This document shows, one piece after another, positions 1 through 64,000 of a stretch of DNA of 64,000 nucleotides. The notes below the pieces were generated by a model. That model saw only the letters and a program-made list of their open reading frames with translations. It searched no databases and was not told the DNA's origin. The stretch covers positions 1 to 64,000 of the forward strand of contig CACFOR010000002.1 in the NCBI GenBank assembly GCA_902567785.1, in the 5' to 3' direction. Position numbers and translations under genes: made by a program. The number at the start of each line of letters is the position of its first letter. The stretch's first letter is position 1. Origin of the DNA: an uncultured Pelagibacteraceae bacterium. Its GTDB lineage: Bacteria > Pseudomonadota > Alphaproteobacteria > Pelagibacterales > Pelagibacteraceae.

Positions 1-1
1 T

Positions 2-208
2 ATTGCAAAAAAAATTAATGTTAATACTCTAATAACTACCGGAGAAAATGATGTGGGGTCTACTCCTGAAATGTCTAATAATTTGAGCAAAATGATTCGA
101 GGAAGTAAGTTTATTGAAATAAAGAAGGGAAAACATCTCTGTAGTATAGAATGCGCTGATGATGTTAATATAACTTTTAAAAAATTTATAGATCAAAACA
201 ATGGCTAA
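2..208 (+). CDS. C-terminal end of an alpha/beta hydrolase (5' end outside window)
   Basis: An open frame runs from base 2 to a TAA at 206-208 and gives 68 residues. It reads like the last part of an alpha/beta hydrolase of the 3-oxoadipate enol-lactonase type: LITTGENDVGSTPEMS carries the acid-residue turn (GENDxGSTPEM), and IKKGKHL carries the expected catalytic histidine region near the C-terminus. The gene overlaps the start of the aldehyde dehydrogenase by 8 bases, so the two are probably co-transcribed. The substrate cannot be told from this fragment. Family call fairly sure, function unknown. Confidence 0.7.
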   Translation: MAKKINVNTLITTGENDVGSTPEMSNNLSKMIRGSKFIEIKKGKHLCSIECADDVNITFKKFIDQNNG

Positions 209-1682
209 ACTAAAAGAATATAAAATGTATATCAACGGTTCATGGGTTGATGCCGAAAATAAAAAGACTTTTGAAAGTTTAAATCCAGAAAATAATGAAC
301 CATGGGCTGTTGTTCCAGAAGCTAGCACAAAAGATGTGGATAAAGCTGTCAAAGCAGCTCAAAAAGCTTTTGAAGGAAAGTGGCCTAAATTAATGCCAAG
401 AGAAAGAGCTAATTATTTAAAAGCTATAGCAAATCAATTAAGAGAAAATGCTGAGGCATTAGGAAAAATTGAAACAATCGATACAGGAAAACTTTTTAGA
501 GAAACCAAAACGCAAGCTAATTACATTGCTGAATACTATGATTATTTTGCAGGATTAGCGGATAAAGTTGAAGGAACTGTTTTGCCAATTGACAAGCCCA
601 ACATGCAAGTAATTACGACTAGAGAACCAATCGGTGTAATTGCTGCTGTTATTCCTTGGAATTCTCAAATGCTATTAACCGCTGTGAAACTTGCTCCAGC
701 TTTAGCGATGGGAAATACTGTTGTAATTAAATCTTCCGAGCTAGCACCAGCAACTATGTTTGAATTTGCAAAATTAATAGAAAAAACCGGAATACCAAAA
801 GGAGTTGTAAATGTTGTATCAGGATTCGGTGAACCTTGTGGAAAAGCTTTAACTACTCACAAAAATGTTGAAAGAATTGCTTTTACTGGAGGACCAGAAA
901 CAGCAAGACATATTATTAGAAACTCTGCAGAAAATTTGTCACAAGTGAGTTTGGAATTAGGAGGAAAAAGTCCTGTTGCTGTATTCGAAGATGCTGACCA
1001 AGAAAATGCATTAAATGGTATAACCGCAGGTATTTTTGGAGCAAGCGGTCAAAGTTGTATAGCTGGATCTAGATTATATTTACAAAAAAATATTTATAAA
1101 AATTTTTTAGATAAATTAGTTAATCGTGCTAAAAAAATAAAATTAGGTAACCCAATGGCTACTGATACACAAATGGGTCCTCTAAGCAGTTTAAAACAGT
1201 TAGAAATAATAGAAAAAAATATAAAACTTACAGTGGATCAAGGTGGAAAAATAAAATGTGGAGGAAAAAGGCACAGCTTATCAAATAAAGGGTATTACTT
1301 CCCAGCTACAATAATAGAATGCGAAAATCATAACCTTCCTACAGCTGAAAATGAATTATTTGGTCCAATCTTATCTGTGATGAAATTTGAAACTGAAGAA
1401 GAAGTCATTAACAAAATGAACGATAATCAATACGGTTTGTCCTCTGGAGTTTACACAAAAGATTTAGGAAGAGGTTTAAGAGTTTCAAAAGCAATAAGAG
1501 CTGGAATCACTTTTGTGAATACTTATCGATTAATATCACCTTCCGCACCTTTTGGCGGAATGAAAGATAGCGGGTATGGAAAAGAAGCGGGAATTGAATC
1601 AATAAAAGATTACACAAGAATTAAAACCACATGGTTTAATACTTCTGACAAACCTATGTCAGACCCGTTTACTATGGGATAA
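201..1682 (+). CDS. NAD(P)-dependent aldehyde dehydrogenase
   Basis: A full-length 493-residue member of the ALDH superfamily, which oxidises aldehydes to carboxylic acids in the cytoplasm. Visible motifs are IPWN with Asn154, VVIKSSE with Lys177 (cofactor binding), LELGGKSP with general base Glu252, and GASGQSCIAGS with catalytic Cys286. Length and motif spacing are normal, so the enzyme should be active. It overlaps the preceding hydrolase by 8 bases and is followed directly by a GNAT gene, suggesting an operon that processes an ester- or lactone-derived aldehyde. The exact substrate (betaine, aromatic or aliphatic aldehyde) is not decidable here. Confidence 0.93.
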   Translation: MAKLKEYKMYINGSWVDAENKKTFESLNPENNEPWAVVPEASTKDVDKAVKAAQKAFEGKWPKLMPRERANYLKAIANQLRENAEALGKIETIDTGKLFRETKTQANYIAEYYDYFAGLADKVEGTVLPIDKPNMQVITTREPIGVIAAVIPWNSQMLLTAVKLAPALAMGNTVVIKSSELAPATMFEFAKLIEKTGIPKGVVNVVSGFGEPCGKALTTHKNVERIAFTGGPETARHIIRNSAENLSQVSLELGGKSPVAVFEDADQENALNGITAGIFGASGQSCIAGSRLYLQKNIYKNFLDKLVNRAKKIKLGNPMATDTQMGPLSSLKQLEIIEKNIKLTVDQGGKIKCGGKRHSLSNKGYYFPATIIECENHNLPTAENELFGPILSVMKFETEEEVINKMNDNQYGLSSGVYTKDLGRGLRVSKAIRAGITFVNTYRLISPSAPFGGMKDSGYGKEAGIESIKDYTRIKTTWFNTSDKPMSDPFTMG

Positions 1683-2165
1683 ATGATAAGTGAATATAAA
1701 AAAACTGATACTTCTAAAATTCTCTATATTATTAATGATGCTTCCTTAAGATACAAAGGTACGATACCTGATGATTGTTGGCATGAACCATACATGTCAA
1801 AACAGGAATTAATTGATGAATTTAATGACGGTGTTCGCATGTATGGTTATCATAATAATAATACATTGATCGGGGTCATAGGAATTCAAGAAGTAAAGGA
1901 TGTTATTCTTATAAGACACGCTTATACTTTAACTTCCCATCAGAATAAAGGGACGGGAAGTGCGTTGCTTGAGTATTTGTTAAAAAAAAATCAGAATTCT
2001 CATTTATTAGTAGGCACTTGGAAGAATGCCACTTGGGCAATTAGATTTTATGAAAAATTTGGTTTTATTCTCCATGGAAAAGAACAATCAACTTTGTTAC
2101 TCAAAAAATATTGGAAAATATCATCTAAACAAATTAAACACTCCGTAGTTTTAGAAAGATTTTAA
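1683..2165 (+). CDS. GNAT family N-acetyltransferase
   Basis: A 160-residue protein with one GNAT fold. The acetyl-CoA pyrophosphate-binding signature is seen as HQNKGTGSALLEYLL around residues 86-100, followed by the typical NATWAIRFYEKFGF segment before the last strand. The start codon follows the aldehyde dehydrogenase stop with no spacer, so the two are probably translated from one message. The acceptor (small amine, amino acid or protein) cannot be predicted. The gene ends against a convergent acyl-CoA dehydrogenase gene with no room for a recognisable terminator. Confidence 0.85.
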   Translation: MISEYKKTDTSKILYIINDASLRYKGTIPDDCWHEPYMSKQELIDEFNDGVRMYGYHNNNTLIGVIGIQEVKDVILIRHAYTLTSHQNKGTGSALLEYLLKKNQNSHLLVGTWKNATWAIRFYEKFGFILHGKEQSTLLLKKYWKISSKQIKHSVVLERF

Positions 2166-3935
2166 TTAATTAAATTTAAAATTCATTATATATCCACTTC
2201 CTGAAATAGCAGACTTATAATGATAGTCTATTCTAGGTAAAACTCTGTTAAAGAAAAAATTAGCAGTTTCAATTTTTTCTTCAAAAAACTTTTTATTTTT
2301 ACTTAATTCTTTATAACTAACATCTAAGACTTTAAGCCAAGAATATCCTAAAGCGATGAAACCTAGTACTTTTAAATAATCATTGCAAGCTGCACTTACA
2401 TCATCCTTGGAGTTTGTCATTTTCGTTTTAATCCAATTAGTAAAATTTAGTGTTGTTTTTAAATATTCTTCCAGTTTTTCAGCTAAAGGTTTTATTTTTG
2501 CTTGATTTTTATTTTTTTTAATTTCTTCTTCTATTAATTTTACGTAACGCCCAATGATATCTTTATCTTTATAAATAAGTTTTCTAAAAACCAAATCAAT
2601 TGCTTGAATTGAATTTGTTCCTTCGTATATTGGTGTAATTCTATTATCCCTGTATAGCTGTTCTATACCTTGATCTTTTGTATAACCATATCCACCAAAA
2701 ATTTGCATAGCTTCGCTGGTAATTTCCATTCCCATATCACTAAATAATGACTTAACAACTGGAGTCATTAAAGAAACAAAGTCTAAAGCTTCTTCTTTAA
2801 TTTTACTGTCTTTATGATGTAAGCTAACTTCAGTTTGTTGAGCTAACCAAAAACTTAAAGCTCTTTCACCTTCTATGATTGATTTCATATTTAATAACGA
2901 TCTTCTTATATCGGCATGATCAATAATTAAGTCAGCTCCATTTTTTGTTTTGCTATTATTAGCTTTTCCTTGTTTTCTTTCTTTTGAATAATTTAAGGCA
3001 TTTTGATAAGCAATTTCTGATAATCCTAATCCTTGAAGGCCTACAACAATTCGTTCTAAATTCATCATAGTAAACATTGAGCTAAGTCCTTTATTTTTAG
3101 GCCCAATCATATGTCCGATAGCTTCTTCAAAATTTAAAACGCATGTAGCAGATCCTCTAATCCCCATTTTGCTTTCAATCGAATTTGTGGAAACTCCATT
3201 TCTTGGGCCTAAAGATCCATCTTCTTTGACTTGAATTTTCGGCACCAAAAATAAACTAATTCCTTTCGTTCCCGCTGGTGCGTCAGAAGTTCTAGCAAGA
3301 ACCAGATGAATAATATTTTCAGTAAGATCTTGATCTCCTGAAGTTATAAATATTTTTTGGCCAGTTAATTTGTAAGTACCATCTGGTTGTTCTACAGCTT
3401 TTGTTTTTAATAAACCTAAGTCTGTTCCACAAACTGGTTCTGTTAAGCACATAGTTCCGCTCCAAGTACCTTTCACCATATTAGGAAGAAATTTTTTCTT
3501 TATAGAATCTTCACCATGATGAAAAATACAATTATATGCTCCAATACTAAGCTCACTATAAAGTTTAAAAGAGAGACTAGCCGCAGATAGCATTTCGTCA
3601 AAAAATGAACTGATAGTTTTGGGCATTCCTTGACCGCCATACTTTGGATCACAAGATAGAGAAACCCATCCATCTTCAATAAATTTTTTATAAGCTTCTT
3701 TATATCCCGGGGGAGTTCTTACTACTCCATTTTCTAATTTAGCAGGCGTTTCATCTCCAACTTTAGCCAAAGGTAATATAAGATTTTCAGTTAACTTTGC
3801 TGCTTGTTCTAATATATCTTTTGCAAGTTCTGAATTAACTTCTTTGTATTTTTCAAGTGAATTATAGTTAGAATTATCTCTCAACTTCTCGAAGAGAAAC
3901 ATCATGTCATCTACTGGTGCTCTATAAGTTGCCAT
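2166..3935 (-). CDS. Acyl-CoA dehydrogenase (DmdC/FadE-like, long form)
   Basis: A 589-residue flavoprotein that would introduce the alpha-beta double bond into an acyl-CoA. The N-terminal domain, the middle beta domain with TEPVCGTDLG (FAD/substrate binding near residues 165-174), the C-terminal helical domain with FGGYGYTKD, and the likely catalytic base Glu438 in IYEGTNSIQ are all visible. An extra C-terminal domain of about 130 residues puts it in the long subfamily that includes 3-methylmercaptopropionyl-CoA dehydrogenase DmdC. It shares one base with the upstream FadN-like gene, so the two act together in beta-oxidation. Whether it works on methylmercaptopropionyl-CoA or ordinary fatty acyl-CoA is undecided. 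Confidence 0.9.
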   Translation of the reverse strand: MATYRAPVDDMMFLFEKLRDNSNYNSLEKYKEVNSELAKDILEQAAKLTENLILPLAKVGDETPAKLENGVVRTPPGYKEAYKKFIEDGWVSLSCDPKYGGQGMPKTISSFFDEMLSAASLSFKLYSELSIGAYNCIFHHGEDSIKKKFLPNMVKGTWSGTMCLTEPVCGTDLGLLKTKAVEQPDGTYKLTGQKIFITSGDQDLTENIIHLVLARTSDAPAGTKGISLFLVPKIQVKEDGSLGPRNGVSTNSIESKMGIRGSATCVLNFEEAIGHMIGPKNKGLSSMFTMMNLERIVVGLQGLGLSEIAYQNALNYSKERKQGKANNSKTKNGADLIIDHADIRRSLLNMKSIIEGERALSFWLAQQTEVSLHHKDSKIKEEALDFVSLMTPVVKSLFSDMGMEITSEAMQIFGGYGYTKDQGIEQLYRDNRITPIYEGTNSIQAIDLVFRKLIYKDKDIIGRYVKLIEEEIKKNKNQAKIKPLAEKLEEYLKTTLNFTNWIKTKMTNSKDDVSAACNDYLKVLGFIALGYSWLKVLDVSYKELSKNKKFFEEKIETANFFFNRVLPRIDYHYKSAISGSGYIMNFKFN

Positions 3936-6163
3936 TAATTCACCAAAGGTTTTCCTGTTGATAGCGTGTGTTTTATTCTAGCTTGAGTATTTTTCATTTC
4001 AATAAGTTTAACAAACGCATCTAACTCTAAAGCATACATATCATCTTCGGATAATTCTTTATTTATTGTTGTATTACCTCCGCTAAGTACAAAAGCTAAT
4101 TTTTTTCCAACTTCCATTCCATGCTCCAAAATTTTCTTTTCTTTAAAAAGTTTTTCAAGAGTTTGGAACATTTTACCTCTAACCTGGCTTCCTGATAACT
4201 TAAAAGTTGCCTGTTTTGGAGGTTTATACCCATCTTTTTTCTCATTTATTAAATCTTGAGAAACTGAAAGCAATTTGTTTCTATTCATAATACTTTTGTC
4301 TTTCTCTAATAAAAACTTATAAGGCATGGCCTCTATTGGTGAAGTTGCTGTCTTTCCGTAACCAATAATATCAAATACTTTTTGTGAGGCAAAATCAGGA
4401 TCTTTTTTAGCTTCTTGAGTTTGCATCCATCTCCACAACATATTAGTAGTCCCTCCTCCAGCAGGTATTAATCCTACGAGTGTTTCAACTAATCCTGTAA
4501 CAATGTTAGTGTGTGCAACCACATAATCACTTTGAATTAATACTTCAAAACCGCCTCCCAGGGCTAAGCCTGAAGGTGCAGAAACAACTAAATTGTTAGA
4601 ATATTTTAATTGTTTACAAGTCATCTGAAAATGATGAATAAACTTTTCAATAGCCTTCCAATTCTTTTCTTTTGCAAAATCCATAACATAATTCAAGTTA
4701 ACACCTGCTGAAAATTGCATTCCTTCATTTATTATTATCATATTTTTTTCAGACGCTTTTTTTAATGCGTCCATTGAATCATAATCCAGGGTATTGGCTT
4801 TCGTATTAAATTCTACAATTTTGTAATCTTTATGGTCGTATGTAAACGCTGACTTATTATCTTTATTAATTTTAGCAAATTGTTTTACTTTTCCTAAAGT
4901 TTCTAAATTTGTATAAATTTGTCTTTTATCATAAAAAGTTTCAACTTTTTTACTATAAAGTTCTTTTATAAATATATTTGTTTTTAATTTACTATCTTTT
5001 TCTACAAAAAACTTTACTCCAAGCTCTTCGAGCATTTCAAAGGGTCCTTTGGTCCAATTAAAACCAAGTCTCATAGCTTCATCAATATCGTTATAATTTT
5101 TTGTTACATTGGGAACTAGAGAAGATGCATAAAGAATAATTTTTGAAATTACTGACCATGCATACTCTCCATATTTATCATTTCTAGATACAAGTTCTTT
5201 TAAATTAACTTTTTCATCAATACTAAGATCAATTTTTTTTGAAGGGAAATACTCTTTGCTACTTAAATTAATAGCTTCTAAAACTTTCTTTCCACCTTCT
5301 CTGTTCATTCTATAAAATCCACCTTTTCCTTTTCTTCCAGTGTAACCAGTTTCAATTAAATTTTTAATTAATGGAATTTCCTGGGCTACTTCATGAAAAA
5401 CATCAGATTTTGGCAATTCTTTTAAAAAACTTTTTAAAACATCTGCCATTAAATCAATACCAATTAAATCATACAAACCAAAAACACCTGTTTTAGGAAT
5501 GCCCATTGGTCTTCCAAAAACAGCATCTGCCTCTTCTATGTCTAATTTCATTTTTATGGCTTCGGTCATTGCTACTTGCATAGCATAAACACCAACTCTA
5601 TTACCTAAAAAACCAGGTGTATCTTTACAGATAATTACGCCCTTTCCTAAGCTATCTTCGCAAAAATTTTTTAAAAAATTTATTTTTTTTTCATCATTTG
5701 TAACTTCACTAACAATTTCTAGTAAGCCCATATATCTCACTGGATTAAAGAAATGAGTAATACAAAAGTCTTTTTTATCTTCCTTAGACATTTTTTCTGA
5801 AAGAACTTTTAGGGGTATTGTAGATGTGTTGGATGAAATTATTGAATCTTTTTTTCTTATTTTTAATATTTTTTCGTAAAGTTTATGTTTTATATCTATT
5901 CTCTCGACTACCGCTTCAACTACCCAATCAGCTTTTTTAACAATATCAAAATTTTCATCTATATTTCCAACTTTTATATTATCAATTTTACTCTTATCAA
6001 TTAGTAAAGGAGGCCTAGATTCAAAAATTCTTTTTTTTGCCTTTTCTGAAATTTCTGTTTTAAGATCTAATAATGTAACAGGAATGTTTGCGTTGCATAA
6101 TTGTGCCGCAATACCACTTCCCATAGTTCCCGAACCAATGACTACTACATTTTTTATATTCAT
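3935..6163 (-). CDS. Bifunctional 3-hydroxyacyl-CoA dehydrogenase / enoyl-CoA hydratase, FadN-type
   Basis: A 742-residue two-domain beta-oxidation enzyme. Residues 1 to about 390 form the NAD-dependent 3-hydroxyacyl-CoA dehydrogenase, with a Rossmann motif VIGSGTMGSGIAA and the HFFNPVRYM segment containing the catalytic His. Residues from about 430 to 650 form a crotonase domain with GLALGGGFEV (oxyanion-hole loop) and ETLVGLIPAGGGT carrying an active-site Glu. The dehydrogenase comes first and the hydratase second, the reverse of E. coli FadB and like FadN. It is coupled to the downstream acyl-CoA dehydrogenase (1-base overlap). The thiolase for the last step is elsewhere; one candidate lies at 21814-22989. 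Confidence 0.92.
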   Translation of the reverse strand: MNIKNVVVIGSGTMGSGIAAQLCNANIPVTLLDLKTEISEKAKKRIFESRPPLLIDKSKIDNIKVGNIDENFDIVKKADWVVEAVVERIDIKHKLYEKILKIRKKDSIISSNTSTIPLKVLSEKMSKEDKKDFCITHFFNPVRYMGLLEIVSEVTNDEKKINFLKNFCEDSLGKGVIICKDTPGFLGNRVGVYAMQVAMTEAIKMKLDIEEADAVFGRPMGIPKTGVFGLYDLIGIDLMADVLKSFLKELPKSDVFHEVAQEIPLIKNLIETGYTGRKGKGGFYRMNREGGKKVLEAINLSSKEYFPSKKIDLSIDEKVNLKELVSRNDKYGEYAWSVISKIILYASSLVPNVTKNYNDIDEAMRLGFNWTKGPFEMLEELGVKFFVEKDSKLKTNIFIKELYSKKVETFYDKRQIYTNLETLGKVKQFAKINKDNKSAFTYDHKDYKIVEFNTKANTLDYDSMDALKKASEKNMIIINEGMQFSAGVNLNYVMDFAKEKNWKAIEKFIHHFQMTCKQLKYSNNLVVSAPSGLALGGGFEVLIQSDYVVAHTNIVTGLVETLVGLIPAGGGTTNMLWRWMQTQEAKKDPDFASQKVFDIIGYGKTATSPIEAMPYKFLLEKDKSIMNRNKLLSVSQDLINEKKDGYKPPKQATFKLSGSQVRGKMFQTLEKLFKEKKILEHGMEVGKKLAFVLSGGNTTINKELSEDDMYALELDAFVKLIEMKNTQARIKHTLSTGKPLVN

Positions 6164-6174
6164 TGGACTAGATA

Positions 6175-7281
6175 CTAGTTAAGTTTTGAAATTATTGCAT
6201 CCCCCATTTGTGAGGTGGACACTTCTTTTTTGCCTTTAGATAAAATATCTTTAGTTCTTAAACCATCATCTAGAACTTTTTGAACTGCTTGATCTAAATT
6301 ATCTGCTTCCTTATCTAAATCTAAAGAATATCTAAGAGCCATAGAAAAGCTTAGAATTGTTGCTATTGGATTAGCTTTTCCCGTTCCAGCAATATCTGGG
6401 GCCGAACCATGTACTGGTTCATACATGGATCTCATTTTACCATTTTTGTCTTTTGCACCTAAAGAAGCGGAAGGTAATAAACCTAGCGATCCAGTTAACA
6501 TAGCAGCTTCATCGGATAATATATCCCCAAATAAATTATCTGTGACAATAACATCAAATTGTTTTGGATTTCTTAAAAGTTGCATTGCACAGTTGTCCGC
6601 TAACATGTGATTTAATTCTATATTTTGGTACTCTGCATCTTTAACTTTTTGTACTTCTTCCCTCCAAAGAATACCTGCCTCCATTACATTTGATTTTTCA
6701 CAAGATGTAACTTTTTTATTTCTTTTTTGAGCAAGCTCGAATGCTACCTTGGCTACTCTAATTATCTCACCGCTAGTATAAACATGTGTGTTAATGGCTT
6801 TTCTTTCTCCATTTTCAATGGGCTTTATACCTCTTGGTTCCCCAAAATAAATTCCTCCAGTAAGTTCTCTAACAATCATTATATCCAATCCAGATACGAT
6901 TTCTGGTTTTAAACTAGATGAATCAACCAGTTGTTTAAAACAAATTGCCGGTCTAAGATTAGCAAATAACTTTAATTCTTTTCTTAATTTTAAAAGTGCT
7001 CTTTCTGGTCTTTTAGAAAATTCAAGTTCATCCCATTTGGGTCCACCTACGGCCCCTAAAATTACGGCTTCAGATTCTAAAGCTTTATAAAAAACTTCAT
7101 CGGTAATTGGTTTTTTATGTTTTTCAAATGAAGCTCCTCCTACTAAACCTTCCTCAGTTTGAAAGTCCAAAGATTTTTTTTTATTAAACCAATCAATAAT
7201 TTTTTTAACCTCAGAAACAACTTCTGGACCAATTCCATCGCCTGGTAATAGTAAAATTTTTCTTTTTTTTGCTTTGATCAT
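6175..7281 (-). CDS. leuB: 3-isopropylmalate dehydrogenase
   Basis: A 368-residue cytoplasmic enzyme that oxidatively decarboxylates 3-isopropylmalate, the third step of leucine synthesis. The N-terminus [13 protein letters not shown], the Mg/substrate segment [13 protein letters not shown], and the NAD-binding [14 protein letters not shown] are classic for the family and separate it from isocitrate dehydrogenase. It follows leuC and leuD with a one-base gap, giving the order leuC-leuD-leuB in one operon behind rplS. The length is normal. No leader-peptide attenuator for leucine is visible, because the operon appears to run on from ribosomal genes. Confidence 0.97.
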
Positions 7282-7282
7282 T

Positions 7283-7882
7283 TTAATTTATCCAAGGTTT
7301 ATCTTTTTGAATTTTATCTTCGTACAAAGATATTTGTTCGGACTTTTCTAAAGATAGAGCTATATCGTCTAATCCTTCTAACAAACATTTTTTTTTAAAT
7401 GAATCAATTTCAAATTTAATTCTTTTATTACCAAATATAATTTCCTGTTCTTTAAGATTAATTTCTATATTATCTTTTCTTTCTGAATATTGAACAAGCT
7501 CTACAATTTTATCTTCTTCTAAAACTATAGGTAGCATTCCATTTTTAAAACAATTATTATAAAAAATATCTGCAAAGCTTGAACTTATTAGACACCTAAT
7601 GCCAAAATCCAACAATGCCCAGGGAGCATGCTCCCGTGATGAACCACAACCAAAATTTTTTCCTGTTATTAGAATTGGTGAGCTATCATAAGGTTTTTTA
7701 TTTAGTACAAATGTTTCAATTTTTTTACCGCTCTCATCATAACGCATTTCAAAAAATAAACTTTTTCCAAGTCCTGTTCTTTTTATAGTTTTTAAAAATT
7801 GTTTAGGAATTATCATATCTGTATCAATATTTATCATAGGTAAATTTGCAGGTATTCCTTTTAAGATATTAAATTTTTTCAT
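7283..7882 (-). CDS. leuD: 3-isopropylmalate dehydratase small subunit
   Basis: A 199-residue swivelling-domain subunit that pairs with LeuC to isomerise 2-isopropylmalate to 3-isopropylmalate. The hallmark [15 protein letters not shown], used for substrate positioning, is present, together with the [14 protein letters not shown] start seen in bacterial LeuD proteins. It sits one base after leuC and one base before leuB. The size matches bacterial LeuD (about 200 residues), which argues against a homoaconitase or archaeal-type small subunit. Confidence 0.97.
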
Positions 7883-7883
7883 A

Positions 7884-9287
7884 TTAGTTATTAAATTTTC
7901 TTACATCTGTTAAATGACCATCAATAGCTGCGGCTGCTGCCATTGCTGGACTTACTAAATGTGTTCTTCCTCCGCGACCTTGACGACCTTCAAAATTCCT
8001 ATTTGATGTTGATGCACATCTTTCTTTAGGGTTAAGTTTGTCAGCATTCATGGCAAGACACATGGAACATCCTGGTTCTCTCCATTCAAATCCAGCTTCT
8101 TCAAATATTTTGTCAATTTTTTCTTCTTCTGCTTGCTGTTTAACAAGACCTGAGCCAGGAACAACCATAGCATTAACATGGTTGGCAATTTTTTTTCCTT
8201 TAACAATTTTTGCTGCCTCTCTTAAATCTCCTATTCTTCCGTTGGTACAACTTCCAATAAAAATTCTATCAACTTTAATATCCGTTATTTTTGTATTTGG
8301 TTTTAAACCCATATAATTTAAAGATCTAATCATAGATTTTTTTCTATCTTCATTTTTTTCTTTTTCAGGATCGGGCACTACTCCATTAACAGAAACAACA
8401 TCTTGAGGTGAAGTTCCCCATGTTACCATGGGACTAATATCTTCTCCTTTTATCTCCACTTCTTTATCAAATTTAGCATCTTTATCAGAGTTAAGTTTGG
8501 TCCAATATTCTAAAGCTTTATCCCAATTTTTTTCTTTAGGTGACATAGGTTTATCTTTCAAATATTGAAAAGTCTTCTCATCTGGAGCAATTAATCCGGC
8601 ACGAGCACCAGCCTCTATTGACATGTTACATATTGTCATGCGCTGTTCGATACTTAAATTTTCTATTACATTTCCAGCATACTCGATAACCATGCCTGTC
8701 CCTCCAGCGGTTCCAATTTTTCCAATGGTTTGCAAGATTACATCCTTAGCAGTAACTCCTACTGGTAGTTTGCCAGATACAAGTACTCTTAAATTTTTTG
8801 ATTTTTTTTGAATTAATGTTTGAGTTGCCAAAACATGTTCTACTTCTGAAGTTCCTATGCCAAAAGCAAGAGCTCCGAAAGCACCATGCGTAGCTGTATG
8901 ACTATCACCACAAACAATTACAGTACCAGGCTGGGTAAAACCTTGTTCCGGACCGATTATATGGACAATACCTTGTCTTTTATCTTTCATATCAAAAAGC
9001 TGTATACCAAATTCTTTGCAATTTTTTTCAAGTGCTTCTACTTGAATCTTTGATTCATGATCCTCAATTCCTTTTGAGCGATCAGTTGTTGGCACATTAT
9101 GATCTGCTACTGCTAAAGTAAAATTTGGTTTTCTTACTTTTCTTTTAGATAGTCTCAATCCTTCAAAAGCTTGTGGGCTTGTTACTTCATGGATAAGATG
9201 CCTATCCACATACAATAAAGTTGTGCCATCATCTTGTTGATGAACTACATGTTCGTTCCATATTTTGTCGTAAAGAGTTTGGGGCAT
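7884..9287 (-). CDS. leuC: 3-isopropylmalate dehydratase large subunit
   Basis: A 467-residue aconitase-family subunit. The cysteines that bind the [4Fe-4S] cluster lie in [11 protein letters not shown] and in [29 protein letters not shown] is the conserved substrate segment. Together with LeuD it forms isopropylmalate isomerase. The gene starts 12 bases after the rplS stop, so leucine synthesis here is transcriptionally joined to translation genes. Full length, with no missing key residue seen. Confidence 0.97.
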
Positions 9288-9299
9288 TGTAGAAAAAAA

Positions 9300-9857
9300 T
9301 TATTTTTTTTCTGTTTCTAATTTTTTCTTCAGTTCAAGTTTTTGTGTTGATTTAGAAGGATCTTTTTTCACTTTAACCTTTAATCCTTCATCAGTAACTA
9401 TTTTTTTTGCTTCTATATTAGATTTGGCTTCCTCAGTTTTTGCTTCGTTTACAACTTGATCTTCTACTACTTGTTCAGAAACATCTATTCCAATAGTTTT
9501 TTTAATTTTTTCTAATATCCTTGCTGACTTGCCTTTTCTATCTCTCAGATAATACAATTTTGCTCTTTTAACTTTTCCTGATCTTATTACTTTGATTGAT
9601 CCTACAACTGGACTATATAATGCAAAAGTTCTTTCAACACCTTCGCCAAATGAAATCTTACGAACGGTAAATGAGGAATTTATGTCTCTATTTTTTTTAG
9701 CAATACAAACTCCTTCAAAATACTGGATTCTTTCTCTTTTTCCTTCGGTAATCCTAACACCAACCTTAATAGTGTCACCTGCAAAAAATTTAGGAATCTT
9801 TTTTTTTGCTGTTATTTTTTTTACATATGCTTTGTTTATTTCTTCAATATTATTCAT
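9300..9857 (-). CDS. rplS: 50S ribosomal protein L19 with C-terminal extension
   Basis: The first roughly 115 residues are a complete L19: [21 protein letters not shown], then [19 protein letters not shown] and [19 protein letters not shown]19 sits at the 30S-50S interface. The protein is 185 residues, about 65-70 longer than E. coli L19, because of a charged Glu/Lys/Val tail without obvious fold. The start overlaps the trmD stop by four bases (ATGA), a translational coupling typical of the rpsP-trmD-rplS operon. The tail is probably disordered; its role is unknown. Confidence 0.96.
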
Positions 9858-10543
9858 TTCTTTTTCTCATATTTTTTCCACAAATCAGGACGTCGGCGTC
9901 GTGTTATATCCTCAGATTGAGCTAAACGCCAGTCCTTAATTTTACCGTGATCTCCCGATAATAATACGTCAGGAACGTCCTTTTTTTCCCATTTTTGAGG
10001 TTTTGTGTACTGAGGGTATTCTAATAAATTTTTTTCAAAGGTTTCTTCTGCAAGTGAACTGGGATTTCCAAGGACTCCAGGAATTAATCTGACGATACTA
10101 TCAATTATTATAAAAGAACCTATTTCTCCTCCCGATAAAACAAAGTCTCCTATACTAACCTCATCTATATTTCTTGTTTCTAACAATCTTTGATCTACCC
10201 CCTCAAAATGACCACATATAATATTTATATTTTTGTTCATTATTTTTCTCGCGTAAGTCTGATCAAATTTTTTACCTCTCGGTGATAAATAAATAATTGG
10301 TTCTTTTTTATCAGTAATATTTTTATCTAATGAATTAGCTAATACATCAGCTCTCATTACCATTCCACTTCCTCCACCAAAAGGAGTGTCATCCACTGTC
10401 TTATGCTTATCCAGAGCATAGTCTCTAATATTTACAACTTCCAAAGACCATATTTTTTTATCTAATGCCTTTTTATATAGGCCTGCCCCTAATGGTCCGG
10501 GAAATAATTCAGGATATAAAGTAAATACTCTTGCCGTCCACAT
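9854..10543 (-). CDS. trmD: tRNA (guanine-37-N1)-methyltransferase
   Basis: A 229-residue SPOUT-class methyltransferase that methylates G37 of tRNAs to prevent frameshifting. Family segments are [27 protein letters not shown] and [10 protein letters not shown], which build the trefoil-knot SAM site. The start abuts the rpsP stop with no gap, and the stop overlaps rplS. In most bacteria rimM lies between rpsP and trmD; here it is absent. Confidence 0.97.
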
Positions 10544-10969
10544 TTATCCTTTCTTCGGCTCTTCTTTCTTAGCTTCTGCTTTTGGAGCTTCTTTCTTCGG
10601 CTCTTCTTTCTTAGCTTCTGCTTTTACTCCTTCGACAGCAGGTTTTGCACCCTCTGATTTATCTTTTTTTCTATCCTTTTTTGGAATTGCTTTAAGTGGA
10701 TTATTTCCTTTAGGAGGCATAGGATATAGTTGAGCTTCTCCTAATATTCTAGAAACTCTCAATGTTGGTTTAGCACCTTTACTAATCCAATGTTTTATTC
10801 TTTCAACTTCTAAATTAATTCTTTCTTTTTTTGTTTTGGGTAGCAGTGGGTTAAAAAAACCAACTTTCTCTATAAATCTTCCATCTCTTGGAAATCTACT
10901 GTCTGCAATTACAATTTTATAAACTGGCCTTTTTTTTGCACCACCCATTGATAATCTAATTTTAAGCAT
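10544..10969 (-). CDS. rpsP: 30S ribosomal protein S16 with Lys/Glu/Ala-rich tail
   Basis: Residues 1 to about 85 are S16: LKIRLSMGGAKKRPVYKIVIADSR, then RFIEKVGFFNPL and KHWISKGAKPTLRV, a 30S assembly protein. The remaining 55 residues form a low-complexity tail rich in K, E, A and P. Near the end the tail contains two copies of KAEAKKEEPKK, matching a 42-base DNA repeat. Total length is 141 against about 82 in E. coli. It heads the rpsP-trmD-rplS-leu block, downstream of ffh and the NTF2-like gene. Confidence 0.96.
   Translation of the reverse strand: MLKIRLSMGGAKKRPVYKIVIADSRFPRDGRFIEKVGFFNPLLPKTKKERINLEVERIKHWISKGAKPTLRVSRILGEAQLYPMPPKGNNPLKAIPKKDRKKDKSEGAKPAVEGVKAEAKKEEPKKEAPKAEAKKEEPKKG
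10549..10625. repeat. Tandem 42-bp repeat inside the rpsP tail
   Basis: A 35-base sequence at 10549-10583 recurs identically at 10591-10625, a period of 42 bases or 14 codons. It encodes the duplicated KAEAKKEEPKK segment of the S16 tail. Perfect identity at DNA level suggests a recent duplication or copy-number slippage within the low-complexity tail. Confidence 0.9.
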
Positions 10970-10989
10970 ATTTTTCTATTTCCTTTCTT

Positions 10990-11310
10990 TTATTTTTGAA
11001 GTTTTGTAGCACCAGTTTCTTGGTGTACTATTTTTCCATCTTTAAACTTGTAATAGGACATAACTGCTTCTTTATTACCGTCCTTAAAACTTGCAATAGC
11101 GTGCATGAATCCAACTTCGTTGTTTTCAAAAAGAATTCTCTCTTTATCAAGTTTTACATCTTTCATTCCAACCCATTTAACTACATCATCTTTAGACAAT
11201 GTTTTTCCAGATGCGTGCAATAGAAATTTAAAATCATCGTGTATAATTTCTTTCGCACCGTTTGCATCACCTGCATTTACTACTTTAACTAATTTTTGTA
11301 TTATAGACAT
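10990..11310 (-). CDS. NTF2/SnoaL-like small protein
   Basis: A 106-residue protein with the pattern of a SnoaL/NTF2-like cone fold: N-terminal helix KLVKVVNAGDANGAKEIIHDDFKFLL, then mixed strands ending SYYKFKDGKIVHQETG. It has no signal peptide and no membrane segment. It sits between ffh and rpsP (20-base gap to rpsP, 15 to ffh), a place where other alphaproteobacteria often carry a chorismate-mutase-like gene. Its function is unknown; proteins of this fold are small-ligand binders or isomerases. Family call moderate. Confidence 0.7.
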   Translation of the reverse strand: MSIIQKLVKVVNAGDANGAKEIIHDDFKFLLHASGKTLSKDDVVKWVGMKDVKLDKERILFENNEVGFMHAIASFKDGNKEAVMSYYKFKDGKIVHQETGATKLQK

Positions 11311-11325
11311 TATTTTTTCTCCTTT

Positions 11326-12672
11326 TTATTTTAGTTGGTTAAGAATATCTGGAGGTATTCCATCTTTATGATCACCTTTAGACATTTTTTTCATCATATT
11401 GGTCATCATTTTAAATTGCTTAAGCAATTTATTTATAGTGGCTGGATCTGCTCCAGAACCACCAGAAATTCTTTTTTTTCTTGAACCATTAATAATTTTT
11501 GGATTTTGTCTCTCCTCTTTTGTCATTGATAAAATAATAGCCTCATTAACTTTAATAATATTTTCGTCTATATTGGCATTATCCATTTGTTTTTTTATTT
11601 TTGAAACTCCTGGCAACATAGATAACACACCTTCCATTCCACCCATTTTTTTCATTTGTCTAAGTTGACTTAAATAATCTTCCATAGAAAAAGAGCCTGC
11701 TCTTAAATTTTCCTCCGTTTTTTTAATTTTTTCTTCATCAAGATCTTGCGATGCTTTTTCTACAAGAGAAACAACATCTCCCATACCTAATATTCTGTTT
11801 GCTATTCTTTCGGGATGAAAAACATCTAATTGGTCGATCTTTTCTCCTGTACCCATAAATTTAATAGGTGTTCCTGTAGCAAATTTCATACTCAGTGCAG
11901 CACCACCTCTACCATCACCATCGACTCTAGTTAAAATAATACCTGTCAAATCTACTGTTTTTTTAAATTCTTGAGCAACATTTACTGCGACTTGACCAGT
12001 TAAAGAATCTGCAACTAAAATTGTTTCGGTTGGTTTTGTTACCGATTTAATTTCTTTAATTTCGTTCATCATAGAAATATCTATTTGTGTTCTTCCTGCT
12101 GTATCAAAAATTATTATATCTACTCCACTTAAAGAAGCTGCGCTAACAGCTCTTTTTACAATATCAAGAGGCAGCTCATCTTTAACTGTAGGTAGTGTTT
12201 GTATTGAATTTTTTTCCCCAAGTATATTTAACTGCTCTTGTGCAGCTGGCCTATATACATCCAAACTTACAAGTAAAGTTTTTTTTTTATTATTTCTTTC
12301 TAGATATTTTGCTAATTTTGCAGCAGTTGTCGTTTTTCCTGACCCCTGTAAGCCAACGAGCATCAAAGAAAGAGGGGGTACCGCTTTCAGATTTAAATCT
12401 GATTTTGTGTCACCTAAAATTTTAACAATCTCATCAAAAACAACTTTTACTATCATTTGTCCAGGAGTTGTCGATCTTATAATTTCTTGGCCAATTGCTT
12501 TGGGTTTTATATTTTCAATAAGTTTTTTAACAACAGGTAAAGCTACATCAGCTTCGAGCAAAGCTTGACGTATTTTCCGAAGACCTTCATCAACCTGACT
12601 TTCGTTAAGTGAAGGTTCTTTTTTTAAAGAACTAAAAATTTCTTCAAATTTATTTGTTAAATTTTCAAACAT
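11326..12672 (-). CDS. ffh: Signal recognition particle protein Ffh
   Basis: A 448-residue SRP GTPase that delivers ribosomes making membrane proteins to FtsY. The N domain (1 to about 90) is followed by the G domain with P-loop GLQGSGKTTTAAKLA, DTAGRTQ and TRVDGDGRGGA, and then the methionine-rich M domain with LRQMKKMGGMEGVLSMLPG and KMMTNMMKKMSKG, which binds 4.5S RNA and signal sequences. It is transcribed divergently from dapF-ftsY. Upstream lies a leader with three hairpins that may regulate it. No strong Shine-Dalgarno is visible at the start codon. Confidence 0.97.
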   Translation of the reverse strand: MFENLTNKFEEIFSSLKKEPSLNESQVDEGLRKIRQALLEADVALPVVKKLIENIKPKAIGQEIIRSTTPGQMIVKVVFDEIVKILGDTKSDLNLKAVPPLSLMLVGLQGSGKTTTAAKLAKYLERNNKKKTLLVSLDVYRPAAQEQLNILGEKNSIQTLPTVKDELPLDIVKRAVSAASLSGVDIIIFDTAGRTQIDISMMNEIKEIKSVTKPTETILVADSLTGQVAVNVAQEFKKTVDLTGIILTRVDGDGRGGAALSMKFATGTPIKFMGTGEKIDQLDVFHPERIANRILGMGDVVSLVEKASQDLDEEKIKKTEENLRAGSFSMEDYLSQLRQMKKMGGMEGVLSMLPGVSKIKKQMDNANIDENIIKVNEAIILSMTKEERQNPKIINGSRKKRISGGSGADPATINKLLKQFKMMTNMMKKMSKGDHKDGIPPDILNQLK

Positions 12673-12693
12673 AATTCATTTATTCCAACACCA

Positions 12694-12772
12694 ATCGCAC
12701 TAGTGGGCGAACCCTCGCTGACTAGTGTCGATCCCTTTGTTTCCAAAGGCACCGCAAAACCTTTTTTTGCGG
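12694..12772 (-). ncRNA. Structured RNA leader upstream of ffh
   Basis: Read on the minus strand, three hairpins follow each other. The first has an 8-bp perfect stem (12765-12772 with 12752-12759). The second has a 6-bp stem closing a GAAA tetraloop (12744-12749 with 12734-12739). The third is long (12721-12732 with 12694-12704), 11 bp with one bulge, enclosing a smaller GGG-TTCG-CCC hairpin at 12705-12714. GAAA and TTCG loops appear only when read on the minus strand, supporting an RNA in the ffh direction. The SRP RNA signature GGAAGGAAGCA is absent, so it is not 4.5S RNA. I recall, unverified, a computational report of an ffh-associated motif in Pelagibacter. Confidence 0.6.
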
Positions 12773-12835
12773 GAATAAAAGTCAAACTACAGATAGAGGT
12801 TCAAAAAGTCAATAAATAAAGATAAAACTAAAAAT

Positions 12836-13663
12836 ATGAATAGTTTAGAAGCATATAAAATGGATGGTTTGGGTAATGATTTTATAATATTTGATGCAAG
12901 AAAAAAATCTATTTCTCTTAGCAAAGATCAAATAATTGAAATATCAAACAGAAATAACATAGGGTGCGATCAAGTAATTTTTATAAATAAAGATAAAAAT
13001 AATGATCCTTTATTAAGATTTTATAATTCTGATGGTGGTGAGACTTCAGCCTGCGGTAATGGCAGTAGATGTGTTGCTTATTTATTAATGAAAGAAAGTA
13101 ATATTGATAAAATATCTTTAAAAACAAAATTTGGAAACTTGGAAGCAGAATTAAATGAAGAAAATTTGGTCAAAATAAATATGGGTGAGCCTAATTTTGA
13201 ATGGAACAAAATACCTCTGGTAAAAGCAATGGACACCAAAAATTTAAAAATTAAAATTGAGGATAATAATGGAAAAGAAATCGTGGGTGGGTTTTCTCTA
13301 AGCATAGGAAATCCTCACATAATTTTTTTTGTTGAAAATTTAGATAAATTTAATTTAAAAAATATTGGTCCCAAGATAGAAAATCATAATTATTTTCCAA
13401 ACAAATGTAACGTTACTCTAGCTAATGTTAAAGATAGAAAAAATTTAAAAATAAAAGTTTGGGAACGTGGAGCTGGTCTAACCAAAGCATGCGGAACTGC
13501 GGCTTGTGCTACAGCTGTATCTGGATCCCTTTTGAATTTAAATGAAAGATCTGTAAATATAGAGTTTACTGAAGGAGTACTAAATATAGATTGGAAAAAA
13601 GATAATTATGTTTATATGACAGGTAAAGTATCTAAAATAAAAAAAATCAAAGTTAATATATAA
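12836..13663 (+). CDS. dapF: Diaminopimelate epimerase
   Basis: A 275-residue cofactor-independent racemase converting LL- to meso-diaminopimelate for lysine and peptidoglycan. The two catalytic cysteines are seen as Cys73 in ETSACGNGSRC and Cys219 in KACGTAACATA. The N-terminus YKMDGLGNDFIIFD is typical. The gene is two bases from ftsY; the methylthiotransferase gene often found between dapF and ftsY in alphaproteobacteria is missing here. The control region is shared with divergent ffh. Confidence 0.97.
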   Translation: MNSLEAYKMDGLGNDFIIFDARKKSISLSKDQIIEISNRNNIGCDQVIFINKDKNNDPLLRFYNSDGGETSACGNGSRCVAYLLMKESNIDKISLKTKFGNLEAELNEENLVKINMGEPNFEWNKIPLVKAMDTKNLKIKIEDNNGKEIVGGFSLSIGNPHIIFFVENLDKFNLKNIGPKIENHNYFPNKCNVTLANVKDRKNLKIKVWERGAGLTKACGTAACATAVSGSLLNLNERSVNIEFTEGVLNIDWKKDNYVYMTGKVSKIKKIKVNI

Positions 13664-13665
13664 TT

Positions 13666-14580
13666 ATGAATATTTTTGATAAATTTAAATCAGGTTTGAG
13701 CAAAAGTTCAAAAAGCTTATCATCTGGATTAAATGATTTAATTTTTAAGAAAAAAATAGAAGAAAGTAAGTTAGATGAATTGGAAGATTTTTTAATTCAA
13801 TCTGATGTTGGTGTAGAAGTTGCAAAAGAATTAACTGAAAAATTTTCCAATATTAAAATTAATTCAAAAAATTCTGAAAAAGAAGATATATATAAAATTT
13901 TTTCAAATTATATAATTGAAATATTAAAACCCCTTGAAAAAAAATTAGATGATATAAAAGATAATAAGCCTAGTACAATTCTAATTGCTGGGGTAAATGG
14001 GGTAGGGAAAACTACTACAATTGGTAAATTGGGAAAACTGTTACAACAAAATAATAAAAAAATAATTTTTGGTGCAGCAGATACTTTTCGTGCAGCCGCA
14101 GTAAATCAATTAGAGATATGGGCAAAAAAAATTAATGCAGAAATTATTAAATCTAATGAAGGAGCTGATCCCGCTTCGGTTGCCTATAAGGCTTTAGAAT
14201 ATGGAAAAAATAATCATTTTGATTACTTACTTATTGACACTGCAGGAAGACTTCAAAATAAAAAAAATTTAATGGAAGAATTTAAAAAAATAACTACTGT
14301 AGTAAAGAAAATAGACTCCTCAGCCCCTCACGAAACTTTCTTAATATTAGATGCCACAACTGGACAAAGTGCGATTAGTCAAGTTGATGAATTTAAAAAA
14401 ATAACACCGATTACAGGTATTATAATGACTAAACTTGACGGTACTGCAAAAGGTGGGATTTTATTAGCGATAGGGAAAAAGTTTAAATTACCGATTGTTG
14501 CTTTAGGTATGGGAGAAAAAGAAGATGACCTTCAAATATTTAAAGCAGATCATTATGCGAATGCATTAATGCTTAACTAA
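13666..14580 (+). CDS. ftsY: Signal recognition particle receptor FtsY
   Basis: A 304-residue SRP receptor GTPase. The NG domain is complete: P-loop AGVNGVGKTTTIGKLG, DTAGRLQNKKNLMEE, and TKLDGTAKGG. The acidic, membrane-binding A domain of E. coli FtsY is missing; the protein begins almost directly with the N domain, usual for compact alphaproteobacterial forms. Its stop overlaps the convergent secreted-protein gene by four bases. It lies about 1 kb from its partner Ffh on the opposite strand. Confidence 0.97.
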   Translation: MNIFDKFKSGLSKSSKSLSSGLNDLIFKKKIEESKLDELEDFLIQSDVGVEVAKELTEKFSNIKINSKNSEKEDIYKIFSNYIIEILKPLEKKLDDIKDNKPSTILIAGVNGVGKTTTIGKLGKLLQQNNKKIIFGAADTFRAAAVNQLEIWAKKINAEIIKSNEGADPASVAYKALEYGKNNHFDYLLIDTAGRLQNKKNLMEEFKKITTVVKKIDSSAPHETFLILDATTGQSAISQVDEFKKITPITGIIMTKLDGTAKGGILLAIGKKFKLPIVALGMGEKEDDLQIFKADHYANALMLN

Positions 14581-15152
14581 TTTATAAGATTTTCTGAGAT
14601 TAAAGGTTTATAAAAGGCACATTTATAAGTCGCATTTATATTTTTATAACCGCAATGTTTTAATAGGGAAGAAATATATAACTTATAATCATTGTTTGTG
14701 GGAAGTTTTTCAAGTTCATTTTTTTGAATATTAAATTTAAAATTAGATTTAATTGATTTTATTCCACTAATCATAATTAAAGTTTGATTATCACTCAGTA
14801 AATAATATGCGTAATCTTCGGGAAAAACTGGAAGATTATAATTAGCTGCTAATTCCTTAACTTTTTTAGGAAACCAATCATATGTTATCAATGGTAAAGT
14901 TTTTCCAGTATCATTATACATAATATATAAATCTTGGGGATAATCTGTAATATAATTAAACTCTACACCTTTAGCTAAAATCGCCTTTTCCCTCGTCTTG
15001 AAATATAAAGTAAATTTATCATCATGTGAAAGCATCTTCCCAATATTAAATACTTCTTCAAAATCTTCTTTTACTGGTGAAATTTCTTCAGAATTAGCAG
15101 AAACATTATAAAATATTAATAGGAATGTTAAACATAAAAATATTTTTTTCAT
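14577..15152 (-). CDS. Secreted hypothetical protein
   Basis: A 191-residue protein with a clear signal peptide (KKIFLCLTFLLIFYNVSANS), so it is probably periplasmic. I do not recognise the mature part. It is mixed alpha/beta with DLYIMYNDTGKTLPLITYDWFP in the middle, and two cysteines near the C-terminus (HCGYKN and YKCAF) that could form a disulfide. It stands alone on the minus strand between ftsY and an alpha/beta hydrolase gene. Confidence 0.7.
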   Translation of the reverse strand: MKKIFLCLTFLLIFYNVSANSEEISPVKEDFEEVFNIGKMLSHDDKFTLYFKTREKAILAKGVEFNYITDYPQDLYIMYNDTGKTLPLITYDWFPKKVKELAANYNLPVFPEDYAYYLLSDNQTLIMISGIKSIKSNFKFNIQKNELEKLPTNNDYKLYISSLLKHCGYKNINATYKCAFYKPLISENLIN

Positions 15153-15201
15153 ATTTTTAAATTAATTTTTAACTATGTAATTTGATTGTTTAAATTGTGA
15201 C

Positions 15202-16038
15202 TTAATTTAAGCTGTTTATAAAATCTTTTAACGTTTTTAAAAGATTTTCATCATATTCCATCATATGATCGTCATATTCTGTAAAATAATAATATTTAGG
15301 TTTATTGGCTAACTCATACATTTTTTGACCCATATAAAATGGAACAATATTATCTAATTTTCCGTGCATAATTAGTACGGGACTATTTATATTTTTTATC
15401 TTATTATTGCTTTCATACTTATCTTTAAGCAATAATCTCACAGGTAAATATGGATATTTAGTTTTTCCTGCTTCAATCATTGATGTAAATGGGGATTCCA
15501 AAATAATACCTGCAAAATTTTTATTTTGTCCTATTTCAGTTGCTATTCCAGTTCCAAGTGATTCTCCATAAATTATTATATTATTTTCTTTAACACCTTG
15601 TGATTTTAACCATTTAACAGCACTTCTCCCGTCTTCATACAAACCTTCTTCTGTTGGCTTACCTTTGTTTCCACTAAAACCTCTCCAAGCAATGATAAGA
15701 AAGTTTACCTGCATATTTTTAAAGTTATTAATTTTATGAATTCTATTTTCTAATGATCCTGCATTACCGTGTAAAAAAAGAATAGTTTTATATTTATCTA
15801 TATTTTTTTTATGATACCAAGATAAAAGTTCGATATTATCTTGAGTTTTGATTTTTACCTTTTCTACTGAAACAAGTAATTCATCCCCAAAATAATTATT
15901 TTCTGTTGGATGATATAGTAGACTTCTTTGATAAACATATGTGGTAACTAAAATAAAAAAATAAGCACCTATTAAAGTTAGCAATATAAGGTAAAAAAAG
16001 TTCATTTTTATTAAGTTTTTCTTAAACAAAAAATTCAT
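15202..16038 (-). CDS. Membrane-anchored alpha/beta hydrolase (BEM46/ABHD13-like)
   Basis: A 278-residue serine hydrolase. Residues about 13-33 form one membrane anchor. The fold then shows the oxyanion loop LFLHGNAGSLENR, nucleophile elbow GESLGTG, acid residue in HGKLDNIVP, and histidine in YDDHMMEYDENLL. The architecture (anchor, RSLLYHPTENNYFG, hydrolase) matches the BEM46/ABHD13 group, whose physiological substrates are mostly unknown. An internal ATG at residue 12 is an alternative start, which would shorten the pre-anchor segment. Confidence 0.85.
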   Translation of the reverse strand: MNFLFKKNLIKMNFFYLILLTLIGAYFFILVTTYVYQRSLLYHPTENNYFGDELLVSVEKVKIKTQDNIELLSWYHKKNIDKYKTILFLHGNAGSLENRIHKINNFKNMQVNFLIIAWRGFSGNKGKPTEEGLYEDGRSAVKWLKSQGVKENNIIIYGESLGTGIATEIGQNKNFAGIILESPFTSMIEAGKTKYPYLPVRLLLKDKYESNNKIKNINSPVLIMHGKLDNIVPFYMGQKMYELANKPKYYYFTEYDDHMMEYDENLLKTLKDFINSLN

Positions 16039-16082
16039 TTTATATTTGATATATTTAACCTATCATAAGCTTTTAAAAAATC

Positions 16083-16268
16083 ATGATAAAAGAATTTAAG
16101 ATAAAAGATATATTAAATGCAGTAGATACAATTTCCAAAATTGAGAAAAAAAACCGCAAAATTTCCTATAAAAAAGATTATAACTATGAGGATGGTCCCC
16201 TAATTCATGAGAAACAAGCTAAAACAAAGAAAAGTGAAATCCTTGTTCTTAATGAAATGATTGAATAG
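16083..16268 (+). CDS. Small hypothetical protein, 61 aa
   Basis: A short charged protein with no membrane segment or signal peptide: basic N-terminal half (KIEKKNRKISYKK) and an acidic/lysine mix behind. It lies 17 bases upstream of the zinc-ribbon gene on the same strand and fills an otherwise empty gap, which supports it as a real gene co-transcribed with it. I recognise no family. Confidence 0.5.
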   Translation: MIKEFKIKDILNAVDTISKIEKKNRKISYKKDYNYEDGPLIHEKQAKTKKSEILVLNEMIE

Positions 16269-16285
16269 AATAATAAAGAAATTAA

Positions 16286-16933
16286 ATGATTATTCAGTGC
16301 AAAAGTTGTTCTAGAAAATTTATAGTAAAGGATAAAGATATCCCAAAGGAAGGCAGAAAGGTACAATGTGGATATTGTTCTATTACTTGGCATCAACTAC
16401 CCATTTTTGCATCAACGAAAACAGAGAAAAAATTAAAGGAGAAAAAGCCAAAAATAGAGACTGATGATTCTCCATCTATCGATAGTATAAAAGCATCCGA
16501 TGGTAAAACTTACAAATTTTTAGGAAGTCAGTGGGCTGAGGTGCTACCTTCTGGAAAAACTGGATTATTTGCTAGAAAAAAAATTGGTCAAGAGCTTGAT
16601 GAAGTTACAGGAAGAAAAGAAGTAAAAACTACTAAAAAAAAGAAAAAGAAAATTGAAGAAGTGGACCCATCATCAAGCAATTATAATAATGAAAAAAAAC
16701 TACCTGATATTTACCAGCCTAAGGAAGGAATTGGTTTTTTTGGTTACATTTTACTAATTATAATTATTGGTTTTTCTATAGTTGGAATATTAAAAACTTT
16801 TGAAAATGATTTAGTAAATAATTTTCCTCAAATTGAATATATTTTTTACCTATTAGATGAACAGCTAGAATATTTGGCTGAATCTGTAAAGAATTTAATA
16901 GTGATAATTAGTGATCTAATAAATTCTTATTAA
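16286..16933 (+). CDS. Zinc-ribbon (MJ0042-type) membrane protein
   Basis: A 215-residue protein. Residues 1-38 form a zinc ribbon of the MJ0042 type, with two CxxC pairs (CKSCSRKF and CGYCSITWHQ). A charged, lysine-rich linker follows, then one membrane span at about 149-168 (FFGYILLIIIIGFSIVGIL) and a short C-terminal helix region. Such proteins are common in alphaproteobacteria and often sit near cell-division or SRP genes; the function is not established. The partner is probably the preceding 61-residue protein. Confidence 0.8.
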   Translation: MIIQCKSCSRKFIVKDKDIPKEGRKVQCGYCSITWHQLPIFASTKTEKKLKEKKPKIETDDSPSIDSIKASDGKTYKFLGSQWAEVLPSGKTGLFARKKIGQELDEVTGRKEVKTTKKKKKKIEEVDPSSSNYNNEKKLPDIYQPKEGIGFFGYILLIIIIGFSIVGILKTFENDLVNNFPQIEYIFYLLDEQLEYLAESVKNLIVIISDLINSY

Positions 16934-16934
16934 T

Positions 16935-17123
16935 TTAATTCTTTTTAATTGATTTTATTGAATCGACAATAATTAAAAACAAACAAAATATAACTATAAT
17001 CCAAAAAGGAAGACCTCTCCAAAAACCAGCTAAGCCCGTACTTATGCTCCAAGCAAGACCTATTACAAAAGTTGCAACAAGTAATATACCTATTATAATT
17101 GTTATTTTTTCACTTAATTTCAT
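16935..17123 (-). CDS. Small two-span membrane protein
   Basis: A 62-residue protein with two hydrophobic spans (about 8-28 and 38-54) and a lysine-rich end. Its start overlaps the amidase stop by four bases, so it is the last gene of the TRAP transporter-amidase operon. No family is recognised. The overlap and the good membrane topology argue that it is real. Confidence 0.65.
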   Translation of the reverse strand: MKLSEKITIIIGILLVATFVIGLAWSISTGLAGFWRGLPFWIIVIFCLFLIIVDSIKSIKKN

Positions 17124-18454
17124 TTTTTAATTTTACTTGTCAGCCAGTTTGCATTTCTAAATAATCTTTCATCATCAAATAATGATGACACTAGTTGTAC
17201 ACCTATAGGTAGACCATTCTTTCCCTGAAGCAATGGTAAGCTAATGGAAGGCATTCCGCAATAAGTCCAAACCGTACAAAAAATAGGATTACCCGTAAAT
17301 TCTAAACCCTTGGGTGCTTCACCTGTAGCTGAAGGAGTTAAGATTGCATCATAATCATGAAAAAATTGTTTAAAATAAGTATTCGCTGTATCTATTTTTG
17401 ATAGGGCATCATTATATTCAACTGAGGTATATTTCATTCCTCTTTCGATTGCCTGTATAATTTTATCACTTAATTTATTTTTAGAAGATTTGTATTCTTT
17501 AGAAAAGGAAGTTGCCATATCTGACTCCATAATTATTTTATGCCACTCTGGAATTCTTTTAAAACCCTCTGGAAGTTCAACCTCATCTATTTTACCTTTT
17601 AATTTATTATTTATTTCATCTTTTATTTCTTCAAAACCCTCTTTTGCATCTTCTTCTAATTTATCCATAAAAGGTAATTTGATATAGGCCAACACTGGTT
17701 CCATTGGGGGTTTTTGTTGACAAGCAGCTAATAGTTTTGGTTTAGGATTTAAAGATGTATCAGGATCTTGTTTATCATAACCAATAAGCTGTTCGCTAAT
17801 TAATGCAGCATCCTCTACAGAGTTAGAAAAAACTCCTACCTGATCTAATTTTCTAGATGACTGCAATACTAAGTGACGTGAAATTAGTCCTCTTGTGGGT
17901 TTATACCCTACTACACCACAGTAAGAGGCAGGCCTAATTATTGATCCATTAGTTTGACTGCCAACAGCAAGAGGGACCATATGTGAAGCTACAGCTGCAG
18001 CGGAACCACTTGATGATCCACCTGGAGTTTTATTAAGATCATGTGGATTTTTAGTTTTTCCAGGTGAATAATACGCAAGTTCACATGTTACAGTCTTACC
18101 CATAATAACTGCTCCTGCCTGTTTTAACTTTGAAACAACCGTGCAGTCATTGAAGCTTGGATTTTTTTTATGGATCTCAGTGCCATCAGTTGTTGGCATA
18201 TCCGCTGTATCAAAAATATCTTTAATGCCAACTGGAACACCATGAAGGTCACCATGATTTCCTGATTGATGGAGCAAATCTAGTTTTTTTGCTTGAGCAA
18301 TTGCAAGTTCTTCATCAAAAAACTCCCAAGCTTGAACATCTTTTTCCTTTTTTTTTATTTCTTTTATAAAATTTTTGACAAGTTCTTCTGATGTAATTTC
18401 TCCCTTTTTAACAGATTTAACCATTTCTACTACGGAAGTATTAATTGATGGCAT
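17120..18454 (-). CDS. Amidase signature family hydrolase
   Basis: A 444-residue cytoplasmic amidase. The Ser-cisSer-Lys centre is intact: Lys78 in GVPVGIKDIFD, the glycine/serine stretch GGSSSGSAAAVA (145-156), and nucleophile Ser171 in GSQTNGSIIRPA. It could be mistaken for GatA, but it is shorter, and no gatB or gatC lies nearby, so a catabolic amidase is likelier. The gene is five bases downstream of dctM, suggesting that it acts on the compound imported by this TRAP system or on a derivative of it. The substrate is unknown. Confidence 0.9.
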   Translation of the reverse strand: MPSINTSVVEMVKSVKKGEITSEELVKNFIKEIKKKEKDVQAWEFFDEELAIAQAKKLDLLHQSGNHGDLHGVPVGIKDIFDTADMPTTDGTEIHKKNPSFNDCTVVSKLKQAGAVIMGKTVTCELAYYSPGKTKNPHDLNKTPGGSSSGSAAAVASHMVPLAVGSQTNGSIIRPASYCGVVGYKPTRGLISRHLVLQSSRKLDQVGVFSNSVEDAALISEQLIGYDKQDPDTSLNPKPKLLAACQQKPPMEPVLAYIKLPFMDKLEEDAKEGFEEIKDEINNKLKGKIDEVELPEGFKRIPEWHKIIMESDMATSFSKEYKSSKNKLSDKIIQAIERGMKYTSVEYNDALSKIDTANTYFKQFFHDYDAILTPSATGEAPKGLEFTGNPIFCTVWTYCGMPSISLPLLQGKNGLPIGVQLVSSLFDDERLFRNANWLTSKIKK

Positions 18455-18459
18455 AGATT

Positions 18460-19806
18460 TTATTTAGCAATACCAAAAAAGTAATCTGGTAAATATAATG
18501 CTATCCCCGGAAAATTATACATAAGAACCATTGTGAATATTACTATGGCCAAATAAGGCATGATGCTTTTAAATATTTCTATTAATTCAATCTCATCTCC
18601 AACCACACCCTTCAAATAATAAGCTGCCATCGCCATCGGTGGAGTCAGAAAGGAAGTTTGAAGGTTTAAAGCAACCAACATAGCAAAAAAGTATGGGTTC
18701 ACACCAAATGCATCAAGCATAGGTAAAAAAATTGGAACAAAAATAATTAATATTTCTGTCCATTCTAAAGGCCAACCAAGTAAAAAAATTATTAACTGAA
18801 CTAGAACAAGAAATTGCCAAGGCTCTAAGTTCATAGCAAGAATCCAGTGTTCAATTATTGCGTGACCGCCCAAATATGAAAAAACTGAAGCAAAAGTCCA
18901 AGAACCAACAAATAACCAACAAACCATCGCTGTTGTTTTGGCTGTTAAGAAAATCGATTGTTTCAATGTTTTCCAATTAAGTGCTCTGTAACAAAAAGCT
19001 AAAAATAATCCACCAAACGCACCAATTGCAGCAGCTTCTGCTGGAGTTGCTAATCCGAGTAAAATTGAGCCAAGTACTGTTAAAATTAATAATGCTAGAG
19101 GAACAAAAGAAGTTAATAGTTGAAGTAAAATAACTCTCGTTGGCGGAACTTCTTCTTCTATAGGTTTTGGTGCAAGACTTGGATTAAAATATGCACGGGT
19201 AACAACATAAATCATATAAAAACCAGCTAATAAAAAACCAGGAAAAATTGCTGCTGCGTAAAGTCTCAACGGAGATAATTCAGCTATAGCCGCATAAACA
19301 ATAAGCATAATACTTGGAGGAATTAATATTCCTAAAGTTCCACCAGCACAAATTACTCCAGAGGCAAAGCCCCTGTGATAACCAGCTTTAACCATGGCTG
19401 GGAAAGCTAGTAGTCCCATTAATGTAACAACTGCTCCAATGATTCCGCTAGCGGTAGCAAATATTGCACAGGTAGCAAGCGCTGCAACAGCCATTGATCC
19501 TGGAAGATGTCGCGTGGCCAATTGTAAACTAAAAAATAATCTGTTAACAATATTTGCACGCTCAACAACATAACCCATAAATAAAAATAGAGGTATTGCA
19601 ACCAAAACATCATTTTCCATTACAGAATAGGTATTTTGATTAAGTAAATAAAAAATTTGATTATTAAATAAATTGTCTGCTTGGAAGTAAGCGTAATAAC
19701 CAAAACCCACTCCCATAGCAATAAGTGTAAAAGCTATAGGAAAGCCTAATAAAACTAGAAAAATAAACATTGAAAGCATTAACATAGCTACTTGTGGATC
19801 AGTCAT
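18460..19806 (-). CDS. dctM: TRAP transporter large permease subunit (DctM)
   Basis: A 448-residue polytopic membrane protein of the DctM family, the sodium-coupled transport subunit of a tripartite ATP-independent periplasmic transporter. It is strongly hydrophobic throughout, with the family's GIIGAVVTLMGLLAFPAM and CAGGTLGILIPPSIMLIVYA segments. The start abuts the stop of dctQ. The substrate is set by the binding protein encoded upstream (TakP-like), so a 2-oxoacid or hydroxyacid is possible. Confidence 0.95.
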   Translation of the reverse strand: MTDPQVAMLMLSMFIFLVLLGFPIAFTLIAMGVGFGYYAYFQADNLFNNQIFYLLNQNTYSVMENDVLVAIPLFLFMGYVVERANIVNRLFFSLQLATRHLPGSMAVAALATCAIFATASGIIGAVVTLMGLLAFPAMVKAGYHRGFASGVICAGGTLGILIPPSIMLIVYAAIAELSPLRLYAAAIFPGFLLAGFYMIYVVTRAYFNPSLAPKPIEEEVPPTRVILLQLLTSFVPLALLILTVLGSILLGLATPAEAAAIGAFGGLFLAFCYRALNWKTLKQSIFLTAKTTAMVCWLFVGSWTFASVFSYLGGHAIIEHWILAMNLEPWQFLVLVQLIIFLLGWPLEWTEILIIFVPIFLPMLDAFGVNPYFFAMLVALNLQTSFLTPPMAMAAYYLKGVVGDEIELIEIFKSIMPYLAIVIFTMVLMYNFPGIALYLPDYFFGIAK

Positions 19807-20406
19807 TTAATTGTCCTTCCCCAATGCTTTTTTTCTTCTTAGTTCTTCTTGTTGTTGTTTAATTAAATCTTCTTCAGTTTCTCTTACATCTTCATGTCTC
19901 TTCATCCATGTGCCATTTTTAATACAAAGAATACATCTCATAGATTCCGAGATTCCTTGTAATATTAGTAATCCTCCAGCAAGAGGTATTAGAGATTTAA
20001 AAAAATAAATTTGAATTCGAGCAGGGCTATTCCAGCTAACTTCTTTATATCTCCAAGAGTCACTAGCTATTTCATAACCAAACCAAACTAAAGCCAACAT
20101 CCCAGGAAAAAAGAAAAATATATAAAGTATTAAATCCACCCATGCCTGTGCTTTAACAGGAAATAATCTATATAAAACATCACCTCTTACATGGGCGTCT
20201 TGTGCTAATGCGTATGCTCCAGCCATTAAAAATAAGCCGCCGTACATTTGCACCATCATATCAAATGCCCATACTGTTGGAGCGTTTAACACATATCTTA
20301 CAAAAACTTCATAGGTAACGGAAAGAGTCAAAATAAGAATACACCAACCGAAAGCTCGGCCAATCCATATACTTAAACTTTCAAAGAAATAAATAAATTT
20401 TTCCAC
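19807..20406 (-). CDS. dctQ: TRAP transporter small permease subunit (DctQ)
   Basis: A 199-residue, four-span DctQ subunit that partners DctM. The family trait of a hydrophobic N-terminal half with VLNAPTVWAFDMMVQMYG is present; the C-terminal 40 residues are highly charged (EEDLIKQQQEELRRKK). The start is a GTG at 20404-20406, chosen because a strong GAGGGG ribosome-binding sequence lies just upstream. It is separated from dctP by about 100 bases that contain a hairpin. Confidence 0.93.
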   Translation of the reverse strand: MEKFIYFFESLSIWIGRAFGWCILILTLSVTYEVFVRYVLNAPTVWAFDMMVQMYGGLFLMAGAYALAQDAHVRGDVLYRLFPVKAQAWVDLILYIFFFFPGMLALVWFGYEIASDSWRYKEVSWNSPARIQIYFFKSLIPLAGGLLILQGISESMRCILCIKNGTWMKRHEDVRETEEDLIKQQQEELRRKKALGKDN

Positions 20407-20460
20407 GAACCCCTCTAACTAAGAAATAGTTTATATAAAACCACATAAAACTCAATAAGA

Positions 20461-20485
20461 AAGGGCGGCCTTTTGGACCGCCCTT
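20461..20485 (-). terminator. Intercistronic hairpin between dctP and dctQ
   Basis: An inverted repeat AAGGGCGG (20461-20468) / CCGCCCTT (20478-20485) with an inner CC/GG pair and an A bulge gives a GC-rich stem of about 10 bp. On the minus strand it is followed by TCTTATTGAGTTTT, a weak U-rich stretch. Such hairpins after binding-protein genes often stop part of the transcription and protect the 3' end of the message, giving more DctP than permease. Confidence 0.7.
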
Positions 20486-20507
20486 AATAATATATTAACT
20501 TAAATAT

Positions 20508-21653
20508 TTAAATTGCTTTCGTTGGTTCACCGAAGTGATGTCTGTAAGCCATTCCGTAATCAGGCTGGTTAAGCAATAAATATGCCATAACTTTTTTAGC
20601 ATATACTTTCTGAGATTTTACAACTTCTGCAAAGAAAGGATCTTTCTTAGAAAATTTCTTTGTAATAATATCCCACGCTTTTAACTGATCTTGCATAACA
20701 CCATCTGGCGTTCTATAAACGTTAACACCAAGCTTGTTTTTTAATTTAACAAGGTCATCGGCATATCTTAACGTGTTGTGCCAAAAGAAGTTAGAGTTTT
20801 CAGCTTCAGAAGCATACTCAAGAATTTTTTGTAATTCTGGAGCAAGACCATCAAATTTTTTCTTGTTAAATGTGATCTCAAAAGCTTCTTGCGATTGGTG
20901 GAAGCTTGCTAAGTGATAATGTTTTGATACATCTTGCATACCAAAGTCACTATCAGAAGTTGGATTGTTAAACTCAGCAGCATCAATTAATCCGCTCTTC
21001 ATTGCTGGTTGAATTTCTCCACCTGGTAATTGAACAACTGACATTCCCATTTCTCCTAGAACGTCTGCAGCTAATCCCACAGTACGATATTTCAAACCTT
21101 TCATTTGAGAAGATTTTTTAATTTGCTCTTTAAACCATCCAAGTGGTTGAGCTGGCATTGGACTATTAAAGAAACTAACAAGGTTTAATCCTAAACTTCC
21201 CATCAGTTTATTGAATAATTGCATACCACCTCCGTACTGTATCCAACCTAGCAACTCTTGTGCACTCCAACCCCAACATGGGCCTGTGCCGAAAAGAGAA
21301 GCAGCGGGTGATTTACTGTACCAATATGCTGGTACATAGTGAGCTCCATCAAGAACTCCTCTGTGAACAGCATCTTGCATTTGACTTGTTTTCACTACAG
21401 AATTTACAGGTAGTAAATCGATTTTCAAACTACCTCCGGCCATATCGTTAACTCTTTTAACGTATGCCTGAGCATTCTCTAGGAAAATTCCTCCACCCCA
21501 AGCAGCTTGTACTTTTAAAGTAGTCGCAGCTTTAGCGATTGAAGGCATAGCCAACGTTGCAGCAGCAACAGCACCTGTTGCAGCAGCAGCTTTAAAGAAT
21601 TTACGTCTTGAAGGAGTTTTTATTCCTTTCAACGTTTTATCTTTTTTTGACAT
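20508..21653 (-). CDS. dctP: TRAP transporter substrate-binding protein (DctP/TakP-like)
   Basis: A 381-residue periplasmic binding protein with a twin-arginine signal (PSRRKFFKAAAATGAVAAA, cleaved near AKA). I start it at the ATG at 21651-21653, not 21 bases upstream, because GGGGGA lies seven bases before this ATG. The mature part shows the TakP/lactate-binding pattern: DGAHYVPAYWYSK, MKGLKYRTVG with the ligand arginine region, and PAMKSGLIDAAEFNNP. Homologues bind 2-oxoacids or lactate; the ligand here is a guess. A perfect FNR-type palindrome lies about 110 bases upstream. Confidence 0.92.
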   Translation of the reverse strand: MSKKDKTLKGIKTPSRRKFFKAAAATGAVAAATLAMPSIAKAATTLKVQAAWGGGIFLENAQAYVKRVNDMAGGSLKIDLLPVNSVVKTSQMQDAVHRGVLDGAHYVPAYWYSKSPAASLFGTGPCWGWSAQELLGWIQYGGGMQLFNKLMGSLGLNLVSFFNSPMPAQPLGWFKEQIKKSSQMKGLKYRTVGLAADVLGEMGMSVVQLPGGEIQPAMKSGLIDAAEFNNPTSDSDFGMQDVSKHYHLASFHQSQEAFEITFNKKKFDGLAPELQKILEYASEAENSNFFWHNTLRYADDLVKLKNKLGVNVYRTPDGVMQDQLKAWDIITKKFSKKDPFFAEVVKSQKVYAKKVMAYLLLNQPDYGMAYRHHFGEPTKAI

Positions 21654-21762
21654 AAGTTCCCCCTTAATTGTCATTAGTTAATTAACTTAATAGAATTTAA
21701 CCACATAAAGAATTTAGAGTCTTTCTAATTTTTAAAAAAAATATTTAAATTAATAAAAAATG

Positions 21763-21776
21763 TTGATCTAGATCAA
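21763..21776. promoter_or_regulatory. FNR/FixK/CRP-type palindrome upstream of dctP
   Basis: The 14-base perfect palindrome TTGATCTAGATCAA matches the consensus TTGAT-N4-ATCAA of FNR-family regulators. It lies between the atoB stop and the dctP start. About 30 bases downstream in the dctP direction the minus strand reads TAAATATTTT, usable as a -10 region with the box near -41. I found no second full match in the window. Confidence 0.6.
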
Positions 21777-21813
21777 ATTGATTTACAACTTAAAGGTGAA
21801 TTTTTATTTTTTA

Positions 21814-22989
21814 TTATTCTCTTTCTACGCACATTGCTATTCCCATACCACCTCCGATACATAAAGTGGCCAAGCCTTTTTTGGCTTTTCTTTTTTTCAT
21901 TTCATGAATAAGTGTAACTAATATTCTAGTTCCTGATGCTCCAATAGGATGTCCAAGAGCAATAGCACCTCCATTAACATTTACTTTTTCTTCAGAAATT
22001 CCCAAATCTTTTATCACTGCTAAACTTTGTGCAGCAAATGCTTCGTTAGATTCAACTAAATCCAAATCACTTATTTTCCATCCAGCTTTTTTTAAAGCCT
22101 TTTTTGATGCAGGAATTGGCCCGGAACCCATTAATGATGGATCAACACCACAAGTAGCCCATGAAATAATTTTTGCCAAGGGTTTTAAACTTCTTTTTTT
22201 TGCTTCACTATCGCTCATTAAAACAACTGCTGCAGCGCCATCATTAATTCCAGATGCATTTCCTGGTGTCACTGTTCCATGTTTTTTAAATGACGGTTTT
22301 AATTTTGCAAGTCTTTCTGATGTCATACCTGATCTTGGATGCTCATCAATTTCTAATTTATTTTGACCTTTAAAAATTGCTGGAATGATTTCATCTTTAA
22401 ATTTTTTTTCTTTTTTTGCTTTTTCAGCCTTATATTGAGAAGATAAAGCAAAATTATCTTGATCTTCTCGTGTAATTTCCCATTTCATAGCTACATTCTC
22501 AGCAGTAACTCCCATGTGATACCCATTAAATGCATCCCAGAGACCGTCCTTGATCATAGTATCAACAAGTTTTGACTCATCAAATTTTTTACCTTCATTA
22601 AAATGAATTGCATGTGGGGCGTTCGTCATACTTTCTTGTCCTCCTGCTATTATTATTTTTGAATCATTGGATATTATTGCTTGATACCCTGCGGCAACTG
22701 ATCTTAATCCAGAACCACAAACTTGATTTATGACATATGCTGTTTTTTCACTTGGCATACCAGCTTGAATTGCAGCCTGTCTTGCGGGATTTTGCCCTGT
22801 AGCTGCTGTTAAAACTTGACCCATTATTAATTCATCAATATCTTTAGAATCTAAATTTGATTTTTTCATAGCTGCCTTAACAACAAGTGCTCCCAGATCC
22901 TTAGCTTGCATATCTTTTAAAGATCCACGAAAAGTTCCAATTGCTGTTCTGACGGCAGATGTTATTACTATATTCTTATCTTTAAGCAT
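21814..22989 (-). CDS. atoB: Acetyl-CoA acetyltransferase (thiolase II)
   Basis: A 391-residue thiolase that condenses two acetyl-CoA or cleaves acetoacetyl-CoA. The acyl-accepting Cys91 is in [12 protein letters not shown], the histidine in [10 protein letters not shown], and the second cysteine in LCIGGGMG. Length and sequence are those of biosynthetic/AtoB-type thiolases, not FadA. It is the last gene of the glc cluster (three bases after the 2-hydroxyacid dehydrogenase). No phaB or phaC follows, so polyhydroxybutyrate synthesis is not indicated here. Confidence 0.93.
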
Positions 22990-22992
22990 TTT

Positions 22993-23946
22993 TTAGTTCA
23001 CCTTATTAGTACATTTTCCAGTTTTAAAAAATTCATCAATATTGTCTATTGCCAAATTTGCCATATCATATCGAGTCTTTTCGGTCGCACTTCCTAAATG
23101 TGGTAAAATAAAAACATTAGAATGCTCCAAATAACCTGGATGAATATTAGGTTCTCCATTATATACATCGAGACCTAAAGCAAATATTTTTTTATCTTTT
23201 AGAGCTTCAAGCATAGCATCATCATCTATCATATCTCCTCTTGCACTATTGGTAATAACAACTCCTTTTGAAAAAAAATTTAAAGTTTTTTTATTAATTA
23301 TTTTTTCTGTTTCTTTTGTTGCTGGACAATTTATTGACAAAACATCTATAACTGAAAATAAACTTTGAATATTATTATGATAAATCGCACCTGCTTCCAA
23401 TTCTTGATTTAATCTTGATCTATTGTGGTAGTGAATTTCCATTCCAAAAGCCTTTGCTCTTTTTGCTACTGCCCTTCCTATTCTTCCCATCCCTAAAATT
23501 CCTAACTTTGAACCTGACAGTTGTTTGCCTATCAAAAAATCTACAGACCATTTCCAATTTTTATTTTTAGCCCACTTAATTCCTTCAACAACTCTTCTAG
23601 ATGCTCCTAGAATTAGCAACATAGCTATATCTGCTGTTGCGTCAGTTAATACGTCTGGAGTATTTGTAACTACAATATTCCTTTTGCTAGCAGCTTTTAA
23701 ATCTATATTTCCAAAACCAACAGCAAAATTGGATATAACTCGAACTTTATCTGATAATTTGTTTATAGTATTTTCGTCAATTTTATCTAATATGGAAGTT
23801 AAAATCCCATCGCAATCTTTGCTTAATTCAATTATTTTATTTTGTGAATAAATTTCATCTTTTGTATTAAATATTGGCTTCCAAATTTTAGCAATTCTTT
23901 CTTCGTTAGACTTTAGCAATTTTCTTGTAATTAAAACTTTTTTCAT
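22993..23946 (-). CDS. D-isomer 2-hydroxyacid dehydrogenase (glyoxylate/hydroxypyruvate reductase-like)
   Basis: A 317-residue NAD(P)-dependent enzyme. The Rossmann motif LGMGRIGRAVAKRAKAFGM, the arginine in NSARGDMID and the histidine in ILPHLGSAT make up the family's Arg-Glu-His active site. The sequence AVGFGNIDLKAASKRNI places it near glyoxylate reductases. Sitting between glcF and atoB, it would reduce the glyoxylate made by GlcDEF or interconvert hydroxypyruvate and glycerate. The direction in the cell is inferred. Confidence 0.88.
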   Translation of the reverse strand: MKKVLITRKLLKSNEERIAKIWKPIFNTKDEIYSQNKIIELSKDCDGILTSILDKIDENTINKLSDKVRVISNFAVGFGNIDLKAASKRNIVVTNTPDVLTDATADIAMLLILGASRRVVEGIKWAKNKNWKWSVDFLIGKQLSGSKLGILGMGRIGRAVAKRAKAFGMEIHYHNRSRLNQELEAGAIYHNNIQSLFSVIDVLSINCPATKETEKIINKKTLNFFSKGVVITNSARGDMIDDDAMLEALKDKKIFALGLDVYNGEPNIHPGYLEHSNVFILPHLGSATEKTRYDMANLAIDNIDEFFKTGKCTNKVN

Positions 23947-23953
23947 AATTTTT

Positions 23954-25264
23954 TTAAAATAATCTTTTTAAAATATTTGGCTTAGGTCCCCCAGTATACC
24001 AATCAATAATTTCAACTGTATGTAAAATTGGAATCTTGGTAGCATTTGCAATTTGAGTAATACAACCAATATTTCCTGTCGTAATAAACTCTGGATTTAT
24101 TTTATTAATATTTGTTATTTTGTTTGTTAATAATTTTTTTGCTATATCATTTTGAAGTAAATTATATGTGCCCGCAGAACCACAGCAAAGATGTCCATCG
24201 GGTATTTCAAAAACCTTATTGCCTGTTTTTTCTATTAAATTTTTTGGGACATCATGAATTTTTTGGCCATGTTGCATTGAGCATGCTGAATGGTAGGCAA
24301 TCTTATAAGTTCTATTGCTTTCCTTATTTTTAATAAAATTAAGTTTAACATTTTCTTCTAAATATTCCGATATATCTTTAGTGAGTTCAGATATTTTTTT
24401 TGCTTTTTTTTTAAATTCATCATCCGATCTAAATAAAAAACCATAATCTTTTAAAGTTGTGCCACATCCAGATGTATTTGAAATTATTGCATCTAAACCA
24501 TTTTTTAAATACTCATCATACCATATGGAAATATTTTTTTTGAAAATTTTTATTGCTATCTCACTTTTACCAAGATGATGATTTAAAGATCCGCAGCAAT
24601 CTATATTTTTTAATACAATCACTTCAACACCGTGACGATTCAACAATCTTATTGTAGCTTCATTAATTTGTGGGGAAATAACTTTTTGTACACAGCCAGT
24701 TAATAAAGCAACTCTTGCTACTGGTTTTTTTCTTTTTTCAGCTGGGTAAATTCTTTTTCTAGGAAGTGTTTTTTTAGGAAAATTTATTGGCATAAAAGCA
24801 ATCATTTCTCTTATTTTTTTGGGAAAAATGAAACTAAAAGGTTTTATTAGTAAAGTTAACCTTCCAACAATTCTAAAATATGTAGAGTTGGATAAAACTA
24901 TTGATAACAAGTTTCTAATAAATCTATCTATAAATGGTCTTTTAAAAGTTTTTTCAATATGCTGTCTTCCATGATCAATTAGATGCATATAATTAACACC
25001 TGATGGGCAAGTAGTCATACAACTATAGCATGATAGACATCTATCTATATGTTTGACGATCTTAGCATTAGCGGGTTTATTATTCTCTAACATATCTTTA
25101 ATTAAATAAATCCTGCCCCTAGGACCATCTAATTCATCACCTAATAAATCATATGTTGGGCAAGTAGCATTGCAGAAGCCACAATGAACACACTTTCTCA
25201 AAATTTTTTCACTGGATCTATTATCTTTATCTTTCAACTGTTGTTTTGAAAAATGAGTTTCCAT
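23954..25264 (-). CDS. glcF: Glycolate oxidase iron-sulfur subunit
   Basis: A 436-residue subunit with two [4Fe-4S] motifs near the N-terminus (CVHCGFCNATCPTY and CLSCYSCMTTCPSG) and two CCG domains (CCGSLNHHLG and CCGSAGTYNL). It passes electrons from the FAD subunits GlcD and GlcE to the membrane quinone pool. It abuts glcE with no gap. Full length and with all cluster cysteines, so functional by sequence. Confidence 0.95.
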   Translation of the reverse strand: METHFSKQQLKDKDNRSSEKILRKCVHCGFCNATCPTYDLLGDELDGPRGRIYLIKDMLENNKPANAKIVKHIDRCLSCYSCMTTCPSGVNYMHLIDHGRQHIEKTFKRPFIDRFIRNLLSIVLSNSTYFRIVGRLTLLIKPFSFIFPKKIREMIAFMPINFPKKTLPRKRIYPAEKRKKPVARVALLTGCVQKVISPQINEATIRLLNRHGVEVIVLKNIDCCGSLNHHLGKSEIAIKIFKKNISIWYDEYLKNGLDAIISNTSGCGTTLKDYGFLFRSDDEFKKKAKKISELTKDISEYLEENVKLNFIKNKESNRTYKIAYHSACSMQHGQKIHDVPKNLIEKTGNKVFEIPDGHLCCGSAGTYNLLQNDIAKKLLTNKITNINKINPEFITTGNIGCITQIANATKIPILHTVEIIDWYTGGPKPNILKRLF

Positions 25265-26545
25265 TTAAATACCTGTATACATTTTGCCAGGATTAAGTAT
25301 TCCTTTAGGATCAAAGCTTTTTTTAATATTTTGAGATAAGTTAAAACGTTCTCTATTGATTGTAAAAACATCTTCAACATATGGGAGATAATCTGAATTT
25401 TTAATCATAGTTACGTAACCACCTACTTTAACCACTTTTCTTCTTATTGATTCAAACATTTCTTCTGACAGCTCAAATGCCTCTAACCACATTAGTGCTC
25501 CACCCCAATCTAAACAATATTTAAATCTATTTGAAAATTGATAAATTAAATTAATACATTCTGAAGGTGGTATAACTATTCTTATAATACTGTTTCTTGA
25601 GTTTGAAAAAAATTCAAAAGTTTTAATTTTATTCCAAAATATTTCTGATTGATGTACCTCGAGAATAGAAATATTTAAATTTATAATTTGAAGTTCTGTT
25701 TTTAAATTTTCAATTCTTTGATTAATTGAATTTCTCGAACCTTCAATTCTTAATGCTGTAATTGAACCCGTATGTTTTAAATCATTTAGTTTAAAAGTAT
25801 TTTCAATATCTAAATCGCAACCTGTTATTTTAAGATTATTAGGAAAAAATACTGCACCAGATACATCGTTTGAAGAATTTATTGATTTATCAAGAAAATG
25901 AAGGGCAGTTTCTATTTTTTGATTATGTATAATCAATGTTTTGCTTTCTTCTGGTGCTGGCAAAACTTTAAAAGTTATTTCAGTTAAAACTGTTAATGTT
26001 CCATATGAACCGCATATTAATTTGCTCAAATCGTATCCTGTAACATTTTTAACTACAACTCCTCCTGATTTAATAATTTCGCCTCTTCCATTAACTCCTC
26101 TAAAACCCAAAACATGATCTCTAATACTTCCAGCTTTAAATCTACGTGAACCAGAGATATTGCAGGCAACTTGTCCTGCTGCAGTTCCATAATCACTTTT
26201 ATTATTTAATAGATAGCCAAAATCTATTGGTTCAAATGCCAACTGTTGATTATTTTTTTTTAATTTTTCTTCTATTTCTTGTATTGGAGTACCTGCCTTA
26301 ACTTTAATATAAAGCTCTTCAGGTAAATATTCTACGATTCCATTTAATTTTGATATGCTTAAAGTTTTGCCACACTGAAGTGGTCTACCCATTTTTTTCT
26401 TTGAACCAGATCCTATTATTTCTATAGGTACATTAGATTTGTAATTTTTTTTTATAAAATTAGAAACTTCTTTTTCGCTATTAGGATAGTCTATATTTTC
26501 AGAATCTTGGTATGTCGGGAAATTTTGTTTTTCCTCTATGGACAT
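25265..26545 (-). CDS. glcE: Glycolate oxidase FAD-binding subunit
   Basis: A 426-residue PCMH-type FAD-binding protein with SISKLNGIVEYLPEELYIKV, RDHVLGFRGVNGRGE and KLICGSYGTLTVLTEITF, typical of GlcE. I use the ATG at 26543-26545: AGGGAG lies five bases before it, while the longer frame (to 26566) begins inside that region with no comparable site. Even so the gene overlaps the end of glcD by 47 bases, an unusually long overlap that couples the two subunits. Confidence 0.92.
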   Translation of the reverse strand: MSIEEKQNFPTYQDSENIDYPNSEKEVSNFIKKNYKSNVPIEIIGSGSKKKMGRPLQCGKTLSISKLNGIVEYLPEELYIKVKAGTPIQEIEEKLKKNNQQLAFEPIDFGYLLNNKSDYGTAAGQVACNISGSRRFKAGSIRDHVLGFRGVNGRGEIIKSGGVVVKNVTGYDLSKLICGSYGTLTVLTEITFKVLPAPEESKTLIIHNQKIETALHFLDKSINSSNDVSGAVFFPNNLKITGCDLDIENTFKLNDLKHTGSITALRIEGSRNSINQRIENLKTELQIINLNISILEVHQSEIFWNKIKTFEFFSNSRNSIIRIVIPPSECINLIYQFSNRFKYCLDWGGALMWLEAFELSEEMFESIRRKVVKVGGYVTMIKNSDYLPYVEDVFTINRERFNLSQNIKKSFDPKGILNPGKMYTGI

Positions 26546-27995
26546 GAATTCTCCCTTCTTCAGCACATTTTCTTAATATCGGATAAACTTTCCCAGGATT
26601 TAATAATGAACTCGCATCTAAAGCCTTTTTGATCTTAATCTGTTGTTGAATATCGTTATTATTAAACATTTCACACATTAACTCTCTTTTTTCAACACCA
26701 ACACCATGCTCTCCTGTTAACACTCCTCCAATTTTTACGCAATATTTTAGTATTTCTGCACCAAACTTTTCTGTCTTCTCTAATGCACCTTTTTCGTTGG
26801 CATCATACATAATTAATGGGTGCAAGTTACCATCCCCAGCATGAAAAGCATTGGCTACAGGTAAATTATATTTCTTGGATAGTCTTCCTATTTCTTTCAA
26901 TACTTGAGCTAATTTCCCCCTTGGAATAGTTCCATCCATACAATAATAATCTGGCGCCATGTCTCCACAAGCTGGAAAGGCAGCCTTTCTTCCTGCCCAG
27001 AATTTTAATCTTTGTTTTTCATTTTTGCTAATTTTAATACTGGAAGATTTATTTTTTTTTGCAATTATATTTACCTTATTAATTAATTCATTTACTTCTG
27101 TTCCTGTGCCATCTAACTCTACTATAAGCATTGCTTCAGCATCTCTTGGATAGCCAGCTTTAACAAAATCATCTGTTGCATGAATTAAAGCTTTATCCAT
27201 CATTTCCATTCCTGAAGGAATAATTCCATTTGCAATAATATCTGAAACGCAATTTCCTGCATCTTCGATTGTTGAAAATCCAATTAATGCTGCCTTTACT
27301 GTTTCTGGTTTCCTAAGAATTTTAACTGTTACTTCGGTAATTACACATAACAAACCTTCTGATCCTGTAATTAATCCCAACAAATCATATCCTTCTGAAT
27401 CATATGTTTTTCCTCCAAGTCTACTGATTGTTCCATCCATAAAAACAACTTCGACTCCAAGAATATTATTTGTTGTCGTTCCATATTTTAGCGAATGAAC
27501 TCCTCCAGAATTCTCTGCAACATTTCCTCCAATAGAACAAGCTATCTGACTTGATGGATCTGGTGCATAATAAAATCCTTTGTCTTGAACGGCTTGTGTT
27601 ATTGATAAGTTTGTTACACCTGGCTGTGCAACTACACATCTATTCTTATAGTCAATATCGAGAATTTTTTTAAATTTACCTAAGCACAAAAGTATACTGT
27701 CTGCCATAGGCAAAGCTCCTCCGGACAAACCAGTTCCGGCTCCCCTTGGAACAACTTTAATTCTATTTTGATTGCAGTACGAAAGTAATTCACTAACCTC
27801 TTTTGTATTCTCAGGAAAAATTACAATTAATGGTTTTTGTTTATAAGCTGATAACGCATCAGTTTCGAAGGGTCTGGTTTGGTCTTCGTGATAAAGAATA
27901 TTTTCAGCTTTAATAATTTTCTTTAGATCACTCACGATATCTGCTTTTCTCGAGATCAGTTTACGATCTATTTTTGGCATAGCTAAGTTACTCAT
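26499..27995 (-). CDS. glcD: Glycolate oxidase catalytic FAD subunit
   Basis: A 498-residue FAD-linked oxidase oxidising glycolate (possibly also D-lactate) to glyoxylate. The FAD-binding segment VPRGAGTGLSGGALP, the PDPSSQIACSIGGNVAENSGG region and the C-terminal GEHGVGVEKRELM are diagnostic of the GlcD/D-lactate dehydrogenase family. The last about 16 residues are encoded in the region overlapping glcE. It follows an aminotransferase gene after 49 bases. In SAR11 this complex feeds phytoplankton glycolate to the cell (family knowledge). Confidence 0.95.
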   Translation of the reverse strand: MSNLAMPKIDRKLISRKADIVSDLKKIIKAENILYHEDQTRPFETDALSAYKQKPLIVIFPENTKEVSELLSYCNQNRIKVVPRGAGTGLSGGALPMADSILLCLGKFKKILDIDYKNRCVVAQPGVTNLSITQAVQDKGFYYAPDPSSQIACSIGGNVAENSGGVHSLKYGTTTNNILGVEVVFMDGTISRLGGKTYDSEGYDLLGLITGSEGLLCVITEVTVKILRKPETVKAALIGFSTIEDAGNCVSDIIANGIIPSGMEMMDKALIHATDDFVKAGYPRDAEAMLIVELDGTGTEVNELINKVNIIAKKNKSSSIKISKNEKQRLKFWAGRKAAFPACGDMAPDYYCMDGTIPRGKLAQVLKEIGRLSKKYNLPVANAFHAGDGNLHPLIMYDANEKGALEKTEKFGAEILKYCVKIGGVLTGEHGVGVEKRELMCEMFNNNDIQQQIKIKKALDASSLLNPGKVYPILRKCAEEGRIHVHRGKTKFPDIPRF

Positions 27996-28044
27996 AAAAA
28001 TATATTACAGCTTAAAAGCCTGCCGGTCAAAAAGTTAGAGATAA

Positions 28045-29208
28045 TTATTGAAGTATTTTATCTATTTTTTCTATTGCTTTACTTATGTTTTCTCTTGATG
28101 TGGCAAAATTTAATCGAACGTTATCTACAGCAAATTTTCCAAAAGCTGTTCCGGGTATCATAGCGACACCAACTTCCTCCAAGCATTTTTTAGTAAATTT
28201 TTCACCATTCATTCCAGTTTCTTTAACATTTGGAAATACAAAAAAAGATCCTCCGGGTAAACTACATTCTACTCCCTTTAAACTTCTTAATCCATCTACC
28301 ATAAGTTTTCTTCTTATTTTAAACTCTTTGATCATATTTTTTAAATGATCTTCAGGACCATCCAATGCTGCAATCGCTCCAAATTGTGCTGCAGTATTTA
28401 CGCAAGAATGGTTATTTACACAAAATTTAAAAACATGGTCTATCAAATTTTCAGGCCAAACACCCCAACCTAGGCGCCACCCCGTCATAGCATAAGTTTT
28501 GCTCCATCCATTTAAAATAATAAGTCTATTGTATAAATTTGGATAATTAAAAAAAGTAGAAATTTCATTATCATCAAAAATTAGACGATCATAAATTTCA
28601 TCACATAATATTGTTACCTGAGGAAATTTTTCTAAACCCTTTGCAAGTTCATCAATTATTTTTTTTTTAGTAAAACTACCTGTGGGATTATGGGGATTAT
28701 TTAAAATTATTAATCTAGTTCTTTCATTTATCAAAGAAAAAACTTCTTCAGGATTTATCAAAAAATCTTTATTTGTTGTTAAATTGTAAGGAGTCGCTTT
28801 TGCCCCAGTATAGTTAATCATAGATTCATAAATTGGAAAACCTGGATCTGGATACATAATTTCAGCTCCCGGCTCCCCAAAAAAAGAGATTGCATAATGC
28901 ATAGTAGGTTTGCCGCCTGGCATAATTACTATTCTTTCAGGATTAATATTTACTTTGTATAAACTCTTAATTTTTCGACTTACAGCTTCTCTACATTCAA
29001 TTATTCCATTTGGAAGGGTATAACCATGATGACCATCTTGCAAAGCTTTGATAGTTGCGTCTACTGCATGTTTTGGAGATTTAAAATCAGACTGCCCCAA
29101 ACTTAAATCTATAATTTCTTTACCTTCCTGTGCTAATTTTTTTGTTTTTGCAAATATATTATAAACTGCCTCTGTACCAAGTCTGTTTACACTCTTAGCA
29201 ATTTTCAT
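28045..29208 (-). CDS. Class I/II PLP aminotransferase
   Basis: A 387-residue fold-type I aminotransferase. The PLP lysine lies in GWSKTYAMTGWRLGW, with NNPHNPTGSF and the CDEIYDRLIF aspartate upstream, and a C-terminal arginine region (DNVRLNFATS). The location, two bases after the lldD-like gene and 49 bases before glcD, suggests it transaminates a 2-oxoacid made by the neighbouring oxidases, for example glyoxylate to glycine. That substrate assignment is inference; sequence alone says aspartate/aromatic-type aminotransferase. Confidence 0.88.
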   Translation of the reverse strand: MKIAKSVNRLGTEAVYNIFAKTKKLAQEGKEIIDLSLGQSDFKSPKHAVDATIKALQDGHHGYTLPNGIIECREAVSRKIKSLYKVNINPERIVIMPGGKPTMHYAISFFGEPGAEIMYPDPGFPIYESMINYTGAKATPYNLTTNKDFLINPEEVFSLINERTRLIILNNPHNPTGSFTKKKIIDELAKGLEKFPQVTILCDEIYDRLIFDDNEISTFFNYPNLYNRLIILNGWSKTYAMTGWRLGWGVWPENLIDHVFKFCVNNHSCVNTAAQFGAIAALDGPEDHLKNMIKEFKIRRKLMVDGLRSLKGVECSLPGGSFFVFPNVKETGMNGEKFTKKCLEEVGVAMIPGTAFGKFAVDNVRLNFATSRENISKAIEKIDKILQ

Positions 29209-29210
29209 TT

Positions 29211-30365
29211 TTAATCTTTTCTAAATCTAATTTTTGATCTGTTGAGATCTTTAACAGACTTGCACCCCATTAATATCATATCTCGTTTTATTTCTGCTTT
29301 CATTTTTTGTAATACAGATTCTACTCCTTGCTGTCCTGCTGCTCCTAAAGCAAATAAATAACCTTTTCCAAAACTACAAGCCTTTGCGCCCAATGCTAAG
29401 GCTTTCAGCACATGAGTACCTCTTTTAATTCCTCCATCCAAAATAACTTCTATTTTGTCTCCAACAGCATCAACTATTTCGGAAAGTTGATCAAATGGAG
29501 CTCTGGAACCATCTAGTTGTCTTCCTCCATGATTTGAAATCATTATTGCTGTGCATCCAATATCAATAGCTTTTTTTGCATCTTCAACTGACATAACACC
29601 TTTAAGTGCAAATGGTCCGTTCCATTTTTTCACACAATACTCCGCATCTTTCCAGTTCATAGAAGGATCAAATTGTTCATTGATATAATCAATGACTGAT
29701 TTATCTATACTGCTACCTTTTTCTGTCACATGAACAAGGTTTGACAATAAAAATTTTTCACCCAAAAAATGATTAAATGTCCATCTTGGATGAAGAGCAA
29801 AACTTAATAAACTACCTAATGTTAATCTGGGTGGAGTACTAAATCCAGTTCTGTGGTCTCTTTCTCTATTTCCAGCAACAACTGTGTCTACGGTTAAACA
29901 CATGCTATTAAATCCTGCATTACGGCATCTCTCAATTAAATTATCCGTCAAACCTCTATCTTTATGGATATAAAGTTGGAATAATTTCGGGGCATTAGTT
30001 AATTTTCCAATTTCCTCAATACTAGTTGTAGCCATTGTTGATATACCAAACATAGTACCCATTTTTTCAGCAGCTCTTGCCGTAGCTTTCTCACCATGAT
30101 GGTGATAAAGACGATGCATTGCTGTGGCAGCAAGAAATAGTGGAAAATCAATTTTTTGACCTAATACAGTTGTAGATAAATCTACATCACTTACATCGGT
30201 TAATATATTTGGAACAAGGTCACAACTATTAAAAGATTCACTATTTCTTTTTAATGTTATTTCATCATCAGACCCACCATCAATGTAATGAAATATGGGA
30301 GATGGTAATTTTTTTTTTGCTAATTTTCTAAAATCTTCTACATTATGACAATCTTTAAGATTCAT
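29211..30365 (-). CDS. lldD: FMN-dependent alpha-hydroxyacid dehydrogenase/oxidase (LldD-like)
   Basis: A 384-residue TIM-barrel flavoenzyme. The catalytic histidine and arginine lie in ISNHGGRQLDGSRAP, the FMN phosphate site in VILDGGIKRGTHVLKALALG, and the N-terminus has the family's FHYIDGGSDDE motif. L-lactate dehydrogenase is the most likely role; other 2-hydroxyacids are possible. A longer loop around 170-215 suggests membrane association as in LldD. It heads the glcDEF gene run. Confidence 0.9.
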   Translation of the reverse strand: MNLKDCHNVEDFRKLAKKKLPSPIFHYIDGGSDDEITLKRNSESFNSCDLVPNILTDVSDVDLSTTVLGQKIDFPLFLAATAMHRLYHHHGEKATARAAEKMGTMFGISTMATTSIEEIGKLTNAPKLFQLYIHKDRGLTDNLIERCRNAGFNSMCLTVDTVVAGNRERDHRTGFSTPPRLTLGSLLSFALHPRWTFNHFLGEKFLLSNLVHVTEKGSSIDKSVIDYINEQFDPSMNWKDAEYCVKKWNGPFALKGVMSVEDAKKAIDIGCTAIMISNHGGRQLDGSRAPFDQLSEIVDAVGDKIEVILDGGIKRGTHVLKALALGAKACSFGKGYLFALGAAGQQGVESVLQKMKAEIKRDMILMGCKSVKDLNRSKIRFRKD

Positions 30366-30392
30366 TTATAGCTTTTATTTAATTTTGATAAA

Positions 30393-30902
30393 TTAAAACT
30401 GTTTGAGAAAGTTAAACATATAACTATTTGCTCCAGGATTCTTGTCTCCAAGGCTAGCATTAGATATATGATTGTAAGACATTCCTAACTCAGTACTATT
30501 AGATAGATTAAAGGACATCTGAACCTCACTTTTAAATTCCAAAGCAGAACCCAAATCCTTGCCGTCACCGTAATTATAATATCCAGGTGCAAAACTTGGG
30601 GTAATGGTAATTAGACCAAGATCGTATTCAACTTGTGCTCCAGTATAAAGATATAATGCACTATTTTCTGTTAGAAAAACTCCTGTTATTGGAGATAATT
30701 TTCCTAAAAAACTGTTTCTAAATAATTCATCATTTTGATGCTGTATACCAAATAAATTAGCTGCTTGTTTATCATCGCTAAAATCAAATTTACCAGTAAA
30801 CAAATTTATTTCTGTTTCTTTTCCTTTATCTTCGGCTTTTGCAAAACCAAAATAAGATAAAGTTATTAGGACAATCAGAGTATTTACAAAAAAATTTCTC
30901 AT
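30393..30902 (-). CDS. PagL-like outer-membrane lipid A 3-O-deacylase
   Basis: A 169-residue protein with a signal peptide (FVNTLIVLITLSYFGFAKAE) and a strand-rich body ending in the aromatic NFLKQF typical of outer-membrane barrels. The motif YNHISNASLGDKNPG near residues 140-155 corresponds to the PagL active-site His-x-Ser-Asn segment. PagL removes a 3-O acyl chain from lipid A. The glutamate of the triad cannot be assigned by eye. It stands alone, 28 bases downstream of lldD's start on the same strand. Confidence 0.75.
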   Translation of the reverse strand: MRNFFVNTLIVLITLSYFGFAKAEDKGKETEINLFTGKFDFSDDKQAANLFGIQHQNDELFRNSFLGKLSPITGVFLTENSALYLYTGAQVEYDLGLITITPSFAPGYYNYGDGKDLGSALEFKSEVQMSFNLSNSTELGMSYNHISNASLGDKNPGANSYMFNFLKQF

Positions 30903-30979
30903 GAACTAAACATATAACCTTAAATCTGATAAATAAATAGATTTTCTCATTGGGAAAATGCTGATTAAATAAGAAATTA

Positions 30980-31038
30980 TGCCTAATTAAGGTACAAAGA
31001 GGGAGATGAAGATTATTTTAAGTAAACTTAATTAGGCA
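30980..31038. repeat. 12-bp inverted repeat around a possible micro-ORF
   Basis: TGCCTAATTAAG at 30980-30991 and CTTAATTAGGCA at 31027-31038 are perfect inverted copies separated by 35 bases. The loop contains GAGGGAG directly before an ATG that opens a nine-codon frame ending in TAG inside the right arm. It lies in the 209-base gap between the PagL-like gene and hspQ. It could be a dyad operator, a transcript-end stem, or chance; no poly-T tract follows. Confidence 0.55.
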
Positions 31039-31111
31039 ATAAATACTTATAGACCTATACTTTGTCTAAGTTTTGAAAAAATATTGTTCAATTTGAGGCA
31101 AAAATTTTAAA

Positions 31112-31432
31112 TCAATTTGACGGCTTAAAATAACCTGAGCCTTTTTTTCCTGTAAAAATTTCTTCTATTAATGGATGTTTAATTGGTTCATCCGAATCAT
31201 CACTTATCAAATTTTGTTCAGATACATAAGCCTCGTAAGTAATTTCATTATTTTCAGCTAATAAATGATAAAAAGGTTGATCTTTTCTTGGCCTCACATC
31301 TTTCGGTATTGATTCATACCATTCCTCTGAATTATTAAATTCAAAGTCTACATCATAAATCACACCCCTAAAGTCAAAGTGTTTGTGTTTAACTACATCT
31401 CCTATTGAAAATTTAGCTTTACGCTCTGCCAT
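31112..31432 (-). CDS. hspQ: Heat shock protein HspQ
   Basis: A 106-residue YccV/HspQ protein, which binds hemimethylated DNA and in enterobacteria modulates Lon specificity. The typical sequence is complete: FSIGDVVKHKHFDFRGVIYDVD, then RPRKDQPFYHLLAEN and TYEAYVSEQNL. It is monocistronic and divergent from yciB with an 83-base gap. No clear heat-shock promoter is recognised. Confidence 0.95.
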   Translation of the reverse strand: MAERKAKFSIGDVVKHKHFDFRGVIYDVDFEFNNSEEWYESIPKDVRPRKDQPFYHLLAENNEITYEAYVSEQNLISDDSDEPIKHPLIEEIFTGKKGSGYFKPSN

Positions 31433-31515
31433 TTGATTACTTGAGGATATTTATATTTTAAAAAAAATCAATAGAAAAAATATTATTTCTTTGTGACATA
31501 TGTTAACATTTTCAT

Positions 31516-32067
31516 ATGCATCGACCTATAATTAAACTAGTTGCCGATTTTGGTCCACTTCTAGTTTTTTTTATAATATATTTTAACAATGAAAATGATC
31601 TAAAGGTTGCAATACCTCCCTTTATAATTGCAACTATTGTATCTCTGCTGGTAATTTATTTTTTAGAAAAAAGAATACCCATGGTACCTTTAACAGGGGG
31701 GATAATTATAACTTTATTTGGTGGATTAACTTTATATTTTGATAATAAAGTTTTTTTTTACATGAAACCAACAATAATTAATATTCTTTTTGCTGGTATA
31801 CTATTTTTTGGAAAGTATTTTTCAAAAAAACCATTATTAAAAATATTTTTCCAAGCTGCAATGGATTTGGAAAATGAAGGATGGAAAAAATTAAATGATC
31901 GTTGGATACTTTTTTTCATTTTTGTGGCTGTTCTTAATGAAATTGTTTGGAGAACTCAAAGTGAAATTTTTTGGGTCAACTTCAAAGTTTGGGGCCTACT
32001 TCCTATTAGTTTTATATTTGCAGCTAGTCAAATTACATTGATCAATAAATATAAAATCAAAAAATAA
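31516..32067 (+). CDS. yciB: Intracellular septation protein A (YciB/IspZ)
   Basis: A 183-residue inner-membrane protein with about five spans. Family residues include FGPLLVFFIIYF at the start, and NDRWILFFIFVAVLNEIVWR with FWVNFKVWGLLP near the end. YciB affects envelope integrity and septation in E. coli. It is followed after four bases by the DUF2794 gene, a common alphaproteobacterial pairing. Confidence 0.95.
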   Translation: MHRPIIKLVADFGPLLVFFIIYFNNENDLKVAIPPFIIATIVSLLVIYFLEKRIPMVPLTGGIIITLFGGLTLYFDNKVFFYMKPTIINILFAGILFFGKYFSKKPLLKIFFQAAMDLENEGWKKLNDRWILFFIFVAVLNEIVWRTQSEIFWVNFKVWGLLPISFIFAASQITLINKYKIKK

Positions 32068-32071
32068 AATT

Positions 32072-32413
32072 ATGAAACATTTAAAATTAATTATTAATAA
32101 TGAAAATAATAAAAAAGATATTTTTTTTAATAAAAAGGAACTTCAATTAATATTAAATTTATATGGAAAAATGGTTTCGAATGGCGAATGGAAAGACTAT
32201 GGATTAAGCATTTCAAAAAAGGAAGTTAGTTTCAATGTGTACCATAGAACATCGGAGTTTCCAGTTTATAAAATAACAAAAAATTTAAAACCAAAAAATC
32301 AAATTGAAAAATACATTATTAAAGATTCTGCTAATAAAATAATAAACAACTCTGAAAATTTAGAAAATCTAATTAAAAAAATAATATGGAAAAAATTTAA
32401 ATTAGTAAATTAA
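32072..32413 (+). CDS. DUF2794 protein
   Basis: A 113-residue protein matching DUF2794, a family of alphaproteobacteria: FNKKELQLILNLYGKMVSNG, EWKDYGLSISK, then FNVYHRTSEFPVYKITK. No catalytic motif is evident and there is no membrane segment. It is co-directional with yciB, spacing four bases. The function is unknown in the family. Confidence 0.88.
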   Translation: MKHLKLIINNENNKKDIFFNKKELQLILNLYGKMVSNGEWKDYGLSISKKEVSFNVYHRTSEFPVYKITKNLKPKNQIEKYIIKDSANKIINNSENLENLIKKIIWKKFKLVN

Positions 32414-32415
32414 AT

Positions 32416-33171
32416 TTATCTTCTCTGCCCAAATAATCTTAGCAACATTATAAATAAATTAATAAAATCTAGATAAAGAGTAAGGGCACCCATCACAGCT
32501 TTTTTTCCCATAATTTCCCCTGAGTCACTAACTAAGTACATATTTTTAATTTTTTGAGTATCGTACGCTGTGAGCCCAACAAATATTAAAACTCCCAATA
32601 TTGAAATAACAAAATACATCATGGAAGATTTCATAAATATATTAACTACTGAGGCAATTATAATACCAATTAATCCCATCATAAGAAATGAACCTAGTTT
32701 TGTTAGATCTCTTTTTGTTGTATATCCATAAATACTCATTGCACCAAAAGTTCCCGCTGTTATAAAAAATACTCTTGTTATGCTAGTTCCAGTATAAATT
32801 AAAAATATTGAAGATAAAGAAGCACCCATTAATGCAGCAAAGATCCAAAAAGTTCCTTGTGCTTTTGAAGCACTCATTTTTCTAATACCAAAACTCATGT
32901 AAAAAACTACCCCCAAAGGTGCCAGCATAACTACCCACATTAAACTAGAATTATATAAAGCATTTCCAACTCCAGTTAGACCTGTTATTGAGCCATCTGG
33001 TGTCATAATAACTGAAAGCTTAAAAAGGACCAAAGAAACTATTCCGGTTAGTAATATGCCTGAAGACATATAATTGTAAACCTTTAGCATGTAAGCTCTA
33101 AGACCTTCATCTACAGCATGTGTTTGAGCAGTTCTTGTTTTTGTTTGAATATTTTGTCTGTTAAATTCCAT
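32416..33171 (-). CDS. Bax inhibitor-1/YccA family membrane protein
   Basis: A 251-residue seven-span protein with the BI-1 pattern: N-terminal VDEGLRAYMLKVYNYMSSG, and the C-terminal LTAYDTQKIKNMY followed by GALTLYLDFINLFIMLLRLFG. Related proteins act as calcium leak channels or bind FtsH. Monocistronic, divergent from an aldo/keto reductase gene and convergent with the DUF2794 gene. Confidence 0.94.
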   Translation of the reverse strand: MEFNRQNIQTKTRTAQTHAVDEGLRAYMLKVYNYMSSGILLTGIVSLVLFKLSVIMTPDGSITGLTGVGNALYNSSLMWVVMLAPLGVVFYMSFGIRKMSASKAQGTFWIFAALMGASLSSIFLIYTGTSITRVFFITAGTFGAMSIYGYTTKRDLTKLGSFLMMGLIGIIIASVVNIFMKSSMMYFVISILGVLIFVGLTAYDTQKIKNMYLVSDSGEIMGKKAVMGALTLYLDFINLFIMLLRLFGQRR

Positions 33172-33255
33172 TGATCATAGTATATATTGCTTTCGGACTA
33201 CTTTTCAAGATGTCAAAATACTTTAATAAAACTTTAAAATAGCAAAATTAAATAA

Positions 33256-34305
33256 ATGAATTATAAAAAACTTGGAAATACAGACATTAAAGTAAGCACA
33301 ATTTGTTTGGGAACAATGACCTGGGGTGAGCAAAACGACAAAAAGGAAGCTTTTCAACAAATGGATTATGCTTTGGATCAAGGAATAAATTTTTTTGATA
33401 CAGCAGAATTATATTCAATCCCGGTAAAGGCAGAAACAAGAGGAAAAACAAGTCAAATAATAGGAGAATGGTTTTCCAAGGGTAAAAAGAGAGAGAAGGT
33501 TATCTTGGCTGATAAAGTAGCAGGAAGATCTTCTTTTCCTTGGTTAAGACCAAATAAAGAAAAAAGTAGATTAAATAAAAAACAAATTGAATTTGCTGTA
33601 AATAGAAGTCTAAATGACTTGCAAACCGATTATATTGATTTATATCAAGTACATTGGCCAGATAGACCTTATGACCCTTTCTCTGGCAAATTAGAATACC
33701 AACATAAAGTGTCTAACGATTTTATTGAAATTAACGAAACTTTATATGCTTTAAATGATATAGTAAAATCTGGCAAAGTTAGACACATTGGCATATCCAA
33801 CGAAACTCCTTGGGGGATAAATCAATATTTAAAACATTCTAATGAAAAAAAATTGTCAAAAATTGTTTCAATTCAAAATGCATATAACTTGTTAAATAGA
33901 AGTTTTGAGGTTGGTTTATCAGAAATTGCAATTAGAGAAGATGTAGGCCTATTAGCTTACTCACCCTTAGCTTCGGGTTATTTATCTGGAAAATATAGAA
34001 ATGGAGCTATTCCAAAAAATTCAAGAATAGATTTATTCAGTTCATATTTTCCTAGATATCAAACTGCTAATGGCCAGAAAGCTATAGAAGAATATTGGAA
34101 TTTGGCAAAAAATCACGGTTTATCTATTAATCAAATGTCAATAAAATTTTGTGAAATACAGAAATTTGTAAAGTCTGTGATAATAGGAGCTACAACATTA
34201 GCACAGTTGAAAACTAATATAGATAGTGTAGAAATTAATTTAAATGAAGAAATAATAAATAAAATAGGTGAAATTCAAAAAAAATATCCAAATCCATGCC
34301 CTTAA
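33256..34305 (+). CDS. Aldo/keto reductase (Tas-like)
   Basis: A 349-residue TIM-barrel NADPH oxidoreductase. Family elements are KLGNTDIKVSTICLGTMTWG, the active-site FFDTAELYS (Asp and Tyr), the lysine in KVILADKVAG, and YQVHWPDRP. The length and insertion pattern match E. coli Tas. The stop overlaps the IalB-family gene by 10 bases. The substrate is unknown. Confidence 0.93.
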   Translation: MNYKKLGNTDIKVSTICLGTMTWGEQNDKKEAFQQMDYALDQGINFFDTAELYSIPVKAETRGKTSQIIGEWFSKGKKREKVILADKVAGRSSFPWLRPNKEKSRLNKKQIEFAVNRSLNDLQTDYIDLYQVHWPDRPYDPFSGKLEYQHKVSNDFIEINETLYALNDIVKSGKVRHIGISNETPWGINQYLKHSNEKKLSKIVSIQNAYNLLNRSFEVGLSEIAIREDVGLLAYSPLASGYLSGKYRNGAIPKNSRIDLFSSYFPRYQTANGQKAIEEYWNLAKNHGLSINQMSIKFCEIQKFVKSVIIGATTLAQLKTNIDSVEINLNEEIINKIGEIQKKYPNPCP

Positions 34306-34802
34306 AAAAAATTTTATATATAATTTTATTTTTTGGAATCTTTAGTATTTCCAGTGCTGAAGAAAATTTGAAAAGCTTAGGTAAATTTAAAGACTGGGAA
34401 AGTTTTGTCTTATCAAAAGAAAATAATAAAATTTGTTTCGCACAATCTATCCCTGTAGTTAGAGCACCAAAAAAATCAAAAAGAGATCCTTCAAGATTAT
34501 TTGTTAGTTTTAGACCTGCTGAAAACATTAAAAACGAAATAAGCGTAACTAATGGATATGAATTCAAACCAAAGGCTCCGGTTACTGCAAAATCTGGAAA
34601 AAAAACATATGATTTATTTTCAAAAGGAAAATTTGCCTGGGTTATAGATAATCAAGATGAAAAAAAATTAATTACAACTATGAAAAAAGCCTCAAGGCTT
34701 ATGATAATCGGTAACTCTCAACAAGGGGAACAAACAACTGATCATTACTCCATGATGGGTTTTACAAAAGCTTATAATACTGCAAAAAAAAGTTGTAGCT
34801 AA
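34296..34802 (+). CDS. Invasion-associated locus B (IalB) family protein
   Basis: A 168-residue periplasmic protein with a signal peptide (KKILYIILFFGIFSISSAEE) and the IalB layout: GKFKDWESFVL, a cysteine in KICFAQSIP, VRAPKKSKRDPSRLFVSFRP, and a C-terminal GFTKAYNTAKKSCS with the second cysteine. It is widespread in alphaproteobacteria, without an agreed function. The start lies within the aldo/keto reductase gene, so translation is probably coupled. Confidence 0.88.
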   Translation: MPLKKILYIILFFGIFSISSAEENLKSLGKFKDWESFVLSKENNKICFAQSIPVVRAPKKSKRDPSRLFVSFRPAENIKNEISVTNGYEFKPKAPVTAKSGKKTYDLFSKGKFAWVIDNQDEKKLITTMKKASRLMIIGNSQQGEQTTDHYSMMGFTKAYNTAKKSCS

Positions 34803-34817
34803 TTAACATAATTAAAA

Positions 34818-36002
34818 ATGAAAAAAAAAAGAAAGATAGTTCTAGCCTATTCTGGTGGTTTAGATACTTCTATAATACTTAAGTGGCTTCAGGAAAAATA
34901 TAATGCAGAAGTTATAGCTTATACTGCTGATATTGGACAAAAAATTGAAAGAAAAAAAATTCTTAAAAATGCAAAGAAACTTGGTGTAAAAAAAATAATT
35001 ATTGAAAACTTAAAAGATTTATTTGTAAAAGAGTATATCTATCCAATGATAAGGGGACATGCGATTTATGAAGGTGTTTACTTATTAGGAACTTCAATCG
35101 CTAGACCTTTAATTGCAAAAAGACAAATCGCCATTGCAAAAAAATTTGGTGCTTATGCTGTTTCTCATGGCTCAACAGGTAAAGGAAACGATCAAGTTAG
35201 ATTCGAACTTGGATATCATTATTTTGGACCAAAAATTAAAGTAATTGCACCGTGGAGAATTTGGAAATTAAATTCAAGAATGGATTTAATTAAATATGCA
35301 GAAAAAAATAAAATACCAATACAAAAAGATAAAAAAGGTGCTCCGCCTTTTTCTATAGATGATAATTTATTTCATACGTCAACTGAAGGTAAAGTTTTAG
35401 AAAATCCAAAAAATTTAGCACCAGAATTTATTTTCCAAAGAACAGTTTCACCGGAGAAAGCTCCCGACAAGGTATCTTATATAACTATAGGTTTTAAAAA
35501 TGGAGATCCCACAACTGTTAATGGTAAAAAATTATCTCCAGGAAATCTTTTGAAAAAGTTAAATCTTCTTGCTGGTAAAAACGGTATTGGAAGAGTTGAT
35601 TTAGTTGAAAATAGATTTATTGGAATAAAATCAAGAGGTGTTTATGAAACTCCAGGTGGAACTTTATTAATGGTTGCGCATAGAGCAATTGAATCTGTCA
35701 CTTTAGATAAAGATACAATGCATAAAAAAGATGGAATCATGCCTAAATACGCAGAACTTATTTACAATGGCTATTGGTATTCAAAAGCAAGATTTAAACT
35801 TCAAAAAATTGTTGATCTTAAAAAAAATAAGGTAAACGGATCAGTTAAACTCAAATTGTATAAAGGTAATATTACAATTATTTCAAGACAAACTAAAAGT
35901 AATGCCTACTCAATGAAAAAAGTATCTTTTGAAGAAAATAAAACCTTTAATAAATCAAACGTTGAAAAATTTATTAACTTTCACAAAAAGAAACTTCGTT
36001 AA
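34818..36002 (+). CDS. argG: Argininosuccinate synthase
   Basis: A 394-residue enzyme joining citrulline and aspartate with ATP. The PP-loop LAYSGGLDTSIILKWL, the SHGSTGKGNDQVRFELG segment and the ATP/aspartate site in YETPGGTLL are all present. Normal length. It is 15 bases downstream of the ialB-like gene and convergent with a small DUF2798 gene. Confidence 0.98.
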   Translation: MKKKRKIVLAYSGGLDTSIILKWLQEKYNAEVIAYTADIGQKIERKKILKNAKKLGVKKIIIENLKDLFVKEYIYPMIRGHAIYEGVYLLGTSIARPLIAKRQIAIAKKFGAYAVSHGSTGKGNDQVRFELGYHYFGPKIKVIAPWRIWKLNSRMDLIKYAEKNKIPIQKDKKGAPPFSIDDNLFHTSTEGKVLENPKNLAPEFIFQRTVSPEKAPDKVSYITIGFKNGDPTTVNGKKLSPGNLLKKLNLLAGKNGIGRVDLVENRFIGIKSRGVYETPGGTLLMVAHRAIESVTLDKDTMHKKDGIMPKYAELIYNGYWYSKARFKLQKIVDLKKNKVNGSVKLKLYKGNITIISRQTKSNAYSMKKVSFEENKTFNKSNVEKFINFHKKKLR

Positions 36003-36004
36003 TT

Positions 36005-36226
36005 TTATTTAGTAATTTTATCTACTAGTTTTTTGGCTACTGGAGCCATTGTAAATGCTGCTAAAACAGCAATTGGAAAAGCAAAAACCCAAGCTTTAAA
36101 AAATCTTTCTATGTATCCATCATGGATTCCGGTGCCAGCTGCTGTAACAACAGCACACATAATAACGCTCATGCCGAAAGACATTATTATCATGTATAAA
36201 TTCTGAGATTTTTTTTTTGAAGTCAT
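36005..36226 (-). CDS. DUF2798 small membrane protein
   Basis: A 73-residue protein with two spans (about 10-32 and 44-62). The features MSFGMSVIMCAVVTA and RFFKAWVFAFPIAVLAAF fit DUF2798. It is the downstream neighbour of folD on the same strand (six-base gap). The function is unknown. Confidence 0.8.
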   Translation of the reverse strand: MTSKKKSQNLYMIIMSFGMSVIMCAVVTAAGTGIHDGYIERFFKAWVFAFPIAVLAAFTMAPVAKKLVDKITK

Positions 36227-36232
36227 TATGAA

Positions 36233-37078
36233 TTATTTGTAATGAGCTTTTTTAAAACATTCAACAGTATTCCTAAGTAAACATGCAATAGTCATAGGAC
36301 CCACTCCACCAGGAACCGGTGTAATTGCTTTAGCAACCTTAGAAACTTGATCAAAATCAACATCACCTACTATTCCTGAATCAGTTTTATTAATTCCAAC
36401 ATCTATGACTATTGCTCCTTTTTTTACCCAGTCACCTTTAACCAATTTAGGTATTCCTACTGCTGCTATAATTATATCTGCTCTAAGGCACTCTGCTTTT
36501 AAATCTTTTGTTTTTGAATGGGTTATAGTTACAGTACAATTTTCTTTTAAAAGCAATTGGGTCATTGGCTTTCCATTTAAGTTTGATCGGCCAATTACTA
36601 TGGCATGCTTTCCGCTTAAATTTTTTTCAACTTTTTTAAGCAATAGGCTGCACCCCAGAGGTGTGCATGGAATACTACTGCTATACCCAGAAGATAAATT
36701 ACCAACATTCATGGGATGAAAACCATCAACATCTTTTGTGTGATCTATGGTTTCTATAACTTTTCTTTTATCTATATGCTTGGGAAGAGGTAATTGAACT
36801 AATATTCCCGAAGTTTTATCATTTTTATTAAGTTCGTTAATTTTATTTAATAATTTTTTTTCTTCTATATCTGCCGGATATCTAATAACTTCTGAATTCA
36901 TTCCAACTTCTTTTGCAAACTTTTCTTTATTTTTTACATAAATTTTGCTTGCAGGATCGTCTCCTACCAAAATTACAGTTAGTCCCGGAACAGCATTATA
37001 AGTAGACTTAAGTTCTGCTACCTTCTTTTTTAATCCTTCTCTCAGCTCTGCTGCCGTTTTCTTTCCATCAATAATCAT
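36233..37078 (-). CDS. folD: Methylenetetrahydrofolate dehydrogenase/cyclohydrolase
   Basis: A 281-residue bifunctional one-carbon enzyme. The catalytic lysine region SKIYVKNKEKFAKEVG, VQLPLPKHI, and GRSNLNGKPMTQLLL with PVPGGVGPMTIACLL identify it. I start at the ATG at 37076-37078; the longer frame to 37108 would overlap yggT by 29 bases and adds a sequence not seen in FolD. SAR11 relies heavily on one-carbon oxidation, so it may run in the oxidative direction (inference). Confidence 0.96.
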   Translation of the reverse strand: MIIDGKKTAAELREGLKKKVAELKSTYNAVPGLTVILVGDDPASKIYVKNKEKFAKEVGMNSEVIRYPADIEEKKLLNKINELNKNDKTSGILVQLPLPKHIDKRKVIETIDHTKDVDGFHPMNVGNLSSGYSSSIPCTPLGCSLLLKKVEKNLSGKHAIVIGRSNLNGKPMTQLLLKENCTVTITHSKTKDLKAECLRADIIIAAVGIPKLVKGDWVKKGAIVIDVGINKTDSGIVGDVDFDQVSKVAKAITPVPGGVGPMTIACLLRNTVECFKKAHYK

Positions 37079-37079
37079 T

Positions 37080-37370
37080 TTAGAACAAACCTGGTGCAAA
37101 AATTTCAAAAATGATATTTCTAAGGAACATTAAAAGTAAAATTAGAATTACTGGAGAAATATCTATTGATCCGAAAGTTGGTATAATTTTTCTTATTCTA
37201 TTTAAAGCAGGATCTGTCATTTTATAAGTTGCATCAAGCACAGAAAAAACAAATCTATTTTGAGTATTAAGAATATTGAAAGCGACTAACCAACTTAAAA
37301 TGGCATTAACAATAATAATCCATAAATAAATTGTGATGATACTATCTAATAAAATAAATATTGATTTCAC
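37080..37370 (-). CDS. yggT: YggT family membrane protein
   Basis: A 96-residue protein with two spans and the YggT signature: IVNAILSWLVAFNILNTQN, DATYKMTDPALNRIRKIIPT and DISPVILILLLMF. It overlaps the mscS stop by four bases. The family is linked to osmotic-shock tolerance and cell shape. It is often found with proC or yggS elsewhere; here it is between mscS and folD. Confidence 0.93.
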   Translation of the reverse strand: MKSIFILLDSIITIYLWIIIVNAILSWLVAFNILNTQNRFVFSVLDATYKMTDPALNRIRKIIPTFGSIDISPVILILLLMFLRNIIFEIFAPGLF

Positions 37371-38452
37371 TTTTTCTCCACATAAATAGATTGGCTAGGA
37401 AAAGCAAAAGAAGCATTATTTTTTTCTACAATTTGTTTAATCTCTATTGCTAACCTTTCTTTTACTTTTAACCATTCATCCCAATCGTCTGTAACTGTAA
37501 AACATCTTATATACATGTCTATAGAACTATCTGAAAACTTATCAACCCTTACCGCATTACCTAAACTAGTCTTGTAATCTTTATGAGTAGTCACATATTT
37601 TTCTATCTCATCTCTAATTTTTTTAAGTTGTTCTACAGTTGTATTGTATTGCAAAGTTATTACCCAACTTATTATCCAATGTGTAGTTTCGCTAATATTA
37701 ATTACAGCATTTTCAGCAAATTGAAAATTTGGGATAATTGCTAAAGATTTATCAAATTTTCTTACGACTGTTGATCTAAATCCTATTCGTTCAACAATAC
37801 CTTCAATAATATTTTCAACAATAATCCAATCACCAACTTTAAATCTTTTTTCTACTAATACTAAAATTCCTGATATTAAGTTTTTGAATAAATCTTGAGC
37901 TCCTAATGCTACTGCAACACCAAATAAACCTAATCCAGCAATTATTGGTCCTATTTTTATACCCCATAAATCTAAAACGGCAGCCGCACCTAAAATGAAA
38001 ATAAGTATTTTTATAGCTTTAACTATCCAGCCAATTAATTCTTTTGTTAAAAGTTTTTCTAGTCCACCCAAAAGATAACTGACAGGTTGAATGAACTGAT
38101 GTATTAACCAAAAAATTAAAATTGTAATTAGTGATTTATTTAAATTATTTATAAAAGATTGTGATTCCGGACTAAATTCTAAATAGTAACTCGCAATAAA
38201 AAAACCTAGAACAATAGGAAAGAATCGAGCTGGACCTTCCATTGCATTAACAAAATTATCATCCAATTTATTTGTAGTTTTTTTTGCTATTTTTTTTAAA
38301 CGATTGATTATAATTTTGCTAATTAAACCTCTAAATAATAGAAAAATTAAAAAAATCCCTAAACCAATTAGGATTTGAAAAATATCTACCCCAAGAATTC
38401 CTTGTTTCCATACCTCCAAAAACAAACTTAAAAAATTTTCAAATGCTTCCAT
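37367..38452 (-). CDS. Small-conductance mechanosensitive channel (MscS family)
   Basis: A 361-residue protein with an N-terminal membrane region of about four to five spans, the pore-lining helix with GPIIAGLGLFGVAVALGAQDLFKNLISG, then the beta domain (FKVGDWIIVENIIEGIVERIGFR) and an alpha/beta C-terminal domain. It releases solutes on hypo-osmotic shock. It abuts hemD by three bases and overlaps yggT, forming hemC-hemD-mscS-yggT-folD. Confidence 0.94.
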   Translation of the reverse strand: MEAFENFLSLFLEVWKQGILGVDIFQILIGLGIFLIFLLFRGLISKIIINRLKKIAKKTTNKLDDNFVNAMEGPARFFPIVLGFFIASYYLEFSPESQSFINNLNKSLITILIFWLIHQFIQPVSYLLGGLEKLLTKELIGWIVKAIKILIFILGAAAVLDLWGIKIGPIIAGLGLFGVAVALGAQDLFKNLISGILVLVEKRFKVGDWIIVENIIEGIVERIGFRSTVVRKFDKSLAIIPNFQFAENAVINISETTHWIISWVITLQYNTTVEQLKKIRDEIEKYVTTHKDYKTSLGNAVRVDKFSDSSIDMYIRCFTVTDDWDEWLKVKERLAIEIKQIVEKNNASFAFPSQSIYVEKK

Positions 38453-38455
38453 AAT

Positions 38456-39157
38456 TTATCTAATTTTATTTAATAAAAATTCCTCTTCCCCGGGGTTAAA
38501 TATATATGCTTTTTTCCATTTTATCTGCTTCAATACTAATAATACCTTCTCGCTTATACACATTAGATTTGAATGAGTCACTATGTTTAAAAGCGAATAT
38601 TTATTTATAAGATTAAATAAATTTTTTGCGCTCTTTGATGAATAAATAAAAATAACATCTGGAGGATTTTTTATTAAAAAATTTAATGTTGTTTCATTAA
38701 TTTTTTCAATTGGCAAAGATGTATAGTTTGAAATTCTGTCTACTGAATAACCCGCTTTAATTAAATCAACATCTAAATTTTTTGAAATAAATTCACTACT
38801 TAAATAAAGTAATTTTCCTGATTTTTTATCTAAAATTCTTATAATTAATTCAATTAAAGAATCAACGGTACCCTCTGAACAATAAGTATTTATAAAACCG
38901 ACATGCTTTGCTGCTAATTCGGTTGCTTTACCTACACAAAAACATTTAATGTTCATATCAAATTTTTCTATATTCATAAATCTTACTGCATTAGAACTAG
39001 TAAATATTACTGCTTTATAATTTTCAAAATTTATTTTTTCTGTTTGTAATTTTTGAATTTTAATTACTGGAAGGTGAGTTACTGAATGTCCTAATTTTAT
39101 TAATTTCTGTATAAGGTCTACTGAATCTTCTTTGGGTCTTGTAATAACTATATGCAC
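38456..39157 (-). CDS. hemD: Uroporphyrinogen-III synthase
   Basis: A 233-residue HemD, a low-conservation family recognised here by ITRPKEDSVDLIQKL, VIFTSSNAVRFM, FCVGKATELAAKHVGF, and IFIYSSKSAKNLFNLI, plus its place three bases after hemC. It closes and flips ring D of hydroxymethylbilane. Family call strong from context. Confidence 0.92.
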   Translation of the reverse strand: MHIVITRPKEDSVDLIQKLIKLGHSVTHLPVIKIQKLQTEKINFENYKAVIFTSSNAVRFMNIEKFDMNIKCFCVGKATELAAKHVGFINTYCSEGTVDSLIELIIRILDKKSGKLLYLSSEFISKNLDVDLIKAGYSVDRISNYTSLPIEKINETTLNFLIKNPPDVIFIYSSKSAKNLFNLINKYSLLNIVTHSNLMCISEKVLLVLKQIKWKKAYIFNPGEEEFLLNKIR

Positions 39158-39160
39158 TTT

Positions 39161-40096
39161 TTAATTTCCTTGTATTTTAAAATCTGATCCCGCTTTATTT
39201 AATAATTCTTTACCAACTTTATAACCTATTTCCTTGGCTTCTCTAAAGTGTCCAGAATCTTGAAATTCAAATTTTTTCTTTCCATCATTAGAAAAAAGTT
39301 CACTTTTTAAAAATATTTTTTCGTTTGATAATTTAGCTATACCCCCAATAGCTGTATCACAATCTCCTCCTATTGCTTCAAGTAAAGCACGCTCTGCTTT
39401 TATACAATAATATGTCTCTTCATCATTTATTGCTTTTAAAATATTTAAAGTTTTTTTATCATCTTCTTTGCACTGTAAAGCAATTACTCCTTGACCTAAT
39501 GCAGGTAACATTTGTTCAGTTGTAAAAACTTCATTTACTTCATTTGTTAAATTAAGCATTTGAATTCCGGCAAAAGACAAAACTATAGCGTCATACTCAT
39601 GGTTTTTTAATTTTCTAATTCTTGTATCAATATTTCCTCTCATTGTAACAATTTCTAAATCACTTCTTAATAAATTTAATTGTGCCTGTCTTCTAAATGA
39701 ACTGGTTCCAATTTTTGATTGGAACTTAAGTTCTTTAAATGATTTCCCTGAATGACTCAAAAAAGCGTCTCTGGGGTCATTTCTCTTGACCACAGAGTTA
39801 ACACATAATCCTTCTGTCATTTTTGTAGGCAAATCTTTTAAAGAATGAACAGCTAAATCTATTTTTGATTCTAATAGTTCATCTTCTATTTGTTTACAAA
39901 ATACTCCTTTACCGCCAATATCTGATATTCTTTTAGTATGAAATATGTCTCCTGAAGTTTTTATTATTTTTATCTCTATGGAATTATTATCAAATTTTGA
40001 ATTAGATTTTAATAATAAATTTTTAACATGGTTTGAATAAGCTAAAGAAAGCTTACTTCCCCGTGAGCCTATAATAAATTTTTTCTTTTCTGTCAT
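39161..40096 (-). CDS. hemC: Porphobilinogen deaminase (hydroxymethylbilane synthase)
   Basis: A 311-residue enzyme polymerising four porphobilinogens. The dipyrromethane-cofactor cysteine is Cys246 in AIGGDCDTAIGG; the catalytic aspartate is Asp88 in AVHSLKDLP; GSRGSKLSLAY and MRGNIDTRIRKL are typical. It is divergent from tsaD over about 60 bases, an arrangement seen in many alphaproteobacteria. Confidence 0.97.
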   Translation of the reverse strand: MTEKKKFIIGSRGSKLSLAYSNHVKNLLLKSNSKFDNNSIEIKIIKTSGDIFHTKRISDIGGKGVFCKQIEDELLESKIDLAVHSLKDLPTKMTEGLCVNSVVKRNDPRDAFLSHSGKSFKELKFQSKIGTSSFRRQAQLNLLRSDLEIVTMRGNIDTRIRKLKNHEYDAIVLSFAGIQMLNLTNEVNEVFTTEQMLPALGQGVIALQCKEDDKKTLNILKAINDEETYYCIKAERALLEAIGGDCDTAIGGIAKLSNEKIFLKSELFSNDGKKKFEFQDSGHFREAKEIGYKVGKELLNKAGSDFKIQGN

Positions 40097-40156
40097 TATT
40101 ATTAAAAATTACTTATGTTATATTATTATTTTATATTTATAGACAGAGAATCAAAC

Positions 40157-41230
40157 ATGGAAGAAAGGCTGACTTTTTTAGGAATAGAAACGAGCTGCGA
40201 CGAAACTGCTGCCTCAGTTGTTCGTGAAAAGACTGATGGAACGGGTGAAATCTTATCAAATATTGTTTCAAGTCAAATTGATGAACATAAAGAGTTTGGG
40301 GGTATTGTTCCTGAAATCGCAGCACGTGCACATGTAGAAAAAATTGAATTTATAATTAAAAAAGCAATAAAAGACAGCAAGTTAACTTTTCAAAATTTAG
40401 ATGGTATTGCTGCTACTGCTGGGCCAGGTTTAGTTGTTTGTTTAACTGTAGGTTTGAATGCTGGAAAAGCTATAGCAGGATCTTTGAAGAAACCCTTTAT
40501 AGCAGTAAATCATTTAGAAGGTCATGCACTGAGTCCAAAAATAAATAATAAAATTAAATTTCCATATTTATTACTTCTGATTTCAGGTGGACATAGTCAA
40601 TTTTTGGAAGTCAATGGAGTTAATAGTTATAAAAGACTTGGAACTACAATTGATGATGCTCTTGGAGAAGCATTTGATAAAACAGCAAAACTTTTAGGAA
40701 TAGAATTTCCTGGTGGACCAAAAATTGAGGAATGGGCAAAAAAGGGAGATAAAAATTATTTTAAATTACCCAAACCCATTATAAAAAAAGGCGGATGCAA
40801 CTTATCTTTTGCTGGTCTAAAGACTGCTATACTTAAAATTTCTAAAAAATTAAAAAATCAAAATGAAAAATATCATTTGGCAGCTTCTTTTCAAAAAACA
40901 ATCAATGATATTCTTTATGAAAAAACAAAAATAGCAATGGAAAAATTTTCTAAAAATAAAACAAAAAATCAAAAATATTTCATAATTGCGGGGGGAGTTG
41001 CTTCAAATTTATCCATAAGAGAAAATCTAATTAAATTATCAAATGAAAAAAGTTTTACACCAATTTTTCCTCCAATCGACCTTTGCAGCGATAATGCTGC
41101 TATGATTGCTTGGGCAGGAATTGAAAGATATAAAATTAATTTAATTGATAATTTAGAATTTCCTTCTAAAGCAAGATGGCCTTTGGACAGCTCTGCTCCT
41201 TTTTTAAAAGGCCCAGGATTAAAGTTGTAG
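40157..41230 (+). CDS. tsaD: tRNA N6-threonylcarbamoyladenosine synthase TsaD
   Basis: A 357-residue ASKHA-fold protein needed for t6A37 of ANN-decoding tRNAs. LGIETSCDETAAS, the metal-binding HLEGHALSP, LISGGHSQFLEV, and the C-terminal SDNAAMIAWAG are present. I start at the ATG at 40157; a frame from 40115 adds 14 hydrophobic residues with no counterpart in TsaD, and would place the family motif unusually far inside. Confidence 0.96.
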   Translation: MEERLTFLGIETSCDETAASVVREKTDGTGEILSNIVSSQIDEHKEFGGIVPEIAARAHVEKIEFIIKKAIKDSKLTFQNLDGIAATAGPGLVVCLTVGLNAGKAIAGSLKKPFIAVNHLEGHALSPKINNKIKFPYLLLLISGGHSQFLEVNGVNSYKRLGTTIDDALGEAFDKTAKLLGIEFPGGPKIEEWAKKGDKNYFKLPKPIIKKGGCNLSFAGLKTAILKISKKLKNQNEKYHLAASFQKTINDILYEKTKIAMEKFSKNKTKNQKYFIIAGGVASNLSIRENLIKLSNEKSFTPIFPPIDLCSDNAAMIAWAGIERYKINLIDNLEFPSKARWPLDSSAPFLKGPGLKL

Positions 41231-41282
41231 ATTTAAAAATTTTTTACTCTATATATAAATGAAAAAGCTTATTCTGTAAATT

Positions 41283-41702
41283 ATGACAAAATCCTATTGG
41301 CTAATCAAAACAGAACCGGAAGAGTGGTCATGGAATCAACAAATAAAATGTGGAAACAAAGGAGTTGAGTGGAATGGAGTTAGAAATTTTCAAGCAGCGA
41401 AAAATTTAAAAAATATGAAACTGGGAGATAAGTGTTTTTTTTATCATACAGGAAAAGAAAAAAAAATTGTGGGTGTAGTAGAAGTAATAAAAAAGGCATT
41501 TTTAGATAAATCAGACAAAGAAAAAAAATTTGTTTCTGTTAAAGTTAAATCTCTATATCCCTTCAAAAGGGAAGTGAGTTTAAAAGAAATCAAAAAAAAT
41601 AAGGTTTTTAGTGATTTTTTTCTAGTAAAACAAAGTCGTTTATCAGTAATGGAGGTTAATTTAATATACTGGAAAAAAATATGTAAGATGGGTAAGGTTT
41701 AG
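41283..41702 (+). CDS. EVE domain protein
   Basis: A 139-residue single-domain protein of the EVE/PUA-like fold: [38 protein letters not shown] and [21 protein letters not shown] domains bind modified bases in DNA or RNA; here the protein stands alone, like the thymocyte-nuclear-protein-1 group. It lies between tsaD and acs on the same strand. Full length. Confidence 0.92.
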
Positions 41703-41719
41703 TTCCAGAGGATAATATT

Positions 41720-43792
41720 ATGGCTAAAAGAAAAAAGGGGAAAAGAAAGAAAAAATTAAGAAAAAGAAAGAAAACATTAAGAACAAGAAAGAAGATAAGA
41801 AAAAGAAAAAAGAAAACAAAATCGCGAAAAATTAAAAAAGCAAAAAGCAGTGGATCTGCTGAACTTGTTTTTAAAATTCCAAAAAAATGGTCAAATAATG
41901 CCTATGCTGATAAAAATTTTTATGAAAAAAAATATAAATTATCTATAAAAGATAATGAAGGTTTCTGGAGAAAAGAAGGAAAGAGAATTGATTGGATAAA
42001 ACCTTACACGAAAATTAAAGATGTAAAGTATAGTAAAAGTGATGTTAAAATTAAATGGTATTATGATGGAACTCTTAACGCGTCAGCAAATTGTATCGAT
42101 AGACATTTAGAAGATAAAAAGAATAAAACTGCTATAATATGGGTTGGAGATAATCCAAAAGAGTCTAAACAAATTAGTTATAAAGAACTTCACAAAAATG
42201 TTTGCAAAACTGCAAATGGTTTAAAAGAAATTGGAATAAAAAAAGGAGATCGAGTAACTATTTATCTAACAATGATACCCGAGCTAGCATACGTTATGTT
42301 GGCTTGTGCAAGAATTGGTGCGGTACATTCTATAATATTTGGTGGTTTTTCACCTGACTCTATAGCTGGAAGAATAAATGATTGTCAATCTGATTACATT
42401 ATAACTGCAGATGAAGGTGTTAGGGGGGGAAAAATAATTCCTTTAAAAAAAATAACTGATGAAGCATTAACTCAATGTCCAAATGTAAAAAAATGTGTTG
42501 TTGTTAAAAGGACTGGTAATCAAGTTAATTGGGTTAACGACAGAGATGTTTCTTATGATGACATGATTAAAATGGCTTCTGATAAATGTGAACCAGAGGA
42601 AATGGGTGCTGAAGATCCATTATTCATTCTTTATACATCAGGCTCGACAGGGAAACCTAAAGGGGTACTTCACACAACAGGAGGATATATGGTTTATGCT
42701 TCGATGACCCATCAGTACATATTTGATTATAAAAAAAATGATATTTATTGGTGTTCAGCTGACATTGGTTGGGTAACTGGGCATAGCTATATAATTTATG
42801 GTCCTCTTGCTAATGGAGCAACAACAATGATGTTTGAGGGTGTACCAAATTATCCAGATGTATCAAGATGGTGGAGTATTATTGATAAATATAAAGTAAA
42901 TATTTTTTATACTGCACCAACTGCATTAAGAGCATTAATGAAAGAGGGAGAAGTACCGGTAAAAAAAACAAGTAGAAAATCTTTAAAATTATTGGGTACA
43001 GTTGGTGAACCAATAAATCCAGAGGCTTGGCTTTGGTATTACAAAGTAGTTGGAGACTCGAGATGTCCAATTGTTGATACCTGGTGGCAGACTGAAACGG
43101 GAGGAATATTAATTTCTCCACAACCCGGTGCTATGGATCTTAAACCAGGTTCTGCAACTAAACCTTTTTATGGAATCAAACCTGTTATTGTTGATGAAAA
43201 AGGAAAAACACTAAAAGGACCGTGTAGAGGAAGACTATGTATGGCTCAATCTTGGCCTGGACAAATGAGAACTGTATATGGTGATCATCAAAGATTTATA
43301 GATACGTACTTTTCGCAATTTGATGGAAAATATTTTACAGGAGATGGATGTAGAAGAGATGAAGATGGCTATTATTGGATCACGGGAAGAGTTGATGATG
43401 TAATTATAGTATCTGGACACAATTTAGGAACCGCTGAATTGGAAAGTGCTTTTGTAGCACATCCAAAAGTCGCTGAAGCTGCTGTTGTAGGATACCCACA
43501 CGACATTAAAGGAAATGGACTTTATTGCTACGTAACATTAAATGCTGGAGAAAAACCATCTGGAGAATTAGAAAGAGATTTAAAGCTATGGGTAAGAAAA
43601 CAAATTGGTCCTATAGCAACGCCAGATTTAATACAATTTGCTCCTGGTTTGCCAAAAACAAGATCTGGAAAAATTATGAGAAGAATACTGAGAAAAATTG
43701 CTGGAAATGAACATGATCAATTAGGAGACACAACAACTTTGGCGGATCCAAGTGTGGTGCAAAGCTTAGTAGAAAATAGGAAAAATAAATAA
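41720..43792 (+). CDS. acs: Acetyl-CoA synthetase with highly basic N-terminal tail
   Basis: A 690-residue AMP-forming ligase activating acetate. The ATP motif [37 protein letters not shown], and the acetylation/catalytic lysine in [15 protein letters not shown] are intact from about residue 50 on. The first 45 residues contain 30 Lys or Arg and have no counterpart in usual Acs. No other ATG lies between this tail and the enzyme domain, and GAGG lies a suitable distance upstream of 41720, so the tail appears to be translated. The next gene overlaps by one base. Confidence 0.94.
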
Positions 43793-44283
43793 TGAACGAT
43801 TTTATAAAAACTTTAATAAAACCAGATTGGGATGATAATCCCAAAAGATCTGAAATTTTATATGCCGCAAATTTACTTCATGTTGGTGAATTTCAATTAA
43901 TACAATTAGCTTATAAGTCTTGGTATAATGAAGATCTTCCTGAAGATAAAATAAACAAAATATTTAGTGAATATATGTTAACTGGAATAATACCTATTTG
44001 GGTTACTCACTATGCTCTAGATATTTTAAAATTGAACAAAGCAAAGGTACTTGATTCTTTTAATGACAGATATCACGTTTATGATCATGAATTTGGAAAG
44101 TATATTTCCACAGAAAAACAGAGGAAAAGACGTGGAATTTTTTATGCACTTATTATCGGAGTAGCTTTTATAACTAGTCATTATATGGCTATAAATTATG
44201 TTGAAGATGAAGGATCTGCAGGTTTTTATCCACCTTATGTAGAAAAAAGAGTGGTTTATCCTGAACTATATAAAAAGAAATAA
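43792..44283 (+). CDS. Hypothetical protein with C-terminal membrane span
   Basis: A 163-residue protein of unknown family. Residues 1 to about 105 are soluble and mostly helical (SEILYAANLLHVGEFQLIQLAYKSWYNED); a basic stretch KQRKRRG precedes one membrane span (IFYALIIGVAFITSHYMAI), with a proline/tyrosine-rich outer tail. The start shares a base with the acs stop, so it is probably expressed with acs and may be membrane-linked to acetate use. That link is inference. Confidence 0.7.
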   Translation: MNDFIKTLIKPDWDDNPKRSEILYAANLLHVGEFQLIQLAYKSWYNEDLPEDKINKIFSEYMLTGIIPIWVTHYALDILKLNKAKVLDSFNDRYHVYDHEFGKYISTEKQRKRRGIFYALIIGVAFITSHYMAINYVEDEGSAGFYPPYVEKRVVYPELYKKK

Positions 44284-44286
44284 TTA

Positions 44287-44490
44287 ATGTTTGATTTTAT
44301 CCCGCCCGAGTATGAAAAATTAGTAAATATTATATTTTTATTGATTACAGCATTGATTGCTAAACATGGAATAACTTACAGAAATGAGGACGGTGAAAGA
44401 GATTTTGTAAGATTATTATTTGGATGTATTGCGGCTACTTATTTTTTTCTGGTACTTTTTAAAGATGTATTAGGACTTATAAGTTTCTAA
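44287..44490 (+). CDS. Small two-span membrane protein
   Basis: A 67-residue protein with two spans (about 13-29 and 45-62) around a charged loop RNEDGERDFVR. It is three bases downstream of the previous membrane protein and probably in the acs operon. No family recognised. Its stop overlaps the convergent TPR gene by four bases. Confidence 0.65.
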   Translation: MFDFIPPEYEKLVNIIFLLITALIAKHGITYRNEDGERDFVRLLFGCIAATYFFLVLFKDVLGLISF

Positions 44491-45113
44491 AGCTTACCAG
44501 GTTTGTGCATTACTTGCCCTTCGTCTAATTCTTTTATACTTAAAACCCTTTCATCTTCTGGAAGTTGAAGTTGCTCATTAAGATATAAAGCTCTTTCTTT
44601 TACAGACGATGATTTAAATTTATAATTCAGTATAACTGTTCCAAGACCAGGTCCAGCAACTGCCTCGTGGTCAATACCAAGAGCTTTTACATAATCTTTT
44701 AATGCTTCCTCGTAATTTTTATTTCTATCTTTAATAATTCCGCGATTTGCATATGCAGCTGCCAGAGTTCCTATTCCTGTTCTGTCATCCTTTTCCAGAT
44801 TTTTCTCAAGAAAAATTATGAGCTTACTTAAAGTTTTATCTGCCTTGATATATTTTTTTTCAGAAATAAATACTAGCGCCTTACACATCATGGCACCTCT
44901 ATGATTAGGAGTTTTGTTTAATGCTTTATTTGCTGCTTCTAAAGCTTCTTCATATTTTTTATCTTTTAAACGAATATCACAAACCTCTGTTTCGTAATCA
45001 CCTGGAGGCCTATCCATAAAAGATCTAACAAACCCCCAAACTGTAAACATAACAAAAGTTAGTATTGCCATGTATATGACAAATCTTTTCAAAACATTTG
45101 CATTAATATTCAT
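44487..45113 (-). CDS. Membrane-anchored TPR protein
   Basis: A 208-residue protein with one N-terminal membrane anchor (FVIYMAILTFVMFTVWGFV) and at least two tetratricopeptide-like repeats: YEEALEAANKALNKTPNHRGA and AAYANRGIIKDRNKNYEEALKD. It would face the periplasm as a protein-interaction scaffold. It overlaps the stop of the preceding 79-residue membrane protein by one base, so they are a pair. Confidence 0.75.
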   Translation of the reverse strand: MNINANVLKRFVIYMAILTFVMFTVWGFVRSFMDRPPGDYETEVCDIRLKDKKYEEALEAANKALNKTPNHRGAMMCKALVFISEKKYIKADKTLSKLIIFLEKNLEKDDRTGIGTLAAAYANRGIIKDRNKNYEEALKDYVKALGIDHEAVAGPGLGTVILNYKFKSSSVKERALYLNEQLQLPEDERVLSIKELDEGQVMHKPGKL

Positions 45114-45352
45114 TAATTAAATACCTGGGATACATATAAATAACTAAAAACAATGCATAAAAGCACCGAAGTAAATGTTGCTCTTTTTTTTAAAATTTTT
45201 TTTTCATCATCAGAAACTGTTTTTTGTGATTTTTGTTTTTTTCTAACGTACAAAACCCAAATCATTTGTCGAACAGGAAAAAATAAAGCTACACTTAAAA
45301 CCACAATCCAAATAGGATCATGAAAAGCAATATAGAAAGATGTAAAATTCAT
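45113..45352 (-). CDS. Small two-span membrane protein
   Basis: A 79-residue protein with spans at about 14-34 and 59-76, separated by a basic loop (RKKQKSQKTVSDDEKKILKKR). It is coupled to the TPR gene by a one-base overlap. It lies divergent from the SSS symporter, with 195 bases of shared control region. No family recognised. Confidence 0.65.
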   Translation of the reverse strand: MNFTSFYIAFHDPIWIVVLSVALFFPVRQMIWVLYVRKKQKSQKTVSDDEKKILKKRATFTSVLLCIVFSYLYVSQVFN

Positions 45353-45473
45353 ATAGGCCTAGTTATACACTTAAAATAACACCCATATAACAACAATTTC
45401 AATTATTAGTTGTATACATTTTGGGCATTAAAGTGTTGCTTTGAACAGTTAATTGTGATGAGCTTTCACTATT

Positions 45474-45511
45474 AATGCTCGGAACTATGGTTCTGAGCAT
45501 TTTGTGTTTTA
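45474..45511 (+). terminator. Terminator-like hairpin in the leader of the SSS symporter gene
   Basis: AATGCTC-GGAAC (45474-45485) pairs with GTTCT-GAGCATT (45490-45501) to give a 12-bp stem (one G-U pair) with loop TATG, followed by TTGTGTTTTA. It lies 47-74 bases upstream of the symporter start, on the same strand and downstream of any promoter in this gap. It could act as an attenuator, or as the end of a short leader RNA. No known riboswitch core is recognised upstream. Confidence 0.55.
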
Positions 45512-45547
45512 TAAAACAAGTTAAAAAAACAAAAGGGGGAAACCTTT

Positions 45548-47491
45548 ATGTCAGCAAAAGTAACGTGGCTGATAGTGTTCGTACTACTTTACTGGGCTTA
45601 TTGTATATTCTGGGGAGTAAGAGGAGCACAGATGGCGAAAACAGCATCTGATTATTTCATATCTGGAAGAAAACTTCCGATGTGGGTATTCGTTCTGGCC
45701 GCCACAGCTACATCATTTTCTGGATGGACCTTTATGGGTCACCCAGGATTAATTTATAGGGATGGTTTCCAGTATGCTTATGCATCTTTTTATGTAATCA
45801 CAATTCCTTTCACAGGAGTTATGTTTTTAAAAAGACAATGGATACTTGGAAAACGTTTCGGTTACGTAACACCAGGTGAAATGCTTTCAGATTACTTTAA
45901 GGGTGATATGATACGTATTTTAGTTGTTGTCGTAGCTTTATGTTTCTCAGTTCCTTATTTAGGTTTACAACTTGCAGCATCTGGAAAATTATTCAACGTT
46001 TTATCAGATGGTTTATGGGGCGTTACAACTGGTACATGGGTACTAGCTGCTATCGTAGCATTATACGTAGGATTAGGCGGATTAAGATCCGTGGCTTACG
46101 TAGATACTCTGCAATGTATACTTTTATGGTTTGGAATTGTAGCAATTGGATTTATAGCATACGATCTCGTTGGAGGTTGGGCTTCATTAAACGAAGGATT
46201 AGCAAAAGTTGCTTTGGTAGAAGGCACCAAGTGGGGTAGAACTCCAGGTGATGACTACTCAGCCTACTTTGCAATTCCTGGTGTCATACAGTTTACAGCT
46301 GGATTAGGAAAAGAAACTCCAGTTGGTGGTTTGTGGACAGGAGTGATGGTGTTGACTTATATGTTTGCGCTTATGGGCATTCATTCTTCACCAGCATTTT
46401 CTATGTGGGCTTTCTCTAATAAAGATCCAGAACCATTTGCACCACAACAAGTTTGGGCTTCATCATTTGGAATAGGGTTCGCTTTATTCATATTTACTGC
46501 AGCTCAAGGAATGGGAGCGCATTTATTAGGCGCTGATCCAGTTGTGAATGCAGCAGGAGTAAATATTTCTAATGTACTTCCAGAATCAATTGGTAAAGGC
46601 GGTCAAGGAAATCTTGTACCTTACTTTATTAATACGATTGGGGATGCAGCTCCATGGTTTGTAGGTCTTCTTGCGGTATGTGCACTGGCTGCTATGCAGT
46701 CTACAGGTGCAGCATACATGTCGACTTGCGCTTCAATGTTAACTAGAGATATCTACAAAAAATTCTTCAGACCGAAGATGTCACACGCTGAACAAAAAAT
46801 GTTTGGTCGTATTTGTGTGGTAGTTGTAGTTGGTGCAGCTTTATTAGTTGCTACATTCTCTACAGATGCATTAGTGCTTCTTGGCGGATTAGCAGTAGCG
46901 TTTGGTTTCCAAATGTGGGTACCATTAGCTGCGGTTTGCTACTTCCCATGGTTGACAAGAGAAGGAGTATCTTGGGGACTATTGGCAGGAATTATTGCCG
47001 TAATGATGACTGAAAGTATTGGTCAAAACTTATTCGGCGATTCTATACCTTGGGGAAGATGGCCTTGGACAATGCACTCTGCATTCTGGGGAATGTTCTT
47101 CCAGTTATTGGTATGTTTACCAATTTCTGCAATGACACAAAACTCAAGAGATCGTGCTCATAGACAAAAATACCATGACTTCTTATCAGATCATGCGTCA
47201 CTTCCAGCAAACAAGCAAAGTCTGAAGCCAGCGGCTTGGATTATAACTATTGCTTGGTTGTTCTTTGGAATTGGCCCTGGAGCTGTTATAGGAAATGATA
47301 TCTTTGGTTCGCCAAATGATATTAGTACATGGACATTTGGAATTCCATCAATTTGGGCTTGGCAAATATTATTCTGGATATTAGGTACTGGAATGATGTG
47401 GTTCCTAGCTTACAAAATGGAAATGTCTACAATGCCTAGAAAAACAGTAAGTGCTCTAGTAGAAGATATTGGAGACACTGCAAGAGGCTAA
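45548..47491 (+). CDS. Sodium:solute symporter (SSS/SLC5 family)
   Basis: A 647-residue polytopic membrane protein with roughly 13-14 spans. Family elements are the N-terminal TASDYFISGRKLPMW, SFSGWTFMGHPG, the GEMLSDYF loop and GLGGLRSVAYVDTLQ. A strong ribosome-binding sequence AAGGGGGAAA precedes the start, and the codon use looks richer in G/C than its neighbours, fitting high expression. The substrate is not readable; location near acs makes acetate or another monocarboxylate a reasonable guess. A strong terminator follows. Confidence 0.93.
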   Translation: MSAKVTWLIVFVLLYWAYCIFWGVRGAQMAKTASDYFISGRKLPMWVFVLAATATSFSGWTFMGHPGLIYRDGFQYAYASFYVITIPFTGVMFLKRQWILGKRFGYVTPGEMLSDYFKGDMIRILVVVVALCFSVPYLGLQLAASGKLFNVLSDGLWGVTTGTWVLAAIVALYVGLGGLRSVAYVDTLQCILLWFGIVAIGFIAYDLVGGWASLNEGLAKVALVEGTKWGRTPGDDYSAYFAIPGVIQFTAGLGKETPVGGLWTGVMVLTYMFALMGIHSSPAFSMWAFSNKDPEPFAPQQVWASSFGIGFALFIFTAAQGMGAHLLGADPVVNAAGVNISNVLPESIGKGGQGNLVPYFINTIGDAAPWFVGLLAVCALAAMQSTGAAYMSTCASMLTRDIYKKFFRPKMSHAEQKMFGRICVVVVVGAALLVATFSTDALVLLGGLAVAFGFQMWVPLAAVCYFPWLTREGVSWGLLAGIIAVMMTESIGQNLFGDSIPWGRWPWTMHSAFWGMFFQLLVCLPISAMTQNSRDRAHRQKYHDFLSDHASLPANKQSLKPAAWIITIAWLFFGIGPGAVIGNDIFGSPNDISTWTFGIPSIWAWQILFWILGTGMMWFLAYKMEMSTMPRKTVSALVEDIGDTARG

Positions 47492-47515
47492 GGTATTCAA
47501 CAATTAATTATTCTT

Positions 47516-47548
47516 GAAGGGCGGGAAATCCCGCCCTTCTTTTTTTTT
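47516..47548 (+). terminator. Rho-independent terminator after the symporter gene
   Basis: GAAGGGCGGGA (47516-47526) pairs with TCCCGCCCTTC (47529-47539), followed by nine T residues (47540-47548). It is the clearest intrinsic terminator in the window and separates the symporter from rpe. Confidence 0.95.
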
Positions 47549-47582
47549 GACATAATTCAAATATAAAAATATAAATTTTACT

Positions 47583-48242
47583 ATGTCATCTATTAAAATT
47601 TCACCTTCAATTTTATCAGCTGATTTCAGCAAGCTTGGAAGTGAAATACAAGAGTTAGAAAAAGCAAAAGCTGATTGGATTCATATAGATGTAATGGATG
47701 GTCACTTTGTTCCAAATATTACAATTGGTCCAGATGTAATTAAAAAACTAAGAAAATATACATCATTGCCATTTGATGTTCATTTAATGATTTCTCCAGT
47801 TCACAATTTTATTAAAAATTTTGCAGATGCTGGAGCTGATATTATAACTATACATCCAGAAGCCACCACAGATTTAGTAAGTTCGATAAAGGAAATTAAA
47901 TCTTTTAATAAAAAAGTTGGAGTTTCATTAAATCCAGAAACTTCAATCGATAAAGTATTGCCAGTTTTAGATTCGATCGATTTAGTTTTAGTTATGAGTG
48001 TAAATCCAGGTTTTGGAGGTCAAAAATTTATTAAAGAAACTTTAAATAAAGTTAAAGCATTAAGAAAAGAAATTGATTCAAAAAAACTAAAAACATTAAT
48101 TGAAATAGATGGTGGTATAAATTTTGAAACTTCTATAATGGCAAAAAAAGCTGGCGTAGATATAATAGTTTCAGGAACAACAATTTTTAAGGAAAATCAG
48201 GGGAACTTAAAAAAAAATATTCAATTACTAAAAACAGGATAA
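47583..48242 (+). CDS. rpe: Ribulose-phosphate 3-epimerase
   Basis: A 219-residue TIM-barrel enzyme interconverting D-ribulose-5-phosphate and D-xylulose-5-phosphate. All metal-binding and catalytic segments are present: SPSILSADFSKLG, IHIDVMDGHFVPN, DVHLMISP, MSVNPGFGGQKF, and IEIDGGI. It is the housekeeping copy; a divergent second RPE domain occurs in a fusion at 55106-56173. Three bases separate it from the heparinase-like gene. Confidence 0.97.
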   Translation: MSSIKISPSILSADFSKLGSEIQELEKAKADWIHIDVMDGHFVPNITIGPDVIKKLRKYTSLPFDVHLMISPVHNFIKNFADAGADIITIHPEATTDLVSSIKEIKSFNKKVGVSLNPETSIDKVLPVLDSIDLVLVMSVNPGFGGQKFIKETLNKVKALRKEIDSKKLKTLIEIDGGINFETSIMAKKAGVDIIVSGTTIFKENQGNLKKNIQLLKTG

Positions 48243-48245
48243 AAA

Positions 48246-49901
48246 ATGTATAGTATTAGAAGTATCAAGCTATACTTTTCTTCTATTGTTAAATTATTTT
48301 TTTTAAATTTAAAAAATTTTTATTTTAAAAGTAATTTTTATAATAAAAAATTAATAACTTTTATACCTGATAGAATTTTTTATACTCCCAGTACATACTT
48401 AAGTGCCTCACTTACAACCACGATCACTGACTTTTATAAAATCTCTAGCACAAACCCTGGATTATTATGGAAAACAAATATCAAAGATAAATTAAAATTT
48501 GAAAATTTGCATAGTTTTTTATGGTTAACAAGACTTGATAGAAAAAATAGTAAAATTATTACGAAAGAAATAATTAAGAGTTGGATTGATATTTTTTTTA
48601 ATTATGAACCAAATACTTGGGAAATGGAAATAACTGCTAAAAGAATTATAGCCTGGTCATCCAATGCCGATATTACTTTGGAAAATTCTGAAAAAATATA
48701 TAAAGAAAAATTTTTTGTAAGTTTGATTAAACAATCAAATTTTCTTTTAAAAAATTTAAATAATTTAATCTATGGCCCAACCAAAATTATTTGTTGTGCC
48801 GCAATTATATTATCAGGAATAATGTTTAAAGAAAATAACACAAAGTATAAAATTGGTTTAAAAGAATTAGAAAAGATAATTAAAAATTATTTTGATGAAA
48901 ATGGTTTTCCAAAATCTAGAAATCCTGAAGAAATTTTTATCTGTATAAAATATTTAATTTTAATTAGAGAATGGTTTAAAGAATCTCAAAATACTGTACC
49001 TGACTTTTTAAATGAAACTATATCTAAGTGCGGTAATTGTTATTCTTTATTATCTTGCTCTAACAAACAATTTCCTCTTTTTAATGGTGCCACTGAAATT
49101 AATCATAAAGATTACGATATTTTTTTAAAAAATCTAAAATATAAATTTTATAATAAAAATTATGAGGTTGGAGATTTAATTAAAATTAAAAAAAAAAAAC
49201 TTGAGTTTTTTATTGATTGCGGAAACCCGCCTTCAAATAGATTTGAAAAAAATTATCAAGCTGGTTGTTTAGCATTTGAATTAAATTCGAATAAACAAAA
49301 AATAATATGTAATTCAGGATATGGAAAGTATTTAACACCAAGACTTAAATATTTAAGCCGTTCAACAGCAGCTCATTCTACTCTATACATAAATGATACA
49401 TCATCTTGTATTTTTCAAAAAAATAAAATTATTAATGAAATTTATGGAAATTCACTAATAGAAAAACATAGAATTATTAATAAAAATTATACAGAAGACA
49501 AAGATTATTACTCTATTACAGCTTCTCACGATGGCTACGAAAAAGAATTTGGTTATGTGCACACAAGATCTATTAAAATTTCAAAGAAAGAAGATAAAAT
49601 TTTTGGACAAGATAAATTAAAAAAAACAAAGAATTATTCAAAACTACTATTCTATTTTGTGAGATTTCACATTTATCCAGAAATTAAAGTTGTTAAAACG
49701 AAATCGGGAAGTTCAGTATTAATTAGTCTGACAAACGGAGAGGGTTGGCTATTAGAAAGCAAAACAAATACTTTTGAAGTAGAAAAAAATATTTTCCTTG
49801 GAAATAAAAATAAAATCATAAATAATGAGTCTGTTTCTATTTCTGGAAATATAGACAAAGAAATAGTGGTAATAAAATGGGAAATAGAAAGAGTAAAATA
49901 A
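48246..49901 (+). CDS. Heparinase II/III-like protein
   Basis: A 551-residue protein with an N-terminal alpha/alpha-toroid-like half and a C-terminal beta-rich half resembling the heparinase II/III domain (FFIDCGNPPSNRFEKNYQAGCLAFEL, then AAHSTLYINDTSS, and YGYVHTRSIKIS-type strands). In alphaproteobacteria this family often lies before purH, as here. No signal peptide is seen, so a secreted polysaccharide lyase is doubtful; a role in envelope glycan metabolism is possible. It is A-rich, like the genes that follow. Confidence 0.82.
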   Translation: MYSIRSIKLYFSSIVKLFFLNLKNFYFKSNFYNKKLITFIPDRIFYTPSTYLSASLTTTITDFYKISSTNPGLLWKTNIKDKLKFENLHSFLWLTRLDRKNSKIITKEIIKSWIDIFFNYEPNTWEMEITAKRIIAWSSNADITLENSEKIYKEKFFVSLIKQSNFLLKNLNNLIYGPTKIICCAAIILSGIMFKENNTKYKIGLKELEKIIKNYFDENGFPKSRNPEEIFICIKYLILIREWFKESQNTVPDFLNETISKCGNCYSLLSCSNKQFPLFNGATEINHKDYDIFLKNLKYKFYNKNYEVGDLIKIKKKKLEFFIDCGNPPSNRFEKNYQAGCLAFELNSNKQKIICNSGYGKYLTPRLKYLSRSTAAHSTLYINDTSSCIFQKNKIINEIYGNSLIEKHRIINKNYTEDKDYYSITASHDGYEKEFGYVHTRSIKISKKEDKIFGQDKLKKTKNYSKLLFYFVRFHIYPEIKVVKTKSGSSVLISLTNGEGWLLESKTNTFEVEKNIFLGNKNKIINNESVSISGNIDKEIVVIKWEIERVK

Positions 49902-49904
49902 ACT

Positions 49905-51446
49905 ATGAATTTAAAAAAAATAAAAAGAGCGATTATTTCAATTTCAGATAAATCGAATTTAAAAAATATACTACCTGTATTAAAAAAGTTTAATGTTGAA
50001 ATCATAAGTTCTGGTGGTTCTTTTCGAACAATAAAAAAAATGGGTTATAGTTGTACCGAAATATCAAGCTATACAGGATTTTCTGAAATGCTTGACGGAA
50101 GAGTAAAAACTTTACATCCAAAAATTTATGCTGGAATTCTTAATATAAGAAAAAATAAAAAACACAAAAAAGATTTAAAAAAATTAAATATATCCAATAT
50201 AGATTTAGTAATTGTTAATCTTTATCCATTTGAAGAACAACTTTACAAAAATTTGCAATTTGAAAAACTAATTGAATATATAGATATTGGAGGTGTATCT
50301 TTGTTAAGAGCCGCAGCGAAAAATTTCAATGATGTAACTGTAATTTCTAATATCAAGGACTACTCTAAACTTAAAAAAGAATTAAATACTAATAAAGGAG
50401 CCACTACTACTAAATTTAGAAAATATATGTCAACAAAAGCGTTTGGTATAACTGCGTACTATGATTCTGTAATATCAAATTGTTTAAATGATAAATTAAA
50501 AATAAAATTTCCAGAAAGAAAAACTATACATGGAAAGTTAAAAGAAAATCTCCGCTATGGTGAAAATCCACATCAACAAAGTAGCCTATATGCTACCACA
50601 GAAGATCAAAACTTAAAAAAAATTCATGGAAAAAATTTAAGTTATAATAATTACAATGATATTTATTCTGCTTTAGAAATTTTAAATTCATTTAAAAAAA
50701 ATAAAGGAACAGTTATTATTAAACATACAAATCCATGTGGAATTTCAATAAATAAAAATCAACTACATTCATTCAAAAATGCTTTTAATTGCGATCCAGT
50801 AAGTGCTTTTGGCGGTATTGTTGGTATTAATTCTATCATTTCTAAAAAATTAGCTATTGAAATAAATAAATTTTTTTTTGAGGTAATAGTATCCAATGGA
50901 TATAAAAAGGACGCGTTAAAGATTCTTAAAAGAAAAAAAAACATAAGACTAATTCAATGTAATAAATTTGAATTTCCTAATACTCAACAATATCTTTTTT
51001 GGAAAAATTCTTTTTTAGTACAAAATGCAAATAAAATACTTATTAAAAAAAAATTAACTATAGTCTCAAAAAAGAAACCATCAAAAAAACAACTCGAGAA
51101 TTTGGTTTTTGCTTTTAATATTTGTAAATTTGTAAAATCTAATGCAATTGTGCTTGCCAATAATAAGTCAACTATTGGAATTGGATCTGGACAACCAAGT
51201 AGATTGGATAGTTGCAAAATAGCTTCTAGTAAAGCATTACAATTCGTTCCAGAAAAATTAACTAACTCAGTAGCAGCTTCTGATGCCTTTTTTCCTTTTC
51301 CAGACGCAATAAAAAAATTAATTAGAACAGGAGTTAAGGCCATCATTCAACCGGGTGGTTCAATAAATGATAAAAAAATAATAGAAGTATCAAATAATGC
51401 AGATATAGTAATGGCTTTCACAGGAACTCGTCACTTTAAACACTAA
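49905..51446 (+). CDS. purH: Bifunctional AICAR transformylase / IMP cyclohydrolase
   Basis: A 513-residue enzyme for the last two steps of IMP synthesis. The N-terminal cyclohydrolase has RAIISISDKSNL, EMLDGRVKTLHPKIYAGIL and VVNLYPFEE-like residues; the C-terminal transformylase has LRYGENPHQQSSLY, VIIKHTNPCGI, DPVSAFGGIVG and GSGQPSRLDS. Full length. The stop overlaps the FkbM gene by one base. Confidence 0.97.
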   Translation: MNLKKIKRAIISISDKSNLKNILPVLKKFNVEIISSGGSFRTIKKMGYSCTEISSYTGFSEMLDGRVKTLHPKIYAGILNIRKNKKHKKDLKKLNISNIDLVIVNLYPFEEQLYKNLQFEKLIEYIDIGGVSLLRAAAKNFNDVTVISNIKDYSKLKKELNTNKGATTTKFRKYMSTKAFGITAYYDSVISNCLNDKLKIKFPERKTIHGKLKENLRYGENPHQQSSLYATTEDQNLKKIHGKNLSYNNYNDIYSALEILNSFKKNKGTVIIKHTNPCGISINKNQLHSFKNAFNCDPVSAFGGIVGINSIISKKLAIEINKFFFEVIVSNGYKKDALKILKRKKNIRLIQCNKFEFPNTQQYLFWKNSFLVQNANKILIKKKLTIVSKKKPSKKQLENLVFAFNICKFVKSNAIVLANNKSTIGIGSGQPSRLDSCKIASSKALQFVPEKLTNSVAASDAFFPFPDAIKKLIRTGVKAIIQPGGSINDKKIIEVSNNADIVMAFTGTRHFKH

Positions 51447-52180
51447 TGAATAAAAAAGTAAGAGGATATTTTTGGTATAATAATTTTAAATATTTATATA
51501 AATTTTATCTTCTTTATATAAAACATAAAACTTTTTTTCCTAAAAAAAGCTACTCACAATCGGGTGAGGATATATTTATTTCAAAATATTTTAACAAATT
51601 ATATAAAGGTTTTTATGTTGATGTAGGTGCTTATCATCCTTTTTTTTTAAACAATACACAATTACTTTTTAAAAAAAATTGGGAAGGTATTAATATTGAT
51701 ATTAATCCAACAACAATAGAGATATTCAATGTTGCACGCCCTAATGACTATAATATTAATGTGGCAGCATCTAATAAAAATAAAAAATACATAAAATTTT
51801 ATACAAAAAATATGATCAATCTATTAAGCACAACTATAAAAACTGCCGCGGAAACAGCTTTTTTAAATAATAGTTTTAATACTTACAAAACAAGATGCAA
51901 TAGTTTGAATTATATAATTTCTAAAACAAAATTCAAAAATAGAAAAATTGACTTTTTGAATATTGATACTGAAAAAAGTGAGGTTGATGTTTTAAAATCC
52001 TTGAACTTAAAAAAATATAAACCAAAATTAATATGCGTAGAAATTCATCTTAGAGATAGAAATCATCATAAAATTTCTCTTAAAACACATCCAACTCACA
52101 AGTATTTAAAAAGAAATAAATATAAAATAGTATGGAAAAAAGGATATAGTTTTATTTATAAACCAACATTATCTAATTAG
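51446..52180 (+). CDS. FkbM family SAM-dependent methyltransferase
   Basis: A 244-residue protein with the FkbM pattern: SQSGEDIFISKYF, GFYVDVGAYHPFFLNNT (SAM-binding glycine loop), WEGINIDINPTTIEIF, and IDFLNIDTEKSEVDVLKSL. Such enzymes usually O-methylate sugars in surface glycans or natural products. It starts within the purH stop codon and ends overlapping phhB by eight bases in a convergent arrangement. A fit with the neighbouring glycan cluster is likely but not proven. Confidence 0.88.
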   Translation: MNKKVRGYFWYNNFKYLYKFYLLYIKHKTFFPKKSYSQSGEDIFISKYFNKLYKGFYVDVGAYHPFFLNNTQLLFKKNWEGINIDINPTTIEIFNVARPNDYNINVAASNKNKKYIKFYTKNMINLLSTTIKTAAETAFLNNSFNTYKTRCNSLNYIISKTKFKNRKIDFLNIDTEKSEVDVLKSLNLKKYKPKLICVEIHLRDRNHHKISLKTHPTHKYLKRNKYKIVWKKGYSFIYKPTLSN

Positions 52181-52517
52181 TAGATATTTTATTAATTTTA
52201 GCAGCCAAAATAAAATCGCTTTCGTGTAAACCCTTTATGGCATGAGTGAAAATTTTTATTTTTGCATAACCCCAACCAAACCATATATCCGGATGATGAC
52301 CTTCTGCTTCAGAAATATCACCTACTTTATTTACAAATTTTTGACTTTCTAAAAAATTTTGAAATTTAAACTCTTTTATCAAATAGTAAATTTTTGATTC
52401 GTCAGCTTTGACCTCCCAGCCATCTACCATTTTAAGGTATTTATGAATTTGCGTGATATCAAATCCCGGTATTCCTCCTTCACACGGTATACATTTTTTT
52501 TCCGAAAGATCTGTCAT
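52173..52517 (-). CDS. phhB: Pterin-4a-carbinolamine dehydratase
   Basis: A 114-residue dehydratase/PCD family protein: KFVNKVGDISEAEGHHPDIW contains the active-site Glu-Gly-His-His-Pro and is followed by KIKIFTHAIKGLHESDF. It recycles tetrahydrobiopterin or helps other pterin-using enzymes; no phenylalanine hydroxylase is in the window. It lies directly downstream of tRNA-Gly on the same strand. Confidence 0.94.
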   Translation of the reverse strand: MTDLSEKKCIPCEGGIPGFDITQIHKYLKMVDGWEVKADESKIYYLIKEFKFQNFLESQKFVNKVGDISEAEGHHPDIWFGWGYAKIKIFTHAIKGLHESDFILAAKINKISTN

Positions 52518-52524
52518 ATTTATT

Positions 52525-52599
52525 TGGAGCGGGAGAAGGGAATTGAACCCTCGGCCTAAACGTTGGCAACGTTTCGCTCTACCACTGAGCTACTCCCGC
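52525..52599 (-). tRNA. tRNA-Gly (anticodon GCC)
   Basis: On the minus strand a complete cloverleaf runs from GCGGGAG at 52599 down to CTCCCGC, a T discriminator at 52528 and an encoded CCA at 52525-52527. The anticodon loop is TTGCCAA (anticodon GCC), the T loop is GTTCAATTC, and the D arm carries AGCTCAGTGGTAGAGC. The acceptor stem is a perfect 7 bp. Confidence 0.98.
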
Positions 52600-52668
52600 T
52601 TATAAAAATTATTATAAATCAAGGTTTTTTTATAAGCAAGAGTTTCTAAAATCAAGTATTATCTAATA

Positions 52669-53394
52669 TTAAAATACTTTTCTGAACTTTAATTTAATTA
52701 CCCCTATGATGAATAATAAACTAGTTTGAAAAATTCTCACACCTGAAACTTTAGCTTCTTTCCAAATAACAGGTACTTCGATGATTTTCATTTTTAACCC
52801 ATGAGCCAAAAACAACATCTCTGCTTCAAAAAAAAATTCATAATTCGAAATATAAAAGTATAACTGATCAAATGCACTTTTGTTAATTGCCTTAAACCCA
52901 CACTGAACATCTTTAATAGGTAATCTCAAAAACTTATTGATGAAAAAAACGTGATATATTTTAGACATAACATACCTCAGTAAAGATCTATTTATCTTCG
53001 ATGTTGGAAGATATCTTGAGCCTATTGCAAGGTCTGCACCCTCTCTAATTTCGTATAACAATTTATCAAAAGACTCTAATGAAGTAGAAAGATCCACATC
53101 CATATATGTTAATATATCAGCAGAACTATTTTTCCACGGATTGAGTACCCCATAACCTTTTCCCTGTTTTTCTGAATAAGTATAAATAACTGAATCATAA
53201 GTTTGGGAGATTAGTTTAGCTTTTTCTATAATTTTTTCAGCTTTTTTTCCATTTATAGAAATGATGATCTTAAATTCATATGGCCCCTTAATCTTTGTCA
53301 GATAATTTAGCAGTTCCTGTGTGGACTTCTCTAAAATTTCTATGTTGCCACGAAAAACAGGAAAAATAATATCAACTGTCCAAATCCTATTCAT
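52669..53394 (-). CDS. GT2 glycosyltransferase, dolichyl-/polyprenyl-phosphate sugar synthase-like
   Basis: A 241-residue GT-A enzyme: VDIIFPVFRGNIE at the N-terminus, EKQGKGYGVLNPW, the metal-binding YMDVDLSTS, IGSRYLPTSKINRSLLR and DVQCGFKAIN. These are marks of the DPM1 group, which transfers a sugar from a nucleotide to a polyprenyl phosphate. It has no C-terminal membrane domain. It overlaps the epimerase gene by four bases. The product would be a flippable lipid-sugar, fitting the GtrA proteins nearby. Confidence 0.88.
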   Translation of the reverse strand: MNRIWTVDIIFPVFRGNIEILEKSTQELLNYLTKIKGPYEFKIIISINGKKAEKIIEKAKLISQTYDSVIYTYSEKQGKGYGVLNPWKNSSADILTYMDVDLSTSLESFDKLLYEIREGADLAIGSRYLPTSKINRSLLRYVMSKIYHVFFINKFLRLPIKDVQCGFKAINKSAFDQLYFYISNYEFFFEAEMLFLAHGLKMKIIEVPVIWKEAKVSGVRIFQTSLLFIIGVIKLKFRKVF

Positions 53395-54260
53395 CTAATA
53401 ATTTTATATATTCCTTCCCTTGGTTCTGTAAATTTTAATCGAAAGATTTTTTCAGTCTCATCTACTATATATTCTTTATCTACTTTTAAATTATCTACCT
53501 GAGATTTCTGAAGAAAAGGAATTTTAAATAATGAAAATAATTTAGCGATTAAATAACTTATTGCGATTGGAATATGAACGACTATTCTCCTTTTTCCTAG
53601 TGTTTTCAAAATAAGATTAACAATATCTCTGTATGTTAAAGAATTTTTTCCCGCAATTAAATGAATTCCTGATATATCATATAATAAAGCAGAATTTATA
53701 CACTTGATGACATCTTCAACTGAAATTGGTTGTATTAATTGTTTTCCGTTTCCTATAACTGGAACAACAGGTAAACGTTTAACGAGCTCTATCAATAAAC
53801 CTATATCAGATTTATTTCCCTGACCATAAATTACTGTTGGTCTTAGAATAAGATGGTTACTATGTTTAATTACTTCTTGTTCAGCTTTTTTTTTTGAACT
53901 CGTATAATTATCCTTTCCTGGTAATTGAACAGTCTCACTACTTATATAGATAAACTTTTTTACATTATTTAAAAGTGCTGCCTCTACAAACTTTTTTGTA
54001 AAATCGACATTTATTTTAAATATGTCTGGATGATATGAAGATTTAATAGACAAGATATGAATTATTGCAAAAGTTTCATTAAACATATTCTTGTTAAACA
54101 CAGGATTTAAGAAGTCTATTTCATAATATTCGATGTTAGGGTCGTGATCGCGTGGTGAATCTGAACGGACGAGACATCTAATGTGGTAGGACATCTTGAT
54201 TTGTTTAATCAGATGGCGGCCAAGAAAACCAGATCCTCCTGTCAAAATTATATTACGCAT
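53391..54260 (-). CDS. NAD-dependent epimerase/dehydratase (extended SDR)
   Basis: A 289-residue extended short-chain dehydrogenase. The Rossmann motif is LTGGSGFLGRHLI at residues 5-17, the active-site pair is YTSSKKKAE (Tyr-x3-Lys), and RPTVIYGQGN is the usual substrate-side segment. I start at the ATG at 54258-54260, directly before the Rossmann strand; the frame extends 62 more codons upstream through a hydrophobic, non-conserved stretch in the divergent promoter region, which I reject. It probably modifies a nucleotide sugar. Confidence 0.88.
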   Translation of the reverse strand: MRNIILTGGSGFLGRHLIKQIKMSYHIRCLVRSDSPRDHDPNIEYYEIDFLNPVFNKNMFNETFAIIHILSIKSSYHPDIFKINVDFTKKFVEAALLNNVKKFIYISSETVQLPGKDNYTSSKKKAEQEVIKHSNHLILRPTVIYGQGNKSDIGLLIELVKRLPVVPVIGNGKQLIQPISVEDVIKCINSALLYDISGIHLIAGKNSLTYRDIVNLILKTLGKRRIVVHIPIAISYLIAKLFSLFKIPFLQKSQVDNLKVDKEYIVDETEKIFRLKFTEPREGIYKIIR

Positions 54261-54366
54261 AAAATTAAAATTTAAACCTTCTGTCCGCAAGATTAAAAAA
54301 AATATTATAAAACATGGTTTTTTGAAACGCAATGTAATTAAAGTAATTTGTTTTTGTTGAATTTTT

Positions 54367-54395
54367 TTGCAATATAAACTCATATAGAGTATCAA
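54367..54395 (+). promoter_or_regulatory. Candidate promoter of the araD-like operon
   Basis: TTGCAA (54367-54372) and TATCAA (54390-54395) are separated by 17 bases, fitting sigma-70 spacing. The start codon at 54405 would lie only a few bases after the expected transcription start, so the first gene could be nearly leaderless. In such AT-rich DNA chance matches are common, so confidence is low. Confidence 0.3.
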
Positions 54396-54404
54396 TAAAA
54401 TTAT

Positions 54405-55106
54405 ATGCAACATCAAAAGGAAATTATAAAAAAGTGTATTGATCAAAATAAACTATTGAATAAAAAAAAATTAACTATACAAACTTTTTCAAATGTTAGT
54501 ATAAAGTTAAATAAAAATTTTTTTACAATAAAACCAAGTGGAATGCGTCCTGAAGACATAAGGATAAAAAAATGTCCAATAATTAGAATAAATGATGGAA
54601 AAAAAGTATCTGGGTCTTATAATCCGTCAACTGATACTCCCACTCATCAAATTTTATATAAAAAATATCCTGAAATTAATAGTATTGCTCATACACATTC
54701 AAAATATGCCACGGCTTGGGCTCAATCAGGAAAATCTATACCCATTTATGGAACTACACATGCAGACTATTGGAAATCAGAAATACCAGTAACCAATTTT
54801 ATTAGTAAAAAAAAATTAAACAGTAATTATGAAGCTAATACGGGAAACCTAATTATTGAAACTTTAAAAAGAAAAAAATTAAATCCTCTTAATTGCCCTG
54901 GTGTAATTGTATCTGCTCATGGCGGTTTTTGTTGGGGAAAAAATCATACTGACGCAGTTAAAATGTCTGAACTTATGGAATTTATCGCGGAGTTAGCATA
55001 TTTTACTGAACAAATAAAAGTAAAAAAAAAAATACCTCAATATATAAGTAGGAAACATTATGAAAGAAAGTTTGGTAAAAAATCCTACTATGGCCAAAAG
55101 AATTAA
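54405..55106 (+). CDS. araD: L-ribulose-5-phosphate 4-epimerase (AraD/UlaF type)
   Basis: A 233-residue class II aldolase-fold enzyme. The zinc ligands are His96 and His98 in IAHTHSKYA and His172 in VSAHGGFCWG; Asp77 in NPSTDTPTH and Asp121 in THADYW correspond to AraD catalytic residues, and the C-terminal SYYGQK carries the family tyrosine. It should interconvert L-ribulose-5-phosphate and D-xylulose-5-phosphate. No arabinose transport or kinase genes are near, so a biosynthetic role in the surface-glycan cluster is more likely. It overlaps the next gene by one base. Confidence 0.9.
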   Translation: MQHQKEIIKKCIDQNKLLNKKKLTIQTFSNVSIKLNKNFFTIKPSGMRPEDIRIKKCPIIRINDGKKVSGSYNPSTDTPTHQILYKKYPEINSIAHTHSKYATAWAQSGKSIPIYGTTHADYWKSEIPVTNFISKKKLNSNYEANTGNLIIETLKRKKLNPLNCPGVIVSAHGGFCWGKNHTDAVKMSELMEFIAELAYFTEQIKVKKKIPQYISRKHYERKFGKKSYYGQKN

Positions 55107-56173
55107 TGATTATTGAAAAAAGTTTCCTAAAAGAAATAAATTTTTTTATTTATAAGAAAAAACATTTAATAGTATATATTTTTATTGGAATTTTATCTTT
55201 ATTAATAGAATTAGGAATTAGACGAGCATTATTAAAAATATATGATCCACATTCATTCTTACTTCATTTTTCAGTTTTATTTGGAATAATTTTTGCTTTT
55301 TATTTTAATATAAAGTTCAACTTTAATGTACCAAAACTATATCTAAAAAGATCTTTGATATATTTTATTATTATATCTTTAAGCTCGTATATTTTTCAAT
55401 ACTTTATTAAAAGCAAAATATTTTTTACAACTTTCAATTTTGAACAAACAAGATTTTTGATTTCTGGTATATTTTTTATAATTGCATATTTTTTTCATTT
55501 AAAATTTTCCTTCAAAGATAGTAGAAAAGTAGGTGTCGCAATATACGCTAATGGATACGAAGACATTAAAAAAATTTATGATAAAATTGGACTTTATCCA
55601 GATTTTATTCATGTAGATATTATTGATAAAACTATGAATCAGGCTGCATTAGATACTAAACTATCAAAATTGGAGGTAGTAAAAGCATATTGGCCAAATC
55701 ATGAAATACATACGCACATCATGTCAACAAATCCACTAAACTGTCTAGATGAAACTGTTTGTAAATTTTCAGACATAATATATTTTCACCACGAATGTTT
55801 GGATGATAAAAAGAAAATAATTGATAAAATAAAAAAATATAGAAAAATTCCTGGTGTTGTTCTTCATAGTGTAAATAATTATGAAAATTTAGAAAATATT
55901 GTCCAAGATTTTAATGAAATATTAGTTTTATCGATTGAAAAATGTGGTGTATCAGGTCAAAAATTTAACGAAACAACATTTAAATTAATTGATGATTTAA
56001 ATAGTTTAAATCAAAGAAAAAAATTTAAAATTTGTGTAGATGGTGGAGTAAAAAGTAATTTGATATCAAAATTTTCTAGTGAAAAAGTTGTTTCAGGCTC
56101 TGATGTTTTAAATAACAAAAATCCAAAGCAGCAAATTATGAGATTACAAACATTGTCTCGCTATGAAAAATGA
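55106..56173 (+). CDS. Fusion: GtrA-like membrane domain + ribulose-phosphate 3-epimerase domain
   Basis: A 355-residue two-domain protein. Residues about 20-137 are a four-span GtrA-like domain (YIFIGILSLLIELGIRR, then FAFYFNIKFNF, and a last span ending FHLKFSFKDSRK), a family thought to flip lipid-linked sugars. Residues 142-345 form an RPE-like TIM barrel with the metal ligands kept: FIHVDIID (His169, Asp171), THIM (His204) and CVDGGV (Asp312); the phosphate loop reads VVSGSDVL. It is much diverged from the housekeeping rpe in this window. It overlaps araD by one base and the next gene by 11. I know of no described protein with this domain pair. Confidence 0.85.
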   Translation: MIIEKSFLKEINFFIYKKKHLIVYIFIGILSLLIELGIRRALLKIYDPHSFLLHFSVLFGIIFAFYFNIKFNFNVPKLYLKRSLIYFIIISLSSYIFQYFIKSKIFFTTFNFEQTRFLISGIFFIIAYFFHLKFSFKDSRKVGVAIYANGYEDIKKIYDKIGLYPDFIHVDIIDKTMNQAALDTKLSKLEVVKAYWPNHEIHTHIMSTNPLNCLDETVCKFSDIIYFHHECLDDKKKIIDKIKKYRKIPGVVLHSVNNYENLENIVQDFNEILVLSIEKCGVSGQKFNETTFKLIDDLNSLNQRKKFKICVDGGVKSNLISKFSSEKVVSGSDVLNNKNPKQQIMRLQTLSRYEK

Positions 56174-57608
56174 AAAAAAAATATTACTTGGAAAAAAATT
56201 TGGAAATAATTTAATTAAAAAGTTATATGAGTTAGATGATGTCATATCTGTTACAATAGTTGGATCTTTTAGCAAAACTTATAATATAGATAAAATTGGA
56301 GATCTTGATGTTGTGGTAATTTGTAAAAAAATTACAAATAAAATACTTACATCATCAAAAAATAAAATAAAAAAACTTAAAAATAAATATCCAGAAATTA
56401 ATAAAAAATTAAAAATCAATAATACTTTTGGTCCAGTAAAATACGATTCAAAAAAAAATTTAGTCATACACTTAATGATATACGACATTAAAGGTCATAC
56501 TGAGCATGCTATTAAAAGCCCGTTTACATGCTACGATTGGCAAAGAAGTAAATGGTATAAAGGAAAAAAACTAGACGAAATATTTCCTGTACAAAATCTT
56601 TATTTAAGAGATTTTTTTGAGGCACGTAGAAATATCAACGAATATATTAGTGATCTTCAAAAAAATTGTATTTCGATTAGAAAATATAAAATTATTAAAA
56701 AAAATATAATTTTAAAGAAAAGTAATTATAAGATTAATTCAAAGAACAAAGGAGAATTTATATTTCACATAATTTATAATTTGATTAATAATTATAACAA
56801 ATTTTATGTTAATAAAAATATAAAAATTTCTAATAAAAATTTTTATAAACTTTTTCTAAAAATAACAAATAATGATAAGACTCTATTACTTAAATTTTTA
56901 GAATTAAGAAAGCAAAAGATTAATTTAAAAATTAATAATGGAGATGAATATCAAAATTTAATTAAAAAATTTTTAAAATATTATAATAAATTCATAAAAA
57001 AAATTAAAACTAAATTTAATACAATAATCTTTTTAAGACATGCAAAAACATTTGAGAATAAAAAGATTTTTTTGGGCCAAGGAAATGATCCCGATATTAT
57101 TAAAAGGCCAAAATTAAAATCAAAAGATAATTTTGACGTTATTTTTACTAGTCAATTAAAAAGATCAATATCTACTGCAAAAAATTTTAGATCTAAAAAA
57201 CTTTATGTTAATAAAAATCTGAATGAAATTAATTACGGAAAAGCAGAAGGTTTAACAATAAAAGAGTACGAAAAAAAATTTCCTTGGAAAATTAAATTAT
57301 GGAAGAATTCAATTGATACAAAATTTCCACAGGGTGAAAATACTAAAAATGTGGAACAAAGAATTTTTTATTTTATTAAAAATGTTATTCTTAACAAAAA
57401 AAATGTATCAAAAAAAATTCTTGTTATTACTCACAATGTTGTCTTAAGATGCTTAATTGGATATTGCTGTAAAATCGATCTAAAAAATTATTTTAAATTA
57501 AATATTCCTCATATGGAATATTTTCATTTTATTATTAAAAATAATAATATTTTTCCAAATTTTAAAAGAAAAAATTTAAAAAAAGTGCTAATGAAATTAT
57601 ATGACTAA
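56163..57608 (+). CDS. Fusion: nucleotidyltransferase domain + histidine phosphatase domain
   Basis: A 481-residue two-domain protein. Residues about 10-110 carry a polymerase-beta-type nucleotidyltransferase signature: VGSFSKTYNIDKIGDLDVVVI, with Gly34-Ser35 and acidic Asp47/Asp49. A lysine/asparagine-rich helical middle follows (150-280). Residues 286-460 are a histidine phosphatase: FLRHAKTFEN (Arg292, His293), SQLKRSIST (Arg334), LNEINYGKAEG (Glu355), and VITHNVVLR (His424), so all core residues are present. It overlaps both neighbours (11 and 8 bases). The pairing suggests nucleotidyl transfer coupled to phosphate removal; the substrate is unknown. Confidence 0.82.
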   Translation: MKNEKKILLGKKFGNNLIKKLYELDDVISVTIVGSFSKTYNIDKIGDLDVVVICKKITNKILTSSKNKIKKLKNKYPEINKKLKINNTFGPVKYDSKKNLVIHLMIYDIKGHTEHAIKSPFTCYDWQRSKWYKGKKLDEIFPVQNLYLRDFFEARRNINEYISDLQKNCISIRKYKIIKKNIILKKSNYKINSKNKGEFIFHIIYNLINNYNKFYVNKNIKISNKNFYKLFLKITNNDKTLLLKFLELRKQKINLKINNGDEYQNLIKKFLKYYNKFIKKIKTKFNTIIFLRHAKTFENKKIFLGQGNDPDIIKRPKLKSKDNFDVIFTSQLKRSISTAKNFRSKKLYVNKNLNEINYGKAEGLTIKEYEKKFPWKIKLWKNSIDTKFPQGENTKNVEQRIFYFIKNVILNKKNVSKKILVITHNVVLRCLIGYCCKIDLKNYFKLNIPHMEYFHFIIKNNNIFPNFKRKNLKKVLMKLYD

Positions 57609-58209
57609 AATTGCAATTTTCATATTGCCGAAAAATAAAATAAAAAGAAAAATTTCTCTTTTGAAGAAAAAAGTGAAGAAAAATTTTGGTCAGCAACCTT
57701 ATTTGTCTCATCCTCCTCACTGTACTTTGTTTACGATGAATGTTTCTAGAAATATTTTAAACAAAAAAAAATATTTAAATAATTTTGAATTAAATACCAA
57801 CTATAAAAATTTTTTTAAAATTATAAAACCAGACATATTTTATAATGACCCTATTACCAGAGGTAGAACAATTTTTTTTAAAATTAAAAAAAATTCTTTT
57901 TTAGAAATATTGCAGTTAAAATTATTAAAAGAATTTTCCAAATATAAAAAGAAGGATATTGGTAAAAAATTTAAATTTAAGTGGATGAATATAAACAATA
58001 GAAAATATGGCTATCCTTTTGTGGGAAATCGATGGAAGCCTCATTTTACTATTGCATCTTTAAAAAATACACAAAACGATAAACAATTCATAAAAAATTT
58101 TTTAAAAATAAAAATTAAAGCTAAAATTCCTATAAAAAAAGTCCATATCTATAAATTAATTAAAGAAAGACACATATATTTATGGAGTATTAATATAAAA
58201 TTAAAATGA
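57601..58209 (+). CDS. 2H phosphoesterase superfamily protein (LigT-like)
   Basis: A 202-residue very basic protein. The two 2H motifs are His40-Cys-Thr42 in HPPHCTLFT and His148-Phe-Thr150 in KPHFTIAS, spaced as in 2'-5' RNA ligase/cyclic phosphodiesterase proteins. The family opens or forms 2',3'- or 1'',2''-cyclic phosphodiesters. In this cluster it would more likely act on a pentose or nucleotide phosphate than on RNA, which is inference. It overlaps the previous gene by eight bases and the next by four. Confidence 0.75.
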   Translation: MTKIAIFILPKNKIKRKISLLKKKVKKNFGQQPYLSHPPHCTLFTMNVSRNILNKKKYLNNFELNTNYKNFFKIIKPDIFYNDPITRGRTIFFKIKKNSFLEILQLKLLKEFSKYKKKDIGKKFKFKWMNINNRKYGYPFVGNRWKPHFTIASLKNTQNDKQFIKNFLKIKIKAKIPIKKVHIYKLIKERHIYLWSINIKLK

Positions 58210-58952
58210 TGAGTGTTAGATTAATCAATATTATGCCAATGGCTGGAGAAGGAAAAAGATTCAGGGATGAAGGATATAAAGATCCCAAACCTCTTATAAA
58301 AATTAATGGAGAAAGTATGTTTATAAGATCTGCAAAATGTATGCCAAAAGCTGATCTGTGGATATTTATAATACGAGAAGAATTTTTAAACGATAAATCT
58401 TTTGAAAAACAAATAATTAATAATTTTAAAAACTACAAAATCATTTCAATAAAAAATACTACAGAAGGACAAGCTTCTACTTGTTATTTAGCAAAAAAAT
58501 ATTTACAGCAAAATGATCAAATTTTTATAAGCTCATGTGATAACTACTTTGAACTTAATCATAAAGAATATACTAAAAAATTGTCGAAACATGATATTTT
58601 AGTATTCACAACTAATTCCCAAGAAATACATGTTAAAAATCCAAATTTATTTGGATGGGTAAGTGATGAAAATGAAAAAATTCAAGTTTCATGCAAAAAA
58701 CAAATCAGCCAAAATCCTAATAAAGATAGGATTATAATAGGATCCTTCTTTTTTAAAAATCTATCTTTTTTTGAAAAATCAATTCAATCATTATTTAAAA
58801 AAAGGAAAAAAATAAACGGAGAATATTATATGGATATGACCATATCTGAAGCTATCTCCTTAGGTTTAAATGTTGGTGAAGTAAATGTACAAAATTACAT
58901 AAGTTGGGGTAGTCATAAAGAATTGGAAAGTTGGAGAAAAAAAAATTCTTAA
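58206..58952 (+). CDS. Sugar-phosphate nucleotidyltransferase
   Basis: A 248-residue GT-A-like NTP transferase. The N-terminal nucleotide loop is PMAGEGKRFRDEGYKDPKPLI, with Gly-x-Gly-x-Arg and the Pro-Lys-Pro-Leu segment. The metal aspartate lies in ISSCDNYFEL, and NGEYYMDMTISEA is the usual late motif. It should make an NDP-sugar or NDP-polyol from a phosphate. A start at the second ATG (58209) is equally possible. Base and sugar specificity cannot be read. Confidence 0.87.
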   Translation: MMSVRLINIMPMAGEGKRFRDEGYKDPKPLIKINGESMFIRSAKCMPKADLWIFIIREEFLNDKSFEKQIINNFKNYKIISIKNTTEGQASTCYLAKKYLQQNDQIFISSCDNYFELNHKEYTKKLSKHDILVFTTNSQEIHVKNPNLFGWVSDENEKIQVSCKKQISQNPNKDRIIIGSFFFKNLSFFEKSIQSLFKKRKKINGEYYMDMTISEAISLGLNVGEVNVQNYISWGSHKELESWRKKNS

Positions 58953-58959
58953 AAAAATA

Positions 58960-59352
58960 ATGAAAATATTTAATTTTTTTGAGATTTATAAATTTATTAT
59001 AATAGGAATTATCTCAGTTTCCATAGATGGGTTTCTTTATTATTTATTAGGTAATCTTGAATTATTCACTTATGAAATTTCAAAAAGAATAAGTTTTATA
59101 TGTGGTGCCGCTTTTGCTTTTATTTTCAATAGAAGTTATGTTTTTCAGGCTGAGCATAAAAATATTCCTCAAGTTATAGGTTTTAGTATTTTGTACTTTA
59201 TATCATTTTGGTGCAATGCTATTTCTCATGATTTAGTGTTAGATAAGTTTAATATTCCTTTAATTGCTTTTTTAATAGCAACCGCAATATCAACTATTAT
59301 TAATTATTTGGGTCAAAAATTTGTTATTTTTAAAAAAGTAGTGAAAAAATAG
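58960..59352 (+). CDS. GtrA-like membrane protein
   Basis: A 130-residue four-span protein with the GtrA pattern: YKFIIIGIISVSIDGFLYYLL, CGAAFAFIFNRSYVFQ, and TIINYLGQKFVIFKK at the end. GtrA proteins are candidate flippases for polyprenyl-phosphate-linked sugars. This is the second GtrA domain in the cluster, the first being fused to an epimerase. It lies seven bases behind the nucleotidyltransferase gene and 23 before a GT2 gene. Confidence 0.88.
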   Translation: MKIFNFFEIYKFIIIGIISVSIDGFLYYLLGNLELFTYEISKRISFICGAAFAFIFNRSYVFQAEHKNIPQVIGFSILYFISFWCNAISHDLVLDKFNIPLIAFLIATAISTIINYLGQKFVIFKKVVKK

Positions 59353-59375
59353 CAAAAATTATTTAGATTTATAAA

Positions 59376-60086
59376 ATGAAAAAATTAAGCTTAATATTAC
59401 CTTGCTATAATGAAAGCAAAAATATTGAAAATTTATTAAATTTGTTAAATGAATTAAAAAAAAAAAGTGATATAGAAATTATCATAGTTGAAAATGGTTC
59501 CACAGATGATTCACTAAAAAAAATTAAAAATCATATAATTTATAAAAATAATTCTATTATATTAGTCGAAATAAAAAATAATTTGGGGTATGGTTATGGA
59601 ATTATGGCCGGAGTTAATAAAGCAAAAGGTGACTATATTGGATGGTGCCACGCTGATCTTCAAAATAATTTAGAAGATGTTTATGATTCTTTTAAAAAAA
59701 ATTTTAATGAATTAGAAAAAACAAATTCAATTTTAAAAGGAAAAAGAATTAGTAGAAATTTAATCGATAAATTATTTACACTAGGTATGAGTATTTGCGT
59801 CACTATGATATTCGGGCATAAATTAAGGGATATAAACGCACAGCCAAAAATTTTTCCCAGAAATTTTCTAACCCAAATTAAAGAACCTCCTAATGACTTT
59901 TCTCTTGATTTATATATTTTATTAGTTGCTAAAATAAAAAATTATAAAATTATAGAGCATCCATTAAAAATTTATGAAAGAGTAGCTGGGGAAGCAAAAG
60001 GTGGTGGTTCTTTATTATTAAAAATAAAATTAACCTTAAGGACATTGAAATATATTTTTGACTTAAAAAAAAATAAAAAATTCTAA
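59376..60086 (+). CDS. GT2 family glycosyltransferase
   Basis: A 236-residue GT-A enzyme: LSLILPCYNESKNIENLL, IIVENGSTDDS, NNLGYGYGIMAGVNKAKGDYIGWCHADLQ (in two parts, residues about 68-100), and DINAQPKIFPR. The DxD site reads HADLQ, as in the polyprenyl-phosphate sugar synthase subgroup. No membrane domain is attached. With the preceding GtrA gene it forms a classic GtrA/GT2 pair that makes and flips a lipid-linked sugar. Confidence 0.9.
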   Translation: MKKLSLILPCYNESKNIENLLNLLNELKKKSDIEIIIVENGSTDDSLKKIKNHIIYKNNSIILVEIKNNLGYGYGIMAGVNKAKGDYIGWCHADLQNNLEDVYDSFKKNFNELEKTNSILKGKRISRNLIDKLFTLGMSICVTMIFGHKLRDINAQPKIFPRNFLTQIKEPPNDFSLDLYILLVAKIKNYKIIEHPLKIYERVAGEAKGGGSLLLKIKLTLRTLKYIFDLKKNKKF

Positions 60087-60087
60087 A

Positions 60088-60672
60088 ATGGAAATAATTA
60101 TTCATAGAGTAAACAAATTAGAAGAATTAATTAAGTTGCCAAAAGAATATGGTACTGAAATTGATTTAAGAACTAAAGGATCTAAGATAATTCTGAACCA
60201 CGAACCTTTCAAAGATGGATGTAATTTTATTGATTATATTGAAAATTATAATCACGGGACTTTAGTTTTAAATATAAAGGAAGCAGGAATTGAAGATGAA
60301 GTTATAAAAATTGTGAAAAATAAAAAAATAAATTCTTATTTCCTTTTAGATGTAGAAATGCCATATCTTCACTCTTCATCTAATAGTGGAAATAGAAATA
60401 TAGCTATTAGATTTTCAGAATATGAAAGTATTAAAACTGTAGAATTTTTTACTAAACTTGTAAGTTGGATATGGATAGATACTGTAAATGAACTACCAAT
60501 AAAAAAAGAACACATAAAATTAATATCTAATTTTAAAAGTTGCTTAGTTTGTCCAGAAAGATGGGGTAGAAAAAATGATATTAAAGTTTATAAAAAAAAA
60601 TTAGAAGAAATGAAATATAAACCTAATGCGGTAATGACAAGTCAGGAGTGTGTGGAACTCTGGAAATCTTAA
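60088..60672 (+). CDS. Glycerophosphodiester phosphodiesterase-like protein (PLC superfamily)
   Basis: A 194-residue TIM-barrel protein. The N-terminus keeps GDPD metal/catalytic residues: His6-Arg7 in IIHRVNK, Glu24 and Asp26 in TEIDLRTKG, and His38 in ILNHEPF. The later metal strand reads LVLNIKEAG, with Asn where GDPDs usually have Glu, so the activity may differ. It starts one base after the GT2 stop and ends overlapping the convergent SGNH gene by four bases. A role on phosphodiester-linked glycan or glycerol groups is plausible. Confidence 0.78.
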   Translation: MEIIIHRVNKLEELIKLPKEYGTEIDLRTKGSKIILNHEPFKDGCNFIDYIENYNHGTLVLNIKEAGIEDEVIKIVKNKKINSYFLLDVEMPYLHSSSNSGNRNIAIRFSEYESIKTVEFFTKLVSWIWIDTVNELPIKKEHIKLISNFKSCLVCPERWGRKNDIKVYKKKLEEMKYKPNAVMTSQECVELWKS

Positions 60673-61724
60673 TCTATGTTTTGAATTAATTTTGTTAATT
60701 TTAAAGCCATTAAATTGGCTCCTTCCCTTGAAAGGTGACAGCAAAAATCTAAAAACATTTTTTTTGAATCAACGTTTAGTTCATTTGATAAATCTAAATA
60801 AAGAACATCTTTTTTTTCTAATGAAAAATTATATAAATTCTCATTAAGTATTTTTATAGAACGATTATGAGCTTTGCTTCTTGTATTAGCAGAAAATTTA
60901 GGGACATTTGTAGAGGATAAAATTAATGTCGATTTTGTATGTTTGGTTAGGTCGTATAACTTATTTAAATTAGATTTTATATGTTTAATATACTTTTCAT
61001 CAGATCTTTGATCATATGATATTTCTTTCATTTTTTTATGTCGAATTCTATACATTTTTTTTCTAAAAAAATTATAAGAATACGGCTCTCCATAAAAAGG
61101 AATTGTAATTTTAGGTATATTATGAGTTCTTAAAACTTGTTCAGGAAAATTTGCCCAATTATCATCTTCAGTCCAATTAGTTCCTAAGCGTCCGTAGGAA
61201 GGAGCGGGTGAATAAACTTGTAGATATATGTATTTTAAATTTTTTATATTGATAAATTCTATTTTAAAACGTTCTATTGCTTGGGCTAATGAGTAACCAG
61301 GTATAGCTCCATTTAAAACAGAAAAATTATTATTATACTTTTTAAATAAAAAAGGTAAGCTTTCCTCTGCTTCAACACCCCAACCGAAAGTTACGGAATC
61401 TCCAAGAAATAAAATTTTTTCTTTAAGATTTTTATCACTTAAATAATTACCAGCTTTATTATCTTTTTTAGATATTCTAAACCCTTCACTTGATGTGGTA
61501 ATTAAAAAAGTTTTTCCACCATAAAAATGATCTAGTTCATCATCTGAATAATTTTTTTTAACGGTATAAAATCTTTTATCATTGGTTTTCTCTGTAAAAT
61601 TTCTTATTGAAAATAATTCTGTATGATCAAATTTTAAAAGTGTAAATCCTACTAATTCTAAAAAAACTACAGTAATAACCAGGATAACTAAGATTTTGGA
61701 AAAATAACCAGAAAATTTTGTCAT
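60669..61724 (-). CDS. Membrane-anchored SGNH/GDSL hydrolase-like protein
   Basis: A 351-residue protein with one N-terminal anchor (about 8-28) and an extracytoplasmic SGNH domain: block I FLGDSVTFGWGVEAEES (Ser nucleophile), an asparagine/glycine region VLNGAIPGYSLAQ, and the C-terminal His in DFCCHLSREGANLMA. Such proteins add or remove acyl groups on surface polysaccharides. It points towards the glycan cluster and overlaps the GDPD-like gene by four bases. It is five bases from the regulator gene on the same strand. Confidence 0.82.
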   Translation of the reverse strand: MTKFSGYFSKILVILVITVVFLELVGFTLLKFDHTELFSIRNFTEKTNDKRFYTVKKNYSDDELDHFYGGKTFLITTSSEGFRISKKDNKAGNYLSDKNLKEKILFLGDSVTFGWGVEAEESLPFLFKKYNNNFSVLNGAIPGYSLAQAIERFKIEFINIKNLKYIYLQVYSPAPSYGRLGTNWTEDDNWANFPEQVLRTHNIPKITIPFYGEPYSYNFFRKKMYRIRHKKMKEISYDQRSDEKYIKHIKSNLNKLYDLTKHTKSTLILSSTNVPKFSANTRSKAHNRSIKILNENLYNFSLEKKDVLYLDLSNELNVDSKKMFLDFCCHLSREGANLMALKLTKLIQNID

Positions 61725-61729
61725 AGATA

Positions 61730-63154
61730 TTAATCTGCAATATAAACAGAGATTCCTCTTCTGTTAAGATCAATATCAAATTTTTTATGAAGAGGTGGGA
61801 ATGCTCTTTGCTGACAGTCCATACGATCACAGGTTCTGCAGTTTACTCCAATAGGTGTTTCCAACTTTTTATCATGTAAATTTAATGAATCTGCGTACAC
61901 AAAATCTTTTGCATATTTAACCTGACAGCCTAATCCTATCGATAACAAAGTTTTTTCCATTCCATGTTTTCCAATTCCTTTTTCAACAGTTCTCGCAATA
62001 CATATATATTTTTCTCCATTTGTCATCTTTGAAACTGCAGCATTTATTTTTCCAGGCATTGTAAATGCTTTATAAATATTCCATCGTGGGCAAGCACCTC
62101 CATAACGTGGTATTTCTATACCTGACAAGGAAAATCTTTTGGAAATATTTCCAGCAACATCTGCGCGAAGCATATGAAAGGGAATACCTTTCATTTTATC
62201 ATCTTGTAAACATGTAAGTCTATGTGCAACTTGTTCAAATGATACGGCAAACGTATTTTGTAAAAGTTCAACATCATATCTTTGTTTAATACACTCTTCA
62301 TAAAATAATTTGTAAGGCATTATAATTGCTGCTCCAGTATAATTAAGTAAAGCAACTTTTGATAATTTTTTTGACTCTTCACTAGGAAATGAGAATGTAT
62401 TTAAATATTTATCTATAATCTCAATAGCTTCTAGCTGAGCTACCTGTGCACCTGCATATAATTTTTTTGTTTCAAGATTCAAATAGTCAGATACAAGAAA
62501 AATTTTCTTATTTATGTCATATTGTTTTGTAAATGGTTTGTTTTCATCTGGAACAACATCCTTTACTTCTATTTTATGTTTATTAAATAAATATTCACAT
62601 ATTGATGAATAACCAACTCGATTATTAGTTTGAATTTTTTGGAATAAATTACTTGCAAATTCTTCTAGTTTTGGAAAATAATTTTCATTTTCTTGTATAA
62701 AATCAGCAACCACTTCACCAGGAAATGAGTTTTTACGATTATCTATAATTTTACCAGATATATTTTCAACTCTATTCACTATATCCTGATTTTTTTTTTT
62801 GTAATTATCTCCAAGTTTTACTAATGCTTTTGCTATTAGTGGGTTATTGTTTAAAAGTTCCTTAACATCAAAATTTGTTATATCTAAATTTTCAAATAAA
62901 TTATCACCAAGTAAATCCATCAAATTTTGATAGAGATTTGTATCTGCTTTTCTTGATATATCTGTTACATCAACTTTCAATTCACTTGCTAATTTTAATA
63001 GCAAATCCATATTTATTTTTCGTTTACCGCTTTCCATTAGGTTAAGGTAACTCGGTGATATAGATAGTTTCTTTGATAAATCAGCCTGAGTAATTCCAAG
63101 CTTTCTTCTCTTACTCTTAATTTTTTGCCCTATTTGTACATTTATTTGGTTCAT
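61730..63154 (-). CDS. ScfR/RamB-like XRE transcriptional regulator
   Basis: A 474-residue regulator. Residues 8-65 form a helix-turn-helix (KSKRRKLGITQADLSKKLSI, then PSYLNLMESGKRKINMDLL). The middle contains an IrrE/ImmA-like region without an HExxH zinc site (SFEQVAHRLTCLQ is the family segment), and the end is a DUF2083-type domain with three or four cysteines (GVNCRTCDRMDCQQRAFPP). RamB and ScfR relatives sense acyl-CoA or carbon state and control acetate and glyoxylate genes. The divergent aceA gene and repeated TTTACA motifs fit this. Confidence 0.9.
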   Translation of the reverse strand: MNQINVQIGQKIKSKRRKLGITQADLSKKLSISPSYLNLMESGKRKINMDLLLKLASELKVDVTDISRKADTNLYQNLMDLLGDNLFENLDITNFDVKELLNNNPLIAKALVKLGDNYKKKNQDIVNRVENISGKIIDNRKNSFPGEVVADFIQENENYFPKLEEFASNLFQKIQTNNRVGYSSICEYLFNKHKIEVKDVVPDENKPFTKQYDINKKIFLVSDYLNLETKKLYAGAQVAQLEAIEIIDKYLNTFSFPSEESKKLSKVALLNYTGAAIIMPYKLFYEECIKQRYDVELLQNTFAVSFEQVAHRLTCLQDDKMKGIPFHMLRADVAGNISKRFSLSGIEIPRYGGACPRWNIYKAFTMPGKINAAVSKMTNGEKYICIARTVEKGIGKHGMEKTLLSIGLGCQVKYAKDFVYADSLNLHDKKLETPIGVNCRTCDRMDCQQRAFPPLHKKFDIDLNRRGISVYIAD

Positions 63155-63245
63155 ATTTACAATATTTACATTTGATAAACTATTTCTTTACATAAATTTA
63201 CAAGCAAAATCAATAAAAATATTGAATATTCGATAATTTGTAAAT
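63155..63245. promoter_or_regulatory. Divergent control region with five TTTACA motifs
   Basis: TTTACA occurs at 63156-63161, 63165-63170, 63187-63192 and 63197-63202 on the plus strand, and as TGTAAA at 63239-63244. Two pairs are spaced 9-10 bases, about one helical turn. TCAATA-N4-TATTGA also lies in the region. The cluster sits exactly between the regulator gene and the aceA-side genes, so these are good candidate operator sites. Confidence 0.55.
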
Positions 63246-63257
63246 ATAGTAAATTTT

Positions 63258-63386
63258 ATGAGTGACTTAGTAAATCCAAAAAAGCAAATAATTGATCGGT
63301 CTTCTGATAAGGGATTGTATGTAAAAGAAGATGATCAAGATTGGGGTAGTGCTGGGATGAACGACGTTCAAGAAGATTCCGAATAA
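63258..63386 (+). CDS. Small acidic hypothetical protein, 42 aa
   Basis: A short frame begins at ATG 63258 and ends at TAA 63384-63386: basic start MSDLVNPKKQIIDR, acidic end (EDDQDWGSAGMNDVQEDSE). It has no membrane span. It starts just after the operator-like cluster and ends 30 bases before aceA, so it would be the first gene of the aceA transcript. No family recognised; no strong Shine-Dalgarno is seen. Confidence 0.5.
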   Translation: MSDLVNPKKQIIDRSSDKGLYVKEDDQDWGSAGMNDVQEDSE

Positions 63387-63416
63387 AATCAAAAACTTTA
63401 TTCAAAAGTATTATTT

Positions 63417-64000
63417 ATGAGTTCAAAGATTAAATCAGGCAAAGTGTCTTTTGACCTAAAAAGATTTGCAGGAATTAAAAGAGATTACACGAAAGAAGAA
63501 GTAGAAAAACTAAAGGGTACATTTAATATTGAATATACTATTTGTAAATCCCAATCAGAAAAACTTTGGAATTTATTAAATACCGAACCATATGTTAATA
63601 CACTAGGTTCTTTATCTGGTAATCAAGCTGTTCAACATGCAAAAGCTGGTTTAAAAGCAATTTATTTAAGTGGCTGGCAAGTAGCAGCTGATGCTAACAG
63701 TGCCGGAGAGATGTATCCAGATCAAAGCTTATATCCTTATGATAGTGCACCAAAACTAGTTGAAACTATGAATAATGCTTTAATAAGGGCAGATCAAATT
63801 CAACATATGGAAACTTTAGAAGGAAAAATTAATACAAAAGATCAGATAGATTACAAAATGCCAATTGTTGCGGATGGAGAAGCTGGCTTCGGAGGTCCAT
63901 TAAATGTATTTGAATTAACAAAGAAATTTATAAAATCTGGTGCTGCAGCTGTTCATTTTGAAGATCAACTTGCATCAGAAAAAAAATGTGGTCATATGGG
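63417..64000 (+). CDS. aceA: Isocitrate lyase (3' end outside window)
   Basis: The first 194 residues of isocitrate lyase: [61 protein letters not shown] in part, [30 protein letters not shown]. The catalytic loop Lys-Lys-Cys-Gly-His is the last thing visible. The enzyme splits isocitrate into glyoxylate and succinate, the entry to the glyoxylate bypass. It starts at the ATG 63417. Control by the adjacent ScfR/RamB-like regulator is likely. No glycine riboswitch is seen upstream. Confidence 0.97.

Follow-up and report, generated by a model that had tools for sequence, protein, structure and literature searches.

What could a protein do in which a membrane domain of the GtrA type is joined to a barrel of the ribulose-phosphate 3-epimerase (RPE) type? 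The question is raised by a locus in a 64,000-nucleotide stretch of Pelagibacteraceae DNA (the window), where the plus-strand frame at 55106-56173 starts with ATG, runs without interruption through 355 codons (355 residues) and has its stop ending at 56173. The initial annotation had recognized the two halves in this single frame and had proposed that the fusion may hold a pentose epimerase at the membrane, so that its product goes straight into a lipid-linked glycan. The two-part frame is borne out by the profiles, the structural model and the twelve further copies described below. Our own reading, to which we assign a probability of roughly 55%, is that the protein is a membrane-tethered phosphoketose epimerase within a cassette for the synthesis of a pentulose-derived sugar linked to polyprenyl phosphate, which would then be offered to a periplasmic glycosyltransferase. 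It builds on the fusion as observed, its fold, its metal ligands, its constant partners and the purifying selection on both halves. The protein is a variant of known domain families not described in the searched literature. As had been suspected, that literature (subscription literature lay outside its scope) gave no description of a GtrA-RPE fusion, or of an RPE/AraD capsule locus.

Concerning the reality of the fusion, a search for the same domain order elsewhere returned twelve further full-length copies, eleven from Alphaproteobacteria and one from Bacteroidota. The carriers comprise some marine bacteria of the SAR11 group and a few others. Eight other genomes of the window's family hold full-length copies with 40-64% identity, and a scan of species-level genomes added one Pelagibacteraceae assembly, two alphaproteobacterial assemblies and one Haliscomenobacteraceae MAG; the species-level collection labels the hosts of the window's family Pelagibacteraceae/Pelagibacterales. 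Neither a stop nor a frameshift separates the domains in any of the 13 copies. An artefact is ruled out because the twelve further full-length copies are independent, and a sequencing or assembly error fusing neighbouring genes was rejected because thirteen assemblies, among which single-cell genomes are numerous, share the junction, always with a short, constant linker free of stops. The fusion is rare, occurring besides the window in 7 of 396 sampled family members and in none of 384 other sampled genomes of the class. A phage or plasmid origin was also rejected, since collections of phage, plasmid and viral contigs contained no full-length copy. The pairwise dN/dS values of each half lie at about 0.06-0.4, with most weight on the close pairs, as the distant ones are near synonymous saturation; judged from these ratios, both halves are under purifying selection.

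An AlphaFold2 model of the fusion was based on the thirteen-sequence alignment (mean pLDDT 88, pTM 0.82). The four hydrophobic spans of GtrA type noticed earlier are present in it as four long helices (residues 19-45, 51-72, 77-102 and 112-135), and a link of about five residues leads to an alpha/beta barrel that begins at residue 141. Charge counts under the positive-inside rule assign the N-terminus, the loop between TM2 and TM3 and the beginning of the barrel to the cytoplasm. Because of this charge distribution, the barrel is predicted to face the cytoplasm, where phosphosugars are.

The C-terminal half of the window protein matches the Pfam family Ribul_P_3_epim (PF00834) well over its cut-off (77.7 bits against 21.1, E 9.9e-22), the same profile matches all 13 copies, and in the model this half takes the complete RPE-type TIM-barrel fold. 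In a PDB comparison with the full fusion model, in which the matched region was residues 138-353 only, the barrel superposed on human RPE with D-xylulose 5-phosphate (3ovr) with a Z of 24.4 over 207 residues at 2.4 Å. The best solved matches are RPEs (Z 23-24), D-allulose-6-phosphate 3-epimerase reaches 22.0, and the next family 18.9. His169, Asp171, His204 and Asp312, claimed at the outset as the RPE metal ligands, are invariant in 13 of 13 copies, and the phosphate-loop glycines are fully or almost fully conserved, even between copies with 40% identity and in both phyla. The barrel thus shares with RPE (PF00834) the fold, the metal ligands, the acid/base Asp pair and the phosphate loops. On the other hand, it is tethered to the membrane, coexists with a normal RPE, misses the TIGR01163 RPE equivalog by far (78.7 bits against a cut-off of 212.6) and lacks the canonical SPSIL and DGHFVPN, which are replaced by VAIYA and by DKTMN-type sequences, respectively. 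Two of the three active-site Met positions are also changed. The original label of ribulose-phosphate 3-epimerase consequently stands for fold, family and ligands, and fails at the substrate motifs and the equivalog cut-off.

Taken as a whole, the barrel is probably an active epimerase domain of the RPE superfamily, with C3 epimerization of some phosphoketose as its likely reaction. It is quite possible, although we do not favour it, that the domain acts on a different phosphoketose, such as an L-pentulose 5-phosphate or a hexulose phosphate, and that the glycan sugar does not come from D-Ru5P/D-Xu5P. The altered SPSIL, DGHFVPN and Met positions are in line with this, and the match to D-allulose-6-phosphate epimerase implies that the fold accepts other substrates; yet the NCBIfam and structure scores slightly favour RPE over AlsE, and the neighbouring AraD uses pentulose 5-phosphates. 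A housekeeping RPE relocated to the membrane was rejected, because hosts carry a separate canonical RPE. In the window it lies at 47583-48242, on the strand of the fusion gene and some 7 kb upstream of it, and it is found in seven of the eight hosts, the eighth genome being incomplete.

The fusion gene is the second member of a conserved seven-part cassette that comprises AraD, GtrA-RPE, a nucleotidyltransferase-histidine phosphatase, a 2H phosphoesterase, an NTP transferase, a GT2 and a GDPD-like protein (Table 1). The same six partners stand beside the fusion in all ten loci that are long enough; the other three of the 13 run off contig ends and were left out of this count. The cassette genes of the window overlap, as in an operon: the AraD stop TAA and the ATG of the fusion share a base (TAATG), and fusion and following gene have 11 bases in common. 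Flanking genes vary between genomes and the cassette lies at differing chromosomal sites, which indicates a mobile, horizontally spread unit. The Bacteroidota cassette (L056) has the same gene set with a changed order and two proteins fused. At L056:11004-13055, a single protein of 683 residues unites the nucleotidyltransferase, the histidine phosphatase and the 2H phosphoesterase, in support of a joint function of the three.

Table 1. Cassette features in the window, with the domains of the fusion protein given separately
Feature	Position	Strand	Evidence
AraD-type L-ribulose-5-phosphate 4-epimerase	54405..55106	+	NCBIfam PRK08193, 258.6 bits (cut-off 257); 1jdi, E 6e-55
GtrA-type four-helix membrane domain, fusion residues 1-137	55106..55516	+	model, profiles, charges, alignment
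RPE-type TIM barrel, fusion residues 138-355, ligands H169/D171/H204/D312	55517..56173	+	Pfam, alignment, structure match
Nucleotidyltransferase-like N-terminal domain and histidine phosphatase domain	56163..57608	+	profiles, alignment; 11-base overlap with fusion gene
2H phosphoesterase-like protein, two HxT/S motifs conserved	57601..58209	+	profiles, alignment
Sugar nucleotidyltransferase, NTP_transferase family	58206..58952	+	profiles
Stand-alone GtrA	58960..59352	+	PF04138, E 5e-17
GT2, ArnC/DPM-synthase/GtrB group, likely polyprenyl-phosphate sugar synthase	59376..60086	+	profiles
GDPD-like TIM-barrel protein, HR, ExD and H positions conserved	60088..60672	+	model pLDDT 94; Foldseek

The AraD protein matches E. 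coli AraD (1jdi) over its full length. Invariant in nine copies are N30, K43, D77, H96, H98, T117/T118, D121, E143, H172, H218 and Y229, which we take to be the catalytic residues of the E. coli L-Ru5P 4-epimerase. Since all of these are kept, interconversion of L-Ru5P and D-Xu5P can soundly be inferred for the protein, and interconversion of Ru5P, Xu5P and L-Ru5P by the cassette is plausible. L-arabinose isomerase was found in none of the eight host genomes, most of which are incomplete (the best, G108, at 97%), and a role of AraD in arabinose catabolism in these hosts is therefore unlikely. Just upstream, the SDR frame listed at 53391-54446 starts at a doubtful TTG and overlaps AraD; its likelier start is an ATG near 54260 (MRNIILTGGSGFLGRHL).

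As for the remaining members, the nearest solved relatives of the histidine phosphatase domain include phosphoserine phosphatase and fructose-2,6-bisphosphatase, and the best Foldseek matches of the GDPD-like protein are GDPDs (E 1.8e-4). Phosphatase domain, 2H protein and GDPD-like protein hint at steps of phosphate-ester chemistry before the donor is formed, in an order that is conjecture. Profile matches of the GT2 are to ArnC (1.5e-19), DPMS (3.5e-18) and GtrB sll0501 (4.7e-18), and its closest solved relatives make undecaprenyl- or dolichyl-phosphate sugars. Because ArnC, DPM synthase and GtrB all make polyprenyl-phosphate sugars, the GT2 together with the GtrA-type domain points to a lipid-linked donor that would be exported for periplasmic glycosylation.

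In the pathway that we propose, a pentulose 5-phosphate would be epimerized at C3 by the RPE domain and at C4 by AraD, and the phosphatase and phosphoesterase enzymes would then reshape the epimerized sugar phosphate. The NTP transferase would activate the sugar, the GT2 would load it onto polyprenyl phosphate, and the GtrA domain would either flip the lipid-linked sugar or hold the complex together. It is the substrate, the order of the enzymes, the flipping and the glycan acceptor that we infer here. The initial annotation's membrane-held pentose epimerase is retained in this scheme, taking into account the cytoplasm-facing barrel and the AraD, nucleotidyltransferase and GT2 of the cassette. 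Direct entry of the product into a lipid-linked glycan had to be given up, since the intervening steps encoded by the cassette include at least activation and transfer to the lipid. Because these two steps intervene before the lipid-linked sugar, the fusion would co-localize early and late steps and not couple adjacent ones.

The GtrA assignment of the membrane domain held in part when profiles were searched. PF04138 (GtrA_DPMS_TM) gave no match over the cut-off on the window protein itself. On the other hand, four of the 13 family members passed the cut-off of 26.1 over the whole profile (42.0, 40.1, 33.4 and 31.6 bits), and a profile of the thirteen N-terminal domains matched a stand-alone GtrA profile with an E of 2.6e-5 and a probability of 75%. 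Seventeen positions of the domain are invariant among the copies. With GtrA, GtcA and Rv3789 (PF04138) the domain has in common the four helices, the N-in/C-in topology, the profile match in orthologues and the Ala, Asn and Phe positions of TM2 and the following loop. Differences are the C-terminal enzyme of the fusion and the loss of equivalents of GtcA R95 and N132 (PMC7389260), both of which are essential in Listeria GtcA (Rismondo et al., PMC7389260). By spacing and the alignment of stand-alone GtrAs, and without the GtcA sequence, these two positions correspond in the fusions to Ser91 and Ala/Gly/Ser/Ile127; GtcA A65, N69, F74, F91 and F141 all have counterparts. Whether GtrA proteins flip or anchor is disputed, an anchor role having been proposed for Rv3789, and biochemical evidence for flipping by GtcA is lacking according to the same paper (PMC7389260). 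The fusion bears on this dispute, as it is a naturally occurring case of a GtrA domain covalently joined to an enzyme of donor synthesis.

We consider it rather unlikely that the GtrA domain is an anchor or scaffold beside the membrane enzymes of the cassette, with flipping left to the stand-alone GtrA or to another transporter. Such a role would agree with the replacement of both GtcA-essential positions in every fusion, given that the stand-alone GtrA of the window retains the TM4 Asn equivalent to N132 (without the Arg), and with the earlier proposal for Rv3789 (reported in PMC7389260). The window and L058 are the only two cassettes to contain a stand-alone GtrA (51% identity between them). 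However, the stand-alone GtrAs of the cassette system also lack an R95 equivalent, and R95 and N132 are for this reason perhaps not diagnostic here. Furthermore, no stand-alone GtrA was detected in seven of the eight hosts, one of them 97% complete, although a different flippase family is possible, and the seventeen invariant positions exceed what a plain anchor would need. Between flipping and anchoring, we lean modestly towards flipping. Concerning the other half of the protein, diverged substrate motifs could also fit a non-catalytic RPE-like domain that senses or binds a phosphosugar, but with all four metal ligands, including both acid/base Asp residues, invariant and the phosphate-loop glycines (nearly) so across 40% identity and two phyla, this is highly improbable.

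Against our main reading of a membrane-tethered phosphoketose epimerase in a donor-forming cassette stand the loss of the RPE substrate motifs, the missed equivalog, the replaced R95 and N132 positions and the extra stand-alone GtrA in the window and L058. In addition, the conserved part of the cassette includes no isomerase, mutase or reductase that would lead from a pentulose 5-phosphate to a usual sugar 1-phosphate, and no shared GT-C partner was recognized. In favour of the reading, a PMT_2-type transferase follows the Bacteroidota cassette, but it is the only adjacent polytopic protein that matches a transferase family; the polytopic proteins adjoining cassettes showed no mutual relatedness by BLAST, and none lies beside the window cassette. 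A homologue of the 615-residue polytopic protein that adjoins the cassette in L042 is apparently split into three frames at L043:6795-8629, by decay or sequencing error.

Gtr three-component glycosylation uses a GtrA flippase, a GtrB-type GT2 and a GT-C transferase (PMC11127046). The cassette likewise pairs a GtrA-type domain with a GtrB/ArnC-like GT2, but adds epimerases, a phosphatase and a nucleotidyltransferase that would serve a donor of its own, and it has no fixed GT-C partner. The nearest described system is the three-component pentofuranose pathway, known from Citrobacter youngae and mycobacterial arabinan synthesis, which relies on PRPP, a polyprenyl phosphoribose synthase and a MATE protein (PMC11127046). 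The two are alike, in principle, in the five-carbon sugar, the polyprenyl-phosphate donor and the dedicated epimerase. They differ in that polyprenyl phosphoribose synthase and MATE families are absent among the cassette proteins by Pfam, and in that epimerization in the cassette would precede lipid transfer and take place on the phosphosugar.

Although rare, xylulose is a genuine building block of bacterial surface glycans and has been reported in those of E. coli O95, Yersinia enterocolitica O:10, Campylobacter jejuni RM1221 and Devosia submarina, the last a marine alphaproteobacterium (PMC8707391). In the searched literature we found no description of a route to activated xylulose, and its presence in known glycans makes it a concrete candidate product for the cassette. 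The cassette could help to explain how rare ketose sugars enter bacterial surface glycans, and since it combines AraD and an RPE-type domain with a nucleotidyltransferase and a polyprenyl-phosphate GT2, the question of the xylulose donor becomes testable with seven genes. A bolder proposal, which we put forward tentatively and think unlikely to hold in full, is that the cassette is the first recognized route to a polyprenyl-phosphate-linked or nucleotide-activated pentulose (e.g. xylulose or L-ribulose), its epimerase fused to its own flippase, and that other Proteobacteria have related GT2/NTP-transferase/GDPD sets in which different phosphoketose enzymes serve other ketoses. If true, the proposal would account for how the ketofuranose residues of known bacterial glycans are made, a biosynthesis that is so far missing.

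When 349 genomes of the phylum were surveyed with the GDPD-like profile, six gave a match in addition to the window. In several of these, the GDPD-like gene is accompanied by an NTP transferase and/or GT2 of the same kinds and by other phosphosugar enzymes, namely aldolase-II proteins, a membrane protein with a phosphoribulokinase-type domain and HAD phosphatases. In this company, the cassette has the look of a single variant of a wider theme, apparently undescribed, in which a GtrB-like transferase is supplied by phosphoketose enzymes. Two large proteins were noted at such loci. The one at L070:3775-7656 has 1293 residues; it begins with a kinase-like P-loop part, continues with an FBA class II aldolase region and ends in an RPE domain that keeps the metal ligands, and it adjoins NTP transferase, GT2 and GDPD-like genes. 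The other, at L068:7808-9889, has 693 residues, of which 400-577 form a phosphoribulokinase/uridine kinase domain; a HAD phosphatase comes next. The protein lies near GT2 and GDPD-type genes of the same kinds, and proteins of similar size are present in L067, L069 and L071.
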